DNA of 64,000 nt from positions 1,488,001-1,552,000 of the forward strand of contig NZ_CP014164.1 in the NCBI RefSeq assembly GCF_001543285.1, written 5' to 3'. Below, one piece after another: positions 1 to 64,000 of this stretch (the first letter of the stretch is position 1; each line of letters begins with the position of its first letter). Under the pieces are notes generated by a model that did no database searches, was not told where the DNA came from, and saw only the letters and a list, made by a program, of their open reading frames with translations. This DNA is from Aerococcus viridans. GTDB lineage: Bacteria > Bacillota > Bacilli > Lactobacillales > Aerococcaceae. The position numbers and the translations under genes were made by a program.

Positions 1-893
1 ACGTTCGTAAGATCTTCCACCACAAACAAGGTATTGGCCCCGTATCGGTCAACGAGTGTCTTTGATAATTGATGGTTCACATCATTCATCCAGCGGTTCT
101 CTCGTCTTTCAATTGTTTTAAGACGTCTACGACTTGATTTGGTGTTCTTCGCTTGTAAGGACTGGCGCAATTTCTTAAAACGCCGTCTTTTCTTCATCAA
201 GCTTTTACCCGAATAGAAGGTAGTATGAGCTGTATCATCCGCAATAGTTAGTATCTGTCTTAAACCACGGTCAATGCCTACAATACGTTGAATATTCGTT
301 TCATCTGGGCTGTCTATCTCTTTACTTGCGGACACGTGTAAGAACCACTTACCCTTACGACAGAGTAATTCAGCTTGACCGAACTTGTAAGCATTCTGGC
401 TAAATTGTTGAAGATAATCGATATGTTGCTTATCACAAGACACTTTAATTCGTCCTTGATTGGTCGTCAGTGAATAGGTATTGTTTTGGTGATAAGCGTA
501 GTTACGATTACGTACGAACACAGCGACTGGTTGCTTAAACCCTAGGGGTTTCGTTAAATGGTAAAGGTCTTTATATAGGGTATGATATTTACCTGTATGG
601 ATATCTTTATAACGCTTAGGTTTTTGTTTAAACTGTGTTTTCACGGTCTTATATCTCGCGATTACCGTACGCATCACGGACTGGGCCATTTGCGATTGCA
701 GCCCAAAATCCTGACGTATCTGATGATACAAGGCGTTGTGCAAAGTCGTTTGACCTAATTCAAAGTCATGGTCAAAGATATATGTCGAAACAAAATTACA
801 AGCGTTTAAAAACTGTTGTTGAGTTTCTTCGAACTTTTCAATATCACTAGCACTTGGGTATAATTGCACTTTAATCGTTTTCGTTAACTGCAT
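1..893 (-). CDS. tnpB: TnpB (IS200/IS605 OrfB) RNA-guided nuclease/transposase-associated protein, 3' end outside window
   Basis: The reading frame is open from an ATG at 893 to the window edge (about 297 codons). An AGGTG ribosome site lies just upstream. It shows the TnpB signature: an N-terminal HTH-like region, a basic stretch (KKRRRFKKL, repeated RR) and a RuvC-I motif GIDRGLRQILTIADD. The RuvC-II glutamate lies in VEDLT right at the window edge. TnpB proteins are omega-RNA-guided DNA nucleases that help IS200/IS605 elements persist. The RuvC-III and zinc-ribbon parts would lie to the left of position 1. No TnpA (Y1 transposase) is visible on this side. The family call is firm; activity cannot be judged. 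Confidence 0.85.
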   Translation of the reverse strand, partial: MQLTKTIKVQLYPSASDIEKFEETQQQFLNACNFVSTYIFDHDFELGQTTLHNALYHQIRQDFGLQSQMAQSVMRTVIARYKTVKTQFKQKPKRYKDIHTGKYHTLYKDLYHLTKPLGFKQPVAVFVRNRNYAYHQNNTYSLTTNQGRIKVSCDKQHIDYLQQFSQNAYKFGQAELLCRKGKWFLHVSASKEIDSPDETNIQRIVGIDRGLRQILTIADDTAHTTFYSGKSLMKKRRRFKKLRQSLQAKNTKSSRRRLKTIERRENRWMNDVNHQLSKTLVDRYGANTLFVVEDLTN

Positions 894-1000
894 CTTATCA
901 CCTCTTTTCTCTTAAAATACATTATACTAGCTATTTAGAGGAAACATAAACGATAACCTAGTAAAATCAACAAAAAGACCTGTCTATTTCGCTAATTCCT

Positions 1001-1020
1001 CCTAGGTATCAATACCTAGG
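1001..1020. repeat. Perfect 9-bp inverted repeat, possible IS200/IS605 end hairpin
   Basis: CCTAGGTAT and ATACCTAGG flank a 2-base loop. It lies about 110 bp upstream of the tnpB start. IS200/IS605 elements carry subterminal hairpins recognised as single strands, so this is a candidate left-end hairpin of the TnpB element. It could instead be an unrelated palindrome from the neighbouring IS21 end. Confidence 0.45.
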
Positions 1021-1043
1021 TTTCCTTAGCTGACAGCTTGTAA

Positions 1044-2450
1044 ATGAAACAATTTGATGTTATCTCAAGATATCGCCAAGGTGAGTCCAATCGGCATATC
1101 GTAAGAGAGTTAGGAATCGATCGCAAGACGGCGAAGGCCATTTGTGATCGATATAAGAAAGGCATTGACGATTTGAATTCCAGTAAGAGTGAACAAGAAG
1201 TGGAAGAAGCAACCGAACAGCTTGTTTTAACTCGGTCGTATGACAGTTCCAAGCGAAGAGCACGGGCGTATACTCCTGCAGTAGAAGCACGGATGAAAGA
1301 ATTATATCAACAAGAATTGAAAAAGAATAAACGGTTAGGCCCGCATAAACAAGCATTAACCGCGATCGCTGTGCATGAGCTTCTCGCTGAAGAAGGTCAT
1401 CCCATTGGTTACCGTACCGTCGCCCATTACTGGCGGCAGTTGAAACAAAAAACAAGAGTAGCCTTTAGGTTACCGTGTGGACTTTGATTTTGGGGAAGTC
1501 AAACTGGAAATCGCCGGTAAGGTTCGCACCTACCACTTAGCAGTGTTTGCGAGTCCTGCCTCTGATTTTTATTGGGCCTATTTATATACGAATCAGAAAC
1601 AAGATGTTTTTCAAGAGGCCCATGTTCAATTCTTTGAGATGGTGGGAGGGGTCTATCAGGAAGTGGTTTATGATAATATGCGCAATGTCGTCACGCGCTT
1701 TATTGGCCGGTCTGAAAAAGAACTCAATGAATCGCTGATCAAATTGTCTCTCTATTACGGCTTTGAAATTAATGTGACTAATTGTTTTAGCGGCCATGAG
1801 AAAGGGACGGTAGAAGGTCGAGTTAAACATATTCGCCGTCAATGTTTCAGTAAATCTTACCAATTTTCATCCATAGAAGCTGCCCGAGACCATTTAACGC
1901 AGCAGTTAATACGACTGAATCAAAAGAGTCAGATTGTTGAGGAAAAGCAATACCTACTGACCTACCGTCCGCCCTTTGAATTAGCCGAAATGGTTCAATG
2001 CCGCGTCAATAAATATAGTATTATCCAGTATGAAACCAATGCTTATTCGGTCCCCGATTATTTGGTGGGGCATACCGTGCAATTAAAAGTGTATCCGGAG
2101 TATTTTGTGGTTTATGCCAACCACGAGGAAGTCTGTCGGCATAAAAAATAGAGGGTTCCCATCAGTATCAGCTTGACATATACCACTACCTCAAGACGCT
2201 GATGAAAAAACCGGGAGCGTTAAAACACTCCTTGGTGCTCAAACACTCGCCCGATTTGAAAGCCCACTATGCCTTATATTATAAAGAAAATCCCCGTGAA
2301 TTCCTAGATAAATTAGACCAGTACCAAGCCTTGCCCAAGGTGCAATTAATGGAACAGCTTTCCCAGAATGCCCCGGCTCGAAAGTCGGCTTCCCTTTCTC
2401 AAGAAGCCGAAGCCATTACAGAGGCCATTGAAGCGGATTGGAGCGTGTGA
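1044..2450 (+). pseudogene. istA: IS21-family IstA transposase, frameshifted
   Basis: The protein begins MKQFDVISRYRQGESNRHI, an N-terminal HTH typical of IstA. The frame is lost around 1460-1475 and resumes with YRVDFDFGEVKL. It shifts again at an A6 run near 2143-2149, from CRHKK to KIEGSHQYQLDIYHYLKT. Putting the pieces together restores the DDE residues in VDFDFGEV, VVYDNMRNVV and GHEKGTVEGRV, plus the C-terminal IstA tail. Both shifts lie at or close to homopolymers, so either decay or base-calling errors could be responsible. The istB frame follows a few bases later, as in all IS21 elements. Confidence 0.85.
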
Positions 2451-2454
2451 AGTA

Positions 2455-3205
2455 ATGACGATTGAAGAAGCAGCTAGAGAATTAAAATTGGCCTATATTT
2501 GTGAACATTCCCAAAGTTACCTAAAAGAAGCCAACCAGCGGGGATTAAACTTAGATGAAGCCTTAAAAGAATTATTGTGGGAAGAGGTCACGCAACGACG
2601 TGAGCGGAGTCATCAACGCCGAATCAACCAGGCGAAGTTTCATCATAAGAAGTATCTAGCAGATTTTGATGACAGCGTGTTTGAAGAACAGCCGCGCAAG
2701 CAGCTGCGTGAGTTAACCTAACTGGAATTTATTAAACGGAAAGAAAATGCGATCTTAATTGGGAATCCAGGCACCGGCAAGACGCATTTTAGTATTGGGA
2801 TTGGTATAGAAGCCTATTTACAAGGTATGAGTGTTCAGTTCGTTAATGCGCCTAACTTAGTGATTCAATTGAAAGAAGCGGTCACCCAGAGTCAGTTTGT
2901 CCGTTTTAAACGCCGTTTTGAAAGTGTTGATTTGGCTATTATCGATGAATTAGGCTACTTGTCTTTTGATGAAGCGGGACGCTGAGCTCTTATTCAATTT
3001 ACTATCGAACCGGAACGATGAAGGATCGATTATGATCACCACTAACTTAACCTTTGATCGATGGCAGGAATGTTTTAAAGATGCCACTTTAACCGGCGCT
3101 CTCGTGGACCGATTAGCCTATCAAGCGAATATCATTAATATGAGAGGAGAAAGTTACCGCATTAAACAAACGAGCTCATGGATTGATTCCATGACTCAAG
3201 GATAA
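2455..3205 (+). pseudogene. istB: IS21-family IstB ATPase, frameshifted twice
   Basis: The frame starts ATG at 2455 (MTIEEAARELKLAY). The first segment stops at 2721, but the next codons read LEFIKRKENAILIGNPGTGKTHF, the Walker A region of IstB. The frame then shifts near 2975, after the Walker B segment LAIIDELGYLSF, and resumes as AELLFNLLSNRNDEGS. The end is ESYRIKQTSSW. IstB is the AAA+ helper that activates IstA. All family blocks are present but no uninterrupted frame remains. Confidence 0.85.
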
Positions 3206-3244
3206 ATTGCCGCAGAGTGGTCCATTTTTCAGTTGACATTTACA

Positions 3245-3353
3245 GATTCACCACCTCTCTAATTTTGTCTCTTGAATGCCCCGTACTGGAAGAGATTGTT
3301 CGTTGAGGAATCCCTTGTAGATGCATTTCAAGAATCTTATGATAATTGATCAT
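3245..3353 (-). pseudogene. N-terminal stub of a second IS21-type IstA
   Basis: A short minus-strand frame starts ATG at 3353 behind a perfect AGGAGG site (3361-3367). It reads MINYHKILEMHLQGIPQRTI and continues through HSRDKIREVV, the resolvase-like HTH that opens IstA proteins. It is cut exactly at position 3244, the tip of the neighbouring IS21 element, after about 36 residues. It is therefore the start of an older IS21 element interrupted by the first one. The rest of this gene is not visible in the window. Confidence 0.6.
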
Positions 3354-3423
3354 AAAAATAACCTCCTGTAACTTATTTGGGTTCTTTTACAAATAGTGTT
3401 GGTAAATAATTTCAAATGTCAAA

Positions 3424-3450
3424 AAAGCCACCCTAACCGGATGACTTTTG
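3424..3450 (-). terminator. Rho-independent terminator after the YdcF-like gene
   Basis: On the minus strand an AAAAGTCATCC arm pairs, with two G-T pairs, with GGGTGGCTTTT across a short GGTTA loop and runs into a T-tract. It begins about 10 bases past the stop codon of the minus-strand YdcF-like gene. Confidence 0.7.
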
Positions 3451-3459
3451 ATTAGCTTA

Positions 3460-4041
3460 TTAGTCTTCATCTACCCAATGGTAAAGAAAGAACATGTAGC
3501 CCCAAAATTTTCTAATTTCACTAAGACCCGCTCTACGATTGGCTTGCCACCAAGTCACTTCCTCACCGGCAACATCATGATAGGTAGCGACGTATGTTAA
3601 ATCGAACCCGTAATGGCGATTTTGTCGTTCATAAATCATCTTTGTTCGCAGCATATGGTAATCTGAAGACGTGATAACGGCAGAATCATAGCCCAATTCT
3701 TGCATCATCTTCAATGTATTTCGTGCGTTGGTATAAGTAGACGTAGCGTTCCCTTCGTTAATTAAAGCATCACTTGGCGCACCCGCCCCTACGTAAAAAT
3801 CTAGATTTGACTGGGTTAGTGGACTTACGATAATTTTTCCTGACCGTGAATAACCTGCTTCAAGCAAATCAACTGCTTCACCAGCCCGCTCACTAGCCCC
3901 TTCTGGCACAACAATAATATCTGACACTCTCGGTTCCTCATCAACAATGAGGTTACTGAGGGTAATCACACCTAATAAACCTATAGCGATCATAATGCCG
4001 GCAAAAAAGCCCGCAAGTCGAACAAGATTATTTCCTTTCAT
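3460..4041 (-). CDS. YdcF/SanA/ElyC-like DUF218 protein, membrane anchored
   Basis: This 193-residue protein has one N-terminal membrane segment (about residues 8-30, LAGFFAGIMIAIGLLGVITL). A DUF218-type Rossmann-like domain follows. Visible family blocks are IIVVPEGASERAGEAVDLL, then TYTNARNTLKMM, then VITSSDYHMLRTKMIY. Relatives (ElyC, SanA, YdcF) affect envelope or lipid-carrier homeostasis in other bacteria, but their chemistry is not settled. It stands alone with its own terminator and does not overlap a neighbour. The exact substrate cannot be inferred. Confidence 0.8.
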   Translation of the reverse strand: MKGNNLVRLAGFFAGIMIAIGLLGVITLSNLIVDEEPRVSDIIVVPEGASERAGEAVDLLEAGYSRSGKIIVSPLTQSNLDFYVGAGAPSDALINEGNATSTYTNARNTLKMMQELGYDSAVITSSDYHMLRTKMIYERQNRHYGFDLTYVATYHDVAGEEVTWWQANRRAGLSEIRKFWGYMFFLYHWVDED

Positions 4042-4119
4042 CTACATTCCTCATTTTGATAAGCAATTTCCTTTTGTCTTATCTTACCACATGGAAATCA
4101 TCGGATGAAAAGTAAAGTA

Positions 4120-4659
4120 TCATTTTCCAGAATCAAATATAATTGTATTATTGTGTTTCCTTGCAAGGGAAGCAACACCCCTTTGAATGATTTCAGTAAA
4201 TTGATCTTCAAATTTAAACATATCGACCGGTTGTTGATTTAAGTCAGCGTTCTCAATATATGCTTTTAATCGTTTTTGTACTTACTTCATTTCAAAATCA
4301 ATCTCATCTGGATGCTCAGCACTCGCTATTATATAGCAAAATTCATCTATTGGTAAGTCTTCACAGATGTCAATAATATTGAATAACCGTTCTTCATAGT
4401 AAATAAGTTTTGGAATATCACAGATTTCTGTAATTACCGGTAATATCACAATCCGCGATTGTTCCAAGATATCCTCAACAATTGCCGTATCCCCCGGTTG
4501 AATAAAAATATATTCAACACCAGGTATGTTTGGCACTTCAACATCTTCATAATGTGCAGCGATGACTTCATAGCCTGCCATAGAAAATTGTTCTACCGCC
4601 TGACAGCCAATCGCGTTCGTTGCACCGATAATCGCTACTTTATCCATTTTCTCCACCAA
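4120..4659 (-). pseudogene. NAD(P)-binding Rossmann protein with an internal stop
   Basis: The frame starts MVEKMDKVAIIGATNAIGCQ, a Rossmann glycine-rich loop like those of atypical short-chain dehydrogenases or NmrA-type proteins. A TAA stop falls at 4282-4284. The same frame then stays open for about 53 more codons (VQKRLKAYIENADLNQQP onward) to a TGA at 4120-4122. That pattern fits a nonsense mutation near three-quarters of a 179-residue protein. A natural shorter protein of 125 residues is the alternative. The function is not recognised beyond nucleotide binding. Confidence 0.5.
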
Positions 4660-4980
4660 GATTCCTTATAAAAATAAATGCCACTCACCAACTGTTATTA
4701 ATCTTTCGATCAATAAAACCCATAATCATATGCTATATTTCAACAAACAAGCAAAGATATCCCATAAAAATTTATACTGTCTAAAAATACAACATAACAA
4801 TAACATACGCTTTGCACTTTTTCTCTTCATAATCGTGAATGTAAATCGGTCTTTTGAAAAGGGTTTGTTCTTGCAAATATTAGCAAAATGAGTTCATATA
4901 TCTTATTTAGAAATCCTCCCTATGTTTAGAATATAAAGGGTACAAATTTATTAAAAGTAAAGCGTCGTATTGTGAATCTC
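4660..4980. other. AT-rich intergenic region without a recognisable gene
   Basis: No convincing frame, RNA or repeat was found between the start of the Rossmann pseudogene and the hairpin that opens the IS3 fragment. Confidence 0.5.
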
Positions 4981-5029
4981 AACCCGAAAACTGAACACTC
5001 AAAAAAAGAGTGTTGTAAGTTTTCGGGTT
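4981..5029. repeat. Two-tier inverted repeat at the 5' end of the IS3 fragment
   Basis: CCCGAAAACT (4983-4992) pairs perfectly with AGTTTTCGGG (5018-5027). Inside it AACACTC pairs with GAGTGTT across an A7 loop. A T-rich tract follows on the plus strand. It lies at the outer end of an IS3-type transposase gene and looks like a terminator that shields the transposase from outside transcription. Confidence 0.7.
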
Positions 5030-5088
5030 ATTTTTATGCAAAATTTTCGGTATACTCTATTTGAGTTATACAGAAGGGAGTGGGCAGA

Positions 5089-5886
5089 TTGAGTAAAAAG
5101 ATATATAGCCAAGCTGAGATTCAAGCTTTAAGAAACAATCCTAATGTGAAAAGTGTGACAGAGAAAAGTATTACCTATTCATCAGAATTCAAAATAAAGG
5201 CCATTAAACAAAGCAAACAAGGCATGACATCCACTCAGATATTTGAACTTGCTGGACTTCCTTCTCATTTAATCGGAAAAGGAAAATCCAATCAATCACT
5301 ATCACGTTGGAAAAGATTATATAAAGATCACGGAGAAGATGTATTGTTACAAGAGACTCGTGGTTCAAAAAATAATGGTCCCTATGGACCAAGAGAACAA
5401 TTATCGTTACAAGAGGCACTAGACAAAGCAAATGCCCGTATAGCCTATCTAGAGGGGAATCTTGAACTAGTAAAAAAATTAGAACAGCACGAGAGGAGCG
5501 TGAAAAACGACAAAAGAAACGACTTAAGTAAACAAGAACGCTTTAGATTAATTAACCAAATTATTTGTGAGAATCAACTTGCTGGAATGGTGAATCATTT
5601 ATGCGACCTTGCAGGGGTAAGTAAAAGCGGCTACTATTACTGGCTAAATAGTAGCGATAAACGTGCTGAGCGTGATCAAAATGATTGGGAAGATTTCCAA
5701 TTGTTATATAGCATTTTTCTGGATAAGAAGAAGTGTGGGATTGATGAAATAAAAATGGCGTTAGAAACTGAATACGATGTAGTAATGAATCATAAAAAGA
5801 TCAGAAGAATTTTGCGCAAGAATAACATCATATCATCAATGCGAGCAGCGAAACCATACCGTAAAATGATGAAGGCTGGTATATAG
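5089..5886 (+). pseudogene. IS3-family transposase (fused OrfA/OrfB type), catalytic domain deleted
   Basis: The likely start is TTG at 5089 (MSKKIYSQAEIQAL), 8 bases after a GGGAG site; a GTG at 5080 is possible. The N-terminal half holds two HTH segments and a leucine-rich coiled coil (LDKANARIAYLEGNLELVKKL). The second half has the HTH_21-type block GVSKSGYYYWL and the start of the OrfB-like region (KMALETEYDVVMNHKKIRR). The protein is cut after AAKPYRKMM at about 5873, where an unrelated coding frame begins. The whole DDE domain is missing, so it cannot transpose by itself. Confidence 0.8.
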
Positions 5887-6806
5887 ATACCTTTATTGCC
5901 CTTTATCCCGAGGATGGCTTTAATGATAAAACAGAAATAGCAAAGAAATACTATAAAATCTATCAACAAATTGTTAAACCTGATGATGACGATGATCCTC
6001 CGTATGTGGAACTTCCACCAACTGGTTTTCACAGCTTGTTATCTTATCAAGGTCATATCTCCAGTATGATCTATTGGATTTTGGATGTTAACACACCCTA
6101 TCTGAAAGAGCTATCTATTCCAGAGCGAGCTTCAGTATACGAGAGAGTTCATGCTACCATGTCTGACCATCCTCACATGGTCGTAGTGAAACAGATCTCT
6201 TTCTCCGATCCACATAGCAGGTATTATCGCTCCGGTTATAAACGGTCAGAGATTGTAGATGGTGAGGAAGTACAATGGAATATTTTAGGGGACTTATATG
6301 ATTTTCATAAAGGAACTGAGCATATTCATCCTGAAGCTTTAGAAGAACTGCAAAGCATTGTAGAAAGTGTCCAACAAGGATATTTCGAAGAGGTTTATGA
6401 AGAATACGAAGTAAACAGCTTTTATGAAGTCTTATTTTTAGAAGTGTATCACATGATTCTAGACCGGACTTTAGTGAAGAAATGTGGAAGCTGCGGTAGG
6501 TATTTTGTTGTTAAAAACTTGAATGTTGAATACTGCGGTAGACTTATTGATCCAGATGAAGAATCTCTGGATACTAGAACTTGTTCAGATGTTGGCCCTA
6601 AAAGGTCTTACATGAAAAAATTAGAAGAAGGTTTATCTTTGAAGTTTTACGATAGAGCATACAAAACTCATTATGCAAGAATCAATTCTGGAAAGATGAC
6701 AAAGCAGGAGTTTTTCCTTTGGCACCAAGAAGCAAAAGAAAAGCTTGAAATGGTTAGAGCAAATACTTATGATTTTGAAGAGTTTAAAATCTGGCTCAAA
6801 AAATAG
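5874..6806 (+). pseudogene. 5'-truncated DUF6076 family gene
   Basis: An open frame enters without a start codon at the IS3 junction (about 5874: EGWYIDTFIALYPEDGFND) and runs to 6806. A GTG at 6006 would allow a shorter product of 266 residues. The C-terminal third has a zinc-finger-like block: KKCGSCGRYF, then EYCGR, then TRTCSDVG, with four or five cysteines and a following helix. This pattern matches the uncharacterised DUF6076 family. The first part of the protein was lost in a deletion or IS event. No function is known; the cysteine block suggests metal or nucleic-acid binding. Confidence 0.6.
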
Positions 6807-6810
6807 AAAA

Positions 6811-6853
6811 GACCATGCCCGGCTGCTGCTATTGCTGCTAGTCATGGTTCTTT
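6811..6853 (+). terminator. Possible terminator after the DUF6076 gene
   Basis: GACCATG and CATGGTTC arms enclose a GC-rich interior with GCTGCTGC repeats, starting a few bases after the stop codon. The T-tail (TCTTTATT) is weak. Confidence 0.4.
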
Positions 6854-6879
6854 ATTGGCCATAGTATTTTTATTGTTGT

Positions 6880-6912
6880 CCCGCCAAGTTAATAATGCTT
6901 GACGGGTTTTCT
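6880..6912 (+). terminator. Rho-independent terminator between convergent genes
   Basis: CCCGCCAAG (6880-6888) and CTTGACGGG (6898-6906) form a 9-bp stem with one G-T pair, followed by TTTTCTTT. It lies between the plus-strand DUF6076 frame and the minus-strand gene ending at 6913. Confidence 0.7.
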
Positions 6913-7230
6913 TTATCCTCCAGCTAATTTGATCAGGTCTTCTAAAGGTTCATAACCTTTATCGTTAAAAACGTACTTCCGTACTTCACCATTGATTGTG
7001 GCAGTGATTAGCCCAAACACCTGACCTGGGTTTTTCTTAAAAGTCATGGGCAGCTCACCAAAGAACTCGGACCCGAAGGAGGATTCAATGAAGTTCTGAC
7101 GGTTGAGGTGGATTGTCCTGATAAAATTCAAGATATTAAACTTGATCTGTTCTTCGAGACTCAAGTCTCCAGCTTTCAGCATTTTCTTTACTTCTACTTC
7201 TGAATACTTCAATTGGCCATCCCCTTTCAT
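6913..7230 (-). CDS. Hypothetical protein, about 100 residues
   Basis: This small soluble protein is not recognised. It starts with an acidic/basic helical part (LKYSEVEVKKMLKAGDLSLEE) and continues with a strand-rich region (GQVFGLITATINGEVRKYV). Start choice is uncertain: ATG at 7230 lacks a good ribosome site, while a TTG at 7212 lies 8 bases after AAAGGGG. It is the last gene of a four-gene minus-strand island with the Mrr-like nuclease, the zinc-ribbon protein and the membrane coiled-coil protein. A shared role with these is only a guess from order and strand. Confidence 0.6.
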   Translation of the reverse strand: MKGDGQLKYSEVEVKKMLKAGDLSLEEQIKFNILNFIRTIHLNRQNFIESSFGSEFFGELPMTFKKNPGQVFGLITATINGEVRKYVFNDKGYEPLEDLIKLAGG

Positions 7231-7245
7231 CACCCATAGATTCTA

Positions 7246-7722
7246 CTAAAATGAGACGATTTGTTCTTTCTCATATAGCTCTCCATTTGCATCTTTCCAC
7301 ATCGTTTTTACAGTAAGCTTTGACGACATTCCCATATAATAAATAATATGTTCTTCAAAACTCTTTCCTGCTTCAAGTATCTCATAAGGAACCTTGTCCC
7401 TCATAACAATATTCCTTAGATCTCCAGGGACCTCGTAATCAACATGATACGCAGTAGCTTGACCAGAATTCCAAATCTTTAATCTGTACTTACCTTTCGA
7501 GACATTATATATTCTAGCTTCTACTATAGATTTATTTGCCGCCTCACGTACTTTTTCTTTCTCTTCAAGTTCATATTTTTTTAATTGTTCTTCCATTTCA
7601 TTTAATCTCAGTTGGACCTTATTAACTTTTCTAGACTCATGAAATGAAGCAATCGAAATCGCAATAGCTATAAATGGAATTCCATACCCTGTGACAATAT
7701 CAAATATATCTTTTACTTCCAT
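7246..7722 (-). CDS. Membrane-anchored coiled-coil protein of unknown function
   Basis: The 158-residue protein has an N-terminal hydrophobic segment (about residues 8-28, VTGYGIPFIAIAISIASF). A charged coiled coil follows (VNKVQLRLNEMEEQLKKYEL). The C-terminal domain is beta-rich (YRLKIWNSGQATAYHVDYEV), resembling the immunoglobulin-like tails of small membrane proteins common in accessory regions. Its start codon overlaps the end of the upstream zinc-ribbon gene by 10 bases, so the two are translationally coupled. No function can be assigned. Confidence 0.65.
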   Translation of the reverse strand: MEVKDIFDIVTGYGIPFIAIAISIASFHESRKVNKVQLRLNEMEEQLKKYELEEKEKVREAANKSIVEARIYNVSKGKYRLKIWNSGQATAYHVDYEVPGDLRNIVMRDKVPYEILEAGKSFEEHIIYYMGMSSKLTVKTMWKDANGELYEKEQIVSF

Positions 7723-7979
7723 TTCTTAAACGCCTTCTTTAAGTCTTTTTCTACTTCCTTGAATATATCCTTTTTGAAATCTTCAAGATTTGCATCAATA
7801 ATGTGGCTGTTCTCTTTAATTAATTCTTCTTTAGTCACGACTCTACCACAATCTGAACATTTAATAAGTGTCTCATCAGGAGCATCCATCAAATCTTCTA
7901 TATTTTCTTCAACAGTCGAAAATTGATCATTAGCACACACGCTGCACTTTAGGGTTATATTCATCTTCATATCTTTCAA
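7713..7979 (-). CDS. Small zinc-ribbon protein
   Basis: This 88-residue protein carries two CxxC pairs (CSVCAND and CSDCGRVV) about 22 residues apart, the pattern of a zinc ribbon. A lysine-rich helical tail follows (EDFKKDIFKEVEKDLKKAFKK). The likely start is TTG at 7979, about 10 bases after an AGGAG site; ATG at 7970 is the alternative. It overlaps the downstream membrane coiled-coil gene by 10 bases. Zinc ribbons of this size often bind nucleic acid or act as adaptors, but this one is not recognised. Confidence 0.65.
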   Translation of the reverse strand: MKDMKMNITLKCSVCANDQFSTVEENIEDLMDAPDETLIKCSDCGRVVTKEELIKENSHIIDANLEDFKKDIFKEVEKDLKKAFKKWK

Positions 7980-8036
7980 AATTTATCATCTCCTAACCAT
8001 TTCAATGAAATACTTTAACACCCTACTCTGTATACC

Positions 8037-8909
8037 CTAATCAGATCTCTTTTTCACAAATTCAACTTCATTTGTCTTAAAATCTTTTAGGATTGCTTCT
8101 ACAATTTCCTCACCATAGCTAATAATTTCATGACTGAAAGATTCAACATAATATGATATATCAAAACCTTCAACTTGAATTAATTGTTCATCTTGCCTCC
8201 CTTGATTTACCAAAACATATTTATTATCAAGCTCTATGTATTGGTTATAAGGTCCACCTTCCTCTTTATCTAAAACTTTTATTTGTTTTGGTAACCACCA
8301 ACGCATCTCCTCACTACACACATTGCCATTCTTATCTAACAAGCATAATTCCGGACCAGATTCTACGGCTAAATTCCCGCCTTTGATTAGATCTTCGAGA
8401 TATTTCTTTTGAATATCATCTTCTGCCTTTAATTTCATCTGAATCACTAATGGCTTGGATTTACTGCTTGCAACTGATTTTGCTATAATATTTAGATGTA
8501 AATCTTTCATACGGCCTTCCCAGTCTTTATCTGTGGGTCTTCTAAGCAGTTTGAGGTCTATTCCATAATAGTTGGCGTATTCAGCAGCCCCGCTTTGAAA
8601 TCCAGTTTTAGTTACAATAATTCCCTGCGCGTTTCCAATATCGTGTAAAACTCCGAAGAAATTTCTAACCTTTTCTAGCGTCAAACTTGAAGCATAGTTC
8701 TTACATTCTATTAAGACAGTATGTTTAACATTACCCAGCTTAAAGCGCCACAAGACATCGATTTGATGAGCAACTCCTGACCTACCTCTCACTTCAACAT
8801 TATGCTCAACCTGTATATTTTCTCCATAATCATTATTCAATATTGCTTGATATATTGTTTGTGTAAGCTGCTCATATTGAATTGACTCTCTATAAATATC
8901 TACGTCCAC
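8037..8909 (-). CDS. Mrr-like restriction endonuclease (PD-(D/E)xK fold), stand-alone
   Basis: The N-terminal half has the Mrr/REase-like core. The catalytic aspartate lies in AHQIDVLWRF and the E-x-K in VLIECKNYASS. The block GIIVTKTGFQSGAAEYANYYGIDL then closes the fold, as in Mrr_cat domains. The remaining 170 residues are an unassigned beta-rich domain. The chosen GTG start at 8909 lies 8 bases after GGGAGG; an upstream ATG at 8969 has no ribosome site. No methyltransferase or specificity subunit is nearby, so a type IV-like (modified-DNA) nuclease or a nuclease effector is more likely than a classical restriction-modification system. Fold is clear, target unknown. Confidence 0.75.
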   Translation of the reverse strand: MDVDIYRESIQYEQLTQTIYQAILNNDYGENIQVEHNVEVRGRSGVAHQIDVLWRFKLGNVKHTVLIECKNYASSLTLEKVRNFFGVLHDIGNAQGIIVTKTGFQSGAAEYANYYGIDLKLLRRPTDKDWEGRMKDLHLNIIAKSVASSKSKPLVIQMKLKAEDDIQKKYLEDLIKGGNLAVESGPELCLLDKNGNVCSEEMRWWLPKQIKVLDKEEGGPYNQYIELDNKYVLVNQGRQDEQLIQVEGFDISYYVESFSHEIISYGEEIVEAILKDFKTNEVEFVKKRSD

Positions 8910-8984
8910 GTGACTCACCTCCCACATCATAACCATCAACAAAATATTCTGTAAACTCATCTTCTTCAAAAACGGACATCTCTG

Positions 8985-9205
8985 CGTCTAAAAATGCCCG
9001 TTCTCTTTCACTGCCTATCTAAAAAGTTACCATCACCGCTTATCTGGGTGTCAAAGTGATCAACCAGAATCACTATCTGAAAATTAACCGTCACTACCGA
9101 TCTGAAAAGTTACCATCACAGCACATCCAGGTGTTACCCTCACAACCGATCTCGATGTCAAACTTATCTGGGTGTCAAACTAATCATGTATATCAACCAG
9201 TCTCA
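8985..9205 (-). repeat. Cluster of imperfect 22-33-bp repeats, probable transposase-binding end of a lost IS
   Basis: On the minus strand at least seven units start with AGAT(A/C)GG or similar, then a GTGA-GGTAACTTTTC-like core. Two copies of GACACCCAGATAAG occur, read from about 9052 and 9176. IS21-type and related elements carry such multiple terminal repeats. No transposase gene adjoins it. The short frames over it are repeat artefacts. Confidence 0.55.
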
Positions 9206-9655
9206 CATCTTCACCCCGTATACCACCTTTATTACTTCTAACGCCTCATATAAGATTCCCAAAATTTACTTATGCGGAGGAAAAGTTTCTTGGGGACTCA
9301 AGTTTACCACCACTAAACAAAACCACTGAGTTACAGCCACTAATGCCAAGAGTAGCCAGGTACGTTTCCGGAAGTTCAGCAATCACCTGTTGCTACAACA
9401 CTTGAAAACACTGGATTGTTAAGCGAGGTTTTCGCTGAGCTGCCATTTCGGTATGTGGCTCATTTTCTCCTAACTACGTTTTCTAATTTTATCAAAGGCT
9501 TTTGAATCTTTCAAAATTTTGTAGCCTACCTTTACATCTTTAAAATAAAGGCGGATTTTATAATGAACTTAGCCATTTAAAATAAAAAAAACGCCACGTG
9601 AATTCCATGTTATATTGAAGTTACCACAACTCTCAATAGACAAGGATGAATTCAC
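9206..9655. other. Remnant region between the repeat cluster and IS30
   Basis: No intact gene is visible. A minus-strand frame entering from the IS30 side reads VHYKIRLYFKDVKVGYKILK and ends in KIRKRS plus a stop at 9474-9476. This looks like the last 33 or so residues of a gene cut by the IS30 insertion. An AGGAGA site and a 14-codon frame follow it. The rest shows nothing recognisable. Confidence 0.35.
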
Positions 9656-10845
9656 ATGACGCAAACCCATGATAACACAGTTTCACGCAAGGGAAAACAT
9701 CTTTCCTACTCAGAATGTTGCCAAATCGCTATCCTGAAAAAGGAAGGCTATTCCAACCGTCAGGTTGCCAAAGTGCTGGGACGTGTTCCGCAAACCATAA
9801 ACAATGAGATTGATCACGGAACCATCACCCAGTTAAAACGCCAAACGCAAAATGGAAACGTGTATGACACCTACTATTCTGTTTATGACGCTGATGCAGG
9901 ACAGGCCTTCTATGAAAAGCAACGACTGAACTGTGGCAGACGCCCCAAATGGGCGAACACAAATGCCTTCATTGATTGGGCAGATGACAAAATGTTAAAT
10001 GAAAAATGGTCGCCGGACGTCGTGGTCGGATTTGCCAGAAAACACGAGCTGTTCGATTGTGCCATCATTCCTGGAACAACCGCTCTTTATCAATGGATTG
10101 ACCGCGGAATCATGCGAACAAAGAACATGGACTTGCTTGAAAAACTGTCCCGTAAAATCAAAGCGGTCCGCCCAGGACACCGTCCCAACAAGCGTGTTCT
10201 CGGGACGTCAATTGAAGAACGCCCTAAAGAAGTTGAAACACGGGAAACGTTCGGTCATTGGGAAATCGACACGGTAGTGGGAAACAAGACCAAGTCGGAT
10301 GCCGTGCTGCTAACGCTGGCTGAACGGCAGACACGCTTTGAAGTCATCCTAAAGTTGAACGGGAAGGACACCTAATCGGTGGACCAAGCGGTTCAACAGC
10401 TAAGAGAACGGGCTGGCGCTAACTTCGATCAATTATTTAAGACCGTGACCTCCGACAATGGCTCGGAGTTTTCGGGGCTACACGATGCTCTGCAAGATGT
10501 AGCTGACGTCTATTTCAGCCACCCCTATGCTTCTTGGGAGCGTGGGACGAGCGAAAATCAGCATAAATTAATTCGCCGTTTCGTCCCCAAGGGAAGCCCG
10601 ATTAGTGAGGTGAGCGAGAACCAGATTTTGCGGATCCAGCGTTGGATGAACGATTACCCGCGGAAAATTTTGGGTTATGCAACACCACATGACACATTTG
10701 TTCAAGCATTCAAGCAAGAACGATTGGGGGCTTGACCTATCATTACTTGACCTCGGCATGGCTTCATGTCTGGAAAGGTGGCCTGAGGCCAGACTGGTCG
10801 GAAGACTACCATCCCTCAGTTCATTATCAGAGGGTCACTGATTTA
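9555..10845 (+). mobile_element. IS30-family element (approximate ends)
   Basis: A single IS30-type transposase frame is flanked by imperfect inverted sequences. Each end contains ATAATGAACT(T/G)AG: near 9558-9575 on the plus strand, and near 10820-10840 read on the minus strand. The ends are only approximate and no target duplication was matched. The insertion lies just downstream of pseI. Confidence 0.55.
9656..10735 (+). pseudogene. IS30-family transposase with an internal stop
   Basis: The frame opens at ATG 9656 with an IS30 HTH region (YSECCQIAILKKEGYSNRQV and RVPQTINNEI). A TAA at 10373-10375 interrupts it after LKLNGKDT, and the same frame continues to 10735. Catalytic residues are visible on both sides of the stop: D in FGHWEIDTVVG, D in VTSDNGSEF and E in RGTSENQHKLI. 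One nonsense change therefore inactivates an otherwise complete 359-residue protein. Readthrough or a base-call error would restore it. Confidence 0.85.
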
Positions 10846-10946
10846 GAATAACAAGGCAGTTACGGTACCAAACAAATGAGTTACCTGTACTGGCTAACTT
10901 AAACTTGAAATTTACGATCAATTTTTTAATTTCTATTTGATACATT

Positions 10947-11993
10947 TTACTTAATAATATCCCAGCTTAATGGTGTTCCTCGTTCTATATCAGTAGCTGC
11001 TTTCCGATTTATTATTTCATTATAGTGCTTTGGAGGCAAACCATTACCAGGTCTTATAGATTTCACATTATCTTCTGTAAATTTATCTCCAGCTTTTATA
11101 TCTTTTACGACGAAAAGTGATCTTCCCAATAATCTATTATTTTTTTTCTTCTCACTCATGGTATAATCAACTTTTCCTAAAGCCTTTTCAGCATCTCTTA
11201 CTGAGTCCACCATTTCCTTAAACTGTTGTGGCTCTAGAGAAAAGGAAGAGTCAGGTCCACCAACAGACCTATCTAATATAAAATGTTTCTCAATTACATT
11301 AGCCCCTAATGCAATTGACAAAACAGGAACAGTAATACCTAACGTATGATCTGAAAGACCAACTTCAACTCCAAACGTTTCTTTCATATTTGGTATTGTA
11401 TTCAAATTTGCATCTTCAATCTTTGCCGGATATGAAGATGTACACTTAAGTAAAATAATTTGATCATTTCCTACACGATTACACGCTTCAACAGCCTCCT
11501 GAATATCGTTCAATGAAGCAACTCCAGTTGAAATAATCATAGGTTTACCTTTAGAAGCTGTATATTCAATTAATGGTATATCCATTATCTCATATGAAGC
11601 AATTTTATAAGCGGGCACATTTATACTTTCTAAAAAATCAACTGCTGACTTATCAAATGGTGAGGAGAAAAATATTAAACCGATGCTATTTGCATATTCC
11701 TTTAATTCTTTCTGCCACTCCCAAGGCATATGCGCTTCTTCGTATAAATCATATAAAGTTCTTCCATCCCAGATAGTTCCACCTTTGACTGTGAAATAAT
11801 CATTATCGCAATCTAATGTAATTGTGTCTGGTGTAAAGGTTTGTATTTTTATTGCATCTGCTCCAACTTCTTTTGCAGCTAAAATTGTTTTCTTGGCAAT
11901 ATTTATATCGTTCCCATGGTTTGCAGAAAGCTCTGCAATTATAAAAGTTCTCTCTTTATTGCCAATAGTATGTGAATCAATCTTAATCTTCAT
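10947..11993 (-). CDS. pseI: Pseudaminic acid synthase-type NeuB enzyme
   Basis: This enzyme condenses phosphoenolpyruvate with a 2,4-diacetamido hexose to give a C9 nonulosonic acid. The NeuB TIM-barrel blocks are present: FIIAELSANHGND, then KIQTFTPDTITLD, then IISTGVASLNDIQEAV, then GLSDHTLG. A C-terminal SAF domain starts near NRLLGRSLFVVKDI. The stretch TLYDLYEEAHMPWEWQKEL is characteristic of PseI rather than sialate or legionaminate synthases. The start at 11993 has a GGAGG site inside the end of the upstream ATP-grasp gene, which it overlaps by 11 bases. It is the last surviving gene of locus A; IS30 follows. Confidence 0.85.
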   Translation of the reverse strand: MKIKIDSHTIGNKERTFIIAELSANHGNDINIAKKTILAAKEVGADAIKIQTFTPDTITLDCDNDYFTVKGGTIWDGRTLYDLYEEAHMPWEWQKELKEYANSIGLIFFSSPFDKSAVDFLESINVPAYKIASYEIMDIPLIEYTASKGKPMIISTGVASLNDIQEAVEACNRVGNDQIILLKCTSSYPAKIEDANLNTIPNMKETFGVEVGLSDHTLGITVPVLSIALGANVIEKHFILDRSVGGPDSSFSLEPQQFKEMVDSVRDAEKALGKVDYTMSEKKKNNRLLGRSLFVVKDIKAGDKFTEDNVKSIRPGNGLPPKHYNEIINRKAATDIERGTPLSWDIIK

Positions 11994-12960
11994 TGATAGG
12001 TTCCTCCATATCAAAATAAACTTCGCTGACAGTTTTAACTCCAATTCCATTGGAATACTTGGGTGTGATTTCTAAACATGAGCCATACATTAAATCAATC
12101 CACCACTTTAGGTCTTTAAATCCAAAATAGTGACGGAATGCCAAAGTGCTAGATAGCCTTGGATTTATCTCAAACGGTAAATACTCACCATCATCATTCT
12201 TTCTAACTTGTATATTAATTGAACCTCTAAGGTTAGTTAGATTAGCGATGTTATTAGCCAATTCATCAATCTTAGGGTCTGATATCCTTCGAACAAATTT
12301 ACTTAAACTCCCATACCCTAATTCTCTCTGAAAGGCAATATTATAAACATTTTCTCCATCTGAAAAAACACCTATTGTAAATTCTTGCCTATTGTCTCCT
12401 ATTATTTCTTGAATAATACTGTTGGGGTGTTTCTTTTTGTAGTAAATAAAATCATCAGCATCTTCAATTTTTACTACTCCTTTACTACCTTGAGTAAACT
12501 TTTCTTTCAATAAAAAAGGGTAGTTTAATTGACTAGAAAATTCTTTTATATCATAAGTCTTTGGATGTTTAATTCCTTTGGCTTTAAAGAAATCAATAGT
12601 TTGCAGCTTATCCAAAAATGTATTTATAATCTCATTATGATTAATTAAAACTTTCACCTCATCGCCCAGAATAGATTTGTTTTCGCTTAATGTTTTAATT
12701 TCAATTTCCGAGCTTGGGATAATTAAGTCTATGTCATGACTATTGCAGATGTCTTTTATAAAACTTAAGTATTGTTCTTTATTATTCGCTCTAGGAGCAA
12801 TATAAAATGAATCTACATCTAGTTTATTTGCAGGATACTCGTTGATATCACACCCCACGAGTATTTTATGATACTCTATCTCATTTAAGATTTTTACAAT
12901 TCCAATGCCTATATCTCCACCTATTCCAGTAACTAAAATATTTATCTTTTTATTTTCCAT
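11983..12960 (-). CDS. ATP-grasp (carbamoyl-phosphate-synthase-like) enzyme in the nonulosonate cluster
   Basis: The 325-residue protein has an N-terminal Rossmann-like pre-ATP-grasp domain (NILVTGIGGDIGIGIVKIL). The ATP-grasp core follows: FLLKEKFTQGSKGVVKI, then IIQEIIGDNRQEFTIGV, then LPFEINPRLSSTLAFRHYFG. ATP-grasp enzymes ligate a carboxylate to an amine or similar nucleophile through an acyl-phosphate. Its position between a phosphoesterase and pseI suggests that it tailors the nonulosonic acid or its precursor, for example with an amino acid. That is inference from context. It overlaps pseI by 11 bases and the phosphoesterase gene by 11. Confidence 0.75.
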   Translation of the reverse strand: MENKKINILVTGIGGDIGIGIVKILNEIEYHKILVGCDINEYPANKLDVDSFYIAPRANNKEQYLSFIKDICNSHDIDLIIPSSEIEIKTLSENKSILGDEVKVLINHNEIINTFLDKLQTIDFFKAKGIKHPKTYDIKEFSSQLNYPFLLKEKFTQGSKGVVKIEDADDFIYYKKKHPNSIIQEIIGDNRQEFTIGVFSDGENVYNIAFQRELGYGSLSKFVRRISDPKIDELANNIANLTNLRGSINIQVRKNDDGEYLPFEINPRLSSTLAFRHYFGFKDLKWWIDLMYGSCLEITPKYSNGIGVKTVSEVYFDMEEPINED

Positions 12961-13654
12961 CTAATGGCCTCCTTAGTACATTGGAAAGATAACTTGGTTC
13001 TCCACCAACACGCTGTATATCTTCTAGTAATTGATTAATATCATACTCGACACTAACAAATTCAAACAATTTTGTACTCGTATCAAAAACTACAAACGAG
13101 GGGAACCCTCCATCCCTAGGTTGTCCAATTGATCCTGGGTTAATTATTTCACATTTCCCCTGCCTAATTTTCATAGGATAGTGGGTATGTCCTTGAAAAA
13201 CATAATCAAAGTCAATCTCAGAATATCTATCAAAATCTGAATTTGGATAAATATATTCATCTATAGGATCCCAAGGACTACCATGAATGATTTTTATTTT
13301 CAAATCATCTATCAGAATATCCTTTACCTCTGGTAAACTTCTTAAAAACTCTATATTCTCTTTCGTTATTGAACTTGAAAATTTTTCTATAGAACTACCG
13401 TATTTTTCAAAATATGATTTGGCAGCTTTTTTCTTATCAATTATATCAATAAACATTTGATCATGATTTCCTAAAACGCAATAAATGTTTTTCATATTCC
13501 GAAGGGTATCAATGACTTCATTATGATAATAATAATAACCTACAGCATCACCACAAAATATATGAACATCAATTCCTATTTCATCCATTTTGATTAAAGC
13601 TTCTTCCAATGCATATTTATTGCCGTGGATGTCCGAAAAAATTGCTATTCTCAT
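12950..13654 (-). CDS. Calcineurin-like metallophosphoesterase (YfcE type)
   Basis: All metal-binding blocks of the YfcE/MJ0936 group are present: FSDIHGNKYAL, CGDAVGYYYYHNEV, LGNHDQM, IHGSPWDP and FQGHTHYPM. The fold binds two divalent metals and hydrolyses phosphate mono- or diesters. It ends inside the ATP-grasp gene and its start overlaps the SDR stop codon. It is thus translationally coupled within the nonulosonate gene set. It may remove a phosphate from a sugar intermediate; the substrate is not visible in the sequence. ATG at 13654 is preferred over an upstream TTG. Confidence 0.8.
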   Translation of the reverse strand: MRIAIFSDIHGNKYALEEALIKMDEIGIDVHIFCGDAVGYYYYHNEVIDTLRNMKNIYCVLGNHDQMFIDIIDKKKAAKSYFEKYGSSIEKFSSSITKENIEFLRSLPEVKDILIDDLKIKIIHGSPWDPIDEYIYPNSDFDRYSEIDFDYVFQGHTHYPMKIRQGKCEIINPGSIGQPRDGGFPSFVVFDTSTKLFEFVSVEYDINQLLEDIQRVGGEPSYLSNVLRRPLDGK

Positions 13655-13658
13655 ATAA

Positions 13659-14429
13659 TCACTTACTTTCAAAAAAAGTATCGAGTTTCATAAAGTTACT
13701 ATTGACATTCCAATCATCAATAAAATTTTCTTTTATTACTTTAGCAACCGAATCCACACTACGCAATTTATGTTCTCTGTATAAATTAACAAAATCATTT
13801 TTTTTACTAAATCCTTTTGATTCTGAATTTCTTATTGATTCTTGCATTCCTGTATCCATAACTCCAGGATCAATTGATAGAATTTTTACGGCTGAGTCTT
13901 TATTGTTCTCTGATAGTGAAACTTCGAGATACATTTGAATTGCTGCTTTAGAAGTACAGTACAAAGCCCAACTATCAATTGGCTGATTATATGCTCCCGA
14001 AGAAATATTGATGATTTTCAGTTGTCTACTATTTTGATTTGCAAACCTAGTCAACTTGCTAATCATAAGTACCGGTGATAGAACATTTACTGTTAAATTG
14101 CTTTTAATATCAGTTTCTTCTAACAAATCAACTGTTTTAATTGGATGAATGGTACCAGCGTTATTAATAAGCGTTATTTTAAAATCATCTTTAAGGTTGA
14201 ATTGTAGGATTATATTATTCATCAAATCATCTACATTTTCATAGTTATTCAAATCAAATGGATATGCTAATATCTTTTGGTGATGTTTTTTATTCAACTC
14301 AGCTTTTATTTCATTTAGTTTAAATTGATCTCTAGCTATTAATATTAGCACTCTATCTTTATCAATTACTGTTCTTGCCAATGATCTTCCTAAACCTTTC
14401 CTTGCTCCAGTAATTATTACATACTCCAT
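13659..14429 (-). CDS. Short-chain dehydrogenase/reductase in the nonulosonate cluster
   Basis: This is a classical 256-residue SDR. The cofactor loop is TGARKGLGRSL, the NAG motif lies in ITLINNAGTIHP, the catalytic serine in IINISSGAY and the YxxxK pair in ALYCTSKAAIQ. The basic residues in and after the loop (ARK, R at position 33) suggest NADP(H). It sits 4 bases downstream of pseG and overlaps the phosphoesterase gene. Reductases of this type can convert one nonulosonate or amino-hexose stereoisomer into another. Whether this one modifies the sugar is inference. Confidence 0.8.
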   Translation of the reverse strand: MEYVIITGARKGLGRSLARTVIDKDRVLILIARDQFKLNEIKAELNKKHHQKILAYPFDLNNYENVDDLMNNIILQFNLKDDFKITLINNAGTIHPIKTVDLLEETDIKSNLTVNVLSPVLMISKLTRFANQNSRQLKIINISSGAYNQPIDSWALYCTSKAAIQMYLEVSLSENNKDSAVKILSIDPGVMDTGMQESIRNSESKGFSKKNDFVNLYREHKLRSVDSVAKVIKENFIDDWNVNSNFMKLDTFFESK

Positions 14430-14433
14430 ATAC

Positions 14434-15417
14434 TCACCCCATTAATTCATCTATGATTCTTTGTACACCTTTCCCATCAATAAAGTTCGAATACTTATCG
14501 CTAAGCGATACTCTATATGCTTGTTCCTTTAGAAGCTCAATTTCCTGTATGATTTGTTCTCTTAAGCTATCAGATTCCCAATTTAGTACTTTATGAACAA
14601 GATTATTTTCTAATATTGCGGATACCGTGAACTTTTGATTATCAATAACTTGAATAGGGATAAAAGGTGTACAAGTAGCTATGAGTTCATATATAGTTTG
14701 TCCTGCTGCAGTTATCGCAAAATCAGACTCCAACATTAGTTGCTTAATTTCATCACCAGTTAGATTATTATAAATTTTAACGTTATAAACGCCATTGTTT
14801 GAAATTTCTTCTAATTCGTTAGATGTGGTTCCAATTATTATTCTGAAATTTATATCAGGATACTTTGTGCAAATTTGAGTAGTGATGTCTGGCAACAAAT
14901 TTCTTATGTCTGTTCCACCCATTACAATTAAAGCGTTCTGTATGTTTTTTTCTATATAGTCTCTTTTTACATCTATAAATGGAGGGCGGAGAATAATGTA
15001 ATGAGGACCTAATAAATAAGTGATTGCTTTATCTTTAGGATAAACTATATAACTCGTATCCAAAGCTGGGTTTAAAACTATTCCTTTAGGATAGTTTAAC
15101 CGTCCAACATCATCTATGTACAAAGCTCTTTTAGAAATTTGGGAGATGATCTCGTATATTTCTAAATTAGCTTTATAAGAATCTACGATAACATAATCAC
15201 TTTTAGATATGCATTTGTATAGGTTGTTTTTATCATACCAATTCACAAATGTGAAATTTCTCTTCTTTAACAAACCAATATTATTTTCGTCTCCGTATAT
15301 AACAAGTTCGACGTTAAACCCTCTGCTTGCTACCTCATCGTATAATGAAGTACATCTAGATATATGCCCAAGACCTATATCAGGTCCACCTTCAGTAAAA
15401 ATTTTCACATTCATCAT
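14434..15417 (-). CDS. pseG: PseG-type UDP-sugar hydrolase
   Basis: PseG removes UDP from UDP-2,4-diacetamido-2,4,6-trideoxy-beta-L-altropyranose. The sequence shows its GT-B-like fold. The substrate loop is EGGPDIGLGHISRCTSLYDE, with the catalytic-type histidine in GHISRC. The second domain reads ALIVMGGTDIRNLL and ITAAGQTIYELIATCTPF. The length of about 327 residues leaves no room for the fused acetyltransferase seen in some bacilli. ATG at 15417 or 15414 follows an AGTAGGA site. The gene lies directly after pseF. Confidence 0.85.
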   Translation of the reverse strand: MMNVKIFTEGGPDIGLGHISRCTSLYDEVASRGFNVELVIYGDENNIGLLKKRNFTFVNWYDKNNLYKCISKSDYVIVDSYKANLEIYEIISQISKRALYIDDVGRLNYPKGIVLNPALDTSYIVYPKDKAITYLLGPHYIILRPPFIDVKRDYIEKNIQNALIVMGGTDIRNLLPDITTQICTKYPDINFRIIIGTTSNELEEISNNGVYNVKIYNNLTGDEIKQLMLESDFAITAAGQTIYELIATCTPFIPIQVIDNQKFTVSAILENNLVHKVLNWESDSLREQIIQEIELLKEQAYRVSLSDKYSNFIDGKGVQRIIDELMG

Positions 15418-15429
15418 TATCAATCCTAC

Positions 15430-16164
15430 TTACTTGATTTTTTTCTGTTCAATGTGGGCATTTATATCATACAATTCTGGCATTTTTTCAAACAACTTGA
15501 CAATATCTTTCAAGTAAAAATCATGAGTCCCGTGATATAAATACTTGTAGATTTGTGAAATTACTTCAAAATCATCATCTGTATCTAATGTCCATCTATA
15601 CTTTGAATAATCTGTATTATTTTTATAATAGTAAGTCCTATCAGATGTCTCATAAATGTATGGTGTAACATGTTCTCTCTGGTATTTCTCTTCTGCATGA
15701 TTAAAAGCATATTCTAATATTTTGAAAGAAAACACTTCAGTATCTAGTCCCCTTGGGTATGTTCTATTTAATACATCTGAACCACCATTTGATACAATAT
15801 CTAAATTTCCTGTGTTATAATAATCAATTATTTCATCCAATACCTTAGGATCAATCAAAGGACAATCCGAAGTGATCCGGACTACAACGTCTAAGTTATT
15901 CTCTTTGGCTGCATAATAGTATCTTGATAAAACGTCGTCTTCACTTCCTCTAAAAGATTTTACGCCACATCTTAAAGCCTCTGATTCAATCACTGCATCT
16001 CTTTCATGAGTTGTTGTTGCAATTATTATTTCATCGATTAACTTAGACTGTTTCACTCGCTCAATCACATGTTCTAACACAGTTTTTCCCTGAAGGTTTT
16101 TCATAACCTTTTCGGGTAGTCTAGTTGAGCCCATTCTTGCTTGAATTATTGCGCCTATTTTCAT
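15430..16164 (-). CDS. pseF: SpsF/PseF-like cytidylyltransferase for nonulosonic acid
   Basis: This enzyme activates the nonulosonic acid as CMP-sugar. The nucleotide-binding N-terminus is IGAIIQARMGSTRLPEKVM. Family blocks DEIIIATTTHERDAV, RGSEDDVLSRYYYAAK and RITSDCPLIDPKVL follow, with the metal-binding aspartate in the last. SpsF-type proteins (COG1861) take the PseF role in several Firmicutes. It sits 8 bases after pseC, fitting a continuous operon. Assignment as PseF rather than another CMP-sugar synthetase rests on context. Confidence 0.8.
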   Translation of the reverse strand: MKIGAIIQARMGSTRLPEKVMKNLQGKTVLEHVIERVKQSKLIDEIIIATTTHERDAVIESEALRCGVKSFRGSEDDVLSRYYYAAKENNLDVVVRITSDCPLIDPKVLDEIIDYYNTGNLDIVSNGGSDVLNRTYPRGLDTEVFSFKILEYAFNHAEEKYQREHVTPYIYETSDRTYYYKNNTDYSKYRWTLDTDDDFEVISQIYKYLYHGTHDFYLKDIVKLFEKMPELYDINAHIEQKKIK

Positions 16165-16172
16165 ATTCTTAC

Positions 16173-17363
16173 CTACTTTCGGTAATAATCTATTACTTTT
16201 TTCACTGCTACCACAACATCATTCACATCTTCATTAGACATGCTTGGGAATAGGGGTAAAGTGATCATGTTTTCATACAGTTCTTCTGCATTAGGGCATA
16301 TGCCCTTTGCATAGCCTAAATCTCTATAATAAGGATGAAGATATACTGGAATGTAATGAACATTGACACCAATATTCTCAGCTTGTAAAGCTTCAAAGAT
16401 TTCTTTCCGAGTTGTAGTTAATAACTCAGGCTTAACTTTTATAACGTAAATATGCCAGCCCGAATCTGAAAATTCTGCCTCAGATGGTGTCACTATTTCT
16501 TTTAAATCCTTAAATGCTTCATTATATTGTTCAACAATTTCTCTTCTTCGAGTGATAAAATCATTGATTTTATTCATTTGACTTGTTCCAAGCGCACTTT
16601 GAACATCAGTCAATCGATAATTATAACCAAGGTGTTGTTGTTCATAATACCAAGGACCATGATTTTCATTTAAGATTTCTTGATCTCGCGTGATTCCATG
16701 TGTTCTAAAAATCATCATCTTTTTGTATAAATTCTCACTATTTGTAGTTACAATTCCACCTTCAGCTGTTGTTATAGGTTTTACCGGGTGAAAACTGAAT
16801 TCAACCATATCCGCTTGACTACCAACTTTTCTCCCCTTATATTCGCTACCTAATGCATGTGCAGCATCTTCTATGATAATCAAATCGTGCTTATCTGCAA
16901 TTTCTTTAATTCTGTCCATATCAACAGATTGGCCTGAAAAATCTACTGGAATAATTGCTTTGGTCTTATCTGTGATTTTCTCTTCAATTCTATCTGGATC
17001 AATGTTATATGTCACTGGATCAATATCTGCGAAAACAGGAGTTCCCCCACAGTAAAGTACGGCATTGGCCGAAGCTGCAAACGTCATAGAACTGACTATG
17101 ACTTCATCACCTTCTTTTATTCCAGCCGCAAAACAAGCCATATGAAGAGCAGCAGTACCGTTTGAAACTGCAACAGCATACTTAGCCCCTACATAGTCAG
17201 CTACTTTCTCTTCAAATTCTTTTACAAAAGGACCAGTTGTTAAATAATCACCTTTTAACACATCTACAACTGCTTGTATGTCTGATTCATCTACAGTTTG
17301 TTTACCGTATGACAAATAAGTATCTCTTATCGGTTTACCGCCTAATATAGCAGGTTTATCCAT
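16173..17363 (-). CDS. pseC: PseC-type UDP-4-keto-sugar aminotransferase
   Basis: This PLP-dependent DegT/DnrJ/EryC1 enzyme transaminates the 4-keto-L-altrose intermediate with glutamate. Cofactor residues are visible in AVSNGTAALHMACFAAG, in IIEDAAHALGSEYKG and in the Schiff-base lysine block EFSFHPVKPITTAEGG. The 396-residue length is normal. The opening MDKPAILGGKPIRDTYLSYG is typical of PseC. It is 15 bases downstream of pseB, and the next gene pseF begins 8 bases later. Confidence 0.9.
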   Translation of the reverse strand: MDKPAILGGKPIRDTYLSYGKQTVDESDIQAVVDVLKGDYLTTGPFVKEFEEKVADYVGAKYAVAVSNGTAALHMACFAAGIKEGDEVIVSSMTFAASANAVLYCGGTPVFADIDPVTYNIDPDRIEEKITDKTKAIIPVDFSGQSVDMDRIKEIADKHDLIIIEDAAHALGSEYKGRKVGSQADMVEFSFHPVKPITTAEGGIVTTNSENLYKKMMIFRTHGITRDQEILNENHGPWYYEQQHLGYNYRLTDVQSALGTSQMNKINDFITRRREIVEQYNEAFKDLKEIVTPSEAEFSDSGWHIYVIKVKPELLTTTRKEIFEALQAENIGVNVHYIPVYLHPYYRDLGYAKGICPNAEELYENMITLPLFPSMSNEDVNDVVVAVKKVIDYYRK

Positions 17364-17378
17364 AATGATTCCTCCTAA

Positions 17379-18383
17379 CTATAGTCCCAACTCTTCAATT
17401 TTCTTTCTTAGTGTCTCTGTATCTATCCATTCAGTGTTTGTACCAGAGTTATACTCCCAGCCTTCTTCAATTAAAGTGCCGCCTTCTTTAAAGTAATAAT
17501 CTTTTGACCACCAAATGTAATTAGGATAAATGATGTAATGATCCCCATAATCATAGGTACCTCTTGAATCATCGCTAGTAATCATAACTTCATGAAGTTT
17601 TTCGCCTTCTCTGATTCCAACAACATTAATCTTACCACCAGGATTCATAGCTTCTGCAATATCAGTAATCGTGTATGATGGATTTTTAAATACATATGTT
17701 TCTCCACCTTTTGATTCTTCTAATGCTTTTACAACTAGATCTACTGCATCATCAAGAGTCATCCAGAATCTCGTCATTCTTGTATCTGTTATTGGAAGTT
17801 CCGTGGTACCGTTATTAAGTAACTCTCTAAAGAAAGGAATTACCGATCCTCTGCTTCCAGAAACATTTCCATACCGAACTACTGCGAATACTGTTCCTTC
17901 ATCTCCACGATAAGAATTTGCTGAAACAAATAATTTGTCTGAAACTAGCTTTGTGCCACCATAAAGGTTAATTGGATTAACCGCTTTATCTGTAGAGAGA
18001 GCAATAACTTTTTTGACACCACAATCAATTGCTGCATCAACAATATTCTGAGCTCCATGAATATTTGTCTTAATAGCTTCAAAAGGATTGTATTCACATG
18101 CGGGCACTTGCTTCATTGCAGCAGCATGAATAATATAATCTACCCCTTTGAAGGCCCTGTATAATCTATCTTTATCGCGAACATCACCAATAAAGAATCT
18201 TAATTTTGAGATCTTGTCCGGAAATTTATTACTAAAATCCTTTCTCATGATGTCTTGTTTAAACTCATCTCGTGAATAGATAATAATTTTTTTAGGGTCA
18301 AAGTTTTTAAGAACCATTTCAGTAAACTGCTTTCCAAATGAACCTGTTCCACCTGTAATTAAAATTGATTTGTTATTAAGCAT
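17379..18383 (-). CDS. pseB: UDP-GlcNAc 4,6-dehydratase (inverting), first step of pseudaminate synthesis
   Basis: An extended SDR of 334 residues with the NAD loop ILITGGTGSFGKQFTEM. PseB-specific blocks are IIHAAAMKQVPACEYNPFEAI and VIALSTDKAVNPINLYGGTK, which includes the modified active-site pattern of inverting dehydratases. It converts UDP-GlcNAc to the 4-keto-6-deoxy-L-arabino sugar used by PseC. Gene order pseB-C-F-G is contiguous and leftward. The upstream neighbour is a flippase gene, so this cluster forms the distal part of locus A. Confidence 0.9.
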   Translation of the reverse strand: MLNNKSILITGGTGSFGKQFTEMVLKNFDPKKIIIYSRDEFKQDIMRKDFSNKFPDKISKLRFFIGDVRDKDRLYRAFKGVDYIIHAAAMKQVPACEYNPFEAIKTNIHGAQNIVDAAIDCGVKKVIALSTDKAVNPINLYGGTKLVSDKLFVSANSYRGDEGTVFAVVRYGNVSGSRGSVIPFFRELLNNGTTELPITDTRMTRFWMTLDDAVDLVVKALEESKGGETYVFKNPSYTITDIAEAMNPGGKINVVGIREGEKLHEVMITSDDSRGTYDYGDHYIIYPNYIWWSKDYYFKEGGTLIEEGWEYNSGTNTEWIDTETLRKKIEELGL

Positions 18384-18412
18384 TTTATTTCTCCTTTTCT
18401 CTCAATTGAAGT

Positions 18413-19690
18413 CTAGTTTTTATTTAATAGTACATTTTTCCAAGGCATTTTATGAACCTTTGCCGATAATATCCATACAACAACAAATTTTATAGCAAAT
18501 ATTATTGTAGTTGCTTGCGCAGCTCCTATAGCTCCAAATTCTCTTATAAAAAAATAGTTTAATACAATATTTAAAAATGCTGTAGCAAAAGTAACCATAG
18601 CCAAAGTACTATTTTTCTGTTCATAAAAAATATAGTTGACCACCATAAGGTACATCCCGTTAAAAGCATATCCTAATGCAATCCAAATCACGTAAACACT
18701 TGATTCATTAAATGCTTTACCTAAGAAAACACTTAGAAAAATTGGTGCTAATATGCCTAAACCTAAGGCAAGTAGTAGTATACCAACAAAATATATATAA
18801 GTGAATTTTACGATTTTTATTTTTGTAGTATATTGATTTTCCTTCAATTTTTCATATAGCCAAGGAACATAAGCATTATTAAAAGATGTAGACAGTAAAT
18901 TAATTATCGTCCCTACCTGATATCCCACTGTATATACACCCGTTGCAGCTAAGCCGACCATAGAGGTAATAAAAAATCTATCTGTCATTGATATAATGGT
19001 TCCAGACAAAACATGTGGTATCAAAGGAATTCCAAACATTAAAGCGTGTTTAATATATTCTTTCTTTATAACGAACTTAACCCACTTCTTCTTGATTAGT
19101 ATAAATAATGAAATTAGTGCAAACAACGCTAAAGTAATTACCATTCCATATATTCTCCCAGTATAACCTAAGCCTAAATAGACAACAAAAAAAATACTTA
19201 TACCCAAATTCAGTGAAGTTTGTATGATATTAAATATTCCATATAAAAGAGCTTTTTTCTTAACTTGAAGTAAGCTAAGTAATATACTGCAAATAAATTG
19301 AGACACTGCAAAAATTAATACACTCCATAACAATCTACTAGGAAAAGAAGCTGTTCTTGCTATAAATGCAGAGGAAAAATAGAATATAGATCCCACAAAA
19401 ATTGAATTAATCAATAAAATAAAAATACAATTACCAGCATACTCACTTATGTTAATTTTCTCACGATCATAATATTGTCTGGTTATAGCACCATTTAAAT
19501 TCAAGCCTATAAAAGGCACTATGAATGTTACTAAAAGAGTAAACATTGAGACTATACCATAATCTTCAGGAGTTAAATGTCTTGTTAATATTGGTAGCAT
19601 TAAAAATGGTATAGCTGAATTTAATATACTGGTTAAAGTATATATACTGGTATTCTTTATTAAGCTATTATTTAAATACTTCTTATGCAT
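18413..19690 (-). CDS. Wzx-type polysaccharide flippase, locus A
   Basis: The 425-residue integral membrane protein has about twelve hydrophobic segments. The opening TSILNSAIPFLMLPILTRHL and the block EDYGIVSMFTLL are typical of MATE-like oligosaccharide flippases. It would move lipid-linked repeat units across the cytoplasmic membrane before polymerisation by Wzy. It lies between the candidate nonulosonate transferase and the pse genes. Substrate specificity cannot be read from the sequence. Confidence 0.85.
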   Translation of the reverse strand: MHKKYLNNSLIKNTSIYTLTSILNSAIPFLMLPILTRHLTPEDYGIVSMFTLLVTFIVPFIGLNLNGAITRQYYDREKINISEYAGNCIFILLINSIFVGSIFYFSSAFIARTASFPSRLLWSVLIFAVSQFICSILLSLLQVKKKALLYGIFNIIQTSLNLGISIFFVVYLGLGYTGRIYGMVITLALFALISLFILIKKKWVKFVIKKEYIKHALMFGIPLIPHVLSGTIISMTDRFFITSMVGLAATGVYTVGYQVGTIINLLSTSFNNAYVPWLYEKLKENQYTTKIKIVKFTYIYFVGILLLALGLGILAPIFLSVFLGKAFNESSVYVIWIALGYAFNGMYLMVVNYIFYEQKNSTLAMVTFATAFLNIVLNYFFIREFGAIGAAQATTIIFAIKFVVVWILSAKVHKMPWKNVLLNKN

Positions 19691-19776
19691 TTTAACGCCT
19701 TCTCAATCAAATACTTCACCTTATATCCCTCCATTAATGTAAACTCATTAAATGTCAAATATTCCTGATGCAAAGC

Positions 19777-21129
19777 TTATCTACTGCCTTCAATCATATC
19801 ATTAATATAATCTAATTCTGTTTTTATACTAAAATCGTGTATTTCATAATCAATATTTTTTCGTTGTTTCATTAATATGTCGTTGTTATATTTCGTGTTC
19901 AAAATTCTTTTTAACAACTCATTTTTGATGTCGTTATAGTGCACTATAGATTCTGGCAGATTTCTAAACAATCTATTTCCACAAAGAGCTTCTCTATTAA
20001 TATTCATATTTAACTCGATTACTGAACACCCTGCAATCATTGCTTCTAATGAAAGAGTAGTTAAATAACCAATAAAAATTTTTGAACTATATAAAACCAT
20101 AAAATTATCATTCTCATTGATGATATAATTTACATTTAAATCATTAGATGTAATTATATCTTGAATAATTTCTTCGTAATGCCTTCTATTCAACGATGGA
20201 TGTAATTTAACTATTACATTGCTTATTCCTTCTAAATCATTTAAACTATCTTGAAATGATTTAAAAGTATGGTAGATTATTTCTCTATTTGTTTTTTCGT
20301 CTATTGGATTGAGCGCTAATGTAATATTTCTTCTAGTCATATCATGTGGCTTTGTTAATAGATAGTTAAACTTATCTGTGCCAGATATAATAATTTTTTG
20401 CTCTGGAATGTATTCTTTCAAAGTATCGTATGAACTTTTCCCCCATACCATAACATACGTAGAATAAATATATTTAAATAATCCTGGTGTAGGATATGGA
20501 ATCATACCATGTTGATGAGTTACGCTTATCACACCTACTTTATTTGCAGCTTTAGTAAAAATTTGATCATAGATATGAAAATCTTGAGTAGTAAATATAA
20601 CTTCTGTATCCAATTCAACAAGTATCTTCTTAGCTTTTTCATATAAGAATATACATTTATTAATGAGTAAGTTTTCTTCAAAATTTAGATTAGAATTTGA
20701 CTTTTTAATTCCTATGAATTTAGGATATTTCAAACTCAATACATCAAACCCTTTTATTTTATAATACGCTGCTACTCTTTTACTATTTGTAACTATCAGT
20801 GTATATTGCTTGTTTTCATTATTCGTAGTTTTCTGTATTAGGTTATCTAAAATACTAAAATGTCTTGAATCCGCTATATCAAACATTTGGACATAAACAT
20901 ACTTTTTATTCTTATATTTTAATTTAGGTAATACATTGCTATAAAATCTCTCCGATGGTATTTGTTTTGCTACCCAAGATATAAGTTTTTTAATATATAA
21001 CTTTAACTTGTTTGTGCTAGAAGTAAAATTTTCTTCGTAAAAATGGGTCAATAAAAACTCTGTAGCATTGATGTCATCATGAATAATTTCATGTTTTATT
21101 TTGTTTTCTGCGTTCAAAATTTTATCCAT
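19777..21129 (-). CDS. Candidate nonulosonate/sialic-type glycosyltransferase (KpsS/LipB- or polysialyltransferase-like)
   Basis: The 450-residue protein looks like a GT-B enzyme. Its diagnostic blocks are VGVISVTHQHGMIPYP, with a conserved QHG; NVIVKLHPSLNRRHYEEII, with an HP-type motif; and GYLTTLSLEAMIAGCSVIELN near the C-terminus. QHG and HP motifs occur in enzymes that use CMP-activated keto-sugars, such as bacterial Kdo- and sialyltransferases, and in CDP-polyol polymerases. With pse genes just downstream it is the best local candidate for the enzyme that adds the pseudaminic-acid-type sugar. The alternative is a CDP-glycerol-type transferase. It lies 4 bases after a GT2 gene. Confidence 0.55.
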   Translation of the reverse strand: MDKILNAENKIKHEIIHDDINATEFLLTHFYEENFTSSTNKLKLYIKKLISWVAKQIPSERFYSNVLPKLKYKNKKYVYVQMFDIADSRHFSILDNLIQKTTNNENKQYTLIVTNSKRVAAYYKIKGFDVLSLKYPKFIGIKKSNSNLNFEENLLINKCIFLYEKAKKILVELDTEVIFTTQDFHIYDQIFTKAANKVGVISVTHQHGMIPYPTPGLFKYIYSTYVMVWGKSSYDTLKEYIPEQKIIISGTDKFNYLLTKPHDMTRRNITLALNPIDEKTNREIIYHTFKSFQDSLNDLEGISNVIVKLHPSLNRRHYEEIIQDIITSNDLNVNYIINENDNFMVLYSSKIFIGYLTTLSLEAMIAGCSVIELNMNINREALCGNRLFRNLPESIVHYNDIKNELLKRILNTKYNNDILMKQRKNIDYEIHDFSIKTELDYINDMIEGSR

Positions 21130-21133
21130 AACT

Positions 21134-22120
21134 TCACCCTCTAATCACCAAATAAATATCTCTTATTGCTCCTCTAACTCCTGTATAATACTTCTTATAG
21201 TTAGAGTTCTTAATATCACTCATTATATCTTGTAAAGCTAAAATTTTTGGGTTAGTTAATTGGTTAACTCGCCTTTCCCAAAACTTACTGCACTCTATGA
21301 TCATTCTTAGAAAGTTGTCATCTACTTCTTTGTCCACAGCTTTTAAATAAGAAATTAACTCTCTACTCATTTTAAGTCTTTGACTATGCATTTCATCCAC
21401 ATAGTTAAAATTATTCAAATACTTTTTAATTTTGCTAGTCAGAGATAATTTTTTTGCACCGATAACATTTTTATCATGTTGCCTATATAGAATTAACATC
21501 TCTGGAACTGCAAAAACTTTGCCTTCAAGTAAGCACTGTAATGCAATCCAATAGTCATGAATCCAGTAATTAGGAATGGGAAAAATTCTATTTAAAACAT
21601 CCTTCCTAAAAGCCATAGTTGCCCCAGTAACAAAATTGTTTTTTAGAAGTGATTCTAGAACAAATATTTTGTCCTTCTTAAGCTTATTATTTGAAAAACC
21701 TATAGAACTCCATAAATCTCCTGGTAATTCTATTAAATTAGAATCTACTAATCTCGCGTTAGAAAATACTAAATTAACTTCTGGGTTTTTTTTAAATTCA
21801 TCAAGAACTTTATCAATTTTATACTCAACCCAATAGTCATCTTGGTCCGACGTAAAGATAATATCTCCGGTGCATAAACTTATAGCTTTTTCGAAGTTTT
21901 TTGCAACACCTAATCTTGACTCATTAACTAATACTGACCATTCAATATTAGTCTCTTCAAGAATTGATTCTATAAGTTTAATCGTATTATCCGTTGAAAT
22001 ATCATCGCATATAACAATTTCATCTGGTTGTCGAGTTTGATTTATGATACTCTTTAATTGCTCTTTAATAAACTTGCTACCATTAAATGTACACATAGCA
22101 ACTGATACTCTATAATTCAT
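21134..22120 (-). CDS. Family 2 glycosyltransferase
   Basis: This GT-A enzyme of 328 residues has the nucleotide-binding start VSVAMCTFNGSKFIKEQLKS, the loop IVICDDISTDNTIKLI and the metal-binding block IIFTSDQDDYWVEYKID. The acceptor-side motif WIHDYWIALQCLLEGK follows. The DQDD block resembles rhamnosyltransferases of surface polysaccharides, which agrees with the adjacent rml genes. Its start overlaps the end of rmlD by 11 bases. The exact linkage cannot be predicted. Confidence 0.8.
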   Translation of the reverse strand: MNYRVSVAMCTFNGSKFIKEQLKSIINQTRQPDEIVICDDISTDNTIKLIESILEETNIEWSVLVNESRLGVAKNFEKAISLCTGDIIFTSDQDDYWVEYKIDKVLDEFKKNPEVNLVFSNARLVDSNLIELPGDLWSSIGFSNNKLKKDKIFVLESLLKNNFVTGATMAFRKDVLNRIFPIPNYWIHDYWIALQCLLEGKVFAVPEMLILYRQHDKNVIGAKKLSLTSKIKKYLNNFNYVDEMHSQRLKMSRELISYLKAVDKEVDDNFLRMIIECSKFWERRVNQLTNPKILALQDIMSDIKNSNYKKYYTGVRGAIRDIYLVIRG

Positions 22121-22949
22121 CGATATATCTCCTCAATGCTTCATACCACTCATTTCTAGCCTTAAGATTATTTCTCACTAAATCCTCTTTTGCTAACCTC
22201 GAATTCTTAGGCCTCTTAGCTCTCGTAGGATAATCTTCTGTCTTTATAGGATTTACTTTAACATCCATACCTGCTTGATTGAATATCTCACATGCGAATT
22301 CGTACCAACTGCAATATCCTTCGTTCGTAGCATGATAAATTCCATACTTATCTGTTTCAATCATTTCAAGTAGTAACCCTGCTAAGTCATAAGTATACGT
22401 AGGAGATCCAACTTGATCTGCCACTACAGAAATTTCATCTATTTCTTTTCCTAATCGAAGCATAGTTTTAACAAAATTATTGCCGTTACTTCCAAACACC
22501 CAAGAAATTCTAACAATAAAATATTTGTCTACAAGCTTCTGAACTTCTAATTCACCTTCGTATTTTGTTTGCCCATAATAATTTATAGGATTTGGCGTAT
22601 CTGTTACTTCAAAAGGCTTGTCCCCTTCACCATCAAATACATAATCCGTGCTTATATAGATCATTTTTGCATCTATTTCTTTACATGCCTCTACAATATA
22701 CCTTGTTCCTAAGACATTTACCGCATGACAAAGTTCTCTTTCATCCTCTGCTTTATCCACTGCTGTATATGCAGCACAATGCACGATGACATCAGGGCTA
22801 TAATCTTTTATAACCCTTTTAACATCATCTTCATTAGTAATATCTAAAGTGTCTCTATCTGTACCTAAATACTCAATTTTTTTTTCTTCTAATCTTTTAA
22901 TAACATCATATCCAAGCTGTCCATTTGCTCCCGTTACCAATACTTTCAT
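22110..22949 (-). CDS. rmlD: dTDP-4-dehydrorhamnose reductase
   Basis: The last enzyme of dTDP-L-rhamnose synthesis. The NAD(P) loop is VLVTGANGQLGYDVIKRL, the catalytic block IYISTDYVFDGEGDKPF and the YxxxK motif YYGQTKYEGE. The protein is 279 residues, a normal length. It follows rmlB directly, with the stop codon overlapping its ATG by one base. Gene order rmlA-C-B-D is the usual Firmicute arrangement. Confidence 0.95.
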   Translation of the reverse strand: MKVLVTGANGQLGYDVIKRLEEKKIEYLGTDRDTLDITNEDDVKRVIKDYSPDVIVHCAAYTAVDKAEDERELCHAVNVLGTRYIVEACKEIDAKMIYISTDYVFDGEGDKPFEVTDTPNPINYYGQTKYEGELEVQKLVDKYFIVRISWVFGSNGNNFVKTMLRLGKEIDEISVVADQVGSPTYTYDLAGLLLEMIETDKYGIYHATNEGYCSWYEFACEIFNQAGMDVKVNPIKTEDYPTRAKRPKNSRLAKEDLVRNNLKARNEWYEALRRYIDEL

Positions 22950-23980
22950 TAGTTATCACCTTGCCTATCTCCGTACATCTTTACATAGTAATCTTTATAA
23001 TCACCTGATATAATGTTTTCCCACCAGTCACGATTTTCAAGATACCATTTGATTGTCATCTTAATACCTTCATCAAATAGTGTAGTTGGCTCCCATCCTA
23101 ATTCTCTTCTAGTCTTTGAAGGATCAATAGCATAACGCATGTCATGTCCTGCTCTGTCTTTTACAAAAGTAATTAAAGATTCAGGCTTTCCTAACTCTTT
23201 TAAAATTGTTTTTACTACATCTAAATTTGTTTTTTCGTTATGCCCACCTATATTATAAACTTCACCATCTTTCCCCTTGTGAAGTATTAAGTCTATAGCT
23301 ATACAATGATCTTCAACATAAAGCCAATCTCTAACATTTTCCCCCCTGCCATAAACAGGTAATGAGTCATCATTAAGTGCTCTTGCTATTATAAGTGGTA
23401 TTAGTTTCTCTGGGAAGTGATAAGGGCCATAGTTATTAGAACATCTTGAAATGGTTATAGGCAATTTAAAGGTTCTGTGATATGCCTGTACTAACAGATC
23501 AGCAGATGCTTTTGATGCTGAGTATGGTGATGATGTATGAATTGGAGTCTCTTCTGTGAAGAACAAGTCAGGTCTATCTAGTGGTAAATCTCCATATACT
23601 TCATCTGTGGAAACTTGGTGAAATCTCTTTACTCCATATTTCCTAGAAGCATCCATTAACACTTGTGTACCTAGGATATTTGTTTTTAAGAAAATGCCTG
23701 GATCTTCGATTGATCTATCTACGTGAGACTCTGCAGCAAAGTTAACTATAAAGTCGAATTTTTCTTCTTCAAATAGCTTGTCTATTAAATCTCTATCCGT
23801 AATATCACCTTTTACAAATCTAAAGTTAGGATTTTCCATCACTGGCTCTAGTGTTGATAAATTCCCTGCATAAGTTAATGCATCTAAACAAATAATCCTA
23901 TATGTTGGATGCTCTTTAAGCATATGAAAAACAAAGTTACTTCCTATAAATCCAGCTCCACCTGTTACTAATACATTCAT
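22949..23980 (-). CDS. rmlB: dTDP-glucose 4,6-dehydratase
   Basis: This extended SDR has NAD loop VLVTGGAGFIGSNFVFHM and substrate blocks FAAESHVDRSIEDP and HQVSTDEVYGDLPLD. The catalytic tyrosine lies in SSPYSASKASADLLV. About 343 residues. The start at 23980 has a GAGGGGAAAAAGGA site; an upstream in-frame ATG would extend the protein into rmlC coding sequence and is rejected. It makes dTDP-4-keto-6-deoxyglucose from the RmlA product. Confidence 0.95.
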   Translation of the reverse strand: MNVLVTGGAGFIGSNFVFHMLKEHPTYRIICLDALTYAGNLSTLEPVMENPNFRFVKGDITDRDLIDKLFEEEKFDFIVNFAAESHVDRSIEDPGIFLKTNILGTQVLMDASRKYGVKRFHQVSTDEVYGDLPLDRPDLFFTEETPIHTSSPYSASKASADLLVQAYHRTFKLPITISRCSNNYGPYHFPEKLIPLIIARALNDDSLPVYGRGENVRDWLYVEDHCIAIDLILHKGKDGEVYNIGGHNEKTNLDVVKTILKELGKPESLITFVKDRAGHDMRYAIDPSKTRRELGWEPTTLFDEGIKMTIKWYLENRDWWENIISGDYKDYYVKMYGDRQGDN

Positions 23981-23999
23981 TCCTTTTTCCCCTCTTTCG

Positions 24000-24551
24000 T
24001 TAGTATTTAAAGTTTGCATCACTTTCAGATAACATCGGTGCACTTAAATCTTTCTCGGATAAAATCGGGCTATCTATACCCCAATCTACATTTATCTCAG
24101 GGTCGTCAAATCTTATACTTCTATCATTTTCTGGAGAATAATACTCATCTACTTTATATTGTACTTCTACATTATCCGTTAATGTTATAAACCCATGGGC
24201 AAACCCCTTAGGAACTAACAATTGTTTTTTGTTTTCTTCTGTTAGTTCAACAGCTACCCATTTTTTATATGTAGGAGATCCTTCTCTAATATCTACAGCC
24301 ACATCTAAGATTTTCCCTTTAGTGCATCTCACAAGCTTTGTCTGCGCCTTAGGATTCAGCTGGAAATGAAGTCCTCTTAATGTCCCTTTCTGTGCTGAAA
24401 GAGAATGATTATCTTGGATAAAGTCAATATCAATACCAAACTCTTTAAACTTCTCTTTAGAGTATGTTTCTGTAAACCATCCTCTATGATCACCAAAGAC
24501 TTTTGGCTCGATAATAATTACATCCTCAATATCTGTCTTTATAATATTCAT
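24000..24551 (-). CDS. rmlC: dTDP-4-dehydrorhamnose 3,5-epimerase
   Basis: A cupin-type protein of 183 residues. The active-site histidine lies in GTLRGLHFQLNPKAQTKL. Other RmlC blocks are DVAVDIREGSPTYKKW, LLVPKGFAHGFITL and YYSPENDRSIRFDDP. It opens with the family motif VIIIEPKVFGDHRGWFTETY. It sits 16 bases after rmlA and about 20 bases before rmlB, within the rml set. Confidence 0.95.
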   Translation of the reverse strand: MNIIKTDIEDVIIIEPKVFGDHRGWFTETYSKEKFKEFGIDIDFIQDNHSLSAQKGTLRGLHFQLNPKAQTKLVRCTKGKILDVAVDIREGSPTYKKWVAVELTEENKKQLLVPKGFAHGFITLTDNVEVQYKVDEYYSPENDRSIRFDDPEINVDWGIDSPILSEKDLSAPMLSESDANFKY

Positions 24552-24567
24552 TTATCCTACCTCTTTT

Positions 24568-25452
24568 CTAATAATGAATTTTGCCTTCAGCAACTTTCTT
24601 CAAATGTTCTCCATAAGGTGATTTACCATATTTCTCTGCAGACGATAAAAGAGTTTCTCTATCAATCCACCCATTATGATACGCAATTTCTTCAAGCGCT
24701 GAAATTTTGATACTTTGTCGCTTTTCAATCATTTGCACAAATTCTGCAGCTTCAATCAAACTATCCATAGTTCCTGTATCTAACCAAGCAAATCCACGTC
24801 CTAAAAGCTTCACATTAAGAGTTTCGTCTTCTAAGTACATTCTATTTAAGTCGGTAATTTCAAGTTCTCCCCTATGTGAAGGCTTAACTTTCTTCGCTAA
24901 GTCTACAACTCTATTATCATAGAAATAAAGACCTGTGATACAGTAGTTAGATTTTGGATTCTTAGGTTTTTCTTCAACTGAGAGAACCCTTCCATTATCA
25001 TCAAATTCCACAATTCCAAAGCGTTCTGGATCATGAACATAATATCCAAATATTGTAGCTTTACCATTCTTTGCATTTTCAGCTGCTTCTTTTAGTATAG
25101 GAGTAAACCCATTTCCATAATAAATGTTGTCTCCCAATATCAGTGCTACATTATCGTCTCCTATAAAGTCTTCACCAATAATAAAAGCTTGCGCTAATCC
25201 ATCCGGTGATGGCTGTTCAGCATATTCAAGACTAATTCCAAATTGACTCCCATCACCTAATAGTCTTTCAAAATTAGGCAAATCTTGTGGTGTTGAAATA
25301 ATAAGGATATCTTTGATACCAGCCAACATGAACACTGATAGTGGGTAATATATCATTGGTTTGTCATATACTGGCAATAATTGCTTGCTTGTTACCATTG
25401 TTAATGGATATAATCTTGTACCTGATCCTCCAGCTAAAATAATTCCTTTCAT
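24568..25452 (-). CDS. rmlA: Glucose-1-phosphate thymidylyltransferase
   Basis: The nucleotidyltransferase signature [18 protein letters not shown] opens the 294-residue protein. Residues for sugar and nucleotide binding appear in [18 protein letters not shown], in [17 protein letters not shown] and in [13 protein letters not shown]. It makes dTDP-glucose from dTTP and glucose-1-phosphate. The ATG overlaps the stop codon of the upstream GT2 gene, so translation is coupled. Confidence 0.95.
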
Positions 25453-26174
25453 TTTATCCTCCCCCCTTTAAATTTCATTGATCTTTTGACTAAATTTGTA
25501 AAAAGTGCAAATCGCCAACTTATAATTCTTTTTAAATTATTCCTCTTATTTGTAGTCGCAGTATTATTGTGTCTTCGGTACAAAATCAATGGCTCATCAA
25601 TATATGTTACTTCAGATTTGTTTAACTCTACTAATATACCAATCCAAACATCATGCATAGGAATATTTTCTGGAAATGGCAATATGATATCTAGCACCTC
25701 TCTATTAAAAGCCATACAACAACCTATATAAGTATTCTTAATGATATTTTTAACTATTCCCTTTCTCCATGTTGGATGAATTGAATTCATACTATTAATT
25801 TCGTTTAGATCCGAATCTACATATTTCGCAGCCGATACCAATAATTTTGTGTTATTTCTACTAAAAACATCTTTAATAGTCTTTGCTTTATTAGGCAACC
25901 AAACATCATCTTGGTCAGATAACACTATAATATTATTTTTTGTTTTTCTTATTGCGTTCTCAAAATTCTTAATTACACCTTTTTCATTATTACTATACAA
26001 CTTTACTCTTTTGTCATTTAAGTAGGTGCTAATAATTTCGATAGTGCTATCTGTAGAGCCATCATCACTTATTATAAGTTCATCATCTTCTTCTAATTGT
26101 CCTATGATACTTTCAATTTGCTCTTTTAAGTATAGTTCTCCATTATAGGTTGCTAATGCTACAGATAAATTCAT
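25449..26174 (-). CDS. Family 2 glycosyltransferase (short, DQDD type)
   Basis: A 241-residue GT-A enzyme: [19 protein letters not shown], then [16 protein letters not shown], then [20 protein letters not shown]. The region [20 protein letters not shown] holds the usual acidic acceptor motif. It resembles the neighbour at 21134-22120 but lacks its C-terminal 85 residues. It overlaps both flanking genes by 4 bases. Adjacent rml genes make a rhamnosyltransferase role likely but unproven. Confidence 0.8.
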
Positions 26175-26986
26175 CCTTTTCTCCTTTCAATTGCTATTTT
26201 TAAAAACGCTATATTTTTATGCAAAATGGAAAGTTTTATTGATCGGTACAAAATTTTTGTTGCATAAAAGGCTCTTCCCTTAATGCTATCTTTACAATAC
26301 TCATAAAAATCCTTCGAATAAATCTCAAATCTACTCAGATCTCTGCTATAATTAGTATGGTCCTCGTCTGAAAAATCCTGGATAATTACGCAGTCAAACA
26401 CTGCAATTTTCTTGAATATTTTTTTATATTCTCTTACAAAATAATGATCTAAATAATCTAAAAATATGTTTTCATTATAACTTCCGGTTTTTTCAAAAAC
26501 ATCTCTTTTAACAGCCATTCCAGAGTTGATTGCAGTAATATCTTTATATACACCCGAAGTGCTCATATTTATTCTTTTAACACTATAGCCATTAGATAAA
26601 CTCGGAGACATTTGCATATTTTTGGACTTTACGATAGGAACATGCATATATATTTCAGGATATTTGGATATTGATTCGTTAAGCTTGTCAAAGTACTTCA
26701 CGGTAATTTTTGTATCTTGGTCAAAGATCACCACCCAGCTATCTGTATCAATTTCTTTTAAAGCCCGATTATATGCTTTACTTAACCCTGAATTACCCTC
26801 CATGTCTAGATATTTAATTGCTCGTTCATTGCAAAACATTACATTACTATTTTTCATTTGGGATTTGACGCTGTTATCACAAACGATAATATTTAAACTA
26901 TCAATTCCTATTTTTAATAATGATTTTAATGTAATTGAGTTTTTACACGCCAAATTATAAATAACTACTATACAAGTAAATTTCAT
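26171..26986 (-). CDS. Family 2 glycosyltransferase, rhamnosyltransferase-like
   Basis: The 271-residue protein opens with FTCIVVIYNLACKNSITL and contains the blocks EGNSGLSKAYNRALKEI and WVVIFDQDTKITVKYFDKL. The pattern GNSG-to-FDQD is seen in RfbF/WbbL-type rhamnosyltransferases, where the DQD motif binds the metal. A later block reads VFEKTGSYNENIFLDYLDHYF. It lies about 70 bases downstream of the wzy gene. Confidence 0.75.
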   Translation of the reverse strand: MKFTCIVVIYNLACKNSITLKSLLKIGIDSLNIIVCDNSVKSQMKNSNVMFCNERAIKYLDMEGNSGLSKAYNRALKEIDTDSWVVIFDQDTKITVKYFDKLNESISKYPEIYMHVPIVKSKNMQMSPSLSNGYSVKRINMSTSGVYKDITAINSGMAVKRDVFEKTGSYNENIFLDYLDHYFVREYKKIFKKIAVFDCVIIQDFSDEDHTNYSRDLSRFEIYSKDFYEYCKDSIKGRAFYATKILYRSIKLSILHKNIAFLKIAIERRKG

Positions 26987-27059
26987 TGTACGCCCCCTCT
27001 TGCAGCATTTTCCAAATATATAACACCATCATATATTTTTGAACTTAGTTGTCTGTATA

Positions 27060-28375
27060 TTAAGAAGCAATGCTTTTTTTATAAAATGCATTAATAGATG
27101 TCATTACAATAACTAAATACCCGAGACCTATTGGGTTGTTTAAAAATGGATTCACTGAAGAGATAATACACAGCATTAGTAATCCAATTATTATTGATTT
27201 AACATGTGTTGCTTCTCTTAAATTCAATTTCCTGCAGGATTTTAAGCCTACAAATAAGTTTTTGAGTATGATATATACATAAGATATAAAACCTAAAATC
27301 CCCATATTCACTAGCAATTCCAACCAGAAAAGTTCAAATTTCACCATTTCTCTAGTTGCAATTTCATTTATGAATAAAATTCTCACACCAAACCCTTTTC
27401 CAAATAACATATTCTCAAACCATACATTAATCATAGTTAATAATTGATTAGATTAGATTTGATTATATAGCTACTATCCGTTCTGCTAATACGATTAACC
27501 AAAGTAGATGATAAGAACTCTGAAAAAATCAATGTTACAGCTATTCCAACAACTATTGTAAGTAGTAAAGCAGCTAATTTTTTACTTCCCTTTGAAAATG
27601 AAATTACCAGCAATATCCCAAAAACTAAAGACACCCATATTCCCATTGTCATAGTTGTTAAACACCCAACAAGGAGTATAAACATTCTAATGATAGAAAA
27701 AAAAGTTCTTTCATTTGATAAACTAACATATTTATAAAGCTCATGTATAAATGCTATAGCCATATAAGGACTAGTCTTTAAAAAAACACTAGGCAACCCA
27801 TATCTCATTGATAAATGTCCGTATTCTAAATTCATAAGTAATGGGTTGATTACACTGTATAGAGATGGTCTCGCACTAAGAGCTACGAAAATTCCTATGG
27901 AGAACAATGCAAGAAAAAAAGCAGCTTTATTAAAGATGTTCAAAGCTATTTTTGCCTTCTCTGTTGTATTAATAAATAGTGTGAATGGAAAGAATATCAA
28001 TAAATACAAGTATCCTTGGCTCGATAAAACAATGTCAGATATAGGATATCCCCTTATCATCCCATTCATTATTGAGATTAAATAGAAAAAGAAAAACACC
28101 ACCACAGGTATATGAAAAATGTTCTTTTCTACTTTGAAATTATTACGAATGATTTTAAATATAAAATATAAAATCGCCAACAAAAACAGAATATATCTAA
28201 TTGTTAATGGACCAAAAGTCAGTAATCTTCCTGCACCACCAAGTACGAGTTCGATGACTATAATGATTGCCAATAAATTAGGTTTAGTACTTAAGTGCTT
28301 ACCGTTTTGAGTTATACTATTCTTTAAAGAAATCTCTCCAGTCAAACTTTCTACCTCCAATATTGGAAATGACAT
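27060..28375 (-). pseudogene. Wzy-type O-antigen/capsule polymerase, frameshifted at a 5-bp tandem repeat
   Basis: The first part (28375 to 27437) is a membrane protein with about nine hydrophobic segments that ends abruptly in KSNLINY. The second part (MINVWFENMLFGKGFGVR onward) is the C-terminal Wzy loop and last membrane segments in another frame. At 27446-27465 the plus strand reads GATTA GATTA GATTT GATTA. Removing one 5-bp unit gives the continuous reading KSNQLLTMINVWFEN. The gene therefore looks reversibly off by repeat slippage. Start may also be TTG at 28345 behind GGAGG. It is locus A's only polymerase. Confidence 0.8.
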
Positions 28376-28384
28376 TTCTATGTG

Positions 28385-29515
28385 TCAATAAATATCATTT
28401 ACACTCTTTCTCAATTTTGCTTTGAAAGAATCCATTGAGAACTGTTCTATAAATAATTCTTTACAATTATTTCTTCTTAGTTCCATCAATAAACCATTAA
28501 AATTCTCGTTATTTTTTATTAAATCCACACATATGTTTCCTTTTACATTTAAACCAACACCATACTTCTCAACTATCTCTGCTGTATCTGCAGGGATGTT
28601 ATTTATGATAGGAAGTCCATGCTGGAAGTAATCTATAGACTTCATTGTTAATCCAACACAAACACTATCTTTCATAATATTCAATCCAAAATGACATTTA
28701 TCAAGAATATCTTGTTTCTCTTGTGGATCATAGACTTTACCATGGTATTCAACAGTAGCACCACCTGCTTTTGCTGACTCAATAAGCTCTTGTTTGCTTT
28801 CACCATCACCTATAAGATGAAGCGTTACAGGCTTAACCTTCTTGATGGTTTCTATGATTTCTTTGATCTTAGGAATATCAATGATATTGTTAATTGACCC
28901 TAAGTAAGCCAAATGTATATCATCTTCGCTTAACTGAGGATTGCTAACTACTTCTATCTCTCTTTTAGCAAGATATACAGTTTCTGTCTTAACACCTTTC
29001 AATGCATCACCTAAAACAGACTGATATAAATCACATTCAGTAATTATAAGATCAGCATATTCTAAGCTCTTATCTCTCATTGCACCCCAAAAAGTAAATG
29101 GTGGAAACTGCTTTGCCTTCCCTATAGGCATCGTTTCTGGCCATAAATCTATTAAGTCTAATATAAGCTTTACATCTTTATGCTTTTGCTTATAGCTGGC
29201 AGCAAACTTTGCTAGAGAATTCGGTGGTACAAATGTATATACTAAGTCTGGCTTTAACTCTTCGACAATCTTAAAAGCATCGCCCGCGTATTTATAATGT
29301 GAAGATAGTCTTGATACTGATAAATTCTTATAGTAGGGCTTTGACTTAACAAAAATAAACTCTTCTTTAGGTTCTTTTCTATGTACTTTTTTGAAGTGCC
29401 TAAAATCAGATTGAATTACTGTTACGTCGTATCCTTGTTCTTTGAAAAACTCATGAACTAAATCAACTCTATCCTCATAAGTATCAAAGCAATTAACTAT
29501 AACTGCTTTCATCAC
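28385..29515 (-). CDS. Family 4 glycosyltransferase
   Basis: The 376-residue protein has the GT-B arrangement. The N-terminal half shows KAVIVNCFDTYEDRVDLVHE and LDLIDLWPETMPIGKAK. The C-terminal half shows LAYLGSINNIIDIPKI, LHLIGDGESKQELI and GLTMKSIDYFQHGLPIINN, the last being the nucleotide-sugar region. The blocks LIDLWPE and GLTMKSIDYFQHGLP recall WbuB/WbnK-type transferases of capsule loci. The start overlaps the stop codon of the epimerase gene. Confidence 0.75.
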   Translation of the reverse strand: MMKAVIVNCFDTYEDRVDLVHEFFKEQGYDVTVIQSDFRHFKKVHRKEPKEEFIFVKSKPYYKNLSVSRLSSHYKYAGDAFKIVEELKPDLVYTFVPPNSLAKFAASYKQKHKDVKLILDLIDLWPETMPIGKAKQFPPFTFWGAMRDKSLEYADLIITECDLYQSVLGDALKGVKTETVYLAKREIEVVSNPQLSEDDIHLAYLGSINNIIDIPKIKEIIETIKKVKPVTLHLIGDGESKQELIESAKAGGATVEYHGKVYDPQEKQDILDKCHFGLNIMKDSVCVGLTMKSIDYFQHGLPIINNIPADTAEIVEKYGVGLNVKGNICVDLIKNNENFNGLLMELRRNNCKELFIEQFSMDSFKAKLRKSVNDIY

Positions 29516-30381
29516 CTTCCACTCTCCAATTCCGTCAACTCTATAGATTCTCTAAATGTTCTTATTCGGTAATTTGTCTTATCATAGTCACTCATGGACT
29601 TCTCATAAACCAAATTACCAAATATCTTATTCACAATTCCGATTCCAAACATCAACCTCAATACAGGATTAAACATCTTAGTCATCATGATCTTCTTCCC
29701 ATGAATTTCACCAATCAATCTAACCAACTCACTGGTCTTCACATATTCTTTGTTCTGTGGGAAGTACAATCCCGCCTCTTCATGGTCAACCATGACCTTA
29801 ATGAACTCACAAAGATTATCTATATGAAGCATACTGCGCTCATTATCGATGTCAGGAAATACAGGTATCTTCTTGGACATGTTAGCAAGCCTTGGATAGT
29901 TACCTTTGGAGCCTTTCCCATAAATCATAGGTGGTCTTAGCACAACTATCTTAAAATCATCTGATTCTAAATCTTTGATACCTTCCTCTGCCTGGAGCTT
30001 ACTATTTCCATAAAAGTTACTCGGTGTCGGAACTGTATTTCTATCAATGACTCTCTTACTACCGCTGCTATCCCCATAGACAATAATACTGCTCATAAAA
30101 ATGAACTGCTTTACACCTTCTGCCTTGGCCTTCTCAGCAGTTTCGATCGTAAGGTCTCTATTAACTTTATAGTAGAGGTCTTCCATCTTTGGATCAGATG
30201 ACACATGAGCAATCCCAGCCACATGAAACACGACATCATATAAACTGAAGTCCTTCTCTTTCCATGAGCCGTCTTTCATATCAACCGTATCTACTATATA
30301 TTTATCAGGTTCTCTCATGAACCAATTCTCAAGAGATGTACCTATATAACTGTTCTTTCCAGTGATTAGAACTCGCTTCAT
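29512..30381 (-). CDS. NAD-dependent epimerase/dehydratase, locus A copy
   Basis: A 289-residue extended SDR: VLITGKNSYIGTSLENWF, then VFHVAGIAHVSSDPKMEDLY, then FIFMSSIIVYGDSS and the YxxxK block SNFYGNSKLQAEEGI. It is a close paralogue of the locus B protein at 51912-52760. Such proteins accompany initiating sugar transferases and are thought to make the first nucleotide sugar. The start at 30381 has a GAGGTGAAACG ribosome site. An in-frame continuation upstream comes from the dead sugar-transferase gene, whose stop codon is lost. Confidence 0.8.
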   Translation of the reverse strand: MKRVLITGKNSYIGTSLENWFMREPDKYIVDTVDMKDGSWKEKDFSLYDVVFHVAGIAHVSSDPKMEDLYYKVNRDLTIETAEKAKAEGVKQFIFMSSIIVYGDSSGSKRVIDRNTVPTPSNFYGNSKLQAEEGIKDLESDDFKIVVLRPPMIYGKGSKGNYPRLANMSKKIPVFPDIDNERSMLHIDNLCEFIKVMVDHEEAGLYFPQNKEYVKTSELVRLIGEIHGKKIMMTKMFNPVLRLMFGIGIVNKIFGNLVYEKSMSDYDKTNYRIRTFRESIELTELESGR

Positions 30382-30384
30382 CGT

Positions 30385-31042
30385 TTCACCTCTTAATAAA
30401 TTGGAATGACTCGAACCTTTACTTTCTTCTTTATCTTTAGTCATCTTTGCAATAACCCCAGTCCCACCTTCAATAACGCCTTTGCTCTTAAGAACAGCTG
30501 TAAAAGTTCCTATGAAACATATAAGGTCAAACCAAAGACTTCTCTTTTTAACGTATTCCCCATCCAACCTAGACTTTTCTTATATAGGCAACTCATCTCT
30601 ACCATTAATCTGCGCCCAGCCTGTAAGACCAACCGGCACATTATTGGCACCGTACTTGTCCCTTTCTTCAATCAGATCATACTGATTCCAAGGGCTGGTC
30701 TTGGACCGATGATACTCATCTCGCCTTTAAAGATATTGATGATTTGAGGTAGTTCATCCAGAGATGTTCTGCGTAGAAACTTACCTACCTTTGTAATCCA
30801 CTGATCTGGATTTTCTAAAAGATGTGTTGGTGTGTCCTTCGGCGTATCAATTCTCATGGTTCTAAACTTCAATATATGAAAATGACTCTTATGGATTCCT
30901 ACTCTCTTCTGTTTAAAGAGAACAGGTCCAGGGGAGTCAACCTTGATTGCTAATATAAGTATTAAAAAACAGGAGCTAAAATGATTAGTCCTAAACCTGA
31001 AAGTATGATATCTATTAATCTTTTTATCTTTAAGTAAACCAT
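30385..31042 (-). pseudogene. Initiating undecaprenyl-phosphate sugar-1-phosphate transferase, locus A copy, multiply broken
   Basis: The gene starts ATG at 31042 behind AGGAGG (MVYLKIKRLIDIILSGLG). It loses frame at a T6 run (30964-30969), loses it again near 30690 where CTTTGG is reduced to CTTGG, and meets a TAA at 30580-30582. All conserved blocks of the bacterial sugar transferase family are still recognisable: DSPGPVLFKQKRVG, LRRTSLDELPQ, FKGEMSIIGPRPAL, LTGWAQINGRDE. The final stop codon is also missing, so the frame runs into the epimerase gene. It would have attached the first sugar to the lipid carrier. The intact paralogue is at 52757-53386. Confidence 0.9.
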
Positions 31043-31142
31043 GATAATTCCTCCTGCTTCGGTTATGTATGAATAAAGTGCATTTGAGCACCTTGTTTTC
31101 CAATTTATGTATAATTCTTAGCCAAAATCTATATATAGTATG

Positions 31143-31773
31143 TGTGACGTATTTTTAGTGCCTTTTTATGCTATATATTGTGTTTATCCTTTCATGATAC
31201 TCACATCGTTATACACATTCAATCAACAACGCTATTTTAATTAAAGAATTGCAGTGTCTCATAAAACAATTTATATTTGTTCCATTCAATACTATTCATG
31301 CACATGTTTCTTGGCTGTGCACTCAATGTTTTTGTTCACTTATATTTTCTTTTCGCATAGTCATAAAATCGTTTAGAAGAATCCACTGTTATTTAATCTA
31401 TTATTAGCCCTCTCAAAAATAACCTCACATCTTAATAAACTGGTCATTGTTACTACAAAACATCTCACGTCAATTCAAAAAGACAAGCCTTGTTTTAATA
31501 ATAGACATTTCATCCTTCGAATCTTAAAAATCTGTGATAATTCATCAGAATTTGTTTTTATAAGATTTCCTCAACTTTTATAATAGAATCACCTAATTGA
31601 TAGATTTATCGATTAGGTGATTCGTACACATAATTCTAACTTATATAATTGGAGATATGCTTTGGTACCTTAAGCTAATCAAATACCTAGAAAATCATTA
31701 AATTATCGAACGCCTATGGAAGTATTCTTGAGTTACATTAATGATTCACATTTGTCTAGCTTAATTTGACAAA
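31143..31773. other. Intergenic region between cpsD and the dead sugar transferase
   Basis: About 630 AT-rich bases without a plausible gene. The only clear structure is a hairpin at 31587-31622. The gap is unusually long for the inside of a capsule operon and may hold an internal promoter or attenuation signals. Confidence 0.5.
31587..31622. repeat. Perfect 11-bp inverted repeat downstream of cpsD
   Basis: AATCACCTAAT and ATTAGGTGATT flank a 14-base loop. It lies about 150 bases past the cpsD stop. The following bases on the minus strand are only weakly T-rich, so it could be an attenuator or protein-binding site rather than a strong terminator. Confidence 0.55.
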
Positions 31774-32502
31774 TCAAACATTATAATATTCGTAATACCC
31801 ATATCCCTTATTTTTATTAATAGGAACATCATTTAAGATATAACCAATAAGATTGGCTTTAACATTATCTAGCGAAACCTTAGCTTCAACCACTTGATCT
31901 CTTCGAACATAATTTTGACGTACAACTAAAATGGTACCATCTACTTTACCTGAAATTATCTGACCGTCTGTAACTGAATGTAAAGGCGGGGTATCAAAAA
32001 TCACTAAATCAAATAATTCCGTAATTTGGTCTAGCAACACTGAAAATTCTTGAGATCCCACTAACTCAGCTGGATTGGGCGGTATAGGCCCAGAAGGTAA
32101 GATATACAAGTCAAAATCTTCAGAATATTGAATTACACTTTCTAAAGAATATTCCTCATTTACAAGGGCTGTTGTTAGTCCTACATTATTATTTAATTTG
32201 AAGGTCTTATGTAGAGTAGGTTTTCGCAGGTCAGTATCTACAATTAATACTTTTTTCCCAGTTTGAGCGTATGTATAAGCCAAGTTAACAGTGGTTGTTG
32301 ACTTTCCTTCCATAGATATAGAAGAGGTAACTGCAATGCTCTTAACTGAACTGCCAATTTGTGCAAACTCAATATTAGTCCGAATTGTTTTATACTGTTC
32401 CGCTATTGCTGACATAGGTTCAAAGTATGTTACTAAAGGTGATCCTAATTTTTGTTCATTTTCTAGTTTTTGTTGCTTTTTCTTACTTTTAAAATTAAAC
32501 AT
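31774..32502 (-). CDS. cpsD: CpsD/CapB-type capsule tyrosine kinase
   Basis: This BY-kinase of 242 residues controls capsule assembly together with CpsC. Visible motifs are the Walker A SSISMEGKSTTTVNLAYTY, the Walker A' VLIVDTDLRKPTL and the Walker B LFDLVIFDTPPLHS. The C-terminus ends in a tyrosine cluster (GYGYYEYYNV), the autophosphorylation tail. It starts 3 bases after the cpsC stop. No CpsB-type phosphatase is visible in this window. Confidence 0.9.
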   Translation of the reverse strand: MFNFKSKKKQQKLENEQKLGSPLVTYFEPMSAIAEQYKTIRTNIEFAQIGSSVKSIAVTSSISMEGKSTTTVNLAYTYAQTGKKVLIVDTDLRKPTLHKTFKLNNNVGLTTALVNEEYSLESVIQYSEDFDLYILPSGPIPPNPAELVGSQEFSVLLDQITELFDLVIFDTPPLHSVTDGQIISGKVDGTILVVRQNYVRRDQVVEAKVSLDNVKANLIGYILNDVPINKNKGYGYYEYYNV

Positions 32503-32505
32503 AAT

Positions 32506-33243
32506 TTACACCCTTCTTTCTCGACTTTTAGTAGCGACAGTACTTTGTACTCGACTATGCTCTTTCTGATCCTCACTTAGTTCAAAAATTCCTCCTAGTT
32601 TAACCATTTGTAAATCTATAAGGTCATCACTAGATTTCACTCTGCTATCTAATACTTCAATAACAAGTGCGATAGCTACCATAATCATTGCGCCAAGGAG
32701 GCCACCAATTATGGTTACTCGTACTACATTAGGTGACACTGGAGATGGATTGAACGTAGCTGACGAAACTACATATAAATTTGAGACATCATCACCATAA
32801 ATACTGATCAATGTCTTTTCAAATTCTGTAATGACACTATTTACAATATTCTGCGCATCTCCTGGTGTATCCATCGTTGCAGAAATGTTAAAAGCCTGAG
32901 AATCAGTAGATTGTTCAACCCTTAAAGCATTCCGTAGTTGAGGAACTGTAAATTTTCCATCCAAACTATTGTTCACTTCCGTTAGCACACCATCTCCTAA
33001 GATAATATCTCTGTAGGTACTGACTAAAGTTACGTTAGTTTGTATTTCGTTATATTGAATTGAAGTATCCTGACTACTACGTTGATTAACAATCAACTGC
33101 GCTTGAGATGAGTATTGTGGCTCTACGAAAAACATGACTACTATCGCTGCTAAAGTTGCACCAATAATCGTCATATTCAAAATTCTAATAAAGTATTTTT
33201 TAAACAATAGCCATAAATCATAAAGTTCATATTCTTTTTCCAT
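32506..33243 (-). CDS. cpsC: CpsC/Wzz-type chain-length regulator and kinase activator
   Basis: This 245-residue membrane protein has two membrane segments, about residues 20-40 (LNMTIIGATLAAIVVMFFV) and 175-197 (VTIIGGLLGAMIMVAIALVI). They flank an extracellular Wzz domain starting EPQYSSQAQLIVNQRSSQD. The proline-rich block FNPSPVSPN precedes the second segment, as in the family. The cytoplasmic tail would bind CpsD. An AGGAGG site precedes the ATG. It is the first gene of locus A, just downstream of a good promoter. Confidence 0.9.
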   Translation of the reverse strand: MEKEYELYDLWLLFKKYFIRILNMTIIGATLAAIVVMFFVEPQYSSQAQLIVNQRSSQDTSIQYNEIQTNVTLVSTYRDIILGDGVLTEVNNSLDGKFTVPQLRNALRVEQSTDSQAFNISATMDTPGDAQNIVNSVITEFEKTLISIYGDDVSNLYVVSSATFNPSPVSPNVVRVTIIGGLLGAMIMVAIALVIEVLDSRVKSSDDLIDLQMVKLGGIFELSEDQKEHSRVQSTVATKSRERRV

Positions 33244-33366
33244 TTTTCCTCCTAATTAACCTAAACCATTTCTAACCATCACCAAAAGTTTCTTTAATTA
33301 AAAATACCAAGCATTAATAGTTTAAAGCCGTATTTTTTAAATTAAGAAGTTTTATATTTGCATTTA

Positions 33367-33396
33367 ATTATAGTCCAAAAATGAATCTTTCATCAA
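33367..33396 (-). promoter_or_regulatory. Sigma-A-type promoter of polysaccharide locus A
   Basis: On the minus strand TTGATG (33391-33396) and TATAAT (33367-33372) are 18 bases apart. They lie about 125 bases upstream of cpsC. The IS256 element inserted at 33433 stops 36 bases upstream of the -35 box, so the promoter core is preserved but upstream sequences are displaced. Confidence 0.65.
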
Positions 33397-33432
33397 TGTA
33401 ATTTACATCCATAATACAATTTCATGACATTT

Positions 33433-34756
33433 AGTCAAGTCCATAATCCTGTGTAAAATACTATACAATGTTTTACCGGTCTCTCATTGATCAAACTTAA
33501 TATATTTTCTTGTAGAACTGAGCCATTCGTCATGAAGGTCTATAAGGACAGCTCCAATTAATCGATTGGCAGACGTTCGGTTGGGAAAAATCCGAATAAT
33601 CTTTTCTCTTCTGCGGACTTCCTGGTTCAGTCGTTCAAGAAGGTTGGTGCTTTTTAGCCGATTGTGACCATTTCCGATAACCGTGTATTGAAAGGCATCT
33701 TCGAAGCCATTATCCAATGTTTCGCAAGCTTTTGTATATTTAGACTGGTCGATATATTCACCGACTAAGGCATTCTTAGCTGTTCGAGCGAGTTCAATAT
33801 CCGTAAACTTAAAGATCGCTTTTACTGCTTCTCTAAACGGTTTTGAATTCTTTTTTGGAATGGAACTGAAGATGTTTCTTAAAAAATGGACCTGGCATCT
33901 CTGCCAACTCGCGTTGGTAAATGACTTACGAATTGCAGACACTAGGCCTTTATGGGCATCAGAAATGATGAGTTCTGTCCCCTGTAGACCGCGTTCTTTT
34001 AAGTATTCAAAGAAGATGGACCATGTGTCATCACTTTCTTCATTTTGGATCATGAAGCCAATGATTTCACGATCACCACCTTCTGTTATCCCGATCGCAA
34101 TATGGCAGCTTTTAGAAAGCACTCGATGGTCCTCACGGACTTTTATGTAGAGAACATCAGTCATCAGATAAGGATAACTCGTACCTGAGAGTGAACGGTT
34201 CTGCCATTCGTTGACCATCGGGTCTAACTGCTCAGTCAGGCTAGAAACAAAAGATTTCGATACCGATTTTCCACATAGCTCTTCAACAATCTTTGAAACT
34301 TTACGTGTCGAAACGCCTGAAACATACATCTCAAGCATTGAAGCGAGCAGTGCCTTTTCATTTCGCTGATAACGCTCAAACACCGTCGGTGAAAATTCAC
34401 CATCACGTGTTCTAGGCACTTTTAACTCGAGTGTGCCCACACGAGTCGTAAAGTCTCGCTCATAATAGCCATTTCTTTGACTCTGACGACTTTCTGAACG
34501 TTCATAGTCATCGGCTTGAATATATTCTGTTCGTTGATTTTCCATCAATTGGTTGAAAACAGTGGTCAAAATATTTTTAGAAACTTCATCTTTTACCGAA
34601 TGTTCAATAATACTTTGAACCTCTTCGTTGTTCAGTGTAAAATGTACTTGGGTCATGTAACGTCCTCCTGGGTATGTTTTTGTGGTTAAAAACATTGTAC
34701 CGTAAAAGGGCTGTTACATGGCCTTTTATCTTTTACACAATTATATGGACTTTATC
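33433..34756 (-). mobile_element. IS256-family element, copy 1, complete with target duplication
   Basis: The element is 1,324 bp with imperfect 26-bp terminal inverted repeats containing AAGTCCATA and TGTGTAAAA. It is flanked by the direct repeat TGACATTT (33425-33432 and 34757-34764), an 8-bp target duplication typical of IS256. A copy with the same length and an identical transposase lies inverted at 59903-61226. Confidence 0.95.
33484..34656 (-). CDS. IS256-family (MULE-type) transposase, copy 1
   Basis: A full-length 390-residue transposase with the mutator-type DDE arrangement. The first aspartate lies in YPYLMTDVLYIKVRE, the second in ELIISDAHKGLVSAIR, and the C/H block in WQRCQVHFLRNIFSSIP. 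The glutamate lies in STNLLERLNQEVRRRE. ATG at 34656 is favoured over an upstream ATG because of the AGGAGG site. The protein is identical residue for residue to copy 2, so at least one of the two moved recently. Confidence 0.95.
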   Translation of the reverse strand: MTQVHFTLNNEEVQSIIEHSVKDEVSKNILTTVFNQLMENQRTEYIQADDYERSESRQSQRNGYYERDFTTRVGTLELKVPRTRDGEFSPTVFERYQRNEKALLASMLEMYVSGVSTRKVSKIVEELCGKSVSKSFVSSLTEQLDPMVNEWQNRSLSGTSYPYLMTDVLYIKVREDHRVLSKSCHIAIGITEGGDREIIGFMIQNEESDDTWSIFFEYLKERGLQGTELIISDAHKGLVSAIRKSFTNASWQRCQVHFLRNIFSSIPKKNSKPFREAVKAIFKFTDIELARTAKNALVGEYIDQSKYTKACETLDNGFEDAFQYTVIGNGHNRLKSTNLLERLNQEVRRREKIIRIFPNRTSANRLIGAVLIDLHDEWLSSTRKYIKFDQ

Positions 34757-34764
34757 TGACATTT

Positions 34765-35585
34765 CCTTTCGAAATATAACCTATATATATAAAAAGGGTG
34801 TATAAAAATCTTTCTCCCAAAAGCTCTTTTACATTTTTACACAACATTGTTTATATTCTATTTAGTTATTTAATGAATTAATCTTAAAGAAATTAGTTTG
34901 CTAGGCAACTGTCTTTCTTACATCTAACTGATCTAACTAGGAAAACTTATCTGCCCTAATTCTGAGAGGTTGAATTTTTTTATGTAACACATGATGTACA
35001 ACATATAGAATCTGACTTAAAATACAAATTCAATACTGATTTTGAAAAATTATTCACTGAAAAACCAATTCCAATTTCTATTCCTGTAACTTTACAAGAA
35101 TACTCTTGAACAATTACAATAATTAGATTTCCAGGTCAGAAAACCAAAATTATCTAAACAAATTTTTCGTCACTTTCCTAGAGGAAGTAGACAATACATA
35201 CGTATTATAAAAGAATAAAATTTATATGATTTTATAGACCGAGCTAAGTCAAAATTAACGAAATTTTATAAACTCTCCAAATTATATGATTTCCCTGAAC
35301 TAACAATCCAATCCTAAGAACACTTAGCTATACAAACAAAATTAGCGGAAAGGATACTTCAATTTCGAATTGAGTGTAGAGTTAATGGTAAAAAAGAATC
35401 AAGTTTTATTTGCAAGACAATGGGGAGTATAGAGCAAGAGATAAGAAATTTGTAAAAATTCACTATGATTGAAAGAGTCTTTTTTATGACTATTTTAGAT
35501 CACCTATCTAGTTTTCAAAAATTTTAATTTATCAATATATGTTATTATTTCATAGTAAACACAATAAAGGACAAAGCAACTGAAC
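34765..35585. other. Degenerate region between IS256 and IS3
   Basis: No intact gene is present. This was presumably the sequence upstream of cpsC before the IS256 insertion. Two eroded plus-strand frames are visible: about 47 codons near 34968-35110 (KYKFNTDFEKLFTEKPIPIS) and the stretch at 35219-35455. Neither has a start site or a recognised relative. Confidence 0.5.
35219..35455 (+). pseudogene. Eroded coding fragment of unknown origin
   Basis: The frame reads NLYDFIDRAKSKLTKFYKLS and then LYDFPELTIQS. After one TAA it continues AIQTKLAERILQFRIECRVN and ends in GSIEQEIRNL. Amino-acid content looks protein-like and the frame is kept across the stop, but no start or ribosome site exists and no family is recognised. 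Confidence 0.3.
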
Positions 35586-35843
35586 TGCCCTCTGTCAAGT
35601 AGACAAGCAAATAAACAAATTTTTGTGTGCCATGTATGAATTTCTCATGCATGGCTTTTTCTTATAATGGAATCCGTAATCCCATTGATAAAGTAACGCG
35701 TTTCGAGTTATAAAAGTTAATGTAAGTATTAATGGCGCTCTCTAAATCTTCAAAAGATTCAAAATTGTCAAGGACAGTATAAAATTGTAGGTTTATGACA
35801 GAATAAAAATGTAGGTTTTTGACAGTCTAATTTAGAAGTCCAT

Positions 35844-36581
35844 TTATATTTTCCCTTTCATACGATATGATTTTCCAGTAATCTTGAAGACTTTAACATG
35901 GTGAACCAGACGATCAAGAATGGCGGCGGCTATTTCAGAATTCTGAAATAGCTCCCCCCATCGAGATAAGATAATATTTGTCGTAATCATTGTTGATTTT
36001 TTTTCGTAACGCATCGTTAATAGTTGAAAGAAGAGGTTAGCTTCAACTTTTTGAATTGGTAAATAACCTATTTCATCAATGATCAAAAGATCATATTTGG
36101 CATATCGTTTCAGAACACGATCGACGGTCCCTTTTTCAAAGGCAGAACGAAGACGTAAAAGTAATTCATGACAACTGATAAACAGCGTACGGTAGCCTTG
36201 ATGACATGCTTCAATGCCTAATGCAATGACAAGGTGTGTTTTCCCTACACCAGGGTTTCCAATGAAAACTAAGTTTTCTTTTTTTTCCATAAAAGCCATA
36301 TGTTTCAAGTCTAGAATCTCTTTTTTGTTAACGCTTGGTTGAAAGTTGAAATCAAATTCTTCAAGTGATGTCCGTTTGGGAAAGTGTGCGCGCTGGATGA
36401 CACGTTCCACAGTCTGATTCGTTTGAAAGTCTAATTCTTGATTAGTTAATTCTAGAAGAGCTTCTGTTACAGAAAGCTCATCTCGATTGGCAATTTCAAT
36501 ATAGTTTGGCACATATTCTCTCATATGTTTTAAATTCAAGGCCTCTAGATTATTTAATAGTTTTTGATAGTTACTGCTCAT
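35844..36581 (-). CDS. istB: IS21-family IstB AAA+ helper ATPase
   Basis: The 245-residue protein has Walker A NLVFIGNPGVGKTHLVIAL, Walker B YDLLIIDEIGYLPI and sensor-1 STMITTNIILSRW. A C-terminal arginine-finger region GKSYRMKG ends it. Start ATG at 36581 follows a GGAGG site and overlaps the istA end by 11 bases, the usual IstA-IstB coupling. It assembles on DNA and activates IstA at target sites. Confidence 0.95.
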   Translation of the reverse strand: MSSNYQKLLNNLEALNLKHMREYVPNYIEIANRDELSVTEALLELTNQELDFQTNQTVERVIQRAHFPKRTSLEEFDFNFQPSVNKKEILDLKHMAFMEKKENLVFIGNPGVGKTHLVIALGIEACHQGYRTLFISCHELLLRLRSAFEKGTVDRVLKRYAKYDLLIIDEIGYLPIQKVEANLFFQLLTMRYEKKSTMITTNIILSRWGELFQNSEIAAAILDRLVHHVKVFKITGKSYRMKGKI

Positions 36582-37809
36582 TCGAAGGCACCTCCAGTAA
36601 ATCATATTGCTTTAAACTTCGTTTAATATGTTCTTGGATGTCATCTTCTTCTTTGTGGCTCATGACATCTGATTTAAGTATCTGAACCAAATCTTCTTGG
36701 TTATAGTTCAATCTTTTTGTGGTAAGTGGGTGCGAACGAATCTGTTCTCCGTTATAATAAATGTGCACGTACTCTTCGTTTTCGGAAAGATCCAAGTCAA
36801 CTTCTTTTCCGATATAACGAGGGTCTACAGAGTACCTACATTTGCGGAAAATGACCATTGCTTCCTTTGTGACTTTACGGCGAATAAAGTCTTCAAAATA
36901 AGGATTTAACAAGTCATCTTTTAGCTTATGGAGGTGCTCTTTTTCATTAATTTTCCAAAGTATATCAGGAATCTCGTCCGTTGCTTGAGACACTTCCGAA
37001 TTTAATTCATCACAAAGTTCGTCAACGATTCGAATGAGGTCTGTCGAATCATAAAATTCATGATTGTAAACCCGTAACCGGTCCATTGTTCTGGCGAGAG
37101 CTTCTACGCTGCCTTTTGTTTGGGGGCGAAAAGGACGACAGACCATTGTTCTGAACCCTGCATCTTTACTAAAAGAATAGAAGCGATCGTTTAAATGAAC
37201 CTGAGAGAATTGAGTTCGTGACCGGTCGACGACAGTTTTCATATTATCGAACCATATTTCTTCTGGAACACCACCGGTGTTATAAAAGGCATCATTCATG
37301 CACTCAAACAATGTATCTTGTTTACGATCAAAGGTAAGCGTAATAAATTTCTTCTTTGAGTAGGGCAATATATAAAGGAAAATATTAAAGCGGAAGACTT
37401 CTCCCTGACTGCTTATCAGTCGCATTTCTTCTTTCCAATCGATTTGTGCTGAAAGACCAGGCGTATATTCGACGCGTACCGTTGCTTTCTGTATCCGTTC
37501 TTTTTTCACTCCACGGCAATAGTCTCTAACAAGACTGTAACTCCCATCGAACCCTTTCTTTTGTATGAATTTGAAGATACTTTTAGCGGTACATTGATCT
37601 TCTAACTTAATATCTATGATTTGTTTGAATGAATCTAATTTACTCGGATATGTCCTCCTTGTTTTAGGTTTATTACCTTGTAACGCTTCTTCATACGCTG
37701 CTTTAACCGTACGATAGTCACATCCGTATTGTTCCGCTAACGCAGTATAATTGGGCTTTATGCCATCAATCATATGTTTTTTCACTCCTTCTCTGATATC
37801 TCTTCTCAT
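36571..37809 (-). CDS. istA: IS21-family IstA transposase
   Basis: The 412-residue protein has an N-terminal HTH (YTALAEQYGCDYRTVKAAYE). The catalytic DDE residues lie in LSAQIDWKEEM, IWFDNMKTVV and TKGSVEALARTM. A C-terminal beta-barrel-like region (FRKCRYSVDPRYIG) follows. A second in-frame ATG at 37773 with its own GGAG is possible. The gene is intact, so the element may still be active. Confidence 0.95.
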   Translation of the reverse strand: MRRDIREGVKKHMIDGIKPNYTALAEQYGCDYRTVKAAYEEALQGNKPKTRRTYPSKLDSFKQIIDIKLEDQCTAKSIFKFIQKKGFDGSYSLVRDYCRGVKKERIQKATVRVEYTPGLSAQIDWKEEMRLISSQGEVFRFNIFLYILPYSKKKFITLTFDRKQDTLFECMNDAFYNTGGVPEEIWFDNMKTVVDRSRTQFSQVHLNDRFYSFSKDAGFRTMVCRPFRPQTKGSVEALARTMDRLRVYNHEFYDSTDLIRIVDELCDELNSEVSQATDEIPDILWKINEKEHLHKLKDDLLNPYFEDFIRRKVTKEAMVIFRKCRYSVDPRYIGKEVDLDLSENEEYVHIYYNGEQIRSHPLTTKRLNYNQEDLVQILKSDVMSHKEEDDIQEHIKRSLKQYDLLEVPSNEQ

Positions 37810-38612
37810 TCCTATTCCACTCCAATTCTATAGGGGATAAGAAGAGTATATAAAAAATGTAGGAAAACCAACAATTTTACATTGTCATTTTCCTACATTT
37901 TATAACTGTTCTTTACATCCAAAATGTCTTCTTCTATAACACTCATCCTTAAGGATGCCCCAGAAACTTTCCATAGGTCCGTTATCAATACAATAGCCTG
38001 GTCTCGACATACTTTGTATAACCTCATTTCTCTTTATATATTCTTTGAACCAATGGGAAGTATACTGATAACCACGATCACTATGTATCAAGGTCTTATT
38101 TGGTAACAGTTGACCTTCAATTTGCTTAAATGTTTCAGCTACGAGGTGGTTGTTATTGGAAATTCCTAATTTCCACGCAATAATTTTCTTCTCACCATAA
38201 TCCAAAACTGCACTCAAATAGGCTTTAGAGTGGTTATTGTATTTTAATTCTGTTACATCAGTTAACAGGACTTCATTTGCTTTATACGTTTTTTTGAATT
38301 CGCGATTTAACACATTTTCAGCTACATTTTGTGGTTTATGCGGTTTATAGTGGTATCGTTTCTTACGAATAACTGATTTTATACCTAAATGAGTCATTAC
38401 TCTGTATACACATTTATGATTAGCTTTCTCCTCACAATAGTGATTCAAATAAATTGTCATTCTCCTATATCCATATATACCATTAACTTCTTCATTCACG
38501 TCAATAATTGTCTTCATGATATTATTTAAGCGTATTTCCTCAGCCGTCGGCTTTCGTTTTAACCACTTATAATATCCAGCACGACTAACCCCTAATACCT
38601 GACATAAAAGAG

Positions 38613-39366
38613 TTATTTTGAATCCTTTTTCTTTGAGGCAGGAGATGGTTTGAAATTCCGCTTCATATCGTGCTCTTTTAATATCGACCCTCTTTCTATC
38701 TCCTCGAGCTTTTTTAATACCGCATTCTCTGTTTTTAAGTACTCATTTTTAGCTTTTAAAGCAGCTATTTCTGTACGTAACTGTTCAGTTTCAGTTTGAA
38801 TCGTAGAAGGTTTTCGGCGTCCTCGTCCATCTATTAGGCCTTCACTTCCATGTTTTTTTATATTTTTGAACCCATGAGTAAACGTTATTATAAGATACTT
38901 GATATTTTTTTGCTGTTTGCACATATGATAAGTTATTGGATAAACAATCCTTGACAATTTCTATTCGCTCACTGGTCGTTGTTTTTCTCATTTTCATAGT
39001 GTACACCTCGGGTTTCGTACTGTAACTCTTACTACTTTTACCCTCAGTATACTTCATTATCCAATAACTTACAGTTGATACAGCAGGAACATTGAATCTT
39101 AGTGTTAGATATCGAAGAGATCCCTCATCATTTAAATCAGCATTAACTACCTTTTGTTTAAATTCTTCAGAATATATATTATTTAATTTTCTAGGTTTCA
39201 AGGCCTCTAAACCATACTTTCGATATTTATTAACATATTGATAGAATATTGTATTATGTATCGATAACCCATACTCTTTTACCAAAGTTGGATAATTTAT
39301 ACCATCTTTGATGAACATCAGAATATATTTTTCTAACACATCTGCAGAATATATTTTTCTATTCAT
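38613..39366 (-). pseudogene. IS3 OrfA (HTH protein), frameshifted
   Basis: The first segment (39366 to 38842) contains HTH motifs such as YGLSIHNTIFYQYVNKY and ERIEIVKDCLSNNLSYVQTA, ending YKKTWK. An A7 run near 38877-38883 shifts the frame. The remainder (KYKKHGSEGLIDGRGRRKPS, then a leucine-zipper-like coiled coil) is read in the next frame to 38613. OrfA binds the ends and forms OrfAB by frameshifting. Confidence 0.85.
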
Positions 39367-39373
39367 AAAAAAA

Positions 39374-39420
39374 TCCCCTCTAAAGTAGACTTATTTTATT
39401 AAGTGTCTACTTTAGGGGGA
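39374..39420. repeat. Long inverted repeat at the OrfA-side end of the IS3 element
   Basis: The arm at 39374-39390 (TCCCCTCTAAAGTAGAC) pairs with GTCTACTTTAGGGGGA at 39405-39420, about 16 bp with one G-T pair and a T-rich loop. It coincides with the element's tip, like the hairpins at 4981, 51312 and 61275. Confidence 0.8.
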
Positions 39421-39463
39421 GCATATCATTTTAGAAGTCATCAGTCCTATATATTGTAGAGCC

Positions 39464-39502
39464 AAAAAAAGAAACTTGACCTCACAATAGAGATCAAGTT
39501 TC
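39464..39502 (-). terminator. Rho-independent terminator of locus B
   Basis: GAAACTTGA (39471-39479) pairs with TCAAGTTTC (39494-39502). On the minus strand the hairpin is followed directly by a T7 run. It lies about 290 bases past the last gene of locus B and ends that leftward operon before the IS3 element. Confidence 0.85.
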
Positions 39503-39786
39503 TAGTTTAAAGTTATCTATCCACATCAAATGTCGAAGAGCCGCTTTTACTAGCCTAACTTTCCTAAGGGAAAGAAAAAGAAGTATTCCATATCTTAATT
39601 GATATAGAATGCTTCAAGGCTATTTATAGTTCTTATTCAATGATATAAAATCGATAACTAGTAGAAAATTTACTTTATTTGATTCACATAAAATATTTAA
39701 CATAAAACAAATATCTGGCTGTATTTAAAGAAATTTCAAATAGCTATTGTAGCCAATTTTTTCAGTATCTACTTGCTTATCTCTTA
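39503..39786. other. AT-rich spacer after locus B
   Basis: No gene or clear repeat is seen between the last locus B gene and its terminator. Confidence 0.5.
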
Positions 39787-41199
39787 TTATATACGTTTTA
39801 ATTTTTTAAATACTTTGCGAATAACTCCTATAAATCCAAGGTCTTTTAACATCTTTTTTCTACTTTTTTTTATATATATGGCAGTGTATTTATTTGTATA
39901 CTTAGATAATTGATCTACAAAATATTTATAATTATTTTTTTCTACTGCTTTAGAATATTCTACGTGACTAGAATTTGAAATATTTTTTCGTAAATCTTGA
40001 ACTTGCTTTCTGAACTGAGATAGATTTTGATTTGGTTTGACACGTTTTTTTGGTCTCCATTCTCCCGCTCTATCTGCCTCAAATAATCTATAGGCTAATT
40101 CATCGTGTGTATGACGATAATGTGATAATTGAGACTCAAAAATTTTTTCTTTATCCACTCTGTCCATAATTAGTCTGCCTTCAGACATTGCTGTTTCTAT
40201 TAATGTTCTAATCTTATCGTTTCTTACTATTACGATATTTGTTCCTTTACTATCAGTAGTATATTCGGGTAACCAAGCATCGCCAAGAACTATATCAGCA
40301 GTTTCATTAAATACGTCATCTGTAAAATTCGAGGCCACAGGCTTAAATAATCCCCACCCCCAATTCTGTCCATACAATTCACTATTTGCCTTAATTATTG
40401 TGGATTCTTTACCATTAATAAGTCCAGTCATCTTTATACCATACCTATTAGCGGGCTTATCTAATAACTTATATCGAAAATCAATATCAATTAAATTTCC
40501 GGGCTTTATTCCAACTTGCCATGCCATTGATTCAGCAAATTTTGAACTTTTCTGGTGCCCACAAATTAACCCTACAGTATATTTTATTCTATCAGCTATA
40601 GTTTTATCTTGTTTAGCAAGCAAACGTATAGCATAAATAAAACTTGGAATACCAACTATTGCATATCTGCCAGGTATTTCTTTGACCTGTTTTATAACTT
40701 CAGAAAATTCTACAGGATAGTATTTGGTTTTAGCGCCAGCTTTAATCTCCTCTAAATTATAAGAAATATCATATTTAAACAGAATTTTATTTTGAGAACT
40801 CACATTTCGTTTTACATGAATAACGTAATCAATCAAATTATTATCGAATAATTCTTTGAAAATCCATGTTCCCATTCCACCAGAACTAGCTAATTCACGA
40901 AAGTCTCCTTCATTAACATGGCCGATAAGTAATGAATTATAAAAACCGATGCGCTCATCAAAATGTATTCCTTTTTGTTTCTTATATAATTCAGAAGAGA
41001 CAATAGATTCATTAAACTCTGTGTTAAAATTTGGTGATACAAATTCTGCAGTTGCTGATAACTTTTTTGAGGGATCTAAAATTTTTTCTTCATATAAACC
41101 ATAACTATTAAATTCCATAACTATATTTTCATCCACAACAGCCATAGAGCCACTTGCTTCACTATATTTTTTATTTATTAGAAAATTTTCGGTATCCAT
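39787..41199 (-). CDS. FrhB/FdhB-like (coenzyme F420 hydrogenase beta C-terminal domain) protein in a polysaccharide locus
   Basis: The 470-residue protein matches the C-terminal FrhB domain: RELASSGGMGTWIFKEL, then RYAIVGIPSFIYAIRLLAKQ, then YTVGLICGHQKSSKFAESMA and VLGDAWLPEYTTDSKGTNIV. Relatives occur in capsule loci next to polysaccharide pyruvyl transferases, as here, and are presumed redox or flavin enzymes. The usual ferredoxin-like CxxCxxC leader is absent from the N-terminus (MDTENFLINKKYSEASGSMA). It is the last gene of locus B. The reaction is unknown; a role in sugar or pyruvyl modification is inferred. Confidence 0.75.
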   Translation of the reverse strand: MDTENFLINKKYSEASGSMAVVDENIVMEFNSYGLYEEKILDPSKKLSATAEFVSPNFNTEFNESIVSSELYKKQKGIHFDERIGFYNSLLIGHVNEGDFRELASSGGMGTWIFKELFDNNLIDYVIHVKRNVSSQNKILFKYDISYNLEEIKAGAKTKYYPVEFSEVIKQVKEIPGRYAIVGIPSFIYAIRLLAKQDKTIADRIKYTVGLICGHQKSSKFAESMAWQVGIKPGNLIDIDFRYKLLDKPANRYGIKMTGLINGKESTIIKANSELYGQNWGWGLFKPVASNFTDDVFNETADIVLGDAWLPEYTTDSKGTNIVIVRNDKIRTLIETAMSEGRLIMDRVDKEKIFESQLSHYRHTHDELAYRLFEADRAGEWRPKKRVKPNQNLSQFRKQVQDLRKNISNSSHVEYSKAVEKNNYKYFVDQLSKYTNKYTAIYIKKSRKKMLKDLGFIGVIRKVFKKLKRI

Positions 41200-41219
41200 T
41201 CAGTACTCCTTTTTAATAA

Positions 41220-42728
41220 CTAACTAGGTTTCCTTAAAATCAAGTTTCTCTCAAAATCATTAAAGCCTAATGTCCACATAGAAATAGCAAATGCAAAAGA
41301 GTAAATTAAGCCAAATACTATTAAGCTGATTATAGAATCGATGTGAACGAAGACGCTTATTAGAATACCGACAATCACTGGCATAATTAGTGCTGGAATA
41401 AAACTCAAAATTTCCTTCCAGAAGCTTTTAATATCAATCCCTATTACAGAGTGATTATACAAATTCATCAAAAGTCCATTTCCAATTATATAGGATAGTC
41501 CAGTTCCAATAGTGACTCCAATAGCTCCGTATTTCTGAGAAAGTGGTATAGAAATAAACACGTTCCCAACTGCCATACCCAGGTATAGCCATGATCTAAA
41601 GTGATGTTTATTTTTCGCTCTTTGAATTTCAATGCCTAAATTTTGAATTAAAGGTATAGTAATAGTAACCATCAAAATCACAGCTACATAATAAGATTCA
41701 GTGTAATTTGAACCTGCCCAAATACTAATAAACGATTTTCCAAAAAAAATAAACCCTAGGCAAACAAAAGACAGTAGTATAAATTGAATTCGTCCGACTT
41801 TTACAAAGAGATTGGTGATTTCAGAATCACTTGCATTATTGAATTCCATTCGATGTACTCTTGGTGTAAAAACCGAAGATATAGAGGTAGAAAGTTGTGT
41901 ATAGTATGTATTCAAATTAGCTCCCACACTATAAATCGCAACAGCAGCCGTACCTTGATACCGGCCCAATATGGTTTTATCAACATTATTATTAATTTGG
42001 TCTACAACCATATTTATAAAAATGAAAAAAGAGAAATTTGACATTTCTTTAAATAATTCCTTATCAAAGTTTTTGAATGATATAACCATATCTAACCTCT
42101 TAAATGCGTATATCATCGTAATAATATTAATTACAATATTTACTACGGCCGTTCCGACTACCAAGCCTATCGAGCCAAATCCCATCAATAATAAGGGCAA
42201 ATTTACTAAGGGTGTAGTGATTTGATTAGCAATTACCAACAAATATTGTACAACAAATCGTTCATTAGCTTGGATGTATGTAGTAAAAATTACTGTAACA
42301 AATGAAAATGCTAAATTAATATCAAGTATCAAAACTAGAATTCTAGCAATTTCAATTTCACTAGGTGTTAAACTAGGACCGAAAATTAAATCTATATTAA
42401 ATGCTAGGATAATTCCAGCTATTACGGCCAAAACACCTAACCCTATAAATATCTCAAGAAACATTCCATTCAAATTCGCTATTTCTTGTCTATTACCTTT
42501 TTCCCTATATCTGGAGTAAAATCTCATATATGCGCTTCCAAAACCTAAGTTCAATACACCCAGATAAGCAATAATTGAGGCTGCAATATTATATAGACCA
42601 TATTCACTTTGCCCCAATAAACGAATCATAATTGGTGTATACAAAATACCAACTACTATTTGTATAATTTTTGAGAAATATGACAACAATACTCCGCTCT
42701 TTAATTGATTAACTTTCAAACTCTTCAT
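41220..42728 (-). CDS. Wzx-type polysaccharide flippase, locus B
   Basis: A 502-residue membrane protein with about 12-14 hydrophobic segments. The opening GVLLSYFSKIIQIVVGILY and the block RLLGQSEYGLYNIAASIIAY are standard for oligosaccharide flippases. A charged loop VDQINNNVDKTILGRYQGTA lies between the two halves. It starts immediately after the pyruvyl-transferase stop codon. It is longer than and distinct from the locus A flippase, which implies a different substrate. Confidence 0.85.
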   Translation of the reverse strand: MKSLKVNQLKSGVLLSYFSKIIQIVVGILYTPIMIRLLGQSEYGLYNIAASIIAYLGVLNLGFGSAYMRFYSRYREKGNRQEIANLNGMFLEIFIGLGVLAVIAGIILAFNIDLIFGPSLTPSEIEIARILVLILDINLAFSFVTVIFTTYIQANERFVVQYLLVIANQITTPLVNLPLLLMGFGSIGLVVGTAVVNIVINIITMIYAFKRLDMVISFKNFDKELFKEMSNFSFFIFINMVVDQINNNVDKTILGRYQGTAAVAIYSVGANLNTYYTQLSTSISSVFTPRVHRMEFNNASDSEITNLFVKVGRIQFILLSFVCLGFIFFGKSFISIWAGSNYTESYYVAVILMVTITIPLIQNLGIEIQRAKNKHHFRSWLYLGMAVGNVFISIPLSQKYGAIGVTIGTGLSYIIGNGLLMNLYNHSVIGIDIKSFWKEILSFIPALIMPVIVGILISVFVHIDSIISLIVFGLIYSFAFAISMWTLGFNDFERNLILRKPS

Positions 42729-43886
42729 CTACTCCTCTATCTTTAATGCTTTATTTAAGTAGTTCAAAGAATTTTTATATTCTATTTCTAATAAGTTATC
42801 AGTATCAGAAAAATCAGTTTCAAACCAATTACCATCAAAATGTTTTTCAGACCTACTTTGCAAATTAAAATTTTCTAAAATAGTATTAATTCTAGAAAAC
42901 ATGGAATTTTTACCTTTTCTTTCATATACTACAAATGGAGTTTTAAATATGATAGAGAATACTACACCATGAAAAGAATCAGTTAAAAACAAGCTTGCAT
43001 TATTAATATAATCTAAAAATTCACTAGGTCCGGTTGTATATGTATCCACTTCACTAATAACTCCCAAATTGATAATTTTCAAATTATTTTGTATGCTCAG
43101 TTTATCAATTAATTCTTTAACTTCATTATTTGGGCCTCCTAAAAAATATGTTAAGATATATGAGCATTCTGGGCGGTTTGCAGCTTTCTTACTGATTGAT
43201 AGCCACTCATCGCGGTGCAAGAGCATGGTAGGATCAACAGAAACCGTTGCATCACGCCCTGATAATTCCTTAACTATTCTTGCTCCATCTTTTTCTCTAA
43301 CAGAAATAAAAGCCATTTCCTTCAACCATTTTGAAAAATTAGCATGATAAGCTTTAGGAACTTCGCTGATACCAAAACTAGCTGCATATGATATTCTTTT
43401 TTCTTTTGGAGCAAATGTTAAAAAATCGATAAAAGATCCATCACGATAATTTGTATTCCAAACCTGATCACTACCCGTAATATAAAAATCATAATTTTTT
43501 AGTTTATTTAATTCCAGTTCCTGTTCTGAAATTGTAAAGAAACTTTCTTTAATATAATTATGAGTGAACTCTAAAAAATATTTTCGCCTTTTTAGTATTA
43601 TGGCCTCTTTGTCACTCGGTGATAATTGTTCAGATTTATTTTTTTCGATTTTATTTAACTTCACATATAATCGTCGAAAATTCTCCATCGGTGAATTTTT
43701 CAAGAAATTTGTTATTCTTTCAATTATTCCACTTTTTTGTTGGTATAAATAATTAAAATTTGTATAATTTTTAATTGTTTCTACTTCGAAATTTTGTTTT
43801 TTTAGTACTTCTTGTAAGGCATAATTTTGTAACCTATTTCCGTAATTATTATAATCATTAATTGTTAATATAGCTATTTTTTTCAT
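42729..43886 (-). CDS. Polysaccharide pyruvyl transferase family protein
   Basis: The 385-residue protein begins KIAILTINDYNNYGNRLQNYALQ, the hallmark NYGxxLQxxAL of the family. It continues with NYDFYITGSDQVWNTNYRDG and FLDYINNASLFLTDSFHGVVF, the second-domain block with the conserved DSFHG. Such enzymes transfer pyruvate from phosphoenolpyruvate to a sugar as a ketal. In locus B this would give an acidic polymer. An AAAGGGAG site precedes the ATG. Confidence 0.85.
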   Translation of the reverse strand: MKKIAILTINDYNNYGNRLQNYALQEVLKKQNFEVETIKNYTNFNYLYQQKSGIIERITNFLKNSPMENFRRLYVKLNKIEKNKSEQLSPSDKEAIILKRRKYFLEFTHNYIKESFFTISEQELELNKLKNYDFYITGSDQVWNTNYRDGSFIDFLTFAPKEKRISYAASFGISEVPKAYHANFSKWLKEMAFISVREKDGARIVKELSGRDATVSVDPTMLLHRDEWLSISKKAANRPECSYILTYFLGGPNNEVKELIDKLSIQNNLKIINLGVISEVDTYTTGPSEFLDYINNASLFLTDSFHGVVFSIIFKTPFVVYERKGKNSMFSRINTILENFNLQSRSEKHFDGNWFETDFSDTDNLLEIEYKNSLNYLNKALKIEE

Positions 43887-43915
43887 AACCTACTGCTCCC
43901 TTTATAAAGTAAAAA

Positions 43916-44887
43916 TTAATTCCTATGTTTGACTGTATACAAGTATAGAGATGGATTAACAAAAAAAATAGTTCTCGATATAATTTGTTTGATTGTATAA
44001 AGTCGAATAATGTTTCCTGAAAAAACAAGCTTTTTAAAGTTCTTTCGGAATATTTTTATTATTTTGCTTTTTATATTTTTATAATGTTCAGATTTAATTG
44101 CTTCATTAAATACCACAATTATCTTTTCTATAACATAGACTCTAGCCAAAGATAAAATACTTTCTGTATAATGATTTAAATTTAGGTATTCTATTGCTGA
44201 TATTCCCGCAGAAATTTGATCAATCTTCTTTAAAGTAAAAGGGGCATTTACAGCACTATCTATATTATCCATGTAATTATAATAGGTTTCACTTACAATT
44301 ATTTTCTTATTTGCTAATGAGTGTGCCTGAACATTAAATAAATAATCTTCACTGTAGGAATAGTCTACATATCTTACATTTTTTATCAAATTACTTGAAT
44401 AAATTTTGTTCCAATTATGGTTTGTAGTGTTCTTCCCTTTTAAATAATTTTCTAGAATAAGATTCTTATTTGTAATAATTTCGTTTTGCAATTCAAATTT
44501 TAAAATAGAATCATTGTTAATTCTCTTATAACCACATTCTACAATATCAGCTTTATAATTTTCTAAACATGCTACTAATTGTTCGTACATATTAACTTCT
44601 ATAGTATCATCACTGTCTACAAAACCAATGATTTCCCCAGTCGCATGATCTAGTCCTAAATTTCTAGTCTCCGCAACTCCAGAATTTTGTTTAGAATAAA
44701 TTTTTACTCTTTTATCTTTTTTATTCAAATTTTTTAAAATATCCAGAGTTTTATCTGTAGATCCATCGTTCACTACAATTATCTCCAGATTTTTATATGT
44801 CTGATTGATAATACTATCGATACATTGCTGTATATGTTTTTCAGAGTTGTAGACGGGCACTATAATCGAAACTTTTTTTATCTCCAT
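43916..44887 (-). CDS. Family 2 glycosyltransferase
   Basis: The GT-A enzyme has the standard opening VSIIVPVYNSEKHIQQCIDS, the loop IIVVNDGSTDKTLDIL and the metal block IIGFVDSDDTIEVNMYEQL. The acceptor block NWNKIYSSNLI and SEDYLFNVQAHSL follow. The start at 44887 has a GAGGAAGTA site; an upstream ATG at 44908 has none. About 323 residues. Donor and acceptor are not predictable. Confidence 0.85.
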   Translation of the reverse strand: MEIKKVSIIVPVYNSEKHIQQCIDSIINQTYKNLEIIVVNDGSTDKTLDILKNLNKKDKRVKIYSKQNSGVAETRNLGLDHATGEIIGFVDSDDTIEVNMYEQLVACLENYKADIVECGYKRINNDSILKFELQNEIITNKNLILENYLKGKNTTNHNWNKIYSSNLIKNVRYVDYSYSEDYLFNVQAHSLANKKIIVSETYYNYMDNIDSAVNAPFTLKKIDQISAGISAIEYLNLNHYTESILSLARVYVIEKIIVVFNEAIKSEHYKNIKSKIIKIFRKNFKKLVFSGNIIRLYTIKQIISRTIFFVNPSLYLYTVKHRN

Positions 44888-44927
44888 TACTTCCTCGCAT
44901 TCTTTCATATAAAAAACTGCCTATTTA

Positions 44928-46106
44928 TTATGTTTGGTCTTCATATTTTGTGAAACTAGTCATTATACCAATAATAATCCAGAGTATAAATGAAAACCAT
45001 ACGGACGAAAGAACTAATGTAACTTCAAATCCTTGGTAAACAATAATCCCCATTAAATAACCTGCGGAAATTATAACTTTTTTGTTATTTTTATTCTTCC
45101 AAAAAGATTGCCAAATAAATAATAAAAATGATATAAAAGATATCAATCCTATGAAACCTACTTGCAACAATATCTGTAGAAATAAATTATGAGTAGTTAA
45201 AGTTGTATTTGTAAAGTCTTTTAATTCTGCACCAGCACCATATCCAAATAGTGGTTGTCTTGAAATTAATTCAAAAGCAGATTTCCAAAGAACTTCTCGT
45301 CCAGAATATAGTTCTTTACCAGTTATATCAAATGCGATCATATTTAACCTTTCAAAATTAGGTATAATATCAGAAGCATAAGGTACAATATATGTAATTA
45401 ATCCGATAATCAATATAACTGAAATGAAATACATGTTAAATCTTAATTTTGACGCAGTGATTTTCTTCCAATAAAAAATTGTTACCAGTATAGCAACGAT
45501 TGAGATTAAAGCTGTCCGGGAACCACTTAACAATACAATTAATAAGACTAATGAACACCATATTATTAGAGAACTTTTTTTAAAATTTTTCTTATAAAAA
45601 ATAGTATACATTATAGAAAAGTATGACATGGTAAGAGACATCATCGCTACTCTATTAACATTTGCAATACCAAGTAAATTTATTTCTGTGGTCCCTGGTT
45701 GTACAACAAAATGAAACAATACTTCGCCAATTAGAACAATAAAAACAAATATATTAAAAAAATGCAAAATTTTTAAATTAGGCGCTCTCCAATAAAGATT
45801 TGAACATACGAAAAATAAAATAAACGCTAATAGTTGAAATAATAATACTTCGGGGCTATCATTTAGATTAAGTAGAAAAAGTATCAAATATAAGGCTATA
45901 GGAATTAGTAACTTTACATTACTAATATCAAATCTTGCAATCAATAGGTATATAAAAATGATTATAGCAATTGTACTTATAAACATTGTATATATAAATC
46001 CTGTTCCCAAAACTGGTGTTAATTCAATTAATGAAAAATATAAGATCAATATCCCAATTAAGGTAGTAAAAAATTTATCTAAGGAAACACGGTTCACACT
46101 TCTCAT
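44928..46106 (-). CDS. Wzy-type polysaccharide polymerase, locus B
   Basis: A 392-residue membrane protein with roughly 11-12 hydrophobic segments. It contains the O-antigen ligase/polymerase loop: SGSRTALISIVAILV, the long extracellular part with GREVLWKSAFELISRQPLFG and the motif GYGAGAEL, then TTHNLFLQILLQVGFIGL. These are the Wzy_C/O-antigen-ligase landmarks. The frame is intact, unlike the locus A polymerase. Confidence 0.85.
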   Translation of the reverse strand: MRSVNRVSLDKFFTTLIGILILYFSLIELTPVLGTGFIYTMFISTIAIIIFIYLLIARFDISNVKLLIPIALYLILFLLNLNDSPEVLLFQLLAFILFFVCSNLYWRAPNLKILHFFNIFVFIVLIGEVLFHFVVQPGTTEINLLGIANVNRVAMMSLTMSYFSIMYTIFYKKNFKKSSLIIWCSLVLLIVLLSGSRTALISIVAILVTIFYWKKITASKLRFNMYFISVILIIGLITYIVPYASDIIPNFERLNMIAFDITGKELYSGREVLWKSAFELISRQPLFGYGAGAELKDFTNTTLTTHNLFLQILLQVGFIGLISFISFLLFIWQSFWKNKNNKKVIISAGYLMGIIVYQGFEVTLVLSSVWFSFILWIIIGIMTSFTKYEDQT

Positions 46107-46145
46107 CCTAACTATTCATCCATAAATATTAACTATATTATGAAT

Positions 46146-47294
46146 TTATTTTAATAATATAAGCCATTCTTCAACTATTTTATTAACTGAAAATTTTTTT
46201 GCCTTATCTGATGCATTACTACCCATAGTTTTTCTAAGGGTATAATCATTCATGATTAGCATTACTTTTTCTGTAAATTTCTGATAATCAAATTTTTCAA
46301 TCAAAAATCCATCTGTTTTATCAGTAATTATTTCTGAAGGCCCTTCGGTTTTGTATGACACAACTGGTAACCCCATTTCTAACGCTTCAGTCACAACTAA
46401 ACCAAATCCTTCAATAGTGGAAGGTAGCACTAACATAGAGTTCTGCAAGTAATGAGATTTGACATCGTCTGTTGACCCTAATACATTAACAGAATGTTCT
46501 AATTTATGATTTTTTAAATCTTGAACTAACCGTTCCATATCAGGACCATTTCCTACGATATTCAACTCAATTCTTGAACCACTTTGGGTAATAATTTTCA
46601 TAGATTTAAGTAATAAATCTATTCCTTTAGTTAAATAGTAAATTCTTCCCACAAATAAAATACTTTTGTTAGTAAGTGGACTCTTCTCTATTGATTTAAA
46701 AGTCAAAGGATTATATATTCTTGTGGCTCTTATTTCGAAGGTATCTTCATAAATCTTTTTATCATGATCAGTTAATACAATTACTTCATCTAATTTAGGT
46801 AGTAATTGCCTATATGCATTTAATTCTCCCCAAAGCCATTCATTTTCAATTAAAAAATATCTCTCTACTGTATTATGCATCCACCCGATTTTTTTACTAT
46901 TTAAATTTAATAAGCTAAGTATGCCAGATTCTCTTGGACTAACACCAATAATAACATCAAAATTGTACTTCATAAAAAAATTCTGATAATTCTTTATCTC
47001 ATTTTTTGGAAATAACATCTTAATCAGTAAATTTTTATTTTGTACTAAATTTCTCTTTACGAATATTTTAGTTAATATCTTGTGAAAAATATAATCATTT
47101 TTTTTTCTTTTCAAAGACTTATCATATAGAAGATTTATGTCAGGATGTAAATTGTACAGTACTTTATCTGTATTTATTAACACTATAGATACATCTACTT
47201 CATCAATTTTAGCCAATTCATTGGCCAAAATTGAAACTATTTTCTGTTGACCCCCAATTTCAGCTAGGCTACTAGTTAGAAAGCATATTTTCAT
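46146..47294 (-). CDS. Family 4 glycosyltransferase
   Basis: A GT-B enzyme of about 382 residues. The N-terminal domain reads ICFLTSSLAEIGGQQKIVSI and FDVIIGVSPRESGILSLL. The C-terminal donor domain reads ILFVGRIYYLTKGIDLLLKS, LNIVGNGPDMERLVQDL and the E-x7-E block PSTIEGFGLVVTEALEMGLP. The ATG at 47294 lies 11 bases after GGAGG and overlaps the preceding gene. Typical of capsule-locus retaining transferases. Confidence 0.85.
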   Translation of the reverse strand: MKICFLTSSLAEIGGQQKIVSILANELAKIDEVDVSIVLINTDKVLYNLHPDINLLYDKSLKRKKNDYIFHKILTKIFVKRNLVQNKNLLIKMLFPKNEIKNYQNFFMKYNFDVIIGVSPRESGILSLLNLNSKKIGWMHNTVERYFLIENEWLWGELNAYRQLLPKLDEVIVLTDHDKKIYEDTFEIRATRIYNPLTFKSIEKSPLTNKSILFVGRIYYLTKGIDLLLKSMKIITQSGSRIELNIVGNGPDMERLVQDLKNHKLEHSVNVLGSTDDVKSHYLQNSMLVLPSTIEGFGLVVTEALEMGLPVVSYKTEGPSEIITDKTDGFLIEKFDYQKFTEKVMLIMNDYTLRKTMGSNASDKAKKFSVNKIVEEWLILLK

Positions 47295-48196
47295 CTCAAT
47301 AATGACCTCCAATTTTGGATTATTTTATTATATAATTTACTGCTTATAAACGTTGACAGGTAATTCAAAATGGATTCTGCGTTAAAGTCAAGTGATAAAT
47401 TTTTACGATAATATTTTCTAGCAATCTTACGCTTTTCAAAGTATCTATTCAAAGACCCTAATAATCTATTTTGATGATAAATTAGTTTATTTGTTGTCAA
47501 AATTTGATGTTGTACATTGATTTCTTTTATTTTTTCAAAAATTTTTATGTGACCTGCAATCACTTTATCATAATTATTTGAAATACTATCTGTTTGAACA
47601 TCATAATAAACCAGTTGTTCCGCAATTAAGATTCCATTGTATTTTGTTAATAATTTTAGATATAAATCCCAGTCCTGGCAACTTTCCATTTCAATATCTA
47701 CGCCGCCAACATTGATATAAGCTTCCCGAGTAACTAATAAAGTGGAAAATCCACCAAGAATATTATTTATCATAATATCATTCAATGATAAAAATTTATT
47801 TTCAGTTATGTTTCGTTTTTGTTCAAACAAACAAGTAGAAAATTTTATATCTGCTGTGGAATCATCTAATAAAGCTTTCATTTGCTTTTCAATTTTAGTT
47901 TTATAAAAAGCATCATCACTATCTAAAAATGCTAAATATTTACCCGAAGCTTTAGCAACACCTAAATTTCTAGAATAATTTGCTCCATGATTTTTTTTTG
48001 AATAAATTCCAAAAACATTCTCATACTTAATTGCCAATTGTTCAATTTCTTCTACCGATCCGTCAGTAGAACAGTCATCAACAATTATTATTTCAATATT
48101 AGGATATGTTTGACTTAAAACACTGGCAATTGCCTGCTTTATTAGCGATTTTCTATTATAGTTTGGTATGATAACACTTACTAAATCCTTATTCAT
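47291..48196 (-). CDS. Family 2 glycosyltransferase
   Basis: The GT-A landmarks are VSVIIPNYNRKSLIKQAIAS, IIIVDDCSTDGSVEEI and YLAFLDSDDAFYKTKIEKQM, followed by MESCQDWDLYLKLLTKYNG (the ED-like acceptor block). The ATG at 48196 follows GAGGGTTAAA. About 301 residues. It overlaps the next gene by 4 bases. Confidence 0.85.
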   Translation of the reverse strand: MNKDLVSVIIPNYNRKSLIKQAIASVLSQTYPNIEIIIVDDCSTDGSVEEIEQLAIKYENVFGIYSKKNHGANYSRNLGVAKASGKYLAFLDSDDAFYKTKIEKQMKALLDDSTADIKFSTCLFEQKRNITENKFLSLNDIMINNILGGFSTLLVTREAYINVGGVDIEMESCQDWDLYLKLLTKYNGILIAEQLVYYDVQTDSISNNYDKVIAGHIKIFEKIKEINVQHQILTTNKLIYHQNRLLGSLNRYFEKRKIARKYYRKNLSLDFNAESILNYLSTFISSKLYNKIIQNWRSLLR

Positions 48197-48213
48197 TTTA
48201 ACCCTCTTTTGCA

Positions 48214-49017
48214 CTATCTTTTATTCAGTTTTCTTTTATGTAGGTAATTATATAAACCATATGGTAAAAGAGCCACTAATAACGGTCTAATTGAATAAAC
48301 ATAATTCCATTTAGATAATTCTAGCTGATTTACAGCAAATAATTTAACTCTTACTTCATTTATTCGGTTTTTTATACTACGCCTTTTAAATGCTTCTTGG
48401 TCGTCTCTCATTTTGTACAATGGAACTTGAATGTTTGCTCCTTTATATCCGCTAGAATATAATTTTATCCATAGATGATAATCTTCTACTCTTAATAATT
48501 TATCATCTACTGTATATCCATCAACTTGATTATATGCCGATTTTTTTATAATTACAGGTGCATGGGCAAATGGTGAGCTTTTTACAAAGTCTGCCTTTTC
48601 AGGATATTCTTTTAAGTCACTTTGGCCCCAATCTCCTAGTTCATCAAAAAAGATCATATTGGAACTTACAAAATCAATATCTGAATGATTTTGCAAAAAA
48701 AGCAGCTGTGTTTCAAATCTATTTGGAAAAGAAATATCATCCGCATCCATTCTAGCTATTAGTTCACCTTGAGCAGCTTTTAAACATTTATTTAAAGTAT
48801 AGTTTAACCCTTGGTTTTTTTCATTAAAAAGCAGTTTTACTTTATGACTATTACTTTTCTCTATTTTTTTTAATATTTCTAATGTGTTATCAGTGGAGCC
48901 ATCATCGCAAATAACTACTTCAAAATCTTGAAAAGTTTGGTTCCACAGGGAATCTAGTGCTTCCGTTATTGTATTTTCACAATTAAAAGCCCCCATAATA
49001 ACTGAAATTTTAACCAT
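48214..49017 (-). CDS. Family 2 glycosyltransferase
   Basis: A short GT-A protein of about 267 residues: ISVIMGAFNCENTITEALDS, VVICDDGSTDNTLEIL and LIARMDADDISFPNRFETQ, with the ARMDADD metal motif. The later block LLRVEDYHLWIKLYSSGYKG matches the acceptor region. ATG at 49017 follows AGGAGAG. It precedes the next GT2 by 17 bases. Confidence 0.85.
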   Translation of the reverse strand: MVKISVIMGAFNCENTITEALDSLWNQTFQDFEVVICDDGSTDNTLEILKKIEKSNSHKVKLLFNEKNQGLNYTLNKCLKAAQGELIARMDADDISFPNRFETQLLFLQNHSDIDFVSSNMIFFDELGDWGQSDLKEYPEKADFVKSSPFAHAPVIIKKSAYNQVDGYTVDDKLLRVEDYHLWIKLYSSGYKGANIQVPLYKMRDDQEAFKRRSIKNRINEVRVKLFAVNQLELSKWNYVYSIRPLLVALLPYGLYNYLHKRKLNKR

Positions 49018-49857
49018 CTGGTATAACTCTCCTATCAACTATAATTTGAGACTTATCTTTTATACTCAGAACAATTCTGAATATATTTCATACATTTCTT
49101 TATTTACTAACTCGCTTGAATATTTTTCGGCAATTCTTTGATTATTTTTTGATATTTTTTTTAATTGTTTATTTTCTAAATTTAGTAGATTATTAATTTG
49201 CTTTGCAATTATTTCATAATCACCTGGATCATCAACCGTGAACCCTGTCTCCCCATTGTTCGTATAGTCTTTAATTCCTCCAATATTTGAGCTAATCAAT
49301 GGTAGCCCTGCAGCCATTGCTTCCAAGCCTGCCAAACCCAAACCCTCTCTTTTGGAAAGAAACAGAGAAAAGTCTGAACCAGATAGGTACTCCTCTATAT
49401 TATGTGTATAGCCAATAAAGTGGACATTATTCTCTAATTTATACTCACTAACTTTAGTTCGTAAGTAACTTTCCTGAGTACCTATACCGCATATTACATA
49501 ATGCAGCGCATCATCTTGCATAATATTTAGTGCCTCGATACCTGCAATATGGTTCTTATTATTATTAAGTTCACCTACAGAAATCATTATTTTACTATCT
49601 GCTGAAATCTTTAATTTTTCTCTAAGTCTTTCTTTATTGTTTTTATTCAAAGATGCTTGGATTTTGTTAAAATCAATTCCTACTTATAGTGGACCCAAAA
49701 AGTTAGACTAAATTTTATGAGAGTTGACCGATTGGTCAGCTCTTTTTAATACATGCAATTTGGCTTAATTCCTGTTGTCGACAATACTTCTCATAAATTT
49801 CAATCTGTCAAGAGTAGTAGCGGAGCGACTCTTGATAGATTGAAACTTTATGTGAAA

Positions 49858-50703
49858 CTATGAAAAGACAATGGAATTAGTATATTGGCTGCGATACTGG
49901 ACGGGGCTTAGCCATCCTAGTTTCTCTTTAATTCGTTCTTTATTATAATAGTTAATATAGTTGGTAATTGATTCAGCCAATTCTTCAAAACTATGATAAG
50001 TTTGACCATAATACATTTCTTGTTTGAGTATACTAAAGAAATTTTCCATTGGTGAATTGTCATAACAATTCCCTTTTCTAGACATACTTTGGAAGATATC
50101 ATTATCTTTTAAAGTTTTTGAATACCGTTTCATTTGATAAGCCCAGCCTTGGTCTGAATGAAAAGTTCTTCTGAATATGCAATCATTTGTACGTTCTATA
50201 GCTACCTTCAAAGCTTCCATCATACTTTCACCGTTAGGCCGTTTTGTTATTTGAAAACTGATGATTTCGCTATTGAATAAATCCATATAAGGATCTAAAT
50301 AAAGTCTGCCTGTCTGAGTATTGCCTAACTGGTCCGTATAATAGTATTTGAATTCAGTTGTATCAGTCGTAATTTTTTGATGTGGAACTGATGTGTTAAA
50401 ACGTCGTTTTAAACGATTTGATGCTACTTTCCCTACAGTTCCCTTATAAGACTTATACTTTCTGCTTTTGTGTGAGAAGGCAGTTACAAGAATGCCTAAT
50501 TCACGCATTAAGCGTAATACTTTCTTCCGATTTATATGATAACCTAATTTTTTTAACTCGGGAGTCAGTCTTTTATACCCATAATCCTTATTTTTCTCTC
50601 TTAGTTCTAGTAAAGCATCTTTGTAAACTTTATCCTTGTCTGGTCGTTTAGATTGCTTCCTAATATAGTGATAAGTTGCCTTTGGAAAGCCAGTTACTCT
50701 CAA
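49858..50703 (-). CDS. IS3-family OrfB transposase (DDE integrase domain)
   Basis: The visible frame of 281 residues begins RVTGFPKATYHYIRKQSKRP. Catalytic residues are TTDTTEFKYYYTDQLG (D), TFHSDQGWAYQMKRY (D) and DNSPMENFFSILKQEMYYG (E). The IS3 signature NYYNKERIKEKLGWLSPVQYR ends it. The true product is probably an OrfAB fusion made by -1 frameshifting near the end of orfA, so the real start of this part lies upstream of 50703. Confidence 0.9.
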   Translation of the reverse strand: MRVTGFPKATYHYIRKQSKRPDKDKVYKDALLELREKNKDYGYKRLTPELKKLGYHINRKKVLRLMRELGILVTAFSHKSRKYKSYKGTVGKVASNRLKRRFNTSVPHQKITTDTTEFKYYYTDQLGNTQTGRLYLDPYMDLFNSEIISFQITKRPNGESMMEALKVAIERTNDCIFRRTFHSDQGWAYQMKRYSKTLKDNDIFQSMSRKGNCYDNSPMENFFSILKQEMYYGQTYHSFEELAESITNYINYYNKERIKEKLGWLSPVQYRSQYTNSIVFS

Positions 50704-50756
50704 AATATCAACTAATTTGAATTTATTAATAGTATGGAGATTGTAGATTGCTTGAG

Positions 50757-51302
50757 CTATTTGTTTCTTTGTTGCTGTTTCTCTGCTTCCTGCAATCTCC
50801 CTAATTCCTTTAAAAATTCATTCTCGATTCTCAAATCACGATTTTCATTTTCAAGTTGTCTCAGACGCTCAACGTCTACATCTTCTCTAGTTATATTCTT
50901 TGGATCCTGAAATACTTTCTTATCAGCTTTCTTCCGTTTACCCATTTTCGGTGGCCTACCTCTCTGTTCTGATAAGCCATCGACACCTTTCTTGAGGATA
51001 GTAGTGCGCCAATTACAAATTAGACTAGGGTTATTCATCCCTAATGAATTGGCTACTTCTCGATAACTCATCTCTGTTGTTTCATATAATTTTACAGCAC
51101 TAAGCTTAAAATCAACAGAGTAATGAGTTTGATTCTTACTACGTTTCAGTCCTTCGATTCCAAATTGTTGATAGCTATTAACCCATCTTCTTACAATAGA
51201 ATCTTGTATATTATATTTCTTTGCTACCGCTAGGTAGCCACCATAGTTCCCCAGATAATGTTTTACAATTTCCAATTTAAATTCTAGTGAATATTTTGCC
51301 AT
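50757..51302 (-). CDS. IS3-family OrfA
   Basis: This 181-residue HTH protein has two helix-turn-helix regions (LEIVKHYLGNYGGYLAVAKK and LSAVKLYETTEMSYREVANS). A leucine-rich coiled coil near the end (RLRQLENENRDLRIENEFLK) allows multimerisation. It binds the element ends. It reads leftward just inside the hairpin tip at 51312-51348. Confidence 0.9.
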   Translation of the reverse strand: MAKYSLEFKLEIVKHYLGNYGGYLAVAKKYNIQDSIVRRWVNSYQQFGIEGLKRSKNQTHYSVDFKLSAVKLYETTEMSYREVANSLGMNNPSLICNWRTTILKKGVDGLSEQRGRPPKMGKRKKADKKVFQDPKNITREDVDVERLRQLENENRDLRIENEFLKELGRLQEAEKQQQRNK

Positions 51303-51311
51303 AAAAATAAA

Positions 51312-51348
51312 CCCCCAAAAGTTAGATTTTTGGTCTAACTTTTGGGGG
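51312..51348. repeat. Perfect 15-bp inverted repeat at the OrfA-side tip of the IS3 element
   Basis: CCCCCAAAAGTTAGA and TCTAACTTTTGGGGG flank a 7-base loop. It sits between the tip of the element and the orfA start and would terminate incoming transcription. Confidence 0.85.
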
Positions 51349-51911
51349 CCTCTACAACTCCAGGGATTTTTCTTACCTTCACTTTAAAATCTTTTCTTGC
51401 TATATTTGTATCATCCTCATTTATTGTTAACAATAAATCTGTATATTTTGCAAAATATCGCTCTATTGGATAATAGAATATCCAATTTTTTTTAGGTCCC
51501 CCTTTATAAAAGTGAAACCCATGGGCAGTATAAATGATTTTTGTCTGTGTTTTTTTAAAAACTATCCTACTTAAAACACTACCTATTGGTGAATGACAAT
51601 GTAATAAATCAAAGTTTTTCTCTTTCAACATTTTTAACTGCTTAATTACTTTTATATTTTTTTTATAAGTTCCACTACCTCTAGGAAAATCTATCTGGTA
51701 ACATTTCACGTTATTTAAAGTTAAACTTTCTTTTAGTTTTTGAGCATCATCTCTAGAAATAGTGCCAGCGTCAATAAAATTAGTTCCAACAGATACTTCA
51801 TAACCTAAGCTTTGAAGTATTAAAATATTATCCAAATTAAATTGTTCAATCATAGATGCTACTGAACTGATTATCAATGCTTGTTTTATAATTTTCACAT
51901 CCTTATATCGT

Positions 51912-52760
51912 TCATTTTTCAGTTATAAGTATTGATTCTTCTAATGTAAATTTTTGATAATTCAAATGACTTGTATTACTCAACATTTGGTCATAATATA
52001 AACTTCCAAATACTTTTTTCACTAAACTTGTATTTTTTAATAAAAAAATTAACCAATTAAATATTTTTGTGATCCAAATAGGATGATGTTGTATTTTAGC
52101 AATGGTTTCAACCAATTTACTAGTTTTTACATACTCCTTATTTTGCGGATGGAAGTACCCTTCATCATGTGAATCTATAATTAATCGAAGTAATTCCACT
52201 AAGTTACTAATAAATAACATACTTCTCCTATTTTCATAATTTGGAAAGATAGGTGTTTTTTGTGCTAGTTTAGAGAGTCTCGGGTAATTGCCTTTTGATT
52301 CTTTACCATAAATCATAGGAGGTCTAATAATGGCTACCTTAAAACTTTCATCATTCAATTTCTCAAGTCTTTGTTCAGCTTGAAGTTTACTATCACCGTA
52401 GAAATTATCTGGATCTGGTATAGTATTCTCATCAATACATTCTTTTTTAGTACCGAATACAATTATGCTGCTTAGAAAAATGAAGTGATTGACTCCATCA
52501 TTTTTTGCCTTTAGCGCAACTTCCTCTGTTAAATCTCTATTTACAGAATAGTATAAGTCTTCTAAGGATTTATCTGATGAATTGTGAGCTATTCCAGCAA
52601 CATGTAAAATTGAATCATATTGAGACCAATCGTCTGATTTCCAACGATTGTCTCTAAGTGAAATTTTATCTACTTTATAATCCTCAGGCCATTGAGCGAC
52701 CCACTCTTCAAAGGAAGTCCCAATATAACTATTTTGACCCGTAATCAAAATTCGTTTCAT
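51912..52760 (-). CDS. NAD-dependent epimerase/dehydratase, locus B copy
   Basis: A 282-residue extended SDR: ILITGQNSYIGTSFEEWV, then ILHVAGIAHNSSDKSLEDLY, FIFLSSIIVFGTKK and the YxxxK block DNFYGDSKLQAEQRL. It is paralogous to the locus A gene at 29512-30381 across its whole length. Its ATG overlaps the sugar-transferase stop by 4 bases, so they form a coupled pair. The pair probably makes and attaches the first sugar of the repeat unit. Confidence 0.85.
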   Translation of the reverse strand: MKRILITGQNSYIGTSFEEWVAQWPEDYKVDKISLRDNRWKSDDWSQYDSILHVAGIAHNSSDKSLEDLYYSVNRDLTEEVALKAKNDGVNHFIFLSSIIVFGTKKECIDENTIPDPDNFYGDSKLQAEQRLEKLNDESFKVAIIRPPMIYGKESKGNYPRLSKLAQKTPIFPNYENRRSMLFISNLVELLRLIIDSHDEGYFHPQNKEYVKTSKLVETIAKIQHHPIWITKIFNWLIFLLKNTSLVKKVFGSLYYDQMLSNTSHLNYQKFTLEESILITEK

Positions 52761-53386
52761 TTAGATTCCTCCTTTATATCTCTTCTGGCCTTTTCAATGG
52801 TTCCAGTACCACCTTCAACGACGCCTTCACTCTTGAATACACTTACCACAGTTCCAATAAAGCACTTTACATCAAATAAAAAGCTAATATTTTCTACATA
52901 GTCACCATCTAAACGCGCCTTAACAGGTATTTCCAACTCATCACGTCCATTTATTTGTGCCCAACCTGTTAAACCTGGACGCACATTATTTGCTCCATAT
53001 TTGTCGCGTTCTTCAATTAAGTCATCTTGATTCCACAAAGCTGGACGAGGACCAATAATCGCCATCTCCCCTTTTACAATGTTTATTAATTGTGGGAGTT
53101 CATCTAAGCTAGTTTTTCGTAAAAAATGGCCTGAATTAGTAATAAATGCTGCTGGATCGTTTAGCTGATGGGTCGGCATATCTGCCGGAGTATCTGTTCT
53201 CATTGAACGGAACTTGTAAATCTGGAAGAATTCCTTATTTTTCCCAACTCGTTTTTGTTTAAAGAAGACGGGACCTGGAGAATCCAATTTGATCCATAAC
53301 GCAAGTATAAGAAAAAGGGGACTTAGTATAATTAGGCCCCCTAACGATAATATAAAATCTATAAATCTTTTTAAATATTGATACAT
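52757..53386 (-). CDS. Initiating undecaprenyl-phosphate sugar-1-phosphate transferase, locus B copy
   Basis: This 209-residue monotopic/one-segment membrane enzyme has the N-terminal hydrophobic hairpin FILSLGGLIILSPLFLILAL. All catalytic blocks of the bacterial sugar transferase family are intact: KLDSPGPVFFKQKRVG, LRKTSLDELPQLINIVKGEM, IIGPRPALWNQ and PGLTGWAQINGRDELEI. It transfers a sugar-1-phosphate to the lipid carrier and starts the repeat unit. A GGGAGG site precedes the ATG. The IS1380 element ends only 42 bases upstream of the start. Confidence 0.9.
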   Translation of the reverse strand: MYQYLKRFIDFILSLGGLIILSPLFLILALWIKLDSPGPVFFKQKRVGKNKEFFQIYKFRSMRTDTPADMPTHQLNDPAAFITNSGHFLRKTSLDELPQLINIVKGEMAIIGPRPALWNQDDLIEERDKYGANNVRPGLTGWAQINGRDELEIPVKARLDGDYVENISFLFDVKCFIGTVVSVFKSEGVVEGGTGTIEKARRDIKEESK

Positions 53387-53428
53387 AATAGAATCCTCCC
53401 AAAATTCTGAAACTTATACTAATGTATA

Positions 53429-55104
53429 CCTGAATAATTCATAGCTCTAAATTTAAGCTATTTTTTTGAACAAAGTGCCTATATTTAAATTAGGCAGATA
53501 CATTCTTCCAAAATAATGTGTTTTCGAACAGGATATATACGGAAGAAGGCTGTAATAAAAATTATTTGTCTATTTAAGGGCAGACTGACCCCTTGGAAAA
53601 ATAGGTTAAAAATTTTTACGATAACTAGCCTAAATCCATTGCCTAGATCGCCGTAGGCGTTCAAAAACCTTATAAAATTCAGTTTGATACACATGATAAC
53701 TCGACAGTTTGAGATAGACTTGTCTACCTGTTTTAACGAGTTTTCCGGCAACTTTAAGCAATGTCAATCGTATAGAATGAATCGTCATCCCCCGATTGAC
53801 TTGTTCAAATCCAATGGTCTTTAAAAAATTGACGAGGTTGTAAGCCAGGACACTGATCATCATTCTGACATGATTTTCCAGGAAACGCGGACTATCTGTT
53901 TTGTCAAAATAAAAGCCTGATTTCGCTTCTTTGATGAAATTTTCCATTGTTCCACGCTTGCCGTAAAGAGAGAATATGACTTCAGGCGAGACATTATCGG
54001 ATAGATTCGTCACAATGAATGCGTGGTGAAAAAGAAGCTCTCCTGCTTCACGGATTGATCGAATACAAACGCGACGGGGTTTTGACCAGGATTGTGCTTG
54101 ATAAGGGAGTGAAAAATACTGTATTTCTCGGTCTTCCCATTTTTTATTATCCCCATAAAGAACAGAGTGTTCAGCTAACTGACTTAACCTCCGATTGCTC
54201 TTTAATCGGATAACGTACTGGCTTTCAGTTGCTTCACAAGATTCATACACCTCTGGTGTGGCGAAGCCGCTGTCACCCCGAACCAATATCTCGGTATGAG
54301 GTAACGTGCTCTTGTAGTGGTGTAACAGCGGGTCGATAAAGGCTTTTACCCCTTTAGACGTGTACTGATTGCCTGAACGCAGTTCAGCTTTTAGGAAATC
54401 TCCGGTCAATCCGTCAAATGCAACTAATGGGTGATAGCCGTAGGTTTGATAATGGGCATTATAATCTGTTTGTTCTTGGCGTCCAAAGGTATCCGAATGT
54501 GTGGAATCGACATCAATGATTAACTCGGTGTCATTGCGAATCAAACGCGCTTTATCAATCAGCGACTGATTTAATGCTTGGAGTTGATCCATGTTCTCCT
54601 CGGTGAAACGATCTAAAAACCGAGAGATTGACGATTGTGAGGCCAACTCTTTTTTACCGAGTACAGCTTGAAAGACTGGATCCTGTCTTAATAGATTAGC
54701 TGATGAGTCTGCCGAGTACCCAGCAATTAACTGCATAATGAGTTGTTCTAATATCGCTAAGTTATCATGTGTGAAGTAAACACGTTTGTCTTTAATATGG
54801 AGCCACTGTTTAGCTACGTGTGAAAAGTCGAAGGTATTCATCACCTCTTTAACTAAGACCAAACCCGAATCACTCGATAAGCGACCACCTGTATGTGAAA
54901 TAGTCAAATTTGAATTGAATTTTACCTGGTTTTTGTGTAAGCTAGTCATGAGAAGAACTCCTTTCTTTTGGTTGGTTTCGACACCTTTACCATATCAGAA
55001 TGGGGTTCTTTTTGCATCACTTAACAGGTGAAAATGAAAAAGTAAATGAAGACTGCCGTTAGGCAGTTTCAGACGGTTTGAAGTCAAAGTATGAATTATT
55101 CAGG
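53429..55104 (-). mobile_element. IS1380-family element, complete with target duplication
   Basis: The 1,676-bp element has terminal inverted repeats CCTGAATAATTCAT (53429-53442) and ATGAATTATTCAGG (55091-55104). It is flanked by GTATA on both sides (53424-53428 and 55105-55109). It lies between a good promoter (55116-55145) and the first gene of locus B. Confidence 0.95.
53630..54949 (-). CDS. IS1380-family transposase
   Basis: A 439-residue DDE transposase of the IS4-like superfamily. The opening LTISHTGGRLSSDSGLVLVK is typical of IS1380. Catalytic blocks are ELIIDVDSTHSDTFGRQEQ (D), EILVRGDSGFATPEVYE (D) and YGKRGTMENFIKEAKSGF (E, within the Y-x-x-R-x-x-x-E-x-x-x-K signature). The frame is intact. 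It is read in the same direction as locus B, so transcripts that pass its end would enter the sugar-transferase gene. Confidence 0.95.
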   Translation of the reverse strand: MTSLHKNQVKFNSNLTISHTGGRLSSDSGLVLVKEVMNTFDFSHVAKQWLHIKDKRVYFTHDNLAILEQLIMQLIAGYSADSSANLLRQDPVFQAVLGKKELASQSSISRFLDRFTEENMDQLQALNQSLIDKARLIRNDTELIIDVDSTHSDTFGRQEQTDYNAHYQTYGYHPLVAFDGLTGDFLKAELRSGNQYTSKGVKAFIDPLLHHYKSTLPHTEILVRGDSGFATPEVYESCEATESQYVIRLKSNRRLSQLAEHSVLYGDNKKWEDREIQYFSLPYQAQSWSKPRRVCIRSIREAGELLFHHAFIVTNLSDNVSPEVIFSLYGKRGTMENFIKEAKSGFYFDKTDSPRFLENHVRMMISVLAYNLVNFLKTIGFEQVNRGMTIHSIRLTLLKVAGKLVKTGRQVYLKLSSYHVYQTEFYKVFERLRRSRQWI

Positions 55105-55115
55105 GTATATTAAGC

Positions 55116-55145
55116 ATTATAACTTTACCATAACTTTTGTGCCAA
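55116..55145 (-). promoter_or_regulatory. Probable original promoter of locus B, now reading into IS1380
   Basis: On the minus strand TTGGCA (55140-55145) and TATAAT (55116-55121) are 18 bases apart. The predicted start of transcription falls at the IS1380 target duplication. The promoter is thus cut off from the locus B leader and points into the transposase gene. Confidence 0.6.
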
Positions 55146-55340
55146 TTCACTAGATTATTGTGCTTTCAATGTATTAAAGTATCGCTACATTCATAATTTT
55201 ACAATCTTTACATTCGATAAATAATTTAGTGTGTAGTAATAGAAATTTTGTTCTCTAAGTTTTTGTACCGTATTTCCATAAAGAAAAACGCTTAGAGTTC
55301 ATTGTTAGTATTTTCATTTACTAAAAGTTTCCCATACAAA

Positions 55341-55369
55341 AAGCACTCAACATTTTGGGTTAAGTGCTT
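55341..55369 (-). terminator. Rho-independent terminator after the WxL-associated pseudogene
   Basis: AAGCACT and AGTGCTT arms with a 15-base loop are followed on the minus strand by TTTTTG. It lies 13 bases past the stop codon of the upstream minus-strand frame. Confidence 0.75.
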
Positions 55370-55381
55370 GATGGGTTTATA

Positions 55382-56083
55382 TTATTTCTTTCGTTTTCTC
55401 AGAACTATTAATAAAATAATTATGATAATCACGAGTACTACGATAATTCCAATAAAAACTTGTGGTGTGAACCATCGATTTTCTAATTCTACAGCGTCGT
55501 CAGATATTTCTGCTTGCTCGTCTGTAATAGTAAATGGTTCATCCCATGTCCACTCGTCATCATTGTTTGATGCGGTCATTTTTAGACGATACTCCCCTGG
55601 TTCTAGATATTGATTTTCCCAGTCAATGACGAAGTTTATCGTAGAGTTAGGCGCGAAATTCGTTGCTTCTAGTGTTGCTGTTTTAATCGCTTCTTGGGCG
55701 TCAGCATCATAAACTTCGGCTTCAATATCGATATTGCCAAGTATAAAAGGCTGATCATTTTGCAATTTAGTGACAACAGCTGTTTGGTAGTTTACTAATG
55801 AAGGTTCAATGCCCGTTAAGTTTAAATTTGAATTTGCTTCGTGATCTTCATCTTCCGTTACCTGTAAGCCAATAACGTATGCATACTGATTATTAATCTG
55901 CACGCTCTCTTCATTCTAGTCACTTTCATCATCGTGATTAAATATCTCCGCTTGCAACACTTCTGTATAACCAGGTTCAAGAAATAAATCAAATTACGAT
56001 ACACCAGTGTCAAACTGACTCTCAGGTAGGATAGCTTGCACAGAGTAACGTACCGAATCCTCAGTTTCTGGAGCCTCTACACT
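55382..56083 (-). pseudogene. WxL-associated surface protein (DUF916/DUF3324) pseudogene
   Basis: The C-terminal DUF3324 part (INNQYAYVIGLQVTEDEDHE to a membrane segment IGIIVVLVIIIIILLIVLRKRKK) is open for 173 residues. Upstream in the same frame a DUF916 start is visible: SVRYSVQAILPESQFDTGVS, a stop, FDLFLEPGYTEVLQAEIFN, a second stop, then NEESVQ. The signal peptide is missing, and most of the DUF916 domain appears deleted before DUF3324. The 5' end abuts the first CRISPR repeat. In intact form such proteins are membrane anchors working with WxL surface proteins. Confidence 0.75.
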
Positions 56084-56086
56084 ACC

Positions 56087-56335
56087 TAGTTGCCCTCGCT
56101 CATGCGGGGAATACCGTTTCGGGTAAATCATTTTTAGTTGTAAATAGGGATCACCCCCGCTCATGCGGAGAACACGAATCTAAGTGTAGGTATCTTGTTA
56201 GAATATTAGTATCACCCCCGCTGGTGCGGGGAATACGTTACTTTTGGTGGCGAAGGTGCAGTTACAGCAGGATCACCCCCGCTGACGCGGGGAATACTCC
56301 ATCGCTTTGCGAATTGATGATGATACGCGGGGATA
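56087..56335 (-). CRISPR. Orphan type I-E-like CRISPR remnant, four 28-bp repeats and three spacers
   Basis: Repeats at 56087-56114, 56148-56175, 56209-56236 and 56270-56297 share the core CACCCCCGCT-N-(G/T)GCGGGGAATAC on the plus strand, i.e. GTATTCCCCGC... in the usual orientation. All three spacers are 33 bp. A fifth, truncated repeat-like piece (ACGCGGGGATAC) ends near 56335. The copy at 56087 is eroded in its outer half, as terminal repeats often are, so the leader would have been at the right, where it is now missing. No cas gene is in the window. Confidence 0.85.
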
Positions 56336-56438
56336 CACTAAAAAGATCCCTTGAAATCAGCCTTTACATTTGTCCAACTTCTAAAATCCATTCATTTTAG
56401 GCCTTATACTTAATATCATAATATGCTTTAAGAAAAAA

Positions 56439-57071
56439 TCACAGTCCAATATAATAAAAATGTGGATGTAATCTTTTAAATTCTGTTTTATCGAAACGAA
56501 TTATATTTTCCACCAACTCATGTACGTTTTTCCCCGCAAAAAAAGAGCAGACACTCATCTGCTCCTGAAATTTGAATTCAGTATCAAATAAATAAGCAAA
56601 TAATCTTCTTGCATAGGTATCGGCGATAAATGCTACTTGGTCAAAGACAAATACTAATAGAACGTCCGCGGTTTCTTGCCCTATCCCGTGAATTTTTAAG
56701 AGTTCTGATCTAAGATGTTGACCATAGTTTAGTGCAATTTCAGCGAATTACCAATTTTGATTTTGAAACCAACGAAATGTTTCCTGAATAGCACGTGATT
56801 TATTTTTATAAAAGCCTGATGGTTGAATGAGGAATTGTAAGTCTTCGTCACTTAGTCCTAATATTTGATCTGGTATAAAGTCCGTAGTTTGTTTCAACCG
56901 TTCCAGTGATTTTTCAACATTTCGCCAATTGGTATTTTGAACTAAGATTGCACCTAGGATAATTTCAGCTTTTGTATCTGGTGGCCATTTACCGACATCT
57001 GGGAATGTAGTTTTTAACTTTTCATAAATGGCTTGTGTTTGATTAGCTGATACCTTGAAATCATTTGTCAT
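56439..57071 (-). pseudogene. Endonuclease III-like HhH-GPD DNA glycosylase with a stop codon
   Basis: The frame starts MTNDFKVSANQTQAIYEKLK and shows the HhH-GPD helices (ILGAILVQNTNWRNVEKSLE, FLIQPSGFYKNKSRAIQE). A TAA at 56748-56750 follows FQNQNW. The same frame then gives the helix-hairpin-helix LLKIHGIGQETADVLL and the catalytic-aspartate block VAFIADTYARRLFAYLF. A terminator hairpin at 56538-56564 lies inside this extension, so the original 3' end is probably lost or altered. The ogt gene overlaps its start by 11 bases. Base-excision repair was the likely role. Confidence 0.75.
56538..56564 (-). terminator. Rho-independent terminator of the ogt/DNA glycosylase unit
   Basis: GAGCAGA and TCTGCTC flank a 6-base loop and are followed by T7 on the minus strand. 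It is a strong terminator for the leftward repair genes. Confidence 0.9.
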
Positions 57072-57573
57072 CAGTTAAATAACCTTCTAATTTAAGCAAA
57101 GCTATTTTACGGTCGATACCACCTGCATAGCCAGTTAGATCACCATTTGTGCCTACTACACGATGGCAAGGGACAATAATCGAAATGGGGTTACGCCCAA
57201 CTGCGCCACCTACAGCTCTTGCAGAACCTCTGCCCTTACTTTGACGAGTAGCGACATTCTCAGCTAACTCTTGATAGGTAATCGTTTGGCCGTAGGGTAC
57301 TTTCTGTAATTCAGACCAGACTTCTTGCTGGTAAGCTGTACCTTGAAGGTTTAATGGTAACTTTGATGGTTGTGGGTTTTCTCCATTAAAGTAGGCAGTC
57401 AACCAAGCTTTAGTCTGTTGAATGATTGGATGTTGATGATCAACTGCTACCTGGCCTAAATCAAAGCCCGCACCAAAATGTGCCTGGTCTTCAAACCATA
57501 CGCCAATAAGACCATGGTCATTTGCTAATATAGTGATGTCCCCTAATTTAGATTGAAAAATGCTTTTTAGCAT
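57061..57573 (-). CDS. ogt: Methylated-DNA-protein-cysteine S-methyltransferase
   Basis: The suicidal DNA-repair enzyme removes alkyl groups from O6-alkylguanine. The active-site block ISIIVPCHRVVGTNGDLTGY contains the acceptor cysteine. The DNA-binding part reads GTAYQQEVWSELQKVPYGQT and the arginine finger region RGSARAVGGAVGRNP. ATG at 57573 follows a GGAAGTGA site and gives about 170 residues. It is coupled to the broken glycosylase gene downstream. Confidence 0.9.
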   Translation of the reverse strand: MLKSIFQSKLGDITILANDHGLIGVWFEDQAHFGAGFDLGQVAVDHQHPIIQQTKAWLTAYFNGENPQPSKLPLNLQGTAYQQEVWSELQKVPYGQTITYQELAENVATRQSKGRGSARAVGGAVGRNPISIIVPCHRVVGTNGDLTGYAGGIDRKIALLKLEGYLTDDK

Positions 57574-57652
57574 ATCTTTCACTTCCCTTTTTTCAATATA
57601 TCTTGTGGTCATCATTATACTAGGAAAACTTGCCAGAGAACATCAAGAATAT

Positions 57653-58050
57653 TTATTTAGCAAAAATCGCGTGTACTGTATCAATTAATAATTTCTTGAT
57701 ATAGTAGCCTGATTGAACTAATGTACTGAATCTTTGCGCATTATCTCGTGATTGGACATAGCGATTTGCATCCATATCCGCAATCACTTGTTTTGCTTCA
57801 TCTAAATCACGAACGACTATCCCGAGGTCATTCTCTTCAATAATGGCACGATTGGATAGATTTTCTGGGATGATCACTGGAATACCAGCAGCCAAATAAG
57901 TCCCTAATTTATAGCTATTGCATAGTGCAAAATATTCTTTAATCGGAATCCATCTTGCTTGAGCTCGAATGCCCATTGGGCTTGTACTTTTCGTGGAGTT
58001 TTTTCTGGTTTTCCCGAAAAGTTCTCAACTTTTTTAGGTGGATAGGTTAC
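57653..58050 (-). pseudogene. C-terminal half of a Gtf3-like glycosyltransferase, cut by IS3
   Basis: The remaining frame reads KEYFALCNSYKLGTYLAAGI and then PVIIPENLSNRAIIEENDLG, ending in a helical tail. These are the donor-binding blocks of Gtf3/galactofuranosyltransferase-type enzymes that modify surface glycoproteins or capsules. The 5' half is missing. Between about 57977 and 58050 another frame shows PKKVENFSGKPEKTP, consistent with the preceding part of the same gene after a frameshift. The IS3 element at 58053 ends the homology. Confidence 0.7.
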
Positions 58051-58112
58051 ACTGAGTTGGACAGAAAAGATAAGGTGTGTATACTAAAAGAAACACACTG
58101 GAGGAATCTATC

Positions 58113-58406
<294 letters not shown>

Positions 58407-58441
58407 TCAAAGCAAACAAACATAAGTATTCTATATCAGCG

Positions 58442-59326
58442 ATGTGCCGTGCCCTCAAAATTAACAGAGGATCTTATTATTATGAAGCCAAAAAGAAAGA
58501 AAGTGAATCAGAACTCGAACAAGCAATCATTGAAGAATTCGCAAGAAGTAATAATGCGTTCGGCACGCGGAAATTGAAACCTGTACTTGAAAAGAGAGGT
58601 TTTACTGTCTCTCGCCGTCGTATCGGTCGTATAATGAAAAAATTCCATCTCGTCTCAAAATATAACCGGCCGTCTTACAAACCCCAGAGAACCGGTGTTA
58701 ATCAAGCTAGAATCGAAAACATCCTGAACCGTGAGTTCTCACAAGAAGAGCCGATGAAAGTGATCGTCACGGATTTGACTTACGTCAAAGTAGCTACTAA
58801 GTGGTTTTATGTATGTTTTATCCTTGATTTATTTAATCGTGAAATCATTGGTTATTCCGCTGGACCGCATAAGACCGCTGACTTAGTCATGCAGGCCCTG
58901 GCGACAGTTAAGGGCGATCTACATATGGTGAACACTTTTCATACCGATCGAGGAAAAGAATTTGATAACCATACGATCGATGAATTATTGGATACCTTTG
59001 ACATTGAACGCTCGTTAAGTAGAAAAGGAAATCCGTATGACAATGCCGTAGCGGAATCGACATATAAATCGTTTAAGTTTGAATTTGTCTACGACAATCG
59101 ATTCGATACACTCTATGAACTGCAGGTCCAACTTATGGACTACGTCCATTGGTGGAATAATTTCCGTCCGCATGGCGCACTAAACTACGAATCTCCCATA
59201 GACTATCGTAAAACTTGGGAAGAAGAACAGTCTGAAAATGGAAGAGATAAGTCATTCGTCTATCGGTCGGCCACTGAGTCAAAACAGTATGAGGCCAGGA
59301 CGGAAAGGGTGGTCTTGCCCTTGTAG
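58442..59326 (+). CDS. IS3-family OrfB transposase
   Basis: A 294-residue frame opening RALKINRGSYYYEAKKKESE. Catalytic blocks are VIVTDLTYVKVATKWFYVCF (D), NTFHTDRGKEFDNHTID (D) and GNPYDNAVAESTYKSFKFEF (E). The block VHWWNNFRPHGALNYESPID ends the rve domain. It is probably made as an OrfAB fusion. The frame is intact. Confidence 0.9.
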   Translation: MCRALKINRGSYYYEAKKKESESELEQAIIEEFARSNNAFGTRKLKPVLEKRGFTVSRRRIGRIMKKFHLVSKYNRPSYKPQRTGVNQARIENILNREFSQEEPMKVIVTDLTYVKVATKWFYVCFILDLFNREIIGYSAGPHKTADLVMQALATVKGDLHMVNTFHTDRGKEFDNHTIDELLDTFDIERSLSRKGNPYDNAVAESTYKSFKFEFVYDNRFDTLYELQVQLMDYVHWWNNFRPHGALNYESPIDYRKTWEEEQSENGRDKSFVYRSATESKQYEARTERVVLPL

Positions 59327-59902
59327 TCGTGGACACAGACTGTTACATTAATTAGCCGATCGATTGAACGAAAGGCTTCCGCCATTCGGTTGAGAGAGGC
59401 AAAAAGAACGTGAACTTAATTATCTTTTACACTTTATATTTTCTGTTCAATAATGTGTTGACATTCCAAGGTAAGCTACCTCAAGTCTAAGTAGTTCGTT
59501 CTCTCGCTCTAATGCTTTTTCACGTGTTAAATCTTTTTCTTCACTCTTTTTAGATTTTCGAGGTTTCTTTGTCATTGAAGGTCTCCTCTTTAACTTTAGT
59601 TTTAGGCCTTCTATTCCTTGTTCATTAAATGCTTTCCTCCAACTATAAATTAATGCAGGATTATTCATTTTAAATTGATTTGCAGTTTCTTGAAAAGAAG
59701 CCCCTGTTTCTAACATGAATTTTACAGTATCTAATTTAAATTGAACAGTGTATGTTTCCTTACCGCTCTTTCGTTTTAAACCCTCTATCCCTAAGGATTT
59801 ATAGGTTCTAACCCATTGTTTTAACGGTGATGAAGAGGGCATACCATATTTGCTTGCTAGTAATTTGTATCCTAGATTAGTATTTAAATACTCAGTAACG
59901 AG

Positions 59903-61226
59903 GATAAAGTCCATATAATTGTGTAAAAGATAAAAGGCCATGTAACAGCCCTTTTACGGTACAATGTTTTTAACCACAAAAACATACCCAGGAGGACGTT
60001 ACATGACCCAAGTACATTTTACACTGAACAACGAAGAGGTTCAAAGTATTATTGAACATTCGGTAAAAGATGAAGTTTCTAAAAATATTTTGACCACTGT
60101 TTTCAACCAATTGATGGAAAATCAACGAACAGAATATATTCAAGCCGATGACTATGAACGTTCAGAAAGTCGTCAGAGTCAAAGAAATGGCTATTATGAG
60201 CGAGACTTTACGACTCGTGTGGGCACACTCGAGTTAAAAGTGCCTAGAACACGTGATGGTGAATTTTCACCGACGGTGTTTGAGCGTTATCAGCGAAATG
60301 AAAAGGCACTGCTCGCTTCAATGCTTGAGATGTATGTTTCAGGCGTTTCGACACGTAAAGTTTCAAAGATTGTTGAAGAGCTATGTGGAAAATCGGTATC
60401 GAAATCTTTTGTTTCTAGCCTGACTGAGCAGTTAGACCCGATGGTCAACGAATGGCAGAACCGTTCACTCTCAGGTACGAGTTATCCTTATCTGATGACT
60501 GATGTTCTCTACATAAAAGTCCGTGAGGACCATCGAGTGCTTTCTAAAAGCTGCCATATTGCGATCGGGATAACAGAAGGTGGTGATCGTGAAATCATTG
60601 GCTTCATGATCCAAAATGAAGAAAGTGATGACACATGGTCCATCTTCTTTGAATACTTAAAAGAACGCGGTCTACAGGGGACAGAACTCATCATTTCTGA
60701 TGCCCATAAAGGCCTAGTGTCTGCAATTCGTAAGTCATTTACCAACGCGAGTTGGCAGAGATGCCAGGTCCATTTTTTAAGAAACATCTTCAGTTCCATT
60801 CCAAAAAAGAATTCAAAACCGTTTAGAGAAGCAGTAAAAGCGATCTTTAAGTTTACGGATATTGAACTCGCTCGAACAGCTAAGAATGCCTTAGTCGGTG
60901 AATATATCGACCAGTCTAAATATACAAAAGCTTGCGAAACATTGGATAATGGCTTCGAAGATGCCTTTCAATACACGGTTATCGGAAATGGTCACAATCG
61001 GCTAAAAAGCACCAACCTTCTTGAACGACTGAACCAGGAAGTCCGCAGAAGAGAAAAGATTATTCGGATTTTTCCCAACCGAACGTCTGCCAATCGATTA
61101 ATTGGAGCTGTCCTTATAGACCTTCATGACGAATGGCTCAGTTCTACAAGAAAATATATTAAGTTTGATCAATGAGAGACCGGTAAAACATTGTATAGTA
61201 TTTTACACAGGATTATGGACTTGACT
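59903..61226 (+). mobile_element. IS256-family element, copy 2, complete with target duplication
   Basis: The 1,324-bp element has the same ends as copy 1 at 33433-34756 but the opposite orientation. It is flanked by GTAACGAG at 59895-59902 and 61227-61234. It sits inside an IS3 orfA. Confidence 0.95.
60003..61175 (+). CDS. IS256-family (MULE-type) transposase, copy 2
   Basis: The 390-residue product is identical to that of copy 1, including the aspartates in YPYLMTDVLYIKVRE and ELIISDAHKGLVSAIR and the glutamate in STNLLERLNQEVRR. The AGGAGG site at about 59991 fits ATG 60003. Identity between copies implies recent transposition or gene conversion. Confidence 0.95.
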   Translation: MTQVHFTLNNEEVQSIIEHSVKDEVSKNILTTVFNQLMENQRTEYIQADDYERSESRQSQRNGYYERDFTTRVGTLELKVPRTRDGEFSPTVFERYQRNEKALLASMLEMYVSGVSTRKVSKIVEELCGKSVSKSFVSSLTEQLDPMVNEWQNRSLSGTSYPYLMTDVLYIKVREDHRVLSKSCHIAIGITEGGDREIIGFMIQNEESDDTWSIFFEYLKERGLQGTELIISDAHKGLVSAIRKSFTNASWQRCQVHFLRNIFSSIPKKNSKPFREAVKAIFKFTDIELARTAKNALVGEYIDQSKYTKACETLDNGFEDAFQYTVIGNGHNRLKSTNLLERLNQEVRRREKIIRIFPNRTSANRLIGAVLIDLHDEWLSSTRKYIKFDQ

Positions 61227-61274
61227 GTAACGAGCTTAATTTTAAATTTTTCAGTATATTTAGACATAAAAACA

Positions 61275-61312
61275 CCCCCAAAAGTTAGTTTTATAACTCT
61301 AACTTTTGGGGG
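61275..61312. repeat. Perfect 14-bp inverted repeat at the tip of the truncated IS150-like element
   Basis: CCCCCAAAAGTTAG and CTAACTTTTGGGGG flank a 10-base loop. It is nearly the same sequence as the hairpin at 51312-51348, although the two OrfA proteins differ. The element tip is near 61321. Confidence 0.85.
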
Positions 61313-61398
61313 TAATGTCCAAACAAGGTCTAGGAAATGTTCTTTTACCACTACTGATCTATCGTCTTGCCCTTTATCTATCTAATCATGCTTTCATT

Positions 61399-62094
61399 TC
61401 AAACCATCCGTACATCCTTAGTCGTATCAGGATTTTCTCTTAAGGTTAAGACCCCATCATTCATTTCATAGACTTTATCGCATTGGTCTATTAAACGAAG
61501 ATCGTGTGTAACCATGATAGTTGTTTTATTTTGTTGTTTGGTCATTTTGGCCAAGACATCCACCACATCCATCGCACGTTTAGAGTCTAGGCTTGCTGTT
61601 GGTTCGTCGGCAAATATAATTGAAGGATTATTATATAAGGCGCGCGCAATTGCTACACGCTGCTTTTCCCCCCCAGATATTTGCTCTGGAAATTTATTTT
61701 TTAATTTTTCAATACCTAGTAGTTCCAATAAATCTAATGGGCTTTTCTCTTTTTTAGATAGTTTATCGACTAATTTCAATTGATCAGATACTTTTAGGAA
61801 TGGAATAAGATTTGACGCTTGCAAGATAAAACCTACTTCTTCAAAACGAATGCGCGCCCGCTCTTTTTCTTTCTTTTCACTAAAAGGTTTATCGTTAATC
61901 ATTACCCTACCTTGTGTTGGTTCCTGTAAGCCGGCAGCAATACTTAAAAAGGTACTTTTTCCTGAACCGGATGGCCCGATAATAGCAATAAATTCACCTT
62001 TCTCTGCTGTAAATGACGTTTCTTCAAGGGCCACAATTTCGGTATCCCCATCTTTAAATTTTTTCTGTACATTTTCAATTGTTAATACACTCAT
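61399..62094 (-). CDS. ABC exporter ATPase, HrtA-like
   Basis: The 231-residue ATPase has Walker A IGPSGSGKSTFLSI, Q-loop FILQASNLIPFLKV, signature EQISGGEKQRVAIARAL, Walker B IIFADEPTASLD and the H-loop MVTHDLRLI. The subgroup pattern (RFEEVGFILQASNLIP, then LKLVDKLSKKE) resembles HrtA of the heme-efflux pump HrtBA. It follows its permease by 9 bases. Substrate is inferred only from this similarity; MacB/LolD-type pumps for peptides are the alternative. Confidence 0.8.
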   Translation of the reverse strand: MSVLTIENVQKKFKDGDTEIVALEETSFTAEKGEFIAIIGPSGSGKSTFLSIAAGLQEPTQGRVMINDKPFSEKKEKERARIRFEEVGFILQASNLIPFLKVSDQLKLVDKLSKKEKSPLDLLELLGIEKLKNKFPEQISGGEKQRVAIARALYNNPSIIFADEPTASLDSKRAMDVVDVLAKMTKQQNKTTIMVTHDLRLIDQCDKVYEMNDGVLTLRENPDTTKDVRMV

Positions 62095-62103
62095 AATGAC
62101 CTC

Positions 62104-63219
62104 CTAGGCGATTGCTCTTGCTGGATCAACGTTCACTATTGTTTTCACTGAGAATAAGGCACCAATTAATGAACAAAGTAAAATCAAGCCACCGACTGCT
62201 ATAAAGAACAGCCAATTGATTTGGGTTGGCACTTGAGCTGGTAGGAAATAGATGCTCAAAATGGTCACCGCAACACCTAGTACTAGACCAATTAATGTAA
62301 GGATAATGGTTTGTACAACCACAGAACGACCAATTGTGCCTGTTGAAATACCTTGAGCTTTCATCACACCGAATACGTCAATTTTTTGAATAGTAAGTAC
62401 GTAAATAAAAATACCAATCACAACTGCTGCAATTAAAATTAAAAAGCCAATCATGAAAATAAATGTGAGTAACTGTGCGCTATATCCTGGTAAATTATTG
62501 ATAAAATCTGCCGTTGACCATATTTCCAGATTATCAGGTAAATCTGTTGCTTCACCACGTACGACAATAGCATTAATTATTTGATTATCCGCTTCTTGCC
62601 CTAATTCACCTTCAGGCATTTGGCTATTATCTGATGTATTCGATGTATTCAACGAAGCGTCTTGGATGTTTCTAAAAGCATTTTGTGTGATATGAACCAT
62701 CGGCGCAATACTATATTTCGTATTTGTCGTTAATCCCACAACTTCAAACGCTTGTCCTTCAATCGTTACAGTAGCCCCTATTCCTAGGCCATATTGTTTA
62801 GTTAGACTATCGTCGATTAAAGCTTCATTATCAGCGTTCACCTGACGACCTTCAGTCACTTTAGGTGCAATAAAGTCATCAAATTGGATACCAAATAGGG
62901 AAATAGATAGTTGTTCATCACTTTCGATATCATCTGAATGCATATTGGTTGGCATTTGTAGTAATGAAGCTTTATTATCTGAATCAACCGCATCATAATC
63001 TTCTTCATCTATATTAGAGCGACTCATTGTCCCATCTGCTTCTTCTGTCAAAATGATTTGGTCAGCTTGCCATTGGTCAATCCCCACTCGACTCTCCATC
63101 GCTAGGCCATAAGCCAAACTAATTAAGAAAAAAACCAAAAAGGCAATCAAAAACATTACCCCAACAACCAAACTATACTTCTTCTTTGCATATAATATTT
63201 CTTTAATGGCTAAAAACAT
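62104..63219 (-). CDS. ABC exporter permease (FtsX domain), HrtB-like
   Basis: About 371 residues. The first membrane segment (VVGVMFLIAFLVFFLISLAY) is followed by an extracellular domain of about 200 residues. Three more segments form the FtsX module (TFIFMIGFLILIAAVVIGIF, then VVQTIILTLIGLVLGVAV and a last one). The opening FLAIKEILYAKKKYSLVVG and WQADQIILTEEADG match HrtB-type permeases. ATG at 63219 follows GAGGAAGC. It forms an operon with the ATPase gene. Confidence 0.8.
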   Translation of the reverse strand: MFLAIKEILYAKKKYSLVVGVMFLIAFLVFFLISLAYGLAMESRVGIDQWQADQIILTEEADGTMSRSNIDEEDYDAVDSDNKASLLQMPTNMHSDDIESDEQLSISLFGIQFDDFIAPKVTEGRQVNADNEALIDDSLTKQYGLGIGATVTIEGQAFEVVGLTTNTKYSIAPMVHITQNAFRNIQDASLNTSNTSDNSQMPEGELGQEADNQIINAIVVRGEATDLPDNLEIWSTADFINNLPGYSAQLLTFIFMIGFLILIAAVVIGIFIYVLTIQKIDVFGVMKAQGISTGTIGRSVVVQTIILTLIGLVLGVAVTILSIYFLPAQVPTQINWLFFIAVGGLILLCSLIGALFSVKTIVNVDPARAIA

Positions 63220-63325
63220 TCTTACTTGCTTCCTCTCTCTATCTGTTGAATCTAATTTTTCATCGTCAAAAATCCAACTATTAAGAATCCCCTTTAAAAT
63301 ATACGTCATACATCGGGACTAGCTT

Positions 63326-63688
<363 letters not shown>

Positions 63689-63722
63689 CTATAATATTAA
63701 ATAGAGAGGAGTTCATCTCATC

Positions 63723-64000
63723 ATGTCCTTAAAAGATTCTTCAAGCAGAAGTCGTATTATTGAAGTTGCACGAAATATGTTTATGTCAAGTGGTTATAAG
63801 GCTACCTCTACTAGAATGATTGCGAAAGAAGTTGGGATTACACAACCAAACTTATATTATCATTTTAAAAACAAGGAAAGTCTTTATCTTGGGGTTTTAG
63901 ATGAAATAGGTGGAGAAGTATACACTGACCTATTGGCGATTGTTGAAAATGACCAACTTGATCTAACTGGTAAACTATTACAAATGTCTTATTATCTACA
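63723..64000 (+). CDS. TetR/AcrR-type transcription regulator, 3' end outside window
   Basis: The first 92 residues are visible. The N-terminal HTH is complete: RIIEVARNMFMSSGYKATST, then MIAKEVGITQPNLYYHFKNK, the classic TetR DNA-binding signature. The ligand-binding domain starts (YLGVLDEIGGEVYTDLLAIV) and runs off the edge. A GAGAGGAG site lies upstream. It is divergent from the ABC operon and likely represses it and itself through the ACTT-N3-AAGT sites. The ligand is unknown; heme or a lipid would suit the neighbours. Confidence 0.85.
   Translation, partial: MSLKDSSSRSRIIEVARNMFMSSGYKATSTRMIAKEVGITQPNLYYHFKNKESLYLGVLDEIGGEVYTDLLAIVENDQLDLTGKLLQMSYYL

Follow-up and report, generated by a model that had tools for sequence, protein, structure and literature searches.

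A pseudaminic acid-type cassette of Aerococcus viridans that lacks PseH and carries a recurrent metallophosphoesterase and ATP-grasp pair

Which sugar is made by a pseudaminic acid (Pse) cassette that encodes no PseH acetyltransferase and carries three additional enzymes? The question is raised by a run of eight minus-strand genes (18383 to 10947), found among the open reading frames of the window, i.e., the whole 64-kb stretch of A. viridans DNA analyzed here (Table 1).

Gene content of the cassette

PseB, PseC, and PseI exceed their curated cut-offs, while the divergent PseG and PseF do not; the first-pass annotation, which had called all five recognizable in one run, was therefore generous for the latter two. 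Its placement of an SDR, a metallophosphoesterase (MPE), and an ATP-grasp enzyme between pseG and pseI was borne out by NCBIfam and domain matches. Alignments showed the active sites of all three inserted enzymes to be intact, including the metal motifs of the MPE and the invariant K118, K152, E264, and N266 of the ATP-grasp protein. The latter belongs to the PRK12767/NF009402 "carbamoyl phosphate synthase-like" family, with the catalytic residues present, and passes the ATP-grasp_3 and ATPgrasp_Ter models but not ATP-grasp_4 (21.2 bits, cut-off 27).

The translational coupling claimed for all the genes is clear for the last three only, and for the rest it is likely. The MPE and ATP-grasp genes overlap by 11 nt, and so do the ATP-grasp gene and pseI if the latter begins at ATG 11993, its likely start, which lies behind GGAGG and was read from the sequence of the block matched in a genome of another class (G563). 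The gap between pseG and the SDR gene is 4 nt, while the SDR and MPE genes share 14 nt if the latter begins at a TTG or are separated by about 4 nt if it begins at the ATG near 13654, which the alignment indicates as the likely start. A transposase gene adjoins pseI. At the other end, the 450-aa protein could possibly be a Pse transferase, judging from its weak family match.

TABLE 1 Genes of the cassette and its upstream neighbors (window coordinates)
Gene or product	Position	Strand	Basis or remark
pseB: UDP-GlcNAc 4,6-dehydratase (inverting)	17379..18383	-	TIGR03589 528 bits, cut-off 408 (NCBIfam)
pseC: 4-aminotransferase	16173..17363	-	TIGR03588 514 bits, cut-off 424 (NCBIfam)
pseF-like cytidylyltransferase	15430..16164	-	CTP_transf_3 131 bits, clear; TIGR03584 34 bits, cut-off 206
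pseG-like UDP-sugar hydrolase, 329 aa, no GNAT fusion seen	14434..15423	-	TIGR03590 136 bits, cut-off 153.6
SDR oxidoreductase, sepiapterin-reductase-like group	13659..14429	-	Catalytic S/Y/K present
Metallophosphoesterase (MPE), YfcE/Metallophos_2 superfamily	12950..13672	-	TIGR00040 67 bits, PF12850, alignment
ATP-grasp ligase: PylC-like N-terminal domain + ATP-grasp_3 + ATPgrasp_Ter	11983..12960	-	NF009402 227 bits, cut-off 218
pseI: pseudaminic acid synthase	10947..11993; listed ORF up to 12050	-	TIGR03586 515 bits, cut-off 340
Wzx-type flippase, directly upstream of cassette	18413..19690	-	PF01943; surface polysaccharide context
450-aa protein, weakly BFO_1060-type glycosyltransferase	19777..21129	-	NF046086 29.8 bits, cut-off 200

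PseH and its relation to the ATP-grasp gene

The ORFs listed for the eight-gene run included no GNAT, nor was one seen fused to PseG, in agreement with the first-pass annotation, and the genome-wide search that it proposed gave no PseH over the cut-off (best TIGR03585 score 43.9 bits, cut-off 93.1). A search with PF00583 revealed 16 GNAT places in the genome. Ten of these GNAT proteins were scanned; two passed as RimI, the others were PaiA-, ArsN1-, or RimL-like below the cut-off, and none passed as PseH. The most PseH-like of them scored 44.4 bits as PseH versus 44.6 bits for another GNAT family and is encoded far from the cluster. A PseH hidden elsewhere was likewise not found over the TIGR03585 cut-off in G563, where the best score was 37 bits. 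Loss of PseH to the transposase gene is not supported, because G563 holds the same eight genes together without a GNAT.

We compared Pse loci with and without a related ATP-grasp gene. In regions of at least 12 kb from the phylum of the window, a PseH domain lay within 10 kb of PseI in one of eight regions with ATP-grasp versus 21 of 27 without it (Fisher P = 0.0017, the test treating regions as independent, while some, e.g., L180 and L181, share one family). For all 47 PseI regions the respective values were 2/13 and 21/34 (Fisher P = 0.008), PseH being read by hand from matches down to about E 1e-5, so that weaker nearby ones may be missed, and seven of the 13 regions with neither PseH nor ATP-grasp being short (3.1 to 10.5 kb).

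The exclusion in these relatives is strong but not strict. Locus L023, outside the 47 regions, has a true PseH (145.7 bits, over the cut-off) with PseG, PseI, and a distant ATP-grasp relative (26% identity); its contig also encodes a PIG-L deacetylase, which, at a guess, could reopen the amine. Locus L149 has, besides ATP-grasp, a GNAT that scores 52 bits as PseH, and in L164 a GNAT and an ATP-grasp are fused. Among the loci listed, a GNAT is present in 10 of the 31 with both MPE and ATP-grasp, a count that misses PseG-PseH fusion ORFs (506 to 612 aa); all 10 carry a class-III aminotransferase or an AKR, whereas none of the 18 listed loci lacking these has a GNAT. The PseH-like GNATs of other Pse clusters also score below the cut-off (28 to 67 bits, six scanned).

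Recurrence of the ligase with a phosphatase

The MPE and ATP-grasp genes occur together in at least 31 loci, the window counted, found mostly through the MPE with the best 80 of 525 confirmed loci examined; 24 of them have a PseI of at least 300 bits. Both genes are also carried by loci found through the ATP-grasp (L022) or PseI (L139 and L149) and, outside the 31, by a plasmid locus found through the ATP-grasp (L214). The locus counts are not counts of independent events, since the ATP-grasps of L040 and L042 are identical and those of L036 and L046 are close. The range of the pair extends from Jeotgalibacillus to contigs assigned to archaeal bins; in one such contig the two proteins are fused in a single 552-aa ORF directly before PseI (L041), and in another locus the order is reversed and PseI is absent (L030). 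A scan with the ATP-grasp of the window found no relatives in viral contigs. In 398 genomes of the phylum of the window, the MPE subfamily exceeded 250 bits in three (the window counted), all with the ATP-grasp, the next score being 188 bits.

The conserved block that the first-pass annotation wanted surveyed was recovered as part of the entire cassette in G563, where 7.5 kb match at 82.9% DNA identity, the match stops within 60 bp of the cassette ends, and the eight genes stand alone. The recurrence across unrelated genomes excludes chance. Among the loci listed, an oxidoreductase gene lies immediately 5' of the MPE gene in 21 of 30, and a methyltransferase gene takes its place in four of 30.

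Phosphatases of other folds were found beside the ligase as well. Among the 47 PseI regions, an MPE or HAD protein accompanies 11 of the 13 that have ATP-grasp and none of the 34 that lack it, the HAD profile having been seeded by a motif taken from ORFs within these regions once their position beside ATP-grasp had been noticed. Thirty ATP-grasp-centered loci had, within 1.5 kb, an MPE in three, a HAD protein in 18, and neither in nine. Of the distant ATP-grasp matches L023, L024, and L025, all without MPE, L024 has a HAD protein, L023 an inositol-monophosphatase-family protein beside the ligase relative, and L025 neither MPE nor HAD; in Sinorhizobium, a PHP protein lies beside a related ATP-grasp. 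A phosphatase is the usual partner of the ligase, replaced by other folds, a point absent from the first-pass annotation. The ATP-grasps paired with an MPE and those paired with a HAD protein fall into separate groups, with a single switch, and differ at R212, S270, T272, and R276, taken here as putative pocket residues; glycerate as a substrate is therefore not transferable from one group to the other.

Proposed pathway and its alternatives

The cassette resembles the canonical PseBCHGIF pathway (to CMP-Pse5Ac7Ac) in having PseB, PseC, a PseG-like protein, PseI, and a cytidylyltransferase in one operon, and differs from it in the missing PseH and the three inserted genes. By the descriptions of the Neisseria system, PglB2, an ATP grasp/phosphoglycosyltransferase, gives a 4-glyceramido sugar (the GATDH glycan) where the acetyltransferase PglB gives diNAcBac, so that an ATP-grasp stands where an acetyltransferase acts on N4 of a UDP-4-amino-4,6-dideoxy sugar (PMC11130364, PMC6959607); the ORF that follows pglB2 is described as having no known function (PMC3338715). 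The gene content of the window shares this trait, an ATP-grasp in a UDP-4-amino-sugar pathway without an N-acetyltransferase, but the product of PglB2 goes into O-glycans of the bacillosamine type and not into a nonulosonic acid. Tannerella forsythia makes the 7-N-glyceroyl Pse derivative Pse5Am7Gra and, as far as described, has unassigned ORFs among its pse genes and an annotated pseH despite that product, the gene for the glyceroyl group being called elusive (PMC6120980, PMC6388019). The sfmABCDE operon of Shewanella oneidensis is described as having no clear PseH ortholog, a NeuB-type synthase, an SDR, and an ATP-grasp, with a sugar corresponding to mono-N-acetyl Pse plus a nitrogen-free moiety; it differs in its 412-aa ATP-grasp_4 protein, TPP enzyme, and methyltransferase and in lacking, in that account, a phosphatase (PMC3765264). 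Neither a TPP enzyme nor a methyltransferase was found among the eight genes of the window. Campylobacter jejuni is reported to decorate Pse with di-O-methylglyceric acid (Cj1295), but on a derivative of Pse5Ac7Ac and with other genes implicated (PMC3068675). An ATP-grasp beside a NeuB homologue had, by one account, already been noted in Clostridium acetobutylicum (PMC4000134), and thus the neighborhood itself is not wholly unseen. We found nothing in the open-licence literature joining Pse with a metallophosphoesterase.

We put at even chances the reading that the ligase acylates the amine that PseH would acetylate, using a probably phosphorylated acid that the phosphatase unmasks. For the acceptor amine, the order of steps, the acid and its phosphorylation, and the role of the SDR, we infer the following. 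PseB and PseC would yield UDP-2-acetamido-4-amino-2,4,6-trideoxy-L-altrose, as usual, whose 4-amino group is to become N7. The ATP-grasp enzyme would couple this amine through an amide bond to some carboxylic acid that is not acetate. A hydroxy acid bearing a phosphate is the most likely choice, and 3-phosphoglycerate the leading candidate. The MPE would remove the phosphate, the acid or acyl group would be tailored by the SDR (or, in relatives, by an extended SDR or methyltransferase), and PseG, PseI, and PseF would complete a CMP-Pse5Ac7-acyl, e.g., 7-N-glyceroyl, for the surface polysaccharide. 7-N-Glyceroyl-Pse is a leading guess for the product, not proven. Glycerate alone leaves the SDR unexplained. 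The first-pass suggestion that the ATP-grasp adds another N-substituent in place of acetyl finds support, short of proof, in the conserved pairing, the scarcity of PseH beside the ligase, the mobility of the cassette, and the precedents; some relatives keep both enzymes.

It is rather unlikely that a divergent acetyltransferase encoded elsewhere does the work of PseH while the three inserted enzymes make an additional modification. An amino or hydroxy acid would then go to a different position, follow a deacetylation, or sit on a different sugar within that polysaccharide. The 16 GNAT places of the genome, the low scores of PseH-like GNATs in other Pse clusters, the GNATs in a third of the listed MPE/ATP-grasp loci, and the over-cut-off PseH of L023 would suit this alternative. 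It is opposed by the lone block and poor PseH score of G563, by the anticorrelation, and by the best match in the own genome, distant from the cluster and fitting another GNAT family equally well.

The ATP-grasp has a PylC-like domain order, PylC being an enzyme of amino-acid ligation, and might add an unphosphorylated amino or hydroxy acid, with the phosphatase clearing a phosphorylated by-product or freeing the acid before ligation and the SDR making the acid from a keto acid, a role that the frequent oxidoreductase 5' of the MPE would suit. We consider this improbable; no direct point counts against it, and it departs from the preferred explanation only in the order of steps and the nature of the acid. 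That the SDR or extended SDR alters the stereochemistry of the sugar itself to give a Pse epimer, with ligase and phosphatase secondary, is very improbable: an oxidoreductase is indeed common beside the pair, but the Jeotgalibacillus pair L026 has no adjacent SDR, and this together with the methyltransferase in the SDR place argues that the SDR is not the core function. The altered stereochemistry proposed at first is neither borne out nor contradicted.

In its broader form, acylation of the amine by the ligase might belong to a widespread, so far unrecognized system, a proposal we regard as tentative and somewhat doubtful, in which an ATP-grasp attaches a phosphorylated hydroxy acid (3-phosphoglycerate) to a 4-amino group of amino sugars and a dedicated phosphatase, drawn from up to four folds (MPE, HAD, PHP, and inositol monophosphatase), strips the phosphate to yield N-glyceroyl sugars or similar ones. 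If true, this two-step system would provide the "glyceroyl" function absent so far from the genes known for nonulosonic acids of the Pse7Gra type. Variation in the N-acyl groups of Pse shapes how hosts and phages see bacterial surfaces, and to our knowledge few enzymes behind the non-acetyl groups are known. The cassette names a specific ligase-phosphatase pair, making non-acetyl N-acylation directly testable, and it cautions that Pse5Ac7Ac called from pseB, pseC, pseG, pseI, and pseF alone can be a wrong prediction of the sugar.

The pse cluster of the window and its surroundings

The run comprises eight genes, pseB, pseC, genes for PseF-like and PseG-like enzymes, a short-chain-type oxidoreductase (SDR), a metallophosphoesterase (MPE), an ATP-grasp enzyme and pseI, and closes a polysaccharide locus that also contains a Wzx flippase and apparent glycosyltransferase and rhamnose genes. 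The first-pass annotation had described these eight genes correctly, including that a GNAT is not found in the run. With its most likely start, pseI overlaps the end of the ATP-grasp gene by 11 nt.

Coordinates of features in the window and in related loci (L numbers, regions found by profile searches)
Feature	Sequence	Position	Strand	Remarks
Eight-gene run	window	18383 to 10947	minus	pseB, pseC, PseF-like, PseG-like, SDR, MPE, ATP-grasp, pseI
PseF-like gene	window		minus	cytidylyltransferase, in the run
PseG-like gene	window		minus	hydrolase, in the run
pseI start, most likely	window	11993		ATG, GGAGG upstream
Transposase-like gene adjoining pseI	window	9656-10735	plus	IS30-like by reading; Pfam, HTH_38 only, in the first part; in-frame stop at 10373-10375
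Candidate Pse transferase	window	19777-21129	minus	450 aa
Split membrane-protein gene	window	27060-28375	minus	polysaccharide-polymerase-like by reading; two ORFs in different frames
Mutator-family transposase	window	33484-34695	minus	403 aa
Mutator-family transposase	window	59964-61175	plus	403 aa, identical protein
Fused MPE and ATP-grasp	L041	453-2111		one ORF, 552 aa
GNAT fused to ATP-grasp ligase	L164	5042-6592		GNAT domain N-terminal
PseH-containing run	L023	978-6823		PseH, PseG, PseI, ATP-grasp, inositol-monophosphatase-family protein, PIG-L deacetylase

The transposase-like gene next to pseI is broken; the two Mutator-family copies are in opposite orientation, and the window has other transposase-like ORFs besides these. 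The longer part of the split membrane-protein gene gave no match in a Pfam search. The 450-aa protein may, judging from a weak match to the BFO_1060 glycosyltransferase and a size near that of GtfS, be a Pse transferase; GtfS, of 445 aa, is a Pse transferase of Tannerella forsythia (PMC6120980).

We searched the whole genome with the PseH profile (TIGR03585), for which the best score was 43.9 bits against a cut-off of 93.1. None of the ten GNAT proteins of the genome that were scanned passed as PseH; two passed as RimI, and the others were PaiA-, ArsN1- or RimL-like and below cut-off. Among 76 genomes of the family, PseI scored above cut-off in that of the window only. A genome of another class of the phylum (locus L139) has all eight genes in identical order, with 82.9% identity across 7,505 bp, and the match stopped within 60 bp of both block ends, where the compared slice extended 46 and 117 bp into the flanks. 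The ORFs flanking the block there were unrelated by reading, and the best PseH score in that genome was 37 bits. That the block moves whole without a GNAT argues that it is a mobile, self-sufficient unit for which no GNAT is required.

Recurrence of the ATP-grasp enzyme with a phosphatase

A search of genome contigs with the MPE gave at least 525 confirmed loci, of which 80 were kept. Separate MPE and ATP-grasp genes were present in 27 of the best 30 (L026-L055); in L041, a nanoarchaeal MAG by contig title, the two were fused and followed directly by PseI, the contig of L051 ended within the MPE, and L054 had no visible ATP-grasp. At the threshold used, no ATP-grasp was seen in any of the 50 lower-scoring MPE loci. 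Altogether, at least 31 loci, including L022, L139, L149 and the window, had the pair as separate genes, and PseI reached at least 300 bits in 24 of the 31 (among the loci listed). In a separate search of the phylum of the window, presumably Bacillota, only 3 of 398 genomes had an MPE of this subfamily above 250 bits, all three with the ATP-grasp; the next score was 188. In the 30 loci with the order MPE-ATP-grasp, the gene directly 5' encoded a classical SDR (14), an extended-SDR-like protein (7, confirmed by Pfam in L036), a methyltransferase (4), or was PseG, PseI or nothing (5), and therefore the ligase-phosphatase pair forms the core, which an oxidoreductase frequently accompanies. L036 and L046, Pelagibacteraceae by contig title, carry a PseI-like synthase, an extended-SDR-like protein, MPE and ATP-grasp, as well as apparent amidotransferase, HisH and HisF genes.

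The metal motifs of the MPE (D-x-H, GD, GNH, H, H-x-H) were conserved in an alignment of 26 sequences, save that the first His of H-x-H was Asn in two (L027 and L052); the window MPE has both. K118, K152, E264 and N266 were invariant in 26 of 26 ATP-grasps, and the glycine motif and YxxxK were conserved in 11 SDRs, with Ser or Thr at the catalytic Ser position (Ser in the window). By sequence, the ATP-grasp has a solved relative in 2pn1, the MPE in 3rqz and 3qfm, and the SDR in 5if3 and in sepiapterin reductases.

Of 47 PseI regions drawn from the 398 genomes, 13 carried the ATP-grasp, and an MPE or HAD phosphatase was present in 11 of these versus none of the 34 without it. The other two ATP-grasp regions are on contigs 5.3 and 8.9 kb long; L176, the longer one, shows both genes beside the ATP-grasp, and neither is an MPE or HAD. 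Of 30 loci centred on the ATP-grasp (out of 46 places), searched with profiles for MPE and HAD only, 3 had an MPE within 1.5 kb, 18 had a HAD and 9 had neither. In Sinorhizobium an ATP-grasp has a PHP-domain protein on one side and an NAD(P) oxidoreductase on the other, and in L023 the ATP-grasp is followed by the inositol-monophosphatase-family protein. In five ATP-grasp-centred loci PseI was not seen in 3.9 kb, but a DegT-type aminotransferase was present together with a bacterial sugar transferase (by Pfam in L198 and L203; by reading in L199, L204 and L207); this gene content suggests that 4-amino sugars are the acceptor.

A single switch between MPE- and HAD-paired enzymes is enough to account for a tree of 58 ATP-grasps, so that the pairing reflects few evolutionary events, not dozens; the MPE-paired L030 and L034 branched on the HAD side but not within the HAD group itself. 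The putative pocket residues differed between the two sets, and thus the acid may differ too. In L187-L189, where neither an MPE nor a HAD lies within 1.5 kb, the ATP-grasp and a DegT-type aminotransferase have a WbqC-family protein (Pfam for L187) as neighbour; these loci are possibly another acyl system.

ATP-grasp versus PseH

Among the matches listed, and for regions of at least 12 kb, PseI had a PseH domain no more than 10 kb away in 1 of 8 regions with the ATP-grasp versus 21 of 27 without it (Fisher P = 0.0017); for all 47 regions the figures were 2 of 13 versus 21 of 34 (P = 0.008). Of the two exceptions, L149 additionally carries a class-III aminotransferase and an aldo-keto reductase (AKR), and L164 is the GNAT-ATP-grasp fusion, which lies beside a HAD phosphatase and PseI. 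Outside the 47 regions, L023 had a PseH above cut-off (145.7 bits) with an ATP-grasp that is a distant relative (26% identity). As a conjecture, an acetyl group might be added there, removed and then replaced by another acyl; ORFs resembling PIG-L were found also in PseI regions without the ATP-grasp.

Thirteen of the 31 MPE/ATP-grasp loci listed have a class-III aminotransferase or an AKR, and a GNAT was present in 10 of them, versus none of the 18 without those genes. The plain clusters, that of the window included, are therefore without a PseH-like gene, and a GNAT and the ligase are able to coexist in the fuller ones. The class-III aminotransferase, KidO-like AKR and GNAT form a second module of Pse clusters (L032, L037, L038, L044, L149 and others), whether or not these carry the MPE/ATP-grasp pair.

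Proposed acylation of the 4-amino group

ATP-grasp amide ligases couple carboxylic acids with amines at the expense of ATP, and 3-phosphoglycerate is abundant. PseC leaves the 4-amino group of the UDP sugar free, the amine that PseH would acetylate. In the pathway that we infer, including its acceptor, acid, order of steps and role of the SDR, the ATP-grasp would attach to this amine a phosphate-bearing acid. That a phosphatase is the usual partner of the ATP-grasp suggests that the acid carries phosphate; 3-phosphoglycerate is a candidate, from which a glyceroyl group would remain once the phosphatase had stripped the phosphate.

There are precedents. Neisseria PglB2, an ATP grasp joined to a phosphoglycosyltransferase, gives a 4-glyceramido sugar, whereas PglB, with an acetyltransferase in that place, gives the acetylated one (PMC11130364, PMC6959607), and the ORF after pglB2 has no assigned function (PMC3338715). 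T. forsythia makes a Pse with a 7-N-glyceroyl group, Pse5Am7Gra (PMC6120980, PMC6388019). Shewanella oneidensis, like the window, has an ATP-grasp gene and no clear PseH ortholog; its sugar is a mono-N-acetyl Pse with a nitrogen-free moiety, C9H16O7, plus methyls (PMC3765264). These cases support the idea that an amide is formed instead of an acetylation taking place, and they leave the acid unfixed. Together with the pairing, the recurrence and the anticorrelation with PseH, they make the first-pass idea that the ATP-grasp adds an N-substituent other than acetyl probably right. The MPE/ATP-grasp variant of Pse clusters is widely distributed, and this reading of the pair yields a specific, testable prediction.
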